Shown piece after piece: positions 1 through 36,358 of a stretch of 36,358 bases of DNA. The notes beneath the pieces were generated by a model. That model was not told the DNA's origin and did no database searches. It was given only the letters and a program-made list of their open reading frames with translations. The stretch is from Erythrobacteraceae bacterium (GTDB lineage: Bacteria; Pseudomonadota; Alphaproteobacteria; Sphingomonadales; Sphingomonadaceae), in the NCBI GenBank assembly GCA_024642545.1, contig JAHEAW010000011.1, positions 1 to 36,358 on the forward strand, written 5' to 3'. The position numbers were made by a program, and so were the translations under genes. Every line of letters starts with the position of its first letter. Position 1 is the first letter of the stretch.

Positions 1-1
1 A

Positions 2-259
2 GCACTTGCTCGCTGTCAGGCAGCCATGCCCGATCTCATTCTGCTCGACTGGAATATGCCGGTGATGAGCGGTCTAGATTTTGTCACCGCACTGCGGGCA
101 ATGAACAGCACCAAGCACGCGCGCGTGGTGTTCTGCACTTCCGTTGCGGATCAGTTCAACGTGCATAAGGGTTTCGAAGCAGGCGCGGATGAATTTGTCA
201 CCAAGCCCTTCGATGCCGAGACACTGCTGGCCAAACTGCACCGGATCGGCGCGGCCTGA
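2..259 (+). CDS. Response regulator receiver (CheY-like) protein, 5'-truncated by window edge
   Basis: PDLILLDWNMPVMSGLDF and VTKPFDAETLLAKL are canonical REC-domain phospho-acceptor and Lys-Pro motifs; frame is open to the window start. Confidence 0.85.
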   Translation, partial: ALARCQAAMPDLILLDWNMPVMSGLDFVTALRAMNSTKHARVVFCTSVADQFNVHKGFEAGADEFVTKPFDAETLLAKLHRIGAA

Positions 260-336
260 CCAAAATGCCGGTGCCGCTCATCGCGCCTGCTGCATAAAAT
301 TGGATTCCATTCGCATATCCCATTAGGCGGACAGCT

Positions 337-1107
337 ATGATGCCACGCTTAATCCTCACTGTCCTGCTCGCGCTCAGCCTTGCTGCATGTACGAGCGAGC
401 AGCCGCGCGGGCCAGTTGTGCTGGCCGCAGCAAGCCTGCAGGACGCCTTGACCGCAGCAGCCGATGCTTGGGCAGCGCAAGGTCATGCCCGCCCCACCCT
501 CTCCTTTGCCGGAAGTCCGGTGCTGGCGCGGCAAGTGGAAAGCGGCGCGCCCGCCGATATCGTGTTTCTGGCCGACGAGCGCTGGATGGATGATCTTGAT
601 GCGAAAGGCCTGCTGGCCCAGGGTACCCGCCGGGCACTGTTCGGTAATCGGCTGGTGCTGGTTGCCCCGGTGCCAGACAATCAGCCTGTCAGCACACAGG
701 ATTTTGCCAGCCTGGTGCACAATCTTGGCGATCAACGGCTTGCGATGGCCGACCCTGACACGGTTCCGGCCGGCCGCTACGGCAAGGCTGCGCTGGTTTC
801 GCTCGGTCTGTGGGACGCGGTAAAAGCCAAGATTGCGCCGACCGAGAATGTCCGTGCGGCGCTCGCGCTGGTCGAACGCGGTGAAGCGCCGCTGGGGCTG
901 GTCTATGACAGCGATCTGTTTGCCAGTTCGCGCGTGCGGCTGGCCGCAGCGCTTCCTGCATCTGCGCAGCCACCGATCCAATATCCGGTGGCTATTCTCG
1001 CTGGCTCGAAAAATCACGATACACATGCGTTTCTCGATTTTCTATCATCCTCGCAGGCTGCGCAGATTTTTCAGCATTTTCGCTTCACCCGATTGGCCCA
1101 GCAATGA
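337..1107 (+). CDS. modA: Molybdate ABC transporter substrate-binding protein
   Basis: Lipoprotein-type signal (LSLAACTSE), VVLAAASLQDALTAAA and SFAGSPVLARQVESGAPADIVFLAD motifs; followed by modB and modC. Confidence 0.93.
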   Translation: MMPRLILTVLLALSLAACTSEQPRGPVVLAAASLQDALTAAADAWAAQGHARPTLSFAGSPVLARQVESGAPADIVFLADERWMDDLDAKGLLAQGTRRALFGNRLVLVAPVPDNQPVSTQDFASLVHNLGDQRLAMADPDTVPAGRYGKAALVSLGLWDAVKAKIAPTENVRAALALVERGEAPLGLVYDSDLFASSRVRLAAALPASAQPPIQYPVAILAGSKNHDTHAFLDFLSSSQAAQIFQHFRFTRLAQQ

Positions 1108-1796
1108 TCACTTCCGCTGAATGGTCAATCATTGGCCTCTCGCTCAAGGTCAGTCTGGTCGCGATTACCTTGACCCTGCCGCTGGCCTACGCGCTCGCCT
1201 GGCTGCTCGCGCGTCGACTTTTTCCCGGCCGTTCGCTACTCGATGCTCTCGTCCATTTGCCGCTGGTAGTGCCCCCGGTGGTAACCGGCTGGCTGCTGCT
1301 GATCCTGTTTGGGCGCACCGGCCCACTTGGGATGATGCTGGAGAACTTGTTCGGGATCAGCCTGGTGTTCCGCTGGACTGGCGCAGCGGTGGCCGCTGCT
1401 GTGATGGCGCTGCCGCTGATGGTGCGCGCCATGCGGCTGTCGATCGAAGCAGTCGATCGACGGTTGGTCGGGGCTGCGCGCACGCTGGGGGCCAGCCCAT
1501 GGCATGCCTTCCGCACGATCACCCTGCCGCTCAGCTTGCCGGGAATTCTGGCGGGGGCGATGCTCGGCTTCGCACGCTCCCTCGGTGAATTCGGCGCGAC
1601 GATCACATTTGTGTCCAATATCCCCGGCCAGACGCGGACCTTGCCACTGGCAATCTACACCGGCTTGCAGGTCCCCGGCGGGGAAAGCGATGTCACCCGC
1701 TTAGCAATCATGTCGATCCTGCTATCACTGAGCGCGCTGCTGGTGAGTGAATGGCTGATCCGCCGTGCAAACGGAGCGCGCGCCCATGTCGTTTGA
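1104..1796 (+). CDS. modB: Molybdate ABC transporter permease
   Basis: Multi-TM permease with EAA-like loop (AARTLGASPWHAFRTITLPLSLPGILAGAMLGFARSLGEFGATI); 4-nt overlap with modA. Confidence 0.93.
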   Translation: MITSAEWSIIGLSLKVSLVAITLTLPLAYALAWLLARRLFPGRSLLDALVHLPLVVPPVVTGWLLLILFGRTGPLGMMLENLFGISLVFRWTGAAVAAAVMALPLMVRAMRLSIEAVDRRLVGAARTLGASPWHAFRTITLPLSLPGILAGAMLGFARSLGEFGATITFVSNIPGQTRTLPLAIYTGLQVPGGESDVTRLAIMSILLSLSALLVSEWLIRRANGARAHVV

Positions 1797-2433
1797 AATC
1801 GCTTTGCGGCACCGCATTGGCGAGTGCGAACTGTCGGTCCAGTTTGCCGTTCAGGATCAGGTACTTGGGCTGACCGGCCCGTCAGGCGCAGGCAAGACCA
1901 GTCTGCTTAATTGTATCGCCGGGCTTATTCGGCCTGCGCAGGGACGGATCGTGGTCGGCAGCAGAGTGCTGGCTGATACGCACAGCGGGTTGTCCGTGCC
2001 GATCGAACAGCGCCATGCAGGCTATGTTTTTCAGGATGCGCGCCTGTTTCCGCACATGAATGTGGCGGCAAATCTTGCCTACGGACGGCGCCGGGCGGAC
2101 GCGGCGCCCCGTTCAATCGATTCAGCGATGGTGCAAGAAGTACTGGGCATCACTCAGCTTGCAAACAGGTCGCCCGATACCTTGTCGGGCGGCGAGGTGC
2201 GGCGCGTAGCAATTGCCCGCGCATTATTGTCAGGCCCGCAATTCCTGTTGCTGGATGAGCCCCTGGCCTCGCTCGATCAGCCGCGCGCGCTGGAAATTCT
2301 CTCGATGATCGAAGATCTTGTCCGGGAAATCAGAATTCCGGTCCTGTTCGTCACGCATCAGCCTGACTTGCTGGAGCAGCTTGCCAGTAACATCCTTGAA
2401 TTACCGCAAAGCCCCTTGCCGCTGCAGCGGTAG
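1786..2433 (+). CDS. modC: Molybdate ABC transporter ATP-binding protein
   Basis: Walker A GPSGAGKTSLLN, signature LSGGEVRRVAIARAL, Walker B LLLDEPLASLD; start at MSFEIAL preferred over the upstream in-frame 1765. Confidence 0.92.
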   Translation: MSFEIALRHRIGECELSVQFAVQDQVLGLTGPSGAGKTSLLNCIAGLIRPAQGRIVVGSRVLADTHSGLSVPIEQRHAGYVFQDARLFPHMNVAANLAYGRRRADAAPRSIDSAMVQEVLGITQLANRSPDTLSGGEVRRVAIARALLSGPQFLLLDEPLASLDQPRALEILSMIEDLVREIRIPVLFVTHQPDLLEQLASNILELPQSPLPLQR

Positions 2434-2477
2434 CCCCGCTAAGACCCTTATGATCGAACCCCAGAACGAGGACAATC

Positions 2478-3002
2478 ATGGCCCTATCGCTCCATTCGGC
2501 ACTCGTGCCCAGTATGCTGCAAATTCTTGGATCGCTCGATAAGATGCTCGAAAAGGCGCAGGCATGGTGTGATGACCATGAGCACGCCCACAGCGAGCTC
2601 ATCGAAGCTCGCCTGATCGATGACATGCTGCCATTTGCCTATCAGGTGAAAAGCTGCTGGGCGCATTCAGCGCTTGCCATCCACGGCGTTCGGGAGGGTA
2701 TGTTTTCGCCAGAGACCAGCCCGCCGCCCAATAGCTTTGGCGGCCTGCAAGACAAGGTGAGGGAAGCGGCGGCGACGCTGGGGGCGGTTACTGAAGATGA
2801 ACTGGAAGCCCTGACGACCAAGCCAGTGCAGTTTCGGATCGGCGACAAGTTCTCAATGGATTTTACCGGGCAGGACTTCCTGCTCAGCTTCAGCCAGCCG
2901 AACTTCTATTTCCATGCCGCTACCGCCTATGACATCCTGAGGATGAAGGGCGTGCCGGTCGGCAAGCGCGATTATCTTGGCGCGCTGCGAACCACAGTCT
3001 GA
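2478..3002 (+). CDS. DUF1993 family protein
   Basis: 174-aa ORF with DUF1993-like pattern (LHSALVPSMLQILGSLDKMLEKA...; QPNFYFHAATAYDILRMKGVPVGKRDYLG). Confidence 0.75.
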   Translation: MALSLHSALVPSMLQILGSLDKMLEKAQAWCDDHEHAHSELIEARLIDDMLPFAYQVKSCWAHSALAIHGVREGMFSPETSPPPNSFGGLQDKVREAAATLGAVTEDELEALTTKPVQFRIGDKFSMDFTGQDFLLSFSQPNFYFHAATAYDILRMKGVPVGKRDYLGALRTTV

Positions 3003-3012
3003 GAGTTTAAGA

Positions 3013-3936
3013 ATGAGAATTCGATATCTGGCGGCCGCGGCTGCAATCCCGATCCTGTGTTCTGCGGCACCTGCCTGTGCTCAGTTACCAGATCCCGTGC
3101 GGGCGATGATTGATGCGGCAATGGCTACCGGCGATACGGGCAAGGTTGATACTGTGATCGGCCTCGCCAAGCAGACCAACCCCGATGATAAAGCTGAAAT
3201 TGACGCACTGGCAGCCCGATTTCATCAGCAGCAGGCAAAGCTTGCAGCGCAGCAGGCAGCGGCCAAGGAAGCACAGCTCCGCAGCGCCGGCCTACTTCAG
3301 AACTGGAGTGGGCGCGGCGAAATTGGCGCGGTCCGATCGAGCGGCAACACCAGCAATATCGGCGTGACCGCCAGCCTGAAGCTGAAGCGCACAGGCATCG
3401 ATTGGGAACACAAATTTCGCGCAGTGATTGATTATCAGCGCAGCAACGCTATCACGACCCGTAACCGACTGTTGGCCGCCTATGAACCCAATTACAAACT
3501 GTCAAAACGATTGTTTCTTTACGGTTTGACGCAATATGAAAGGGACCGCTTTCAGGGCTTTTCGGCGCGCTATTCACTCTCCGCGGGTGCAGGATACAAA
3601 GTGATCGATGGTGAAACAGTCCACCTGTCGGTCAAAGCGGGACCAGCCTACCGACGCACCCAGTTGCTGACTGGTGGGACCGATAATAATCTGGCCGGGC
3701 TGGCTGGGCTAGACTTCAACGCTGCACTGACCAAGCGGCTCAAACTGACCCAGACCGCCAGCGCCTTTGTCCAGTCAGGCAACAGCACGTACACCTCTGA
3801 TACAGGGCTGGAAGCGGACCTTGGCGGCGATCTGGTTGCGCGCCTGTCTTATGGGGTCGAATATGACACTAATCCGCCGCTCGGTTCTGTCAAAACCGAT
3901 ACGCGCAGCGGCGTGACCTTGATTTACGGCTTTTAA
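3013..3936 (+). CDS. DUF481 family outer-membrane protein
   Basis: Signal peptide (AAAAAIPILCSAAPACA) then DUF481-like beta-rich C-terminus ending in aromatic F; start at MRIRYLAAA. Confidence 0.75.
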   Translation: MRIRYLAAAAAIPILCSAAPACAQLPDPVRAMIDAAMATGDTGKVDTVIGLAKQTNPDDKAEIDALAARFHQQQAKLAAQQAAAKEAQLRSAGLLQNWSGRGEIGAVRSSGNTSNIGVTASLKLKRTGIDWEHKFRAVIDYQRSNAITTRNRLLAAYEPNYKLSKRLFLYGLTQYERDRFQGFSARYSLSAGAGYKVIDGETVHLSVKAGPAYRRTQLLTGGTDNNLAGLAGLDFNAALTKRLKLTQTASAFVQSGNSTYTSDTGLEADLGGDLVARLSYGVEYDTNPPLGSVKTDTRSGVTLIYGF

Positions 3937-4610
3937 CGCGGGCGGGCGAACCAGATAGTATGGCGCGGGCCCTTGTTATTGGGCCGCGCGCGCACTTCGC
4001 GCATTTCAACTGCAAAGCCGCAAGATTCAATCTTGCGGGTGAACTTGTGATCGGGCGCCGCGGACCAGATTGCCAGCACACCGCGTTTGGTGAGCGCCTG
4101 ACGCGCAAAACGCAGGCCTTCACGCGAATAGAGCCGGTTGTTTTCCTCTCGCACCAGCCCGTCCGGCCCGTTATCGACGTCGAGCAGGATTGCATCATAA
4201 GGATCACCGCCCGCCGCTGCTTGTTCGATCGCATCGCCCACGTCGCCCATGCGCAAAGTCATCCGCGGGTCATCAAGGCATTGTCCCGTCAATTCCGCCA
4301 TGGGGCCCCTTGCCCAGGCGATGATTTCGGGCACAAGTTCGACCACAGTTGCATGGCCCGCCGCGCCAATTCGCCGTAGCGCAGCGCGCAAGGTAAAGCC
4401 CATGCCATATCCGCCCACCAGCACATGCGGGGCAGAATCACCCAGCAAATCAAGCGCCAGATCGGCCAATTGCTCTTCTGAAAATTGCATCCGCGTGCTC
4501 ATGAGCTCGTTCCGCCCAAGCGCAATGATAAAGTCGCGGCCATGGGTAAACAGCCGCAAGGTCTCCCCTTCGGGGACATGCGCGGTAGCGATCAGTTCAC
4601 GTGCCAGCAT
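3933..4610 (-). CDS. Spermidine synthase-like (SAM-dependent) protein
   Basis: LVGGYGMGFTLRAALRRIG, VELVPEIIAWARG and DAILLDVDNGPDGLV motifs of the spermidine synthase-like fold. Confidence 0.75.
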   Translation of the reverse strand: MLARELIATAHVPEGETLRLFTHGRDFIIALGRNELMSTRMQFSEEQLADLALDLLGDSAPHVLVGGYGMGFTLRAALRRIGAAGHATVVELVPEIIAWARGPMAELTGQCLDDPRMTLRMGDVGDAIEQAAAGGDPYDAILLDVDNGPDGLVREENNRLYSREGLRFARQALTKRGVLAIWSAAPDHKFTRKIESCGFAVEMREVRARPNNKGPRHTIWFARPR

Positions 4611-4613
4611 CTT

Positions 4614-5678
4614 TCAGACTATCTCATCTTCATCAAACAGCCCGTCGGCCAGTGCCGCTTCTTCGATTTCGGTCAAGCGATGGTGTGCCGTGCCCGGCAT
4701 TGCGACTTCGGCGACATGAACCAGCGCGTCGCCCTGATTGACCACCGGCAAATTGCTACGCCCGATGATCACTCCGGCAATGGGTGTCACGACGGGGATA
4801 TCGGTGTCGCCAAACGGATCGGCAAGATAACCAACCACTTCTTCGTCCTCGACAAACGATCCGCAGGCTTTGGTGGTGCGAAAAATACCTCCCATCGGCG
4901 CTCTTAGCCACATGGTCCGGCGGCTCTGGATCGATTTCGCCCCAACTTTGCGCGGCAGCTTTACGCCCATTCCCAGATGCGCCATCACGCGCAAAATACC
5001 TTGCACCCCGATCCGGATACCCAGCTCATCAAAACGCAGCGCCTCGCCCGCTTCTAGCAGCAACACATCGCAGCCATTTTCTACCGCCGTCTGGCGCAGC
5101 GATCCCTCGCGCAGATTAGCCACGATCACTGCTGGCGCGCCGAAAATTTGCGCCAGTTCATTGGCCACTGGGCGGTCGGCACTGATTCGGATTTGCGGCA
5201 GGTTTTCGCGGTGCAATCCCGCTGAGTGAATATCGATCCCGATGCTGCAGCGAGCGATGACTTCATTGGTAAAATGATGCGCCAATTGCGCAGCCAGCGA
5301 ACCGCGTGCAGAACCTGGAAAGCACCGGTTTAGATCGCGCCGGTCAGGCAGGTAGCGCTGATGTGCCACAAAGCCATAAGCATTGACGATCGGGATACAC
5401 AGCAAAGTGCCTGCCAGCCGCTTGGGAGAAATTGCTTTCTGCAACCGGCGCATGATCTCCACCCCGATGATTTCATCGCCGTGCACACTGCCGCTGACAA
5501 ACATCACCGGACCCGGACGCTTGCCGTGGATGACGCGCACTCGCAGCGCAATTTCGGTATCAGTCGATAGCCGACTAACCGGGATATCGACCGTCATCGC
5601 GGAGCCCGGTGCGACCATATGCCCGCCAATTTCAAATGGTGCAGGTGTAGCAGCTGCGGCCTTGGGCATCGGGTTCAC
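4614..5678 (-). CDS. Succinylglutamate desuccinylase/aspartoacylase family (M14-like) protein
   Basis: SGSVHGDEIIGVEIMRRL zinc-binding motif, PDRRDLNRCFPGS, and GIDIHSAG. Confidence 0.85.
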   Translation of the reverse strand: MNPMPKAAAATPAPFEIGGHMVAPGSAMTVDIPVSRLSTDTEIALRVRVIHGKRPGPVMFVSGSVHGDEIIGVEIMRRLQKAISPKRLAGTLLCIPIVNAYGFVAHQRYLPDRRDLNRCFPGSARGSLAAQLAHHFTNEVIARCSIGIDIHSAGLHRENLPQIRISADRPVANELAQIFGAPAVIVANLREGSLRQTAVENGCDVLLLEAGEALRFDELGIRIGVQGILRVMAHLGMGVKLPRKVGAKSIQSRRTMWLRAPMGGIFRTTKACGSFVEDEEVVGYLADPFGDTDIPVVTPIAGVIIGRSNLPVVNQGDALVHVAEVAMPGTAHHRLTEIEEAALADGLFDEDEIV

Positions 5679-5723
5679 TTTTCGTAATCGGCAGAGACAA
5701 TCCCTGTCTGCCTGCAGCGCGGT

Positions 5724-5757
5724 GAAAAGAAAAGGGCCGCGAGTTTCCCCGCGGCCC
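5724..5757 (-). terminator. Rho-independent terminator downstream of pnp
   Basis: Perfect 8-bp stem GGGCCGCG (5734-5741) / CGCGGCCC (5750-5757), followed on the minus strand by TTTTCTTTTC. Confidence 0.85.
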
Positions 5758-5778
5758 CTTCGTTACATCAAGACGAGA

Positions 5779-8094
5779 TCAATCGTCCTTCAGGAAGTCC
5801 GGCATGTGGTTGGCATTGCCTTCATTTGAGGCACCCCTGTCACCATTACCCCTGTCACCATTACCCCGGTCACCGTTACCACGTTCGCCGCCGCCGCGCG
5901 GCCCACGATCACGGCCACCCCGACGCGGGCCGCGATCGCCGCGCCCTTCACCTCTGGGGCCCCGGTCACTGCGTGGTTCACGCGGCGGACGGGTATCCTC
6001 AAGCACTTCACCGGTTTCCTGATCGACTACGCGCATCGACAAGCGGACCTTGCCGCGCTGATCGATCTCGAGCACCTTGACCTTCACTTCCTGCCCTTCG
6101 GACACGACGTCAGTCGGCTTTTCGACCCGCTCGTTCTTCATTTCTGACACGTGGACAAGACCGTCCTTACCGCCCATGAAGTTCACGAAAGCACCGAAAT
6201 CGACGATATTGACGACCTTGCCGTCATAGACCTTGCCGACTTCTGCCTCTTCCACAATCCCGGCGATCCACTTGCGGGCCGCTTCGATCTGGCTGACGTC
6301 GGAAGAGGAAATCTTGATCAGACCTTCATCATCGATGTCGACCTTGGCGCCAGTTTCAGCGACGATTTCACGAATGACCTTGCCGCCCGTTCCAATGATG
6401 TCACGGATCTTCGACTTGTCGATCTGCATCGTTTCGATCCGCGGTGCGTGAGCCGAAAGTTCGGTCCGCGCGCCGGTCAGCGCCTTGGCCATTTCACCCA
6501 GAATATGCGCACGGCCAGCCTTGGCCTGCGCCAATGCCTTCGTCATGATTTCCTGAGTGATCCCGGCAACCTTGATGTCCATCTGCATCGTGGTGATACC
6601 TTTTTCGGTACCGGCCACCTTGAAGTCCATGTCGCCCAAGTGATCTTCATCACCCAGAATGTCGGACAGTACAGTGAAATCGTCACCCTCAAGGATCAGA
6701 CCCATCGCGATACCAGAAACAGGGCGAACCACCGGCACACCGGCATCCATCATCGACAGACAGCCGCCGCAGATCGTCGCCATCGAAGACGAGCCATTGG
6801 ACTCGGTAATGTCGCTGAGAACGCGGATGGTGTAAGGGAAATCTTCCTTTGAAGGCAGTACCGCACGCAGCGCGCGCCATGCCAGCTTACCATGGCCGAT
6901 ATCGCGGCGGCTCGGTGCACCAAAGCGGCCAACTTCGCCGACCGAATAGGGTGGGAAGTTGTAATGCAGCATGAAGTTCGAATAAGTCAGACCTTCAAGC
7001 CCATCGATCATCTGCTCGCTGTCCTTGGTGCCCAGCGTGGTGGTGCAGATCGCCTGCGTTTCACCGCGGGTGAACAGCGACGAACCATGCGCCCGCGGCA
7101 GGAAGCCGACGATAGCTTCGATCTGGCGCACTTCGTCGGTCTTGCGTCCGTCGATGCGAGTGCCGTCCTTCAGGATAGCGCCGCGAACGATTTCAGCTTC
7201 CAGCTTCTTGACGACCTTGCCGGCCGCCATCTGCGTCTGGCCGTCAGCGTCAGCAAAGGCCTCCTTGGCCTTGGCCCGCACCGCGTTCAATGCATTCGAA
7301 CGTTCCGACTTGTCGGTCAGCTTGTATGCCGCCGCAATATCGCCGCCGATAATGCCCTTGAGCTTGTCCTTGATCGCGGAATTATCCGAAACAGCGACTT
7401 CCCAAGGCTCCTTGGCGGCTTGTTCGGCCAGGTCGATGATCAGGTTTACAACCTTCTTGATCTCGTCATGCGCGAACATAACCGCGCCGAGCATGATTTC
7501 TTCCGAAAGTTCTTTCGCTTCGGATTCGACCATCATCACGGCATTGCCAGTTGCGGCAACAATCAGATCAAGTGCGCCTTCTGCGGCTACGTTCTGCGCC
7601 GGGTTGAGCGTATATTCGCCGTCTTCATAGCCTATGCGTGCTGCACCGATCGGCCCCATGAAGGGGACGCCGGAAATGGTCAGCGCAGCCGATGCTGCGA
7701 TCATTGCAACGATATCAGGCTCGGTCTCGCCGTCATAGGACAGGACCTGCGCGATAACGTTGATTTCGTTATAGAACCCTTCGGGGAACAGCGGGCGTAC
7801 GGGGCGGTCGATCAGGCGGCTGGTCAGCGTTTCCTTTTCGGTCGCACCGCGTTCCCGCTTGAAGAAGCCGCCGGGAATCCGACCAGCTGCAGAGAATTTT
7901 TCCTGATAGTGTACGGTCAGCGGGAAGAAATCCTGGCCTTCCTTTACACTCTTGGCGGCAGTCACGGCGCACAGCACCACTGTTTCGCCATAAGTAGCCA
8001 GTACCGCGCCATTGGCTTGACGGGCAATGCGGCCGGTTTCGAGGGTGAGGGTTTTGCCGCCCCATTCCATCGATACGGTTTTTGTGTCGAACAT
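5779..8094 (-). CDS. pnp: Polyribonucleotide nucleotidyltransferase
   Basis: Full-length PNPase with two RNase PH domains (FTRGETQA), KH ([15 protein letters not shown]), S1 ([16 protein letters not shown]) and an Arg/Gly-rich C-tail; next to rpsO. Confidence 0.98.
5834..5878. repeat. Three tandem 15-bp units (CCCCTGTCACCATTA x2, CCCCGGTCACCGTTA) in the pnp 3' end
   Basis: Read directly; encodes (GNGDR)x3 in the PNPase tail. Confidence 0.95.
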
Positions 8095-8267
8095 GTATTT
8101 TCCTTCTGAACCCGCCAGCCATATTGCTACGCGGGGCCTTCTTGTTTCCGAGAGTACCGGCCCGGACCGGTGCAGGGCTGTTTGCGCCCCTTGGGCTTCC
8201 TGCCGAATTGCAGAAGCGGCCCTTAAGCGAAGGGCGGCCCCTTATCAGGACCGCCCCTCGAAAACTC

Positions 8268-8537
8268 TTATTTACGCAGACCCAGCTTCTGGATCAGGGC
8301 GTTATAGCGCTCCACATCGACCTTCTTGAGGTAGGCGAGCAGGCTGCGACGCTTGTTGACCATCGTCAGCAGGCCGCGCCGGGAATGGTTATCCTTGTGG
8401 TTAGCCTTGAAGTGATCGGTCAGGTTGCGAATACGTTCAGTCAGAATAGCGACCTGGACTTCCGGCGAACCGGTATCACCCTTGGTACGGGCATTGTCCA
8501 CGATAACTTCCTGTTTGCGTTCTGCAGTAACTGTCAT
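8268..8537 (-). CDS. rpsO: 30S ribosomal protein S15
   Basis: 89-aa S15 sequence ([17 protein letters not shown]...[22 protein letters not shown]). Confidence 0.98.
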
Positions 8538-8542
8538 TCATT

Positions 8543-9544
8543 TTACTCCGCGACATCGGCAAGGTTGAATCCCCGGACGACCCTGGCCGTCCCGCTTTCG
8601 AGGTCCATCAATGCCACCGGCACATTGGCGTGCTTGGCAAGGTAGAGCCCGTTTGCTTGGGGCTGTCCGTGAAGAACGCGGCCCTGACGGACCGCTTCTG
8701 CCTGATCGGACGTGAGACCAAGAGCCGGGATGTCGTCCAGCCCTGCCTCCAACGGCAGAATTACGTCTTCTAGGGGCGCGCCCTTACCCACCTGGTTCAA
8801 TTTGTCCAGTGAAATCGCCTGAATTTCGGTGAACGGGCCAGCCTTGGTCCGGCGCAGATAGGTCACATGTCCAAGGGTACCTAGCGCATGAGCAATATCA
8901 CGCGCTAGGCTGCGAATATAGGTCCCCTTGCTGACATTTGCCACCAGCGTTACACTATCGGCCAGTTCCAGCGGTGCGGCAGGATCATAGGGATCGGGCC
9001 TTCCACCGGTGATGGCGAAGGTGGAAGCGGGCACCTCCCCGCCAAGATAGGTCGATGCCAGATCGAGCGAATAAATTGTCACCTGGCGCGGCTCCAGCTT
9101 CACCTCTTCGCCTGCGCGGGCAAGATCATAAGCGCGTTTGCCATCAACCTTCAGCGCAGAAAAGGCGGGCGGCAATTGGTTGATCTCGCCAGTAAAGCTC
9201 TCCAATATCGCTGCAACCGCCGCCATTGGCGGACGACGTTTGCTGCTGGCAGTTACTGCGCCCTCGCTGTCCAGCGTCGCAGTTTCCTCGCCGAACTGAA
9301 CAGTGAATTCATAGATTTTATCGCTATCCAGCATCCGCCCAGCCAGCTTGGTGGCTTCGCCAAGTGCAATGGGCAGCACGCCTTCGGCAAGCGGGTCCAG
9401 CGTACCGCCATGGCCGACCTTGACCTTGCCATGACCGGCTTCGCGCAGATTGCGTTTGACCGCCGCAACTGCTTGCGTAGAGCCAAGCCCACGCGGCTTA
9501 TCGAGAATGATCCATCCGCTCGGGGCATATTTGGCCTGTTCCAT
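8543..9544 (-). CDS. truB: tRNA pseudouridine(55) synthase
   Basis: GWIILDKPRGLGSTQAV and KVGHGGTLDPLAEGVLPIALGEATK catalytic motif. Confidence 0.96.
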   Translation of the reverse strand: MEQAKYAPSGWIILDKPRGLGSTQAVAAVKRNLREAGHGKVKVGHGGTLDPLAEGVLPIALGEATKLAGRMLDSDKIYEFTVQFGEETATLDSEGAVTASSKRRPPMAAVAAILESFTGEINQLPPAFSALKVDGKRAYDLARAGEEVKLEPRQVTIYSLDLASTYLGGEVPASTFAITGGRPDPYDPAAPLELADSVTLVANVSKGTYIRSLARDIAHALGTLGHVTYLRRTKAGPFTEIQAISLDKLNQVGKGAPLEDVILPLEAGLDDIPALGLTSDQAEAVRQGRVLHGQPQANGLYLAKHANVPVALMDLESGTARVVRGFNLADVAE

Positions 9545-9588
9545 GCCGCGCCTCTAGCGGTTTGGATCAATCTTGTCAGGCTGTGGCT

Positions 9589-9963
9589 TTACTGGAGTTG
9601 ATTTTTTGTCGGCGGCGGACCATCAACCTTCACCAGACTGGACAGCTGATAACGCCGCCCATGCACATAGATCGCCCCGAATTTGTCAAGCGTGCCGGTC
9701 GGACGTGCGTCAATGCCAATGTAATTGACAAAGGGTAGATCAGTGGCGGGGGCGAACAACGTGGCTCTGTACCACTGGTTATGGGCACCTTCGAGATAGA
9801 CTATGCTGTCTCCATGGGCTCGCCAGTCCCAGATACCGGTTGAACCAGCAAAGGGGATCGATGCCTGCTTTTGCTGCGCCTGGGTCTGATGCGGCGCTGC
9901 GGCCATTGCCGGGGCGGCGGAGAGCGTGAGAGCGGCAAGCGAAAGTAAGATTACAGGTTTCAT
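9589..9963 (-). CDS. Secreted protein, probable DUF6491 family
   Basis: Signal peptide (LAALTLSAAPAMAAA), 124 aa; IWDWRAHGDSIVYLEGAHNQWYRATLFAPATDLPFVNYIGI pattern. Confidence 0.6.
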   Translation of the reverse strand: MKPVILLSLAALTLSAAPAMAAAPHQTQAQQKQASIPFAGSTGIWDWRAHGDSIVYLEGAHNQWYRATLFAPATDLPFVNYIGIDARPTGTLDKFGAIYVHGRRYQLSSLVKVDGPPPTKNQLQ

Positions 9964-10089
9964 ATTCCATACCTCTCAATAAGCAGCGCGGAGCGCGTTC
10001 CGCGCTTATGGTTATATGCTATAATGCATTTCGTAATGCGGCAGGCTGTCTTCGCCATTAAATGGACTTAATCTGCAACAACGCCGCGC

Positions 10090-10773
10090 TCACCCGCTTG
10101 CGACCACGCTGGCCAGTGCGAGGTAGCGGTCCATCACCCAGCCCACTGGAGGTCCGACAATATGTTCAACCACCCCCAGGCCGGGCGCAAACCAGCTGAG
10201 CGCGATGATCCCCAAAAACAGCAGCATACCGTATGGCCGGGCCTGTTCATAAGCGCGCGCAGCCTTGGGCGGCAGCAGCCCTTCGACAATATGCGATCCA
10301 TCAAACGGCGGGATCGGCAGCAGGTTGAACAGCGCCAGAAAGACATTGATCAGAATGAAAGTAGTCAACACTCTGGCTGCCAGTGCCACAGCGCCGCTCG
10401 CCGGCCCGATGACAATATGTGCCAGCAAACCCAGCAGCACCGCCGCCAGCGCGGCCAACACGAAATTCATCAATGGTCCGGCTGCGCCGACTGCCATCAT
10501 ACCGTAACGCGGATTATTGAGCCGGAACTTGTTGACCGGAACCGGTTTGGCCCAGCCAAATACCGGGCCGCCCAGCAGCAACATCGCGCCCGGGACGATG
10601 ACAGTCCCCACCGGATCAACATGGCGCAAGGGGTTGAAACTCAGGCGTTTGCGTTCGTTCGCGGTGGGATCACCCAGCGCCAGCGCGGCCCAGCCATGCG
10701 CAACTTCATGAAAGACGATGGCGACGATCAGGCATGGAACCAGGATCAGCGCGAATAGAACAGTTTCGGTCAT
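10090..10773 (-). CDS. Site-2 protease family (M50) membrane metalloprotease
   Basis: HEVAHGWAALALGD (HExxH), multiple TMs, NLLPIPPFDGSHI motif. Confidence 0.93.
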   Translation of the reverse strand: MTETVLFALILVPCLIVAIVFHEVAHGWAALALGDPTANERKRLSFNPLRHVDPVGTVIVPGAMLLLGGPVFGWAKPVPVNKFRLNNPRYGMMAVGAAGPLMNFVLAALAAVLLGLLAHIVIGPASGAVALAARVLTTFILINVFLALFNLLPIPPFDGSHIVEGLLPPKAARAYEQARPYGMLLFLGIIALSWFAPGLGVVEHIVGPPVGWVMDRYLALASVVASG

Positions 10774-10797
10774 CCCGGATAGATAGTGTGGCAGCGG

Positions 10798-11376
10798 CTA
10801 TCCCGCCAGAGCTTCGCTGAAATGTTTGCGGCACAGGGCAACATAGCGGTCATTGCCGCCAATTTCCGTCTGTGCGCCGGCCTTCACCGCAGCGCCATCC
10901 GCATCGACGCGCAAATTCATCGAAGCCTTGCGCCCGCAGTGACACACAGCCTTCAACTCAACCAACGTGTCTGCAATCGCCAACAGCCCGGCGGAACCGG
11001 GAAATAGCGCGCCCTGGAAATCAGTCCGCAGACCGTAACATACCACCGGAATGCCCGCTTCATCCGCCAATCGGGCCAATTGCCACACTTGACCCCCGGT
11101 CAGGAACTGCGCCTCGTCCACCAGCACACAGGCAAGCGGTTCCACCGCATGCGCCGCTGTAACCCGCGCCCACAGGTCGGTTTCGGCTGAAAAGCGGTGC
11201 GCATTAGCACCCAGCCCGATCCGGCTTTCAATCGCCTTGTCATCACTCCGGTGATCAAGCGCAGCGGTCCACAGCATGGTCGCCATCCCGCGTTCACGGT
11301 AATTGAAATCAGCCTGCAGCAGCGTAGTCGATTTTCCCGCATTCATCGACGCATAGTAGAAATAGAGCTTGGCCAC
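10798..11376 (-). CDS. tdk: Thymidine kinase
   Basis: YYASMNAGKSTTLLQ P-loop, VLVDEAQFLTGGQV, VCHCGRKA zinc-binding region. Confidence 0.95.
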   Translation of the reverse strand: MAKLYFYYASMNAGKSTTLLQADFNYRERGMATMLWTAALDHRSDDKAIESRIGLGANAHRFSAETDLWARVTAAHAVEPLACVLVDEAQFLTGGQVWQLARLADEAGIPVVCYGLRTDFQGALFPGSAGLLAIADTLVELKAVCHCGRKASMNLRVDADGAAVKAGAQTEIGGNDRYVALCRKHFSEALAG

Positions 11377-11378
11377 GG

Positions 11379-11792
11379 TCAGGCGTCTTCGCCCAGATCG
11401 CCAAGATCGCGGGCCACTTTGGGGTCGCTCAGCAGCCGCTCGATCCGGTCCGCCTCATCGAAGCTTTCATCAGACATGAATTGCAGTTTTGGCGCAAATT
11501 TGAGGCCCAGGCGCTTGGCAACCTCACGCTGAAAAAACGCCGTGTTGGTGCGCAGCGCCTTTAAGACCGCCGCTTCATCTTCGCCCAGCAACGGCTTCAC
11601 ATAAACCTTGGCACTGCGCAGGTCGGGCGACATCCGGACTTCTGTCACGCTAACCGAATGGCCAGTCAGTGTATCATCATGGACTTCCTGCCGGGTCAGC
11701 AATTCAGACAAGATATGCCGCACGCGCTCACCCACTTTGAGGACACGAACCGATTGCTGTTCGGCGGTGAATTGCGGCTTAGGCATCGTCAT
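11379..11792 (-). CDS. rbfA: 30S ribosome-binding factor A
   Basis: [21 protein letters not shown]...[22 protein letters not shown] RbfA core. Confidence 0.93.
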
Positions 11793-12327
11793 GGTCCATC
11801 TTGTCGGCGATCCGCTGAAGCGAACGCAAATTGCGAGCCGTGCCCCGAGTATCCAGTTTGCGCTCGATAAAGGCGCCGGTCAATTTGCTGCTGCCCACCC
11901 CTTCGCCATAGTCAATGTGCAGTGCGCCGGTGCCCAGCGCCATCCGTTCCCCGCCACGCCCGGCAAAACTGGCGTCCAGATCGGCGAATTGCTGTGGACT
12001 GGGTTGGCGCGTCAGCCACATTGTGTGGACGATACTATCCGCATTCTCGCCGCGAAAGGGGTTTTCCGCGATGGCGGCAACCACTTCGGCCCGGCTGCGG
12101 ACGCAAACGACGGAATCGATTGCGAATTCCTCGCGCAGGATGAAGGCGAGCTTTTCGGATAGACCGGGTGTCGGGCGCTCGGGATGGAGGAACAGGACAT
12201 TACCGCTGGCGACAATTGTCTCGACATCCTCAAAATCCTCATATTTGAGGGCACCGCGCAGGTCCTCCATCAAAAGCCGGTTGCCGCCAACATTGATGGA
12301 CCCAAGAAAGGCGCAATATTGCCGCAC
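11779..12327 (-). CDS. DUF1697 family protein
   Basis: [43 protein letters not shown] is typical DUF1697 N-terminus; GTG start overlaps the upstream TAG. Confidence 0.85.
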
Positions 12328-12758
12328 TAGCTGTGGCTGGGGTTTGGCGTCGGGATCGCGGTGCTGGTGGCCCGAGCAAGGATGGTCCCGTCTTCGCTGC
12401 GCAATTCGCTTTCGAGAAACAGTACCCTTTGTCCGGCGCGAACTACCCGGCCTGTTGCCAGTATCGGCCCTTGCACCACCGGGCGCAACAACGAGAAATT
12501 TATATCAAGCATCAGCGGAGAAAAGTCGCCGCCGGTCGAATAGGTGTACGCCCAGCCCATCGCCTCGTCCAGAAATCCGGCGACCAGACCCCCTTGCACA
12601 CTACCACGCGGCGTGATGAAGGATTCTGGCGCGCAAAAACGCATCATGATCGTCTGGCTGTCCGCATCGAACGAGACAAACTCAGCGCCCATCAGCTTGG
12701 CATGGCCCATATCGCTGAACATCGGCATCATCGGCGGGCTGGCGTCAAACCTATCCAA
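12327..12758 (-). CDS. PaaI-like hotdog-fold thioesterase
   Basis: GSVQGGLVAGFLDEAMGWAY hotdog thioesterase motif. Confidence 0.85.
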   Translation of the reverse strand: MDRFDASPPMMPMFSDMGHAKLMGAEFVSFDADSQTIMMRFCAPESFITPRGSVQGGLVAGFLDEAMGWAYTYSTGGDFSPLMLDINFSLLRPVVQGPILATGRVVRAGQRVLFLESELRSEDGTILARATSTAIPTPNPSHS

Positions 12759-12779
12759 AGCAGATTGCGGCGCAAGCGG

Positions 12780-15311
12780 TTAAAGAACCCGCTCGCGCTC
12801 CTCAACCTCGAACACTTCGAGCATATCGCCCGGCTTGATGTCGTTGGTATCTTCCAGCACTACACCGCATTCCAGACCAGTGCGCACTTCGTCGACATCG
12901 TCCTTGAAGCGCCGCAGCGACTGGATGGTGGTGGCAGAGACAATGACATCTTCGCGCGTGAGACGGGCATGCAGCCCCTTGCGGATGGCGCCTTCGATGA
13001 CCAGCAGACCGGCTGCCTTGTCCTTCTTGCCAGCGGGAAAGACCTGCTTGACTTCGGCCCGGCCAACGACGTGCTCGATCTTCTCGGGACCAAGTTCGCC
13101 AGCCATTTCCTTGCTGATTTCTTCAGTCAGGTGATAGATCACGTCGAAATATTTCATCTCGACATTGTCCCGCTTGACCAGTTCGCGCGCTTTGGGGTTG
13201 GGGCGCACATTAAAGCCGATGATCGGGGCCCTTGATGCTGCCGCCAGCGTGACGTCGCTTTCGGTAATCGCACCAACGCCCGAATGCAGCACGCGCACCT
13301 TGATCAAATCATTCGACAGCGCATGCAGCGCAGTGTTGATGGCCTGAACCGAACCCTGCACGTCTGCCTTCACCAGAACCGGGAATTCGACCACATCGTT
13401 CTTGAGGCTGGAGAACATTGCATCGAAATTGGTCGGTGCCAGCGCGGTGCGCTTTTCGGTGGCCTTTTCCTGACGATATTGTGCAACTTCACGGGCGCGC
13501 GCCTCGTTTTCGACTACAGTCAGCTGCTCGCCTGCATCAGGGACGCCGCCCAGGCCCAGCACTTCGACCGGCATTGACGGGCCTGCTTCCTTGATCTGCT
13601 TGCCCTGATCGTTGACGATCGCGCGGACCTTGCCGCTTTCTGTTCCGACCACGAAATTGTCGCCCCGCTTCAGCGTGCCGCGCGTGATCAGTACCGTCGC
13701 AACCGGGCCGCGGCCCTTGTCGAGCTGCGCTTCGATCACAGTGGCTTCTGCCGGGCGGTCGGGCCGTGCCTTCAGTTCCAGCAGCTCAGCCTGCAGCGCA
13801 ATCTTTTCGAGCAATTCGTCGAGGTTGATTTTCTTCTTGGCAGAAATTTCAACATCCAACACATCGCCCGACATCGCCTCGACCACCACTTCGTGTTCGA
13901 GCAGGCGTTCACGGATCTTCTGCGGATTGGCGTCTTCCTTGTCGATCTTGTTGATCGCCACAATCATCGGCACACCGGCCGCCTGCGTATGTTTGATCGC
14001 CTCGATCGTCTGCGGCATTATCCCGTCATCGGCAGCCACAACCAATACCACAATGTCAGTCACATTGGCGCCGCGCTGACGCATTTCGGTAAAGGCTGCG
14101 TGGCCCGGCGTATCGAGGAAAGTGACCTTGTCGCCGCTTTTGGTAGTGACCTGATATGATCCGATGTGCTGGGTGATACCGCCAGCTTCGCCCTTCACCA
14201 CATCGGTGCCGCGCAAAGCGTCGAGCAGGCTGGTCTTGCCGTGGTCAACGTGGCCCATAATCGTGACAACCGCTGGCCGCGGACGCAGCGTTTCTGCCGG
14301 ATCCTGGTCTTCCTGGACCTGAATATCGACATCGCTTTCGGACACGCGCTTGATCGTGTGGCCAAACTCTTCGACCAGCAGTTCTGCTGTATCCTGGTCG
14401 ATCGTCTGGTTGACGGTGACCATCATGTCCATATTGAACAGCGCCTTGACCAGATCGGCGCCCTTTTCGCCCATCCGCTTGGCCAGTTCGCCCACGGTAA
14501 TGCCTTCGGGCACAACCACTTCGCGGTACTGCTTTTCGCGCGGCTTGCTGCTGCCGCCGCCTTGCATCCGGCGTTCCTTTTCGCGCGCACGTTTCAGCGC
14601 CGCAAGCGAACGGGCACGGGCCCCTTCATCATCATTGAGCGCTCGGTTGACAGTCAGCTTGCCGCTTCGACGACGATCATCGTCAACCTTGCTGACGCGC
14701 TTTTCTTCCTTCTTTTTCTTCTCGGCGCGCTTGGGTTCAGGCCGGGCAACCGGAGTGAATTTGCGCGCCGCCGGTGTAGGCGTATCAGCGTCGGATTGTT
14801 CGCCTGCTGCCTCGGGGCTTTCGCTGATACCTTCTGGTGCAGCGGCGGCTTCGCTTTGGACAGCTACCTCAGCCTTGGCTTCGCTGGCTTCAGCCTCCGC
14901 CTCGCGATTGGCTTCTGCGCGCTGTTTTTCCTGTTCCTGAGCCTTGGACTTGGCCTCTTCCTCGCGGCGGCGGGCTTCCTCGGCTGAGCGCAGCCGGTCT
15001 TCTTCTGCTTCGCGCTGCAGCCGGGCCACGCGCTCCTGCGCCGTTTCATTGGACACATTTTGCTTCTTGGCAGCAGGCTTTTGCGCTGGCGCAGCGGGTT
15101 TGGGCGCAGGTGCCGGCTCAGGCGCAGCCTGCACTTCCTCTACCACAGGCGCTTCACCGGGTCTGGTAAGCTTGCGGCGGCGTTTGACTTCAACCGTCAC
15201 CTTGTTGGTGCGGCCGTGGCTGAAAGTCTGTTTGACCTCACCGGCATCGACCGCCCGCGAAAGACCAAGTGGCTTGCGGGTGCGTGTCGGTTTGTCTTCA
15301 GTATCGCTCAT
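12780..15311 (-). CDS. infB: Translation initiation factor IF-2
   Basis: [32 protein letters not shown]; long charged N-terminal extension. Confidence 0.98.
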
Positions 15312-15334
15312 AAAGCTCGTTAATCCTTTAAATT

Positions 15335-16114
15335 CTAATCGTCATCACGGTTTGCCACCTGCGGCAGTTCCCCGGTTTTCAGCTCAAGTTGATCGGTGCC
15401 CCGGATTTGCCCGATGAAATGCAACAAACGCGACAGAACGGAGTTTACCCGCTGCGCCGAAGTGACATCGGCAAGTGCCAGATGGACGACATTGTCGCGG
15501 CCCAATGCCACAGACAGAGCCGCGCGGTCCAGTGGCAAGCGCAATCCCTGTTCGCCAGACCCTTCCTCATCGCGCCCAACGCGCCATGCCTGATCGAGTT
15601 TGCGGCTGCCGTCCACGCTCGCATCAGCAGCGTGGAGCAGCAGCGCGACCCGGCCCGACCGCGCCTGCTCGGCGATCCGGTCTGACCCCAAGATAAGCTT
15701 TCCGCTGCGCATTTCGAGGCCCAGTCGGTCTTGCAGCAGCCGCTTCAGCCCCTGCTCAATCCGGTCAGGCAAATCTGCCGGCACCTCAAGCTTCGATCCC
15801 TTGAAGGACCGCACCAAAGCGCCGCGCAATTTGCCGCCGCTTTTGCCCCCACCCATCGCCGCCTGCAGTTCGGCGCGCGAAACGCCGATCCACGCACCGC
15901 GTCCCGGTGCGCGCGCCAAAAGGTCAGGCAGAACCTGTGCCGCCCCATCAGGCCCTTCGGGCGATATGGCCAGGCGGATCAATGCATCACGCGGGGCAAT
16001 ATCGCCGCTCAGAATACATTTGCGTTCCGGACAAGACCGTTTGGACCCGAAAGCACGGGCCTGCGGCACATCACAGAGGTCGGAAGCTACGCGCTCATTG
16101 TGTGGAGTCCGCAT
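15335..16114 (-). CDS. YlxR/DUF448 family RNA-binding protein with C-terminal extension
   Basis: CPERKCILSGDIAPRDALIRLAISPEG plus GRGAWIGVSR; lies between nusA and infB; start at MRTPHNERV overlaps nusA end. Confidence 0.85.
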   Translation of the reverse strand: MRTPHNERVASDLCDVPQARAFGSKRSCPERKCILSGDIAPRDALIRLAISPEGPDGAAQVLPDLLARAPGRGAWIGVSRAELQAAMGGGKSGGKLRGALVRSFKGSKLEVPADLPDRIEQGLKRLLQDRLGLEMRSGKLILGSDRIAEQARSGRVALLLHAADASVDGSRKLDQAWRVGRDEEGSGEQGLRLPLDRAALSVALGRDNVVHLALADVTSAQRVNSVLSRLLHFIGQIRGTDQLELKTGELPQVANRDDD

Positions 16115-17753
16115 CAGCGGCCTCCTGTGGGTCGGATGCAGCAGGCGTGTCGACTGCAGCATCTTCTTCTTCAAACCAGTGCGCGCGGGCAGCCATGATG
16201 ATCTCATTGCCCTGCTCTTCGGTCAAGCCGTACATGCCAAGCACGCCACCCTTGTCCTCGCTGCGCTGCGGCCGCCGCAGTGGCGGCCCGTCAGCATTGG
16301 CCCGGCGGCGCGGCGCTTCGCGCTTCTTGGCGATGAGCTCGTCGGTCGCCAGATCGGCCAGGTCGTCGAGCGTCTTGATCCCTGCCTTGCCCAATACCAC
16401 CAGCATTTGTTCGGTCAGATGCGGCATGGTTGCCAGATCGTCTTCCACGCCCAACTCCCGGCGTTCGGCGCGCGCAGTTTCTTCGTGACGCTCAAGTGCT
16501 TCGGTCGCACGGCTTTGCAGTTCTTCGGCCAGCTCTTCATCGAAGCCTTCGATGCTGGCCAGTTCGGCCAATTCGACATAGGCAACTTCTTCCAGTTCGG
16601 CGAAGCCTTCCGCCACCAGCAACTGCGACAACGTTTCATCAACATCGAGTTCTTCTTCGAACATTTTGGAACGTTCGGCGAATTCCTTCTGCCGCTTCGC
16701 GCTGGCTTCTTCCTCGGTCATGATATCGATCTGGTGACCGGTGAGCTGGCTGGCGAGGCGCACATTCTGCCCACGCCGCCCGATTGCAAGACTCAACTGG
16801 TCATCGGGAACAACCACTTCGATCCGGCCCTCTTCCTCGTCTAGCACAACCCGGCTGACTGTGGCTGGCTGGAGGCCATTAACCACGAAGGTGGCCGTGT
16901 CTTCGCTCCACGGAATAATGTCGATCTTTTCGCCTTGCAGTTCCTGCACGACCGCTTGCACGCGGCTGCCTTTCATACCGACGCAAGCGCCAACCGGGTC
17001 GATTGACGAATCGTGGCTGATCACGCCGATCTTGGCGCGGCTGCCCGGATCGCGAGCAGCCGCCTTGATTTCGATAATGCCATCGTAAATTTCAGGCACT
17101 TCCTGCGCGAACAACTTCTTCATGAAGTCAGGATGCGCCCGGCTGAGGAATATCTGCGGGCCGCGATTGTTGCGTTCCACCTTAGTGATGAGCGCGCGGA
17201 CACGTTCGCCCACGCGGGCCGCTTCGCGCGGGATCTGCTGATCGCGGCGAATGACACCTTCGGCGCGGCCCAAATTGACGATCACATGGCCGAATTCGAC
17301 CGACTTGATCACGCCGGTGATCACTTCATTGGCACGGTCCTTGAACTCTTCATACTGGCGTTCGCGCTCGGCATCGCGGACCTTCTGGAAAATCACTTGC
17401 TTAGCCGACTGGGCATCAATCCGGCCCAGATCAACCGGCGGCAGCGGGTCAACAATAAAGTCGCCCACAACCGCGCCGTCCTGCAACTTCTGCGCTTGCT
17501 TCAGATCGACCTGCTTGAAGTAGTCTTCCACATCTTCGACCACTTCGACCACGCGCCACAGCCGCAAATCGCCCGTCATCGGGTCCAGTTTGGCACGAAT
17601 GTCATTTTCCGCGCCGTAACGGTTGCGCGCGCTTTTCTGGATCGCTTCTTCCATCGCCTCGATGACGATCGACTTGTCGATCATCTTCTCGGTCGCAACC
17701 GCCGTCGCAATTGCGAGCAGCTCTGCCTTATTGGCGGAAATAGCACTGGCCAT
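16095..17753 (-). CDS. nusA: Transcription termination/antitermination factor NusA
   Basis: S1 and KH domains (VGACVGMKGSRVQAVVQELQGEKIDIIPWS; LSLAIGRRGQNVRLASQLTG). Confidence 0.98.
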   Translation of the reverse strand: MASAISANKAELLAIATAVATEKMIDKSIVIEAMEEAIQKSARNRYGAENDIRAKLDPMTGDLRLWRVVEVVEDVEDYFKQVDLKQAQKLQDGAVVGDFIVDPLPPVDLGRIDAQSAKQVIFQKVRDAERERQYEEFKDRANEVITGVIKSVEFGHVIVNLGRAEGVIRRDQQIPREAARVGERVRALITKVERNNRGPQIFLSRAHPDFMKKLFAQEVPEIYDGIIEIKAAARDPGSRAKIGVISHDSSIDPVGACVGMKGSRVQAVVQELQGEKIDIIPWSEDTATFVVNGLQPATVSRVVLDEEEGRIEVVVPDDQLSLAIGRRGQNVRLASQLTGHQIDIMTEEEASAKRQKEFAERSKMFEEELDVDETLSQLLVAEGFAELEEVAYVELAELASIEGFDEELAEELQSRATEALERHEETARAERRELGVEDDLATMPHLTEQMLVVLGKAGIKTLDDLADLATDELIAKKREAPRRRANADGPPLRRPQRSEDKGGVLGMYGLTEEQGNEIIMAARAHWFEEEDAAVDTPAASDPQEAADADSTQ

Positions 17754-18316
17754 CAGTCGTCAGCCCTCTCTTCTTCTTCGTTGATTTCATCGACACCGGC
17801 AGTGTCTATCGGTTTGGTTGCAGCGATCAGCGCATCGGTCAGGATGAGCTTGGCCGCATGGATATTTTCGAGCGCAATGGCAAACCTCTTGCCCGCCTTG
17901 TCCTCAACAGTGACGGTCATACCAACAATTCCGGTCAAGGTGCCACGAACATTGCGCTGGCCTGCGATCTTTTCGACCAGCGCAACCTTGCATTCGTGTC
18001 CGGCCCAATTGGCAAAGTCCTTTGGGCGGGTCAGCGGCCGGTCGATCCCGGGGGAACTAACTTCGAGGTGATAATTGCCTTCAACCAGCTCCTCTCCCTG
18101 TTCTTCCAGCGCGTCGATCTGGTTCGAGACCGCGCGCGACAGTGCAGCGCATTGATCAATCACCAGCTGGCCCGTTGCCGGATCTTCCGCCATGATCTGC
18201 AGCGCACGTTCCCCGTCGCCAGCTTCGGATCCTGTCATAATCACTCGCACAAGATCAAAGCCGAGCGCTGCCGCTTCGGGTTCGATGATCTCTTTCAGGC
18301 GTGCCAAGTCGGCCAT
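17753..18316 (-). CDS. rimP: Ribosome maturation factor RimP
   Basis: YHLEVSSPGIDRPLTRPKDFANWAG motif, upstream of nusA. Confidence 0.95.
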   Translation of the reverse strand: MADLARLKEIIEPEAAALGFDLVRVIMTGSEAGDGERALQIMAEDPATGQLVIDQCAALSRAVSNQIDALEEQGEELVEGNYHLEVSSPGIDRPLTRPKDFANWAGHECKVALVEKIAGQRNVRGTLTGIVGMTVTVEDKAGKRFAIALENIHAAKLILTDALIAATKPIDTAGVDEINEEEERADD

Positions 18317-18453
18317 GCAGTCTCCAGTTAGGCCCTGATTGCGACAAAGCGGTTTAATGCCGGCCCCTTATCGGCGCCAGCCCCACTTCATCAAGACAAT
18401 GTCGGGATGACGTTCAAATAGGCGGGTGATTGGCGTTTTGCAAGCGGCAAAGA

Positions 18454-19509
18454 TTATTCGCCGTCAGCCAGTCCATGCTTCTTGATACAATGGCGCAGCT
18501 GATCATAGCTAAGGCCGAGCGCCTTGGCAGTCTGGCGCTGGTTCCAGCGGTGCTTGCCCAGCGCATATTCGACAATCATCCGCTCATGCGCCTCAACCGC
18601 GCCTTTCAAATCGTCAACTCTTTCCAGATCGGGCATGATAGGCTGCGCAGCAGCCTGGTCTTGCGCCGCCGCTGGCATGCGCTTGCGTGCCGCCGGTTCG
18701 AACGGTTTCCAAGGGCTGTCGAACGGGTCGAAAACCAGATGCCCAATTGGATCTTCCCAATTGTCCCACCGGTAAACCCCGCGTTCAACCACATTGCGCA
18801 ATTCGCGGACGTTGCCCGGCCAGGGGTGTTCTTCCAATTGGCGTGCGACATTTTCGGCAAAGCCGGGCCAGCGGTCCCAGCCAATCTCTGCCGCCATCCG
18901 CCGCCCGAAATATTCGGCCAGAACGCCGATGTCACCTTCGCGCACGCGTAACGGCGGCAGAGTAATGACTTCAAAACTCAGCCGGTCGAGCAGATCGGAA
19001 CGGAATTGCCCTTCATCAGCCAGCCGCGGTAAATCCTCATTCGTGGCGGCGACAATCCGCACATCGACGCTGATCGGACGCGAGGAGCCGATTCGCGTGA
19101 CCTCGCCATATTCGACCGCGCGCAGAAGCCTTTCCTGCGCGCCCATCGACAATGTGCCCAGTTCATCGAGAAATAGCGTGCCTTTGTCGGCTTCTTCAAA
19201 TCTTCCCACCCGCGCTTTGGTAGCCCCAGTGAACGCGCCGGCTTCATGGCCGAACAGCTCCGCTTCAATCAGCGTTTCAGGAAGGGCGGCACAGTTCATG
19301 ATTACCAGTGGTTCCCCCCAGCGCGGTGACAGACGGTGCAAGCGTTCAGCGATCAGTTCCTTGCCGGTTCCGCGCTCGCCCACCACCAGAACAGGGCGTC
19401 GCATCGGGGCAGCACGGCTGGCACGCTCCACCGCATCAAGGAAGGCCCCGGATTGGCCAATAAACTGGTTTTCCCGCTCCACAGCCCAACCTATAGGGAA
19501 TTTCCCCAT
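18454..19509 (-). CDS. pspF: Sigma-54-dependent phage shock protein operon activator
   Basis: GERGTGKELIAERLHRLSPRW, GAFTGA, TLFLDELGTLS, WPGNVRELRNVVERGVYRW, C-terminal Fis HTH; divergent from pspA. The start may alternatively be GTG 19482. Confidence 0.94.
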   Translation of the reverse strand: MGKFPIGWAVERENQFIGQSGAFLDAVERASRAAPMRRPVLVVGERGTGKELIAERLHRLSPRWGEPLVIMNCAALPETLIEAELFGHEAGAFTGATKARVGRFEEADKGTLFLDELGTLSMGAQERLLRAVEYGEVTRIGSSRPISVDVRIVAATNEDLPRLADEGQFRSDLLDRLSFEVITLPPLRVREGDIGVLAEYFGRRMAAEIGWDRWPGFAENVARQLEEHPWPGNVRELRNVVERGVYRWDNWEDPIGHLVFDPFDSPWKPFEPAARKRMPAAAQDQAAAQPIMPDLERVDDLKGAVEAHERMIVEYALGKHRWNQRQTAKALGLSYDQLRHCIKKHGLADGE

Positions 19510-19583
19510 ATGTTGGCAATAGAAACCAAATTTCCTTCGCTGGGCCTTTACAAATGTGCAGGTATTTGGCCATTTTTGTAAAT

Positions 19584-19599
19584 TGGCACGCTCCTTGCT
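19584..19599 (+). promoter_or_regulatory. Sigma-54 (-24/-12) promoter of the psp operon
   Basis: TGGCACG-N4-TTGCT, matching the RpoN consensus TGGCACG-N4-TTGC(A/T), between divergent pspF and the psp genes. Confidence 0.9.
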
Positions 19600-19635
19600 G
19601 AATGGTGAACAGAAACATTCGAAAGGTATCAAGCC

Positions 19636-19788
19636 ATGTATAGTCGCCGCTTCTTTCAGACCAAAGTGGGTCAGGCAGCTGCTGCCAGCATCCTGGCGAT
19701 GGTGGCATTTGTGGCCCTGACCACGCAGATGCAGGCTACCCCTGCCTTTGCAGCCACGATGCATTGTGAAACTGTGGAACTCGCATGA
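19636..19788 (+). CDS. 50-aa membrane/secreted small protein, first gene of the psp operon
   Basis: Manual translation MYSRRFFQTKVGQAAAASILAMVAFVALTTQMQATPAFAATMHCETVELA*; hydrophobic core with AFA-A cleavage-like site; 37 nt downstream of the -12 element; TGA overlaps the next ATG. Below the ORF-track size cutoff. Confidence 0.65.
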   Translation: MYSRRFFQTKVGQAAAASILAMVAFVALTTQMQATPAFAATMHCETVELA

Positions 19789-20000
19789 GCGATCCGTTTG
19801 ACACCACCCCTCTTGGGCCGGAGCGTTCATCTCCCCCCGATGCCTCAGCCCCCTCTGGCGCTTCGGCCCGCCCCCTTGGCCAGGCCCGCGGATCGCGCTT
19901 CGAAAGCGAAGTCGAACGGTTGCGCCAAAGCCCCACCCCAACGCAAACGGGCCGCAGCAGCCATTCCACTGCCGAATTCAACTTCACCGGAGTACCCCTG

Positions 20001-20687
20001 ATGGGAATTTTCAGCCGCACACGTGACATTATCGCCGCCAACTTCAACGATATGCTCGACAAGGCGGATGACCCGGCGAAAATGATCCGGATGATTATCC
20101 TCGAAATGGAGGAAACGCTGGTCGAAGTCCGCGCCAGTGCTGCCCGCACGATTGCCGATCAGAAGGAAATGCACCGCCATACGGTCAAACTGGACCGGTT
20201 ACAGGCCGATTGGGGCGAAAAGGCCCAGCTCGCCCTGTCAAAGGATCGGGAAGATCTGGCCCGGGCTGCACTGGTTGAAAAGAAGAAGGCCAGCGACATG
20301 GCTGACCAACTAAAAGCCGAAATCACGGTGCTCGACGATGCGCTGCGGGCCTATGAGCAGGACATCAACAAGCTTCAGAACCGCCTTCGCGAAGCACGCA
20401 GCCGTCAGACCGCCATCGCCGCGCGGCTCGAAAGCGCTGAGAACCGCGTCAAACTGCGCACGCTGATGAGCACCGAACGCACTGACGAAGCACTCGCCCG
20501 GTTCGACCAACTGGAACGCCGAGTCGATTATGCAGAAGGGCGCGCCGATGCGCTGAGCATTGCCGATGGCAGCGGCAAGCCAACCTTGTCGGACGAAATC
20601 GCCGCCCTGGCGGGTGCTGACAAGATCGACGAAGAACTCGAAGCAATGAAGGCTGCCATGGGCGGCAAAGACACAAAGGACCAATAG
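20001..20687 (+). CDS. pspA: Phage shock protein A (PspA/IM30)
   Basis: MGIFSRTRDIIAANFNDMLDKADDPAKMIRMIILEMEETLVEVRA is the canonical PspA N-terminus; GGAG Shine-Dalgarno 8 nt upstream. The frame stays open upstream to ATG 19785. Confidence 0.95.
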   Translation: MGIFSRTRDIIAANFNDMLDKADDPAKMIRMIILEMEETLVEVRASAARTIADQKEMHRHTVKLDRLQADWGEKAQLALSKDREDLARAALVEKKKASDMADQLKAEITVLDDALRAYEQDINKLQNRLREARSRQTAIAARLESAENRVKLRTLMSTERTDEALARFDQLERRVDYAEGRADALSIADGSGKPTLSDEIAALAGADKIDEELEAMKAAMGGKDTKDQ

Positions 20688-20690
20688 AGC

Positions 20691-20987
20691 ATGGACGAAT
20701 CAATTTTCATCGTACCGGTGATTTTCATCGGCCTGCCGTGGATCATCTTCCATTATATCACCAAGTGGAAAACCGCTGCCACCATCACCAACGATGACGA
20801 ACATTTGCTGGACGAGCTCTATCATCTCGCCCGCCGTCTCGACGAACGGATGGATACGGTTGAACGTTTGGTCGCGTCGGACAACCCTGACTTCAAACCG
20901 ACCCGACTGATGCATGACCGCGAAATTGACAATCAGCCGCTGCGCGAACTCGATCGCCTGCTGGCCGAGAAAAAGGGAGCCAAGTGA
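20691..20987 (+). CDS. pspB: Envelope stress response membrane protein PspB
   Basis: N-terminal TM then LYHLARRLDERMDTVERLVASDNPDFK coiled coil; between pspA and pspC. Confidence 0.88.
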   Translation: MDESIFIVPVIFIGLPWIIFHYITKWKTAATITNDDEHLLDELYHLARRLDERMDTVERLVASDNPDFKPTRLMHDREIDNQPLRELDRLLAEKKGAK

Positions 20988-21361
20988 TGACCAGCGAACG
21001 CACAACCCTTTATCGCGACAAGCAGAACGGCAAACTGCTCGGCGTTTGCGCTGGAATTGCCGATTACACTGGGGTCGATGCCCTGTGGGTGCGACTGGGG
21101 GCGATTGTGCTCGCTTTCAGCACCGGAATCGCGATCCCGGCCTATTTCGTGTTCGGCATGCTGCTGGGCAAGAAACCTGCCCACCTCTACGTCGAACCGG
21201 AAGAGCAGAAATACTGGCAGCGTGTGCGCCAGTCCCCTGCCCGCACCGCCCGCGAAGTGCGCGCCCGGTTCCGCGATATTGATCGCCGCCTGGCCGATGT
21301 CGAAACCTATTACGTCACCAGCAATCCGCGCCTTTCGGCAGAGATCGAACGGCTGCGCTGA
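20987..21361 (+). CDS. pspC: Envelope stress response membrane protein PspC
   Basis: LYRDKQNGKLLGVCAGIADYTGVDALWVRLGAIVLAFSTGIAIPAYFVFGMLLGKKP PspC domain. Confidence 0.93.
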   Translation: MTSERTTLYRDKQNGKLLGVCAGIADYTGVDALWVRLGAIVLAFSTGIAIPAYFVFGMLLGKKPAHLYVEPEEQKYWQRVRQSPARTAREVRARFRDIDRRLADVETYYVTSNPRLSAEIERLR

Positions 21362-21387
21362 CCGCAAACTGAGGGATTAAGTACGAA

Positions 21388-21696
21388 ATGGAAAATCTAA
21401 CCGACATGCTGGCAGTATCGATGCCATTTCTGATGGTGCTCGGGATCGTGTGGATCAAAAGCCGCAACAAGCTGGAAGAAAGGCGGATCACCGCTACTGC
21501 CGAACACAGTGCCGAAAAGGCCGCGCAATACGCCGCGCATACCGCTGAACTGGAAAAGCGAGTGCAGGTGCTCGAACGGATCGTGACCGACCGCGGCTAT
21601 GACATCGCGACCCAGATTGAGGCGTTGCGCGATAGCCGCGCGGTTGAAGGCGATAGCGGCGTTCCGTTCAATATGCCGAGGAAGGAAAACGTCTGA
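21388..21696 (+). CDS. PspB-like small TM/coiled-coil protein, copy 1
   Basis: N-terminal TM (SMPFLMVLGIVWI) and ELEKRVQVLERIVTDRGYDIATQIEALR; in psp operon. Confidence 0.8.
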   Translation: MENLTDMLAVSMPFLMVLGIVWIKSRNKLEERRITATAEHSAEKAAQYAAHTAELEKRVQVLERIVTDRGYDIATQIEALRDSRAVEGDSGVPFNMPRKENV

Positions 21697-21998
21697 TGGG
21701 CGAACTGGCCATTATCTTCGGGTTTATCCTGATCGTCAGTTTCGGGGCGTTTGCTCTGGGCCTTACGATCCACAAGCGCGACCTGGCCTTCAAACAGCGC
21801 AAGCTGGAACTGGAAGCGGTTCGGACAGGGGCGGATAGTGCCGCATCAGCCAGGAAGATCGAGCAGCTGGAACAGCGGGTGCGCGTATTGGAACGGCTCG
21901 CAACCGACCGCGGGCAGGATCTGGCGCTGCAGATCGAGGAGTTGCGCCGAACTTCGGACGAGGCGCTGGAGTTTGACCGGACGGAGGACGTGCAATGA
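21696..21998 (+). CDS. PspB-like small TM/coiled-coil protein, copy 2
   Basis: N-terminal TM and QLEQRVRVLERLATDRGQDLALQIEELR; TGATG overlap with the preceding gene. Confidence 0.8.
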   Translation: MGELAIIFGFILIVSFGAFALGLTIHKRDLAFKQRKLELEAVRTGADSAASARKIEQLEQRVRVLERLATDRGQDLALQIEELRRTSDEALEFDRTEDVQ

Positions 21999-22270
21999 GC
22001 TGGCCTGTCGCAATTGTGCTGATCGTGCTGATTTCTGCGATGGCAAAACTGATCCGGTCCCGGCACCGGGTGGAGCATGGGGTGATCCGGGATCGCTACG
22101 GCGCGGAAAGCCCTTCGGTCTCCTACAAGGAGCAAGCGCTCCAACGCGAAGTTGAGGATTTGCGCGAGCGGATCAAGGTGCTCGAGCGGATCACCACCGA
22201 CGCCAACAGCACCAACGAGCGGCATTCCAAAGCTATCGCCGATGAAATTGAAAGTCTCCGCGGGCAATAA
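21995..22270 (+). CDS. PspB-like small TM/coiled-coil protein, copy 3
   Basis: N-terminal TM (VAIVLIVLISAMAKL) and DLRERIKVLERITTDANSTNERHSKAIADEIESLR; ATGA overlap. Confidence 0.8.
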   Translation: MSWPVAIVLIVLISAMAKLIRSRHRVEHGVIRDRYGAESPSVSYKEQALQREVEDLRERIKVLERITTDANSTNERHSKAIADEIESLRGQ

Positions 22271-22315
22271 CCCCGCCCCATCATCTGAACCACGGTTCGC
22301 AAGGAGGACCGGATC

Positions 22316-22555
22316 ATGAGCGAACAGATTATCATTGCGGCCACCGCGTTTGCCGGTCTGGGACTGGTAGCACTGATTGCCCTGCGCGGATGGCAGGGCT
22401 GGCTGACCCTGAAAGAACACGAGCTGGACCGGAGCGCCAACCGTTTCGCCGAGATCGAGCAAGGCCCGGGTAGCGGCGCTGCCCGGATCGAGATTGCCGA
22501 CCTCAAGGAACGGATCCGCAAGCTGGAGGCCATCGCCAATGGGGTAGACCTCTGA
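22316..22555 (+). CDS. PspB-like small TM/coiled-coil protein, copy 4 (most divergent)
   Basis: N-terminal TM (IIIAATAFAGLGLVALIAL) and DLKERIRKLEAIANGVDL; strong AAGGAGG SD. Confidence 0.75.
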   Translation: MSEQIIIAATAFAGLGLVALIALRGWQGWLTLKEHELDRSANRFAEIEQGPGSGAARIEIADLKERIRKLEAIANGVDL

Positions 22556-22581
22556 CGCGGGCCTGCTAGACGCTGCCCAAT

Positions 22582-22989
22582 ATGCGAACCATTGCCGACA
22601 TTGCTGAAGAATATGACTTCCTCGAAGGTGACGAGCGCTACCGCCTGCTGATCGAGCTTGGCCGCGAGCTTGATGATATGCCCGATGCGCTCAAAACCGA
22701 TGCCACGTTGGTGCGCGGATGTTCCGCCAGCGTGTGGGTCTATCCTACCGGAGACACGGACAAGCTGCATTTTCTGGCTGATAGTAACGCCGCCATCACC
22801 AAAGGCATCGTCGCGCTGGTCATTGCCGCTGTGCAGGACCGCCCGGCCGCAGAAGTTGCCGCGATGGACATCACTGCAGCACTCGCGCCATTTGATCTGA
22901 GGAACCAGCTCAGCTCCAACCGCACCCAAGGCGTTCCAAACATGATTGCGCTGGTGTGCGAGCATGCAGCAAGGCTTGCTGATGCCTAG
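22582..22989 (+). CDS. sufE: SufE family Fe-S cluster assembly protein
   Basis: DIAEEYDFLEGDERYRLLIELGREL and LVRGCSASVWVYP (catalytic Cys) motifs. Confidence 0.93.
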   Translation: MRTIADIAEEYDFLEGDERYRLLIELGRELDDMPDALKTDATLVRGCSASVWVYPTGDTDKLHFLADSNAAITKGIVALVIAAVQDRPAAEVAAMDITAALAPFDLRNQLSSNRTQGVPNMIALVCEHAARLADA

Positions 22990-23018
22990 CGCGCCGATAT
23001 TTGGGATGCATCTCTGAT

Positions 23019-23366
23019 ATGCGCCGATTGTATCTTGCTGGCGGCATAACCTGCGTTGGCCTTGGCGCGATTGGCGCTGCGCTGCCGCTGATGCCAACCG
23101 TACCATTCTTGCTGCTGGCCGCCTTCTGCTTTGCACGCAGCAACCCTGAGTGGGAACAGCGATTGTTGAACCATCCACAATGGGGCGCACAGCTGCGCGA
23201 CTGGCGCGAACGCAAGGCCATTTCGCGCCGGGCCAAGATTGGCGCGATTGGCGCAATGGTGGTCGGCGGCCTGGTCACCTGGATGACACTTGGCCCGCCG
23301 TGGTATTATGTGTCGATCGCGGTCGTTCTCATTTGCGGCAGCTGGATCGCAACCCGCAACGAATAA
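23019..23366 (+). CDS. DUF454/YbaN family membrane protein
   Basis: GALPLMPTVPFLLLAAFCFARSNPEWEQRLLNHPQWG motif typical of DUF454; ATG 23019 preferred over the upstream TTG. Confidence 0.87.
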   Translation: MRRLYLAGGITCVGLGAIGAALPLMPTVPFLLLAAFCFARSNPEWEQRLLNHPQWGAQLRDWRERKAISRRAKIGAIGAMVVGGLVTWMTLGPPWYYVSIAVVLICGSWIATRNE

Positions 23367-23371
23367 GCGGT

Positions 23372-23902
23372 CTAGCGCCCCGCACTTTCACGGACAATTG
23401 CCAGGCCTGCCTTGCGCTGCTGCGCAAGTTCTGCCTTCAGCGCGGCTGGGTTGCGCGCGATCAGAAACCCGAAGCTGACCCCGCCTTCCTTGCCAATCGT
23501 GGCATGATGCAGCTTGTGTGCCTGCACCAGCCGCTTGGCATAACCACGTTTAGGGACGAATCGAAAGTAGCGCTGATGGACTAGCCCGTCATGAATCAGC
23601 GTGTAGATGATACCGTAACCCAGAATACCGAGGCCAATCCAGGTCGCAGGCCACCATGCCGCTGCGCCGAGCACCAGCGGGCTGCCAATTGCAAACATCG
23701 CAATGCTCATCGCAGCGCCGACCAGGCCGTAAAGGTCATTCTTTTCCAGCGTCTGGTCATGCGGTTCATGATGGTCGCGGTGCCACGCCCAACCCCAACC
23801 ATGCATGATGTATTTATGGCTCGCCCACGCTGCCCATTCCATCGCAAAGATGGTGACAAGAACGATCAGTGTAGGGATCAGATAGGTCATGGCCACGGCC
23901 AT
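23372..23902 (-). CDS. crtZ: Beta-carotene hydroxylase-like (CrtZ-type fatty acid hydroxylase superfamily)
   Basis: His clusters HKYIMH, HRDHHEPH, HDGLVHQRY and HKLHHA in a multi-TM protein. Confidence 0.85.
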   Translation of the reverse strand: MAVAMTYLIPTLIVLVTIFAMEWAAWASHKYIMHGWGWAWHRDHHEPHDQTLEKNDLYGLVGAAMSIAMFAIGSPLVLGAAAWWPATWIGLGILGYGIIYTLIHDGLVHQRYFRFVPKRGYAKRLVQAHKLHHATIGKEGGVSFGFLIARNPAALKAELAQQRKAGLAIVRESAGR

Positions 23903-23908
23903 TATATA

Positions 23909-24310
23909 CTAGTCATCCTTGGGAAAGAAGAACTTCGCGATTTCCTCACCAATGCGTGCCGGGCGCAATGTTTCCGCATCAATGCAGCACCAGCTTGACT
24001 GGATTTCAGCCAGCACTTCACCGCCGCGCTCAATCACCGTGTGGTAAAATGCGCGCGCGCCCTTGGTGCTTTCCAATACGGTGCGGGCAATAATGTCATC
24101 ATTGAGAAACGCCGGTTTGCGATATGTTATCTCGTGCTTCAGCGCCACCCATGCCCGGCTCGCTACCGCATCAGCCGGGGCGATATTGCGCCAATGTGAC
24201 AACACCGCATCCTGCACCCAGGACAGGTAGCGGGCATTGTTTACATGCCCCATGAAGTCGATATCGGCGGGCAGGATATTGATCGGAAAAGTATAAGGCT
24301 TTGCTGACAT
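23909..24310 (-). CDS. Acyl-CoA thioesterase (4HBT/YbgC-like)
   Basis: [25 protein letters not shown] hotdog active-site region. Confidence 0.88.
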
Positions 24311-24412
24311 GGGTGTAAGTTAAGCACTAATAGATTTCTTTTCCATGACTCGTCTTTTCCTGCTGATAAGTTGGCTTGCCACTGTGGCCGATTAGTCGCT
24401 AATTCATCTGCC

Positions 24413-25861
24413 ATGACCGACAGTTCCCCGGCTGCCAAGCCGCGCACCCTTTATGAAAAAATCTGGGACGCCCATGTGGTCGAAACCCGCAATGATGGCA
24501 CCAGCCTGATCTTCATCGACCGGCATCTGGTGCATGAAGTGACCAGCCCGCAAGCGTTCGAAGGGCTACGGCTGGCGGGACGCAAGGTTCGCCGCCCCGA
24601 TCTGACACTGGCTGTGCCCGATCACAACTTGCCGACTACAGCCCGGCTTGATGCAGACGGCCGCCGCGTACCGATCGCCGATCGGCAAAGCGCCGCTCAG
24701 CTTGAAGCGCTAGAAGCCAACGCCCCCGCCTTTGGCATTCGCTATATCGATGCAACTGCAGCAGAGCAGGGAATTGTCCATGTGGTGGGGCCGGAACAGG
24801 GCTTTTCGTTACCAGGCTCAACCATTGTATGCGGCGATTCGCACACTGCTGCACATGGCGGAATTGGCGCGCTGGCATTTGGCATTGGCACCAGCGAAGT
24901 CGAACATGTGCTGGCCACGCAAACCCTGCTGCTCAAGCGGTCGAAGACGCTGGAGGTCGTGGTCGAAGGACAGTTGGGACCGGGCGTGACGCCGAAGGAC
25001 CTGATCCTCCATATCATCGGCACCATCGGCGCGGCAGGCGGGACTGGCCATGTGATCGAATATCGCGGGCGCGTATTTGAAGAAATGAGCATCGAAGGCA
25101 GGCTGACTATATGCAATATGTCGATCGAAGGCGGTGCCCGAGCTGGCCTGATCGCGCCTGATGACAAGACATTTGCCTATCTAAAAGGGCGCCCGCTGGC
25201 ACCGAAAGGGGCCGAATGGGACGCAGCTGTCGCATGGTGGCGCAGTCTTGCAACCGACCCGGGCGCTCAATTCGACAAAAACGTCACCATTAACGCAGCC
25301 AATGTACAACCAACGGTAACCTGGGGGACCAGCCCCGAAGATATCGTGGCGATTGGCGGCACGGTGCCCGATCCGGCCAGCTTTGCCGATCCATCGAAAC
25401 AGGCTGCCGCTGTCAAGAGCCTCGCCTACATGGGGCTTACCCCCGGACAATTAATGGCCGAAGTGCAGGTGCAGAATATCTTTATCGGAAGTTGCACCAA
25501 CAGCCGGATCGAAGATCTGCGCTCTGCGGCTGACGTGCTGCGCGGGCGGCACAAGGCCTGCAATGTCAAATGGGCGATTGTCGTGCCCGGTTCCGGCCTC
25601 GTCAAATTGCAGGCTGAAGATGAAGGGCTCGACAAGATATTCACCGATGCCGGTTTTGAATGGCGCGAGCCAGGCTGCTCGGCCTGCCTCGGAATGAACC
25701 CCGACAAGGTGCCGCCGGGCGAACGCTGCGCTTCGACCAGCAACCGCAATTTTGTTGGGCGGCAAGGCCCCGGTGCGCGCACTCATCTGATGTCGCCCGC
25801 CATGGCGGCCGCTGCGGCTGTTACCGGACATTTAACCGACGTTCGGGATTTGACTGGCTAA
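24413..25861 (+). CDS. leuC: 3-isopropylmalate dehydratase large subunit
   Basis: [71 protein letters not shown] Fe-S motifs. Confidence 0.97.
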
Positions 25862-25909
25862 TCCCCCCGAATCACCGTTCACCTCTTGCACCGCACCCAG
25901 CGGCGCACC

Positions 25910-26086
25910 ATGGATAGTCCTATGACCAAGAAAACTCCCTCATCGCTCGGCGGCAAAGCCGCCCTGGCGGGCGCTGCCATCGGCTCGGCCGCGATTGCTG
26001 CCGCGTTGCTTTATGCCAATAAGCGCAAGGACAAAAAGGCGCAGGATGCCAAAGTAAAGCCGCTTAGCTCGCCCGAGACTGACTGA
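25910..26086 (+). CDS. Small single-TM protein between leuC and leuD
   Basis: 58-aa ORF ([58 protein letters not shown]) with one TM and a Lys-rich flank; TGATG overlap with leuD. Confidence 0.7.
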
Positions 26087-26688
26087 TGGAGCCTGTTTCC
26101 ACCATCGAAGGACGAGCCATCCCGTTTGGCGACAAGAACGTCGATACTGACGTAATCATCGCCGCAGAATGGCTCAAAACCATCACCCGCGAAGGGCTGG
26201 GCAAGGGCGCCTTTGCCAGCATCCGCGCAAACCCTGACAATGTGTTTGATGCACCGGAATTCAGCGGCGCGCCGATCCTCATTGCAGGCGATAATTTCGG
26301 GTGCGGATCGAGCCGCGAACATGCCGCCTGGGCACTTCTCGACATGGGCATTAGCGCTGTGATCGCCCCCAGTTTCTCGGATATTTTTGCCAGCAACGCT
26401 TTCAAGAACGGGGTTCTGACAGTGGCTTTGCCCCAAGCGCAGATAGACCGGCTGATGGAAGTTTCCGCGAGCGATCCGATTGCGATTGACCTCGAACATC
26501 AGACCGTCACCACGCCGTTTCAGGATCGTTTCACATTCGAAATCGATCCGTTTCGGAAACGCTGCCTGATCGAAGGGCTGGACGAAGTGGGTCTGACGCT
26601 GGCACGGAATGAAGCGATCAGTAGATATGAAGCGAAGCAGGCGCGCACGATGCCGTGGCTCGCACAAGGAACGGAGATGACTGCATGA
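26086..26688 (+). CDS. leuD: 3-isopropylmalate dehydratase small subunit
   Basis: [56 protein letters not shown]. Confidence 0.97.
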
Positions 26689-27680
26689 AGGCCCTTTTAT
26701 CGACAGCAATCGGAGGCCCGGAAACCCTGACGCTGCAAGATCTACCCGATCCAGTGCCCGGCAAGGGTGAAGTTCTGGTCAAGGTTGCCGCTTGCGCGAT
26801 CAATTACCCCGACGCGCTGATCATCAAGGATATGTATCAGGTCAAGCCGCCCCGCCCCTTTGCACCCGGCAGCGAAATTTCCGGCATTATCGAGGCAGTG
26901 GGTGACGGCGTTACAGATTGGAAAATTGGTGACCGTATATTGGCAGGAACAGGCTTTGGCGGCCTGACCGAAAAGATCGTGCTGTCCGCAGCCCGGATCT
27001 TCCGCGTACCCGAAGGGATCGATCTGACCGAAGCATCTGCGCTGCTGATGACTTATGGCACCACCATTCACGGGCTCAAGGACCGTGGGCAGATCAAGGC
27101 AGGCGATACCATGCTCGTACTTGGCGCAGCAGGCGGTGTCGGCCTTTCAGCGGTGGAACTGGGCAAAGCTTACGGCGCGCGCGTGATCGCCGCTGTATCG
27201 AGCGAAGAAAAGGCCGAAGCCTGCCGCAAGGCCGGGGCCGATGATGTGGTGATTTACCCCCGTGCGCCGTTCGACAAGGATACCTCCAAAGCGCTGGCCA
27301 ATGCATTCAAGGAAGCAGTTGGACCTGATGGCGCCGATATCATCTATGACATTGTCGGCGGCGATTATTCCGAACCGGCTTTGCGAGCGATTGCATGGGA
27401 AGGCCGCTTCCTGGTGATCGGTTTCCCTGCCGGGATCGCCAAGATGCCGCTCAATCTGACACTGCTCAAGAGTTGCGATATTCGCGGTGTTTTCTGGGGC
27501 GCGTTCACAATGCGTGAACCCAAACGCAACGCTGAAAATATCGCTGAACTTTTCCAGTTGTGGAACGATGGCAAGATTGCCCCACTGGTGAGTGAGACCT
27601 ATCCGCTGGAACGGGCCGGTGATGCTATCGCCAAGCTCGAAGCGCGTGGCGCAATCGGCAAGTTGGTCGTTACCATGTAA
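26685..27680 (+). CDS. NADPH:quinone oxidoreductase family (zinc-type MDR superfamily) protein
   Basis: [28 protein letters not shown]-type N-terminus and [26 protein letters not shown] Rossmann motif; ATGA overlap with leuD. Confidence 0.92.
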
Positions 27681-27762
27681 GGTGACAGCTGGCATACCAT
27701 GATGCTTGTAGTAACCGTCTTGGCACCCTATCCTTGAGGAGGACTTGCGATGAAAGGCAATC

Positions 27763-28086
27763 ATGACCGATTTTAAAGACCGTGAGCGAGGCGAAGAAGC
27801 CAAATTTGCCTTTGACGAGGAAAATGCTTTCAAGATTGCCGCCCGGCGCAACCGCCTGCTCGGCAATTGGGCGGCAGAGCTTATGGGTCTGACTTCAGAA
27901 GAAACCGAAGCTTATGCCAAGGCGGTGGTGCAGGCTGATTTTGAGGAAGCGGGCGATGAAGACGTGATCCGCAAACTGCTCGGCGATTTGACCAGCAGCG
28001 GCATCGAAATGGACGAGGCAGGCGTGCGCAGTGCGCTTGAGCAAAAGGCCGTCGAAGCGCGCCGACAGCTGATTAGCGGGGCCTGA
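27763..28086 (+). CDS. DUF1476 family protein (ATP synthase zeta-subunit-like)
   Basis: DFKDRERGEEAKFAFDEENAFKIAARRNRLLGNWAAELMGL is characteristic of DUF1476. Confidence 0.9.
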   Translation: MTDFKDRERGEEAKFAFDEENAFKIAARRNRLLGNWAAELMGLTSEETEAYAKAVVQADFEEAGDEDVIRKLLGDLTSSGIEMDEAGVRSALEQKAVEARRQLISGA

Positions 28087-28090
28087 CCCA

Positions 28091-28324
28091 ATGCCCATGT
28101 CCGGCACTGAGATAGAGACCATGATCTGCGCCGCGCTGCCCGATGCGACGGTCGAAATGACTGACCTAGCCGGCGATGGCGATCATTGGGCGGCGCGGGT
28201 TACATCAGCCAGCTTCGCCGGGAAAAGCCGCGTTGCACAGCACAAGCTGGTGTATGATGCGCTGGGCGGCAGGATGGGCGGTGTGCTTCATGCCTTGCAA
28301 CTGACCACCGCAGTCCCCAATTGA
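28091..28324 (+). CDS. BolA family protein
   Basis: DGDHWAARVTSASFAGKSRVAQHKLVYDALGGRMGGVLHALQL BolA core. Confidence 0.93.
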   Translation: MPMSGTEIETMICAALPDATVEMTDLAGDGDHWAARVTSASFAGKSRVAQHKLVYDALGGRMGGVLHALQLTTAVPN

Positions 28325-28374
28325 ACGCTAATGGCCGTCGCGGCGGCAACAACTGATAATTTTGGACCCTGCCC

Positions 28375-28716
28375 ATGTCTGACACCGCTTCCCCCGCCCA
28401 TGAACGCATTTCCGGCATTGTTACCGGCAGCGATGTTGTACTCTTCATGAAAGGCACCCCCCTGTTCCCGCAATGCGGCTTTTCCAGCCGTGCGGTCGCG
28501 ATCCTCGATCATTGCGGCGTCGCTTATGACAGCGTCGATGTACTGCAAGACATGGAAGTCCGGCAGGGCATCAAGGCCTTTTCCGATTGGCCAACCATTC
28601 CGCAGCTTTACGTCAAAGGCGAATTCGTCGGCGGCAGCGATATCATGATGGAAATGTTCGAAGCGGGTGAATTGCAGCAATTGATGGCTGAAAAGCAGGT
28701 CTCTCCAGCAAGCTAA
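28375..28716 (+). CDS. grxD: Monothiol glutaredoxin, Grx4 type
   Basis: [21 protein letters not shown] (CGFS active site), [19 protein letters not shown]. Confidence 0.95.
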
Positions 28717-28787
28717 CGCATACTTTGCGGCGCGCACATTGCACCGTCCGCCCACCAGCGTCTGAGAATTATCTTTTTGCGAAGGTG

Positions 28788-28840
28788 TCTTCGGGGAGGC
28801 GGGACTGGGAGACCAGGGATCGTCCCGCCTCGATCGAAGA
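28788..28840. ncRNA. Candidate structured RNA / hairpin element downstream of grxD (strand unresolved)
   Basis: TCTTCG/CGAAGA outer helix, perfect 10-bp GAGGCGGGAC/GTCCCGCCTC helix, inner CTGG-GAGA-CCAG hairpin that shares its first C with the 10-bp arm; lies in a 311-nt gap without a convincing CDS. Confidence 0.35.
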
Positions 28841-29027
28841 TCATTGGGATACCCTACTCTTTGCAGGTCCTGTGCCAGTTTTGAAAACTGCCCGGCTTCT
28901 GCGAGTTCCAATGGTTAAGATGATTTTGACGCGGCGCAAATTGTAAAATTCACCGACATCCAAACTGCTTTGCACACTGCATTGATTGACGCTTGGCAAC
29001 TGCGCTTCATACAGTCACACAGGCACT

Positions 29028-29813
29028 ATGCCAGATGATCAAAAAAACACTGCTTCACCCGGAATCCCCGCCGCCACCATAGTTGTGTTTCGCAACAGCA
29101 CAGCAGGCGGACCACCTGAATTGCTAATGGTCACCCGGTCGCGCACCATGACCTTTGCAGGCGGCGCGGCAGTATTCCCCGGCGGGCGGGTCGATCCCGC
29201 TGATTACGCGCTCGGCGAAAAATTGAGCGATAGCCTTCCCCCTGATGAAGCAGCACACCGCGTGGCGGCCATTCGCGAAACGCTGGAGGAAACGGGTCTG
29301 GCAATCGGTATTTCAGGCCGCGTCGATGCTGACCGAGCGCGGCAAGCCAGAGCCATGCTGCTGAAACATGAGGACCTCGCCCCGGTGCTGAGGGCGCTGG
29401 ACTGGAAACTCGATCTGGAGGCAGTTCTACCTTTCGCGCGCTGGTTTCCCAGGAATGAGCGAATTCCGCGCGTCTTCGACACCCGCTTCTATCTTGCCAA
29501 TCTGGGGACAGGCGCGGTCGATATTGCCGTCGACCAGACCGAAAATACCAAGCTTTACTGGATCACGGCGCAAGGCGCACTTGATGCAGCCGCATGTGGC
29601 GAGCTGAGTGTTATCTACCCCACAAGGCGCAATCTGGAGCGGCTTGCCCAATTTACAGATTTTGCCGCTGCTGCACGCAACTGCGCGCAGTATCCGGTCA
29701 AGATCATAACCCCGTTCCTCGAAATGCGGGATGAAGAACGCTGGCTGTGCATCCCCGATGACGCAGGTTATCCGGTCACCGGCGAACCGCTGGAAAGCGT
29801 TGCGCGGGGGTAG
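29028..29813 (+). CDS. NUDIX hydrolase
   Basis: FPGGRVDPAD...AAIRETLEETGLAIG Nudix-like box; start at MPDDQKN. Confidence 0.88.
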   Translation: MPDDQKNTASPGIPAATIVVFRNSTAGGPPELLMVTRSRTMTFAGGAAVFPGGRVDPADYALGEKLSDSLPPDEAAHRVAAIRETLEETGLAIGISGRVDADRARQARAMLLKHEDLAPVLRALDWKLDLEAVLPFARWFPRNERIPRVFDTRFYLANLGTGAVDIAVDQTENTKLYWITAQGALDAAACGELSVIYPTRRNLERLAQFTDFAAAARNCAQYPVKIITPFLEMRDEERWLCIPDDAGYPVTGEPLESVARG

Positions 29814-29818
29814 GAAAC

Positions 29819-29895
29819 TGGCGCGCCCGGCAGGACTCGAACCTGCTGCCTCAAGATTAGAAGTCTCGCGCTCTATCCAGATGAGCTACGGGCGC
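29819..29895 (-). tRNA. tRNA-Arg (anticodon TCT), CCA encoded
   Basis: Minus strand GCGCCCGTAGCTCATCTGGATAGAGCGCGAGACTTCTAATCTTGAGGCAGCAGGTTCGAGTCCTGCCGGGCGCGCCA: acceptor GCGCCCG/CGGGCGC, anticodon stem CGAGA/TCTTG with loop CTTCTAA, T-arm GCAGG-TTCGAGT-CCTGC. Confidence 0.96.
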
Positions 29896-29934
29896 GCGCG
29901 GCTCCGGGCATAGCGTGCTTTTCGCAGGCCGCAA

Positions 29935-30672
29935 ATGCGGATAGTCAGCCAAATTATGAACACAACCGATTCTTCCCACCGATTCCGCTATTTCGATTTC
30001 ATGATGGCGGGTTTTGTCACCATTTTGCTGCTGTCCAATGTGATTGGGGCAGGCAAGGTGGCCCAGGTCAATTTGCCGTTTGTCGGCCTCTGGCCATTCG
30101 GTGCAGGCTTATTATTCTTTCCCATCTCTTACTTGCTGGGAGACGTGCTGACCGAAGTCTACGGATATGCCAATGCTCGACGCTGCGTGTGGGCGGGATT
30201 TGTCGCAATGCTGTTCATGGCCTTCATGTCATATGTCGTGGTGGCAATGCCGCCCGCGCCCAGCTGGGGAAATCAGCATGCTTACGAACTGGTTTTTGGT
30301 CAAGTTCCGCGGATCGTGTTTGCTTCCATCGCCGCTTTTTGGGCCGGCGAGTTCGTGAATGCTTACGTCATGGCGAAGATGAAGATTTGGACGGAAGGAA
30401 AGCATCTTTGGACCCGCACAATTGGGTCGACCATTTTCGGTGAAGGAGTGGACAGCCTGATCTTCTATCCACTCGCATTCCTGCACGCCGAAGGGTGGAC
30501 TACTTCGCTGGTGTTCTGGGTGGCTTTGACGCAGTGGATCTTCAAAACCAGCTGGGAAGTTGTGCTGACTCCGGTGACCTATGCAATCGTCGGCTTTCTA
30601 AAGCGGCGCGAGGGCGTCGAAATCTTCGATACTGACACGAACTTTTCCCCTTTTGCAGGATCGAAACCTTAA
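29935..30672 (+). CDS. Queuosine precursor transporter (VUT/YhhQ family)
   Basis: Multi-TM; FPISYLLGDVLTEVYGYANARRCVWAGF and GEGVDSLIFYPLAF motifs; start could instead be ATG 29956. Confidence 0.9.
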   Translation: MRIVSQIMNTTDSSHRFRYFDFMMAGFVTILLLSNVIGAGKVAQVNLPFVGLWPFGAGLLFFPISYLLGDVLTEVYGYANARRCVWAGFVAMLFMAFMSYVVVAMPPAPSWGNQHAYELVFGQVPRIVFASIAAFWAGEFVNAYVMAKMKIWTEGKHLWTRTIGSTIFGEGVDSLIFYPLAFLHAEGWTTSLVFWVALTQWIFKTSWEVVLTPVTYAIVGFLKRREGVEIFDTDTNFSPFAGSKP

Positions 30673-30683
30673 GCGGAGTAACA

Positions 30684-32243
30684 TTATAGCGCTGCCATTC
30701 CCGGCACCGGGTCAGGCACTGGCGTGGCCGCCACGCTGAAATCTGGGACAATTTCGGCCAGGTATTCAAGGCCCAGCTGGTCGCCCAGTAAGCGCAGATC
30801 CTTTTCGTTGGGAACGCCAAACAGCGGGGCGTGGCTTTCTTCCAGCTTCAGCACCAATTTCCCGTCCTCGATCGCAAGGCGGGTCGATTCGAAGGTTGCA
30901 CGTGATAGCCCGCCAAGCCGTCGGCATAGTCGTATCGACAACCCCCAGCACACGGCATCGTCAATTGCTTCTGGGCTGGCCAGTTCGGAAATGCGCGGGT
31001 CGAGATCGGTGTGGTTGCCATTGGCCGAAATCGCAGCCGCCAGCATAGCACGCTCATGCGCGGCAAGACCAATCCAACGCTTTTGCAGTGCCCATTCTAC
31101 CGCTTGTTCGGTGCGGATATTCGGCTCGGTCTGCATTGAGGCAAGCGCCAGCATGGTAGCCGCCAGCCGCAGTCGCTCCAGCCCCGGACGAGAAGCGGGA
31201 ATAGCGCCCACTGTCCATGCCGCGACGCGTGCGGCCAGCGTTGGCGGGCAGCCATGCAAACCGGCGAATACCGCCATCCCGGCCAGCAACGGATCCTGCT
31301 GCCTGGCGAAATCCTCCAACCGATCGAACAGCAAGCCTTCGCGCAGACCCCAGGATGAGAACACAACCTTATCCGGGTCGAGCCGTTTCAGCAGGGCAAG
31401 CAGCAGGGCTGCCGCGTCGGGCATGGTTTGGGACCGCTGGCTGGAGATACGCGGAATGGCGCGCAATTCGTCGGGTGTGGCTGCAGCAATTTCTGCCGAA
31501 ATCGCCTGAATTTCCTCACGCCCCACTTCAAGACCGTGCGGATCGCTGAGCGAATGGGATTGCTGCTGCATGGCATAGACAGCCATCGCCCGCCATGTGC
31601 CGCCTACCAGGTAAAGGTTCCCGCCCACCGCCGCGTCCCAGCCAGCAGCCTTAAGCATCTGATTGGCCGATTTCTTGACTTCTCCGGGCTTGGTGATGCG
31701 CAGTTCGGGCAAGCGCAAAGTCCCCAGCGGCAAGGTGGTGCCTACCCCGCAGCCGCCATTTTCGATCCGCACCAGCTCCAGACTTCCGCCACCCAGATCG
31801 GCCACGACGCCGGCTGCTCCAGGAAAAGCGCCGATCACCCCCATTGCACTGATCCGCGCTTCATCTTTGCCAGACAATAATCGCGGCGAGAGGCCAAGCT
31901 GACGCACTTGTTCAAGAAATTCTGGTCCGTTTTCAGCGTCGCGGGCAGCAGCAGTGGCCACCACTTCGACATCGCTGATCGCCAGTTCCTTCAGGATGAG
32001 AGCATAGCGTTCAAGGCCGCGCATCGCGATGTCGATCGCATCATCGGCCAGTCTGCCAGTTTCGCCAATTTCATGCCCGAGCCGGGCAATTACCTTTTCG
32101 TTGAGCAGCACGATTGGCGCGCGTGGAGAACCGCCATAGACCACCAGACGAACCGTGTTCGACCCAATATCAATGATTGCTCGCTGGGCTCTGTTGGCCC
32201 CGAACTTCCCGTCTCGGTCCGCCCGTCTGCGGCGCAATACCAT
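30684..32243 (-). CDS. ppx: Exopolyphosphatase/Ppx-GppA family protein
   Basis: AIIDIGSNTVRLVVY, VVATAAARDAENGPEFL, GVVADLGGGSLELV; start MVLRRRR overlaps the ppk stop (TGATG). Confidence 0.92.
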   Translation of the reverse strand: MVLRRRRADRDGKFGANRAQRAIIDIGSNTVRLVVYGGSPRAPIVLLNEKVIARLGHEIGETGRLADDAIDIAMRGLERYALILKELAISDVEVVATAAARDAENGPEFLEQVRQLGLSPRLLSGKDEARISAMGVIGAFPGAAGVVADLGGGSLELVRIENGGCGVGTTLPLGTLRLPELRITKPGEVKKSANQMLKAAGWDAAVGGNLYLVGGTWRAMAVYAMQQQSHSLSDPHGLEVGREEIQAISAEIAAATPDELRAIPRISSQRSQTMPDAAALLLALLKRLDPDKVVFSSWGLREGLLFDRLEDFARQQDPLLAGMAVFAGLHGCPPTLAARVAAWTVGAIPASRPGLERLRLAATMLALASMQTEPNIRTEQAVEWALQKRWIGLAAHERAMLAAAISANGNHTDLDPRISELASPEAIDDAVCWGLSIRLCRRLGGLSRATFESTRLAIEDGKLVLKLEESHAPLFGVPNEKDLRLLGDQLGLEYLAEIVPDFSVAATPVPDPVPGMAAL

Positions 32244-34483
32244 CAGACAGCACCCCGGCGCAGCGCAAGTTTGGGGACCCCGCCTGCTTCCAGCGCGCCG
32301 CCCCGGCCCGACAGCGATGGATTGGTCATGAAATAGCGGTGGCAATTGAACGGCTTTTCGCCAGGTTCCATCCTCAAGTAGCTGCCATCAGGCTCCAGTT
32401 CCCAACTCTGTTCAGTGTCGAGCAGATTGGCCAGCAAGACCTGCTGCAGTACCTGATCATGCACGGTGTGATTGCGGATCGGGACCAACGTCTCGACCCG
32501 ACGCTCCAAATTGCGGGACATGGCATCGGCCGACGATATGAACACTTTGGCCCGGTCACCCGGCATCTTGAATCCGTTTGCAAAGGCCCAGATCCGGCTA
32601 TGCTCCAGAAACCGGCCAATAATCGATTTAACGCGAATATTTTCTGACAACCCTTCGATCCCGGCACGCAAGCAGCAAATCCCACGGATAACCAGCTGGA
32701 TCTCCACGCCCGCCTCGCTGGCTGCATAAAGCCGGTCAATCACGCCCTTGTCAGTGAGCGAATTGAGCTTGGCCCAGATCACTGCTGGCCGCCCCTTGCC
32801 GGCATTTTCGATTTCCTTGTCGATATGAGCATAAAGCGTCTCGCGCAGATTGATCGGTGAAATTGCCAGACCTTCGGTGCGGTGCGGCTCGACATAGCCG
32901 GTGACGAAGTTGAACAGTTTACCGGCATCACGGGTCAATTTCGGATCAGCGGTGAAAAAGCTCAGGTCAGTATATACCTTAGCCGTCACCGGATGATAAT
33001 TACCAGTTCCGAAGTGGCAATAGGTGCGAAAGCCGGATTCCTCTCGCCGCACTACCATCGATACTTTGGCATGGGTTTTCCAGTCGACAAAGCCGTAGAC
33101 GACCTGCACCCCGGCACGCTCCAGTTGCCCGGCCCATAGCAAGTTCTGCTCCTCATCGAACCGCGCCTTGAGTTCGACCACTGCCGTCACAGATTTGCCC
33201 GCTTCGGCTGCTGCAATCAGTGCGGCAATCACTGGTGACTGATTGCCCGCCCGATAAAGCGTTTGCTTGATCGCCACCACATCGGGATCCGCCGCTGCCT
33301 GCCGCACAAAATCGACCACCACTTCAAAACTTTCGTACGGGTGATGGATAATGATGTCCTTCTCGCGGATTGCCGAAAAGCAATCGCCATCATGCTCAAG
33401 AATGCGTTCCGGATAGCGCGGGCTGTAATGCGCAAACTTGAGATCAGGCCGATCTTCATCAACGATATCGCCCAGCCCGGCGATCCCCATCATGCCGTCT
33501 GTTTTGACGATAGTGGCACCCTGAATACCCAATTGATCGCGCAGCAATTGCTCAGCGACGGGGTCGAAATCATCTTCCAGCTCAAGCTGGATCACCTGGC
33601 CGCGGCGGCGGCGCTGGATCGCGGTGCGAAAGGTGCGCACCAGGTCTTCTGCTTCTTCCTCGATTTCAATATCGCTGTCGCGCAGCACCCGGAAAGCGCC
33701 ATCACCGATGATGGTAAAGCCGGGAAACAGGTGGTCGGCAAACCGCCCAATCAGACGCTCAATCGAAATATAGATCGCCTCTTCCCCTGGCACCCGCACA
33801 AACCGGGGCAGGCCGGATGGGATCAGGATCATTTCCACCACCTGATTGGCGCTGCGTTCGCTCGGCTTGTCGCGCTTTAGTGTAAACAGCAGCCCCATGC
33901 CCTGGTTGGCAATGAAGGGAAACGGATGCGCCGGGTCAATTGCCTGAAGCGTGATAACCGGCGAAATTTCTTCCAGAAAATAGGTTTTCAGCCAGCTATA
34001 GGCAGCCGAATTGATCTGCTTTTCATCGGCAATATGAATCCCGCTGTCCGCCAAGCCTGATTTCAGCGCGCGCCAGCTGTCCTGCTGAATATCATTGAGG
34101 TGCTGCACCGTTTCACGGATCGCGCTCAACTGCTGGCTGGGGGTGCGGCCATCGATTGACAGACGTTCGATCCCACGCTGCACCTGCCCAACCAGCCCGG
34201 CAACGCGGATCATCATGAATTCATCAAGATTGCTGCCCGAAATGGACAGAAAGCGAAGGCGTTCGAGTAAGGGATAATTGGGATTGCGCGCTTCGGCCAG
34301 AACCCGCTCATTGAAAGCCAGCCAGCTCAGTTCGCGGTTAACATAGGTGCGCGCGTGGTCCGCGCCCGGCTCGCCAAGGTCGTCCTGAATGATCGAGAGT
34401 GGGGCGCTGCTCATGCTTCTTGTCTGCCCCAATGACCGGACATTTGCTGGTGAGGAAAGAGTATCATCATTGGGTTGCTGCAT
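32243..34483 (-). CDS. ppk1: Polyphosphate kinase 1 (start may be ATG 34414)
   Basis: RELSWLAFNERVLAEA N-terminus, HHPYESFEVVVDFVRQAAADPDVVAIKQTLYR, RTYCHFGTGNYHPVTAKVYTDLS. Confidence 0.97.
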   Translation of the reverse strand: MQQPNDDTLSSPANVRSLGQTRSMSSAPLSIIQDDLGEPGADHARTYVNRELSWLAFNERVLAEARNPNYPLLERLRFLSISGSNLDEFMMIRVAGLVGQVQRGIERLSIDGRTPSQQLSAIRETVQHLNDIQQDSWRALKSGLADSGIHIADEKQINSAAYSWLKTYFLEEISPVITLQAIDPAHPFPFIANQGMGLLFTLKRDKPSERSANQVVEMILIPSGLPRFVRVPGEEAIYISIERLIGRFADHLFPGFTIIGDGAFRVLRDSDIEIEEEAEDLVRTFRTAIQRRRRGQVIQLELEDDFDPVAEQLLRDQLGIQGATIVKTDGMMGIAGLGDIVDEDRPDLKFAHYSPRYPERILEHDGDCFSAIREKDIIIHHPYESFEVVVDFVRQAAADPDVVAIKQTLYRAGNQSPVIAALIAAAEAGKSVTAVVELKARFDEEQNLLWAGQLERAGVQVVYGFVDWKTHAKVSMVVRREESGFRTYCHFGTGNYHPVTAKVYTDLSFFTADPKLTRDAGKLFNFVTGYVEPHRTEGLAISPINLRETLYAHIDKEIENAGKGRPAVIWAKLNSLTDKGVIDRLYAASEAGVEIQLVIRGICCLRAGIEGLSENIRVKSIIGRFLEHSRIWAFANGFKMPGDRAKVFISSADAMSRNLERRVETLVPIRNHTVHDQVLQQVLLANLLDTEQSWELEPDGSYLRMEPGEKPFNCHRYFMTNPSLSGRGGALEAGGVPKLALRRGAV

Positions 34484-34537
34484 CGGCCTTGTAAATCATG
34501 CATCGGCCTGTGGCACAATTCTGTCACGGTTTGCAGA

Positions 34538-35551
34538 TCACAGCAGGCTGCTGCTTTCAGCGATCTGAGTGATAGCCCGCCTGCCTTGTGCATCGCGGCC
34601 CAATTGCACCAGAACATCGATGACAGACGCGGCATAGGCGATAGTATCAGTCCTGCTAAGACCAATGCCAGTCTGCATGACCATAAGCGATAATTGCTCG
34701 AGCGCTCCGCGCAGAGAATTGGCATGGATGGTTGAAAAGCTTCCCGGATGACCTGTATTGATTGCGCGCAAAAAACTGACACTTTCCGCTCCGCGCAATT
34801 CGCCCAGCACAATCCGGTCGGGGCGCAGGCGCAACGCCGCCTGCAGCAGTTCATTGGCAGTGACCTTGGCTTCGCCCAGTTCGCCTTTGACCGCGACCAG
34901 ACCAACCCCGTTTTCACCGGGTAAGCGCAGTTCGGGTGTATCCTCCACCAACACCACACGTTCTGCGCGCGGAATTTCGCCCAGCATCGCATTAAGAAAA
35001 GTGGTCTTGCCGGTAGAGGTGCCGCCCGAAATCAAAATGGTGCGACGCTGCGCGATAGCCGCACGCAAATAATCAATCGGATGCGCCTGCGGATCGGGCA
35101 GAGGAGGCTGAGATAGCGGCAAGATTGGTCCGGCATCGTAAGCGTCAAGCGGCAGATCAAGCCGCCGATGTCGCCGGATCGCCATGGCCCAGTGCTTGCG
35201 CGCGGCGGGCGGCCCGCAAAACTGAATTCGCGCGCCATCAGGCAAAGTCGCGCCAAGCAGCGGATGTTCGCGGTTAATCCCCTGATGGCTGACCCGCGCC
35301 ACCTGTTCGGCCAGCCGCTGAATTAACCGGTCATCCAGCTCGGGCACCTCGATTCGCTGCATTCCGGGCGCAGCGGCATCTTCAATCCACGCTTCACCCG
35401 GGCGGTTGACCATGATTTCGGTCACCGTGTCACGGTCAAGCCATTGGCGGAACGGTGCCAAATAGGCGTCAAGATAGACGCTGCGCTCCGCGCCCAAAGG
35501 TACAGCAGCGGCGCTGCCCACGGGCTGGATCGGAAGAATATCTGCCGCCAT
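34538..35551 (-). CDS. virB11: Type IV secretion system ATPase VirB11 family
   Basis: ILISGGTSTGKTTFLNAMLGEIP Walker A, LVEDTPELRLP, RPDRIVLGELRGAESVSFLRAINTGHPGSFSTIHANS; start at MAADILPI after virB10 stop region. Confidence 0.94.
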   Translation of the reverse strand: MAADILPIQPVGSAAAVPLGAERSVYLDAYLAPFRQWLDRDTVTEIMVNRPGEAWIEDAAAPGMQRIEVPELDDRLIQRLAEQVARVSHQGINREHPLLGATLPDGARIQFCGPPAARKHWAMAIRRHRRLDLPLDAYDAGPILPLSQPPLPDPQAHPIDYLRAAIAQRRTILISGGTSTGKTTFLNAMLGEIPRAERVVLVEDTPELRLPGENGVGLVAVKGELGEAKVTANELLQAALRLRPDRIVLGELRGAESVSFLRAINTGHPGSFSTIHANSLRGALEQLSLMVMQTGIGLSRTDTIAYAASVIDVLVQLGRDAQGRRAITQIAESSSLL

Positions 35552-35558
35552 CGAACCT

Positions 35559-36358
35559 TCAGCCAGCCGAAACCTGCGAAAAATCAAGATCCCGCGCGGT
35601 AAATACGCGGATCGGTTCGCCCTGACGGACCCGCACTGTTGGGCCGATCTGACCGTCTTGCTGCAAGGCGGTAGAGGCCGCGCTCTGCCCGCCGCCCAGA
35701 ATGATCGACGCCCCGCCCGACGCCACTGTGGTCAGACCGCCAATCACAGATAAGAGCATAGCGGACCCGAACCGTTTGAAGAAATGGCTGTTGACCTTGC
35801 CTTCAAGCCCGGTGGTCCCGTCAAAGCTGACTGCAGGAGACGCCAGATTTACCGATGCCCCATCGGGCCGGATCAGCCGGGTCCAGATGACATAGGCGCG
35901 CTTCTGGCCGCCCTGCAGCCCTGACTGATACTGCCCGATCAGGCGCGAACTACGCGGCACCAGCACCCTTGTACCGTCAAAGCTGCGCACATCCTGGCTG
36001 ACCACTGCGCGGACATAGCCTGGAACATCAGTTTCAATCGCTGTTTCAAGAATTGCCGGAATCAGCGTGCCTTGCGTCACTGTGGTCTGCGGATTGGTCA
36101 TCGGGGTCGCGCGTGCTGGCGCTCCCCCAACTCCCCCAATCCGGCTGGCAAAATCCGAAGCACTAGTGCCGACTTTTGTCGCAGTGGCCGGATTGCCGGG
36201 CTCTGGCGCAACCACATCAGGCAGCGGCTGCGCACTTGAATCGAACACCAAGGTCGGTGTGTTATAGGGGTTGATACTAGGCGCCGGGTTGCCGGCAGGC
36301 GCATTGGCGAGGATCGGTGCCGACGTAATCGCCGGCTGGGGTTGAGGGGTCTGTGAGG
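35559..36358 (-). CDS. virB10: Type IV secretion system VirB10/TrbI family protein, truncated by window edge
   Basis: GTLIPAILETAIETDVPGYVRAVVSQDVRSFDGTRVLVPRSSRLIGQYQSGLQGGQKRAYVIWTRLIRPDG VirB10 C-terminal domain; frame open to window end. Confidence 0.93.
   Translation of the reverse strand, partial: SQTPQPQPAITSAPILANAPAGNPAPSINPYNTPTLVFDSSAQPLPDVVAPEPGNPATATKVGTSASDFASRIGGVGGAPARATPMTNPQTTVTQGTLIPAILETAIETDVPGYVRAVVSQDVRSFDGTRVLVPRSSRLIGQYQSGLQGGQKRAYVIWTRLIRPDGASVNLASPAVSFDGTTGLEGKVNSHFFKRFGSAMLLSVIGGLTTVASGGASIILGGGQSAASTALQQDGQIGPTVRVRQGEPIRVFTARDLDFSQVSAG

Follow-up and report, generated by a model that had tools for sequence, protein, structure and literature searches.

The psp locus and its appended genes

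The window, that is, the whole stretch of 36,358 nucleotides analysed here, from an Erythrobacteraceae bacterium (contig JAHEAW010000011.1), carries a psp locus consisting of a divergent pspF, a sigma-54 promoter match, a leader ORF, pspA, pspB, pspC, an array of four small genes (c1 to c4), and a sufE-like gene, in the following order:

18454–19509, − strand: pspF, sigma-54 activator, divergent (Pfam Sigma54_activat 9e-61, plus HTH_8)
19583–19599, + strand: match to a sigma-54 (−24/−12) promoter in the sequence, TTGGCAC-GCTCC-TTGCT
19636–19788, + strand: leader ORF, 50 aa, hydrophobic and conserved, between promoter and pspA
19785–20687, + strand: pspA; canonical start ATG 20001, preceded in frame by a conserved N-terminal extension of 72 codons
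20691–20987, + strand: pspB (TIGR02976 90.3 bits, cut-off 51.7; PF06667 6e-20)
20987–21361, + strand: pspC (TIGR02978 123.6 bits, cut-off 104; PF04024 2.5e-18), with a conserved C-terminal module at its end
21388–21696, + strand: c1, array gene 1, 102 aa; PspB-like span and helix, PspC-tail-like module (TIGR02976 7e-4; TIGR02978 tail 5e-3)
21696–21998, + strand: c2, array gene 2, 100 aa (tblastn to c1 8.6e-9; group profile to c1 99.6%)
21995–22270, + strand: c3, array gene 3, 91 aa (group profile to c1 98.6%, to gammaproteobacterial PspB 91% over 26 columns)
22316–22555, + strand: c4, final array gene, 79 aa; conserved (S/N)GV(D/E)L end
22582–22989, + strand: sufE-like gene, array boundary (PF02657 6e-33)

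The pspA product exceeds the cut-off of TIGR02977 (276 bits over residues 73–292), and pspC starts at the ATG at 20987, with a GTG also present at 20984. A preliminary description of this DNA had placed four consecutive ORFs of 79–102 aa after pspA-pspB-pspC; all are intact and lie at the positions claimed, and the motifs quoted from them are exact (LEKRVQVLERIVTD in c1, LEQRVRVLERLATD in c2, LRERIKVLERITTD in c3, LKERIRKLEAIANG in c4, and DERMDTVERLVASD in PspB). It counted three tight or overlapping junctions; among the four ORFs two overlap, c1–c2 (TGATG) and c2–c3 (ATGA), and c3 and c4 are separated by a 45-nt gap, which contains an AGGAGG ribosome-binding site. A further 26 nt lie between pspC and c1, and an Rfam search of the region returned no match. 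Compared with relatives, the array genes of the window have a pS of 0.47–0.80 and a pN of 0.10–0.43 overall (c1 0.12–0.25, c4 0.10–0.22, c2 0.21–0.36, c3 0.27–0.43). As pN lies well under pS, c1–c4 are under purifying selection and are not chance ORFs. The sufE-like gene is probably not part of the system, and we read it as the boundary of the array since it directly follows pspC in other families of the order, which have no array (L024, L026, L029).

The gene order and the promoter match make it likely that the array is co-transcribed and co-regulated with the psp operon from the PspF-dependent promoter. In almost every related locus pspF and pspA are transcribed divergently, and 64 of 74 loci have a −24/−12 match in the 800 nt preceding pspA, compared to 8 of 300 shuffled sequences. 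Array loci combine gene overlaps with a near-absence of internal sigma-54 sites, only three matches being present within 125 kb of array sequence, and on its coding strand the window has only weak terminator-like hairpins, located within genes.

Two elements at the head of the operon have their own conservation. The leader ORF (19636–19788) is present in 62 of 80 loci. It shares an ATGA with the extended frame of pspA and has a pN of 0.07–0.15 against a pS of 0.48–0.73 among near relatives; it matches no Pfam or NCBIfam model. The pspA extension (19785–20000, 72 codons) is open in frame in 60 of 62 related loci, has a pN of 0.20–0.26 against a pS of 0.51–0.66, and retains E(V/I)ERLR.(S/T)PTPT in 37 of 38 sequences, and so looks like real protein. 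Given this conservation and the ribosome-binding site that precedes the canonical ATG at 20001, two forms of PspA may be made, one with its membrane-binding N-terminus covered.

Spread, order, and age of the array

Searching the GTDB species genomes with c1 yielded 80 loci, all with psp genes alongside and all from the Erythrobacter/sphingomonad lineage where the record was named that finely. The pspC-to-sufE stretch could be delimited in 77 of these, the window included, a set biased toward complete arrays by its discovery through c1 and its requirement for sufE. Within it, arrays hold three to eight members (median 5), which we assigned to eight working orthologue groups, namely, c1, b, g, c2, d2, e, c3, and c4. 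Of 793 ordered pairs, 777 follow the order c1-b-g-(c2/d2/e)-c3-c4; the final member is c4 in 77/77 loci, and 225 of 306 junctions overlap, by 1 nt in 165 and by 4 nt in 60. In a phylogenetic tree, c1, g, c3, c4, and e are each recovered as a clade spanning genera (support 0.97–1.0); c2 and d2 are not separated and b is unsupported, and the group names are therefore working labels. The window genome, with four members, has fewer than most relatives. Groups b and g are absent from its assembly, and g is present in 68 of the 77 loci.

A fairer measure of distribution than the loci found through c1 is a search of the order with the c4 profile, which detected c4 in 132 of 139 sampled genomes of the window's family and in 0 of 62 sampled genomes from other families of the order. 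Twenty more loci, from other genera of the window's family, hold similarly composed arrays. The array is real, ordered, old, and family-wide, not a local curiosity. A recent local amplification is ruled out, most groups being ancient orthologues kept in order across the family.

The final array gene also occurs in a second setting. In two genera (g232 and g241), pspA-pspB-pspC and part of the array remain in the main operon without c4, which is located elsewhere, in a pspA2-pspC2-c4 operon without pspB (L247–L250, L216) or with pspC2 alone (L210/L251, L211). This gene context connects c4 with PspC and PspA without recourse to sequence similarity.

Kinship with PspB and PspC

The profiles of groups c1, b, g, c2, d2, e, and c3 match one another at hhalign probabilities of 95–99.9%, compared to at most 10% for the reversed profiles used as controls. 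FtsB from related genomes, a single span followed by a coiled coil, reaches about 11% or less against the array groups, which are without profile similarity to this FtsB/DivIC type of protein. The c4 profile is weaker (95% to c2, 78% to c3, 4% to c1). Judged by these profiles, c1–c4 are homologous to one another, c4 less clearly so.

The profile of the local (Erythrobacteraceae) PspB has no similarity to the array (5% or less), and the link to PspB needed, and depends on the choice of, a gammaproteobacterial PspB profile, to which c1 matches at 92% (63 columns), c3 at 91% (26 columns), c2 at 78%, c4 at 72% (14 columns), d2 at 66%, e at 59%, b at 55%, and g at 9%, the controls giving 11% (FtsB) and about 3% or less (reversed). 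Of 18,950 NCBIfam models, the c1 group matches PspB best (29/29 members at E ≤ 0.01, best 1.4e-7) and the tail of the PspC model TIGR02978 second best (29/29 at E ≤ 0.01, best 4.7e-4). For groups b and g the best match is the PspC tail (12/40 at E ≤ 0.01, best 4.7e-5), and few members of the remaining groups match either model. No copy in the window reaches the PspB cut-off, c1 scoring 15.6 bits (PF06667, cut-off 25.6) and 19.8 bits (TIGR02976, cut-off 51.7) and c2–c4 scoring below c1 or not matching, nor does any reach the PspC cut-off. Searches of solved structures with PspB and c1 gave chance coiled-coil matches only. These comparisons indicate a significant, though below-cut-off, relationship of c1 to PspB, and link c2–c4 to PspB weakly or through the array.

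The C-terminal tails point toward PspC. Aligned with a profile of the PspC C-terminal domain (PspC-CT) built from 40 PspCs outside the family, the tails of six of the eight groups match over 30–35 columns at 66–95%, compared to 15–21 columns at 14–88% with PspB-CT, and the controls are imperfect (g against reversed PspC-CT 37%, FtsB against PspB-CT 39%). The c3 tail fails against PspC-CT (19%, reversed 25%); c3 and c4 are without the PspC C-terminal module, the tail of c4 being different and shorter. Since most tails align longer with PspC-CT than with PspB, the array members are not simply extra PspBs. Most groups keep the tail motif R..LER..TD and EI..LR almost unchanged.

Two bridging proteins from outside the window's family illustrate this relation. 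One, from another alphaproteobacterial family, is an 80-aa single-span protein encoded directly 3′ of pspC and ending DDIDRRVAGIERYVTSPEFGLNRQFRDL; it matches the PspC model alone (positions 82–121, 1.1e-6) and is followed by a second PspB (3.4e-11). The other, a gammaproteobacterial orphan of 79 aa, has matches to PspB (2.2e-10) as well as to the PspC tail (3.2e-6).

Compared with PspB of the enterobacterial pspABCDE operon (PF06667, TIGR02976), the array proteins are similar in size, in their one N-terminal span, in a charged helix with an R(I/V)..LE motif, and in their place in a PspF/sigma-54 operon, and the profile similarity of the c1 group is significant. They differ in that they fall below the family cut-off, form several diverged copies, mostly end like PspC-CT, and lack the LDAE.PNWR end of PspB, in place of which stands VTD....L..EIE.LR, or GVDL in c4. 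With the C-terminal domain of PspC (TIGR02978, about 70–121), six groups share an R(L/V)..(M/L)E..VT(S/D)....L..EI..L module of 30–35 columns; unlike PspC, they carry this tail on a single-span anchor, the N-terminal PspC domain (PF04024) has no match in c1–c4, and per-sequence similarity is weak. PspD and PspG are likewise small accessory membrane proteins of the PspF regulon, and no model of either matches the array (for PspD, none among the matches up to E = 1).

Duplicated PspB in psp operons is already known, and the array is partly anticipated by Ravi et al. 2024 (PMC11237479), who report PspC fused with a divergent PspB domain, and also PspB duplicates in the pspFABC operon (example AOL22920.1). 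Common to both studies are the PspB duplicates in the operon and a PspC tail related to PspB. The accessible text of that paper gives the duplicates one sentence, without copy number, ordered orthologue groups, family-wide spread, or a c4-PspC2 operon. In view of the tail alignments, the bridging proteins, and Ravi et al. 2024, the array is best read as a PspB-domain family, most members of which would have a tail of the PspC-CT type. The amplified PspB-like family of the preliminary description survived profile comparison among the copies and with PspB, which found matches, and is half right. The copies are true paralogues related to PspB; the below-cut-off scores, the c4–PspB match of 14 columns, and the PspC-CT-like tails count against the rest, and "PspB-like anchor with PspC-tail-like module" fits better.

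Other duplicate arrangements were observed in L228 (4326–4814), L229 (4566–5052), and L234 (4360–4817). In an alphaproteobacterial family, pspA-B-C continues into genes for a single-span PspC-tail protein and another PspB; in a gammaproteobacterium, two PspBs lie side by side. Small single-span orphans, paired or single, occur outside psp operons in L232 (3971–4517), L233 (3994–4224), and L230 (4230–4709), from gammaproteobacteria and another alphaproteobacterial family; they adjoin unrelated housekeeping or transport genes and match PspB and the PspC tail, the second one of L230 hardly.

Possible roles in the PspB–PspC–PspA switch

As proposed earlier, hydropathy and K/R counts indicate a single N-terminal span followed by a helix in all four copies. 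K/R residues lie almost exclusively after the span, an N-out/C-in charge pattern, and from this count we infer single-span proteins whose helix is cytoplasmic. AlphaFold monomer models are of modest to low confidence, with one helix at residues 3–85 in c1 (pLDDT 72, pTM 0.34) and a pTM of 0.26 for PspC; they were not used in a fold search, which a single helix makes meaningless.

We lean, with some reserve, toward c1–c4 being additional, non-equivalent partners in the PspB–PspC–PspA switch. They would constitute an old tandem family with a PspB-like anchor and helix and, in most groups, an end module homologous to PspC-CT, produced together with PspA, PspB, and PspC from the PspF/sigma-54 promoter. 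Their helices may pair with PspC or PspB, or give extra docking sites for PspA at the membrane, and several membrane spans could thereby act on a single PspA/PspF output. In Yersinia, Flores-Kim and Darwin in 2015 reportedly found that PspC-CT touches PspB-CT when the system is off and PspA when it is on. Proteins with PspB-like helices, PspC-CT-like tails, and an N-out/C-in pattern would most simply enter this exchange among PspC-CT, PspB-CT, and PspA. PspB binds both itself and PspC, PspC in turn binds PspA, and psp is induced when PspBC is overproduced (PMC3068692); PspB, PspC, and PspA also join a mislocalised multimeric secretin (PMC5596341). Counting against a role as switch partners, the PspB–PspC contact in E. 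coli is independent of the PspB leucine-zipper residues tested (PMC3068692). The most probable function of c4, which accompanies a second PspC in an operon devoid of pspB, is to partner PspC as PspB does, possibly standing in for PspB.

The array proteins might instead be stress effectors without a part in signalling, small membrane proteins produced upon induction that would lend stability to the inner membrane or occupy secretins that are mislocalised. PspBC protect against secretins independently of regulation (PMC5596341), and secretins are encoded in the window genome and its relatives; yet a near-invariant switch-type tail motif in most groups exceeds the need of a bulk effector, and c4 accompanies PspC2 and PspA2, and we consider this role unlikely. 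Slightly less likely still, they are dampers, their PspC-tail-like modules competing with PspC for PspA or PspB and ending the induced response. Expression from the very operon that they would control, and PspC-CT-like tails without a PspC domain, would suit such a function, for which three to eight diverged, ordered copies are nonetheless more than a simple decoy requires. That the resemblance to Psp proteins is generic coiled coil, and that the genes hitch-hike between pspC and sufE, we regard as highly improbable, although the sequences are short, helical, and charged and have other weak matches to coiled-coil and transposase models. Reversed, shuffled, and FtsB controls fall far under the true scores, PspB is the best NCBIfam match of the c1 group, and linkage to pspC is family-wide and accompanied by split operons. 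It is at c1 that the generic reading is largely refuted; the same does not hold for c4.

The reading as switch partners suggests an operon expansion in which the stress sensor evolved several alternative partners in this lineage. A more speculative extension, possible but on balance doubtful, is a combinatorial sensor, a multi-input hub in place of the two-protein PspBC switch. Several dedicated adaptors with one span, each equipped with a membrane segment of its own and a module of the PspB or PspC-tail type, would serve one PspF/PspA output, and in some genera c4, PspC2, and PspA2 would make up a second module free of pspB. Research on how PspBC detects stress and draws PspA off PspF has been confined almost entirely to enterobacteria with a single PspB. 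Three to eight diverged PspB/PspC-tail-like paralogues in one family represent ready-made separations of the switch functions and could help separate which tail binds PspA and which span senses what; natural genomes with an array member and a second PspC, and without PspB, bear on whether PspB is replaceable.

The C-termini show two short conserved peptides, each a possible docking motif. G(V/I)PL occurs in the tails of 71 of 82 c1 and 23 of 35 b sequences. We claim no link between the GVPL of these tails and pspA, since the GVPL just before the canonical PspA start coincides with the ribosome-binding site GGAG. The second peptide, (S/N)GV(D/E)L, ends c4 in 76 of 77 loci.
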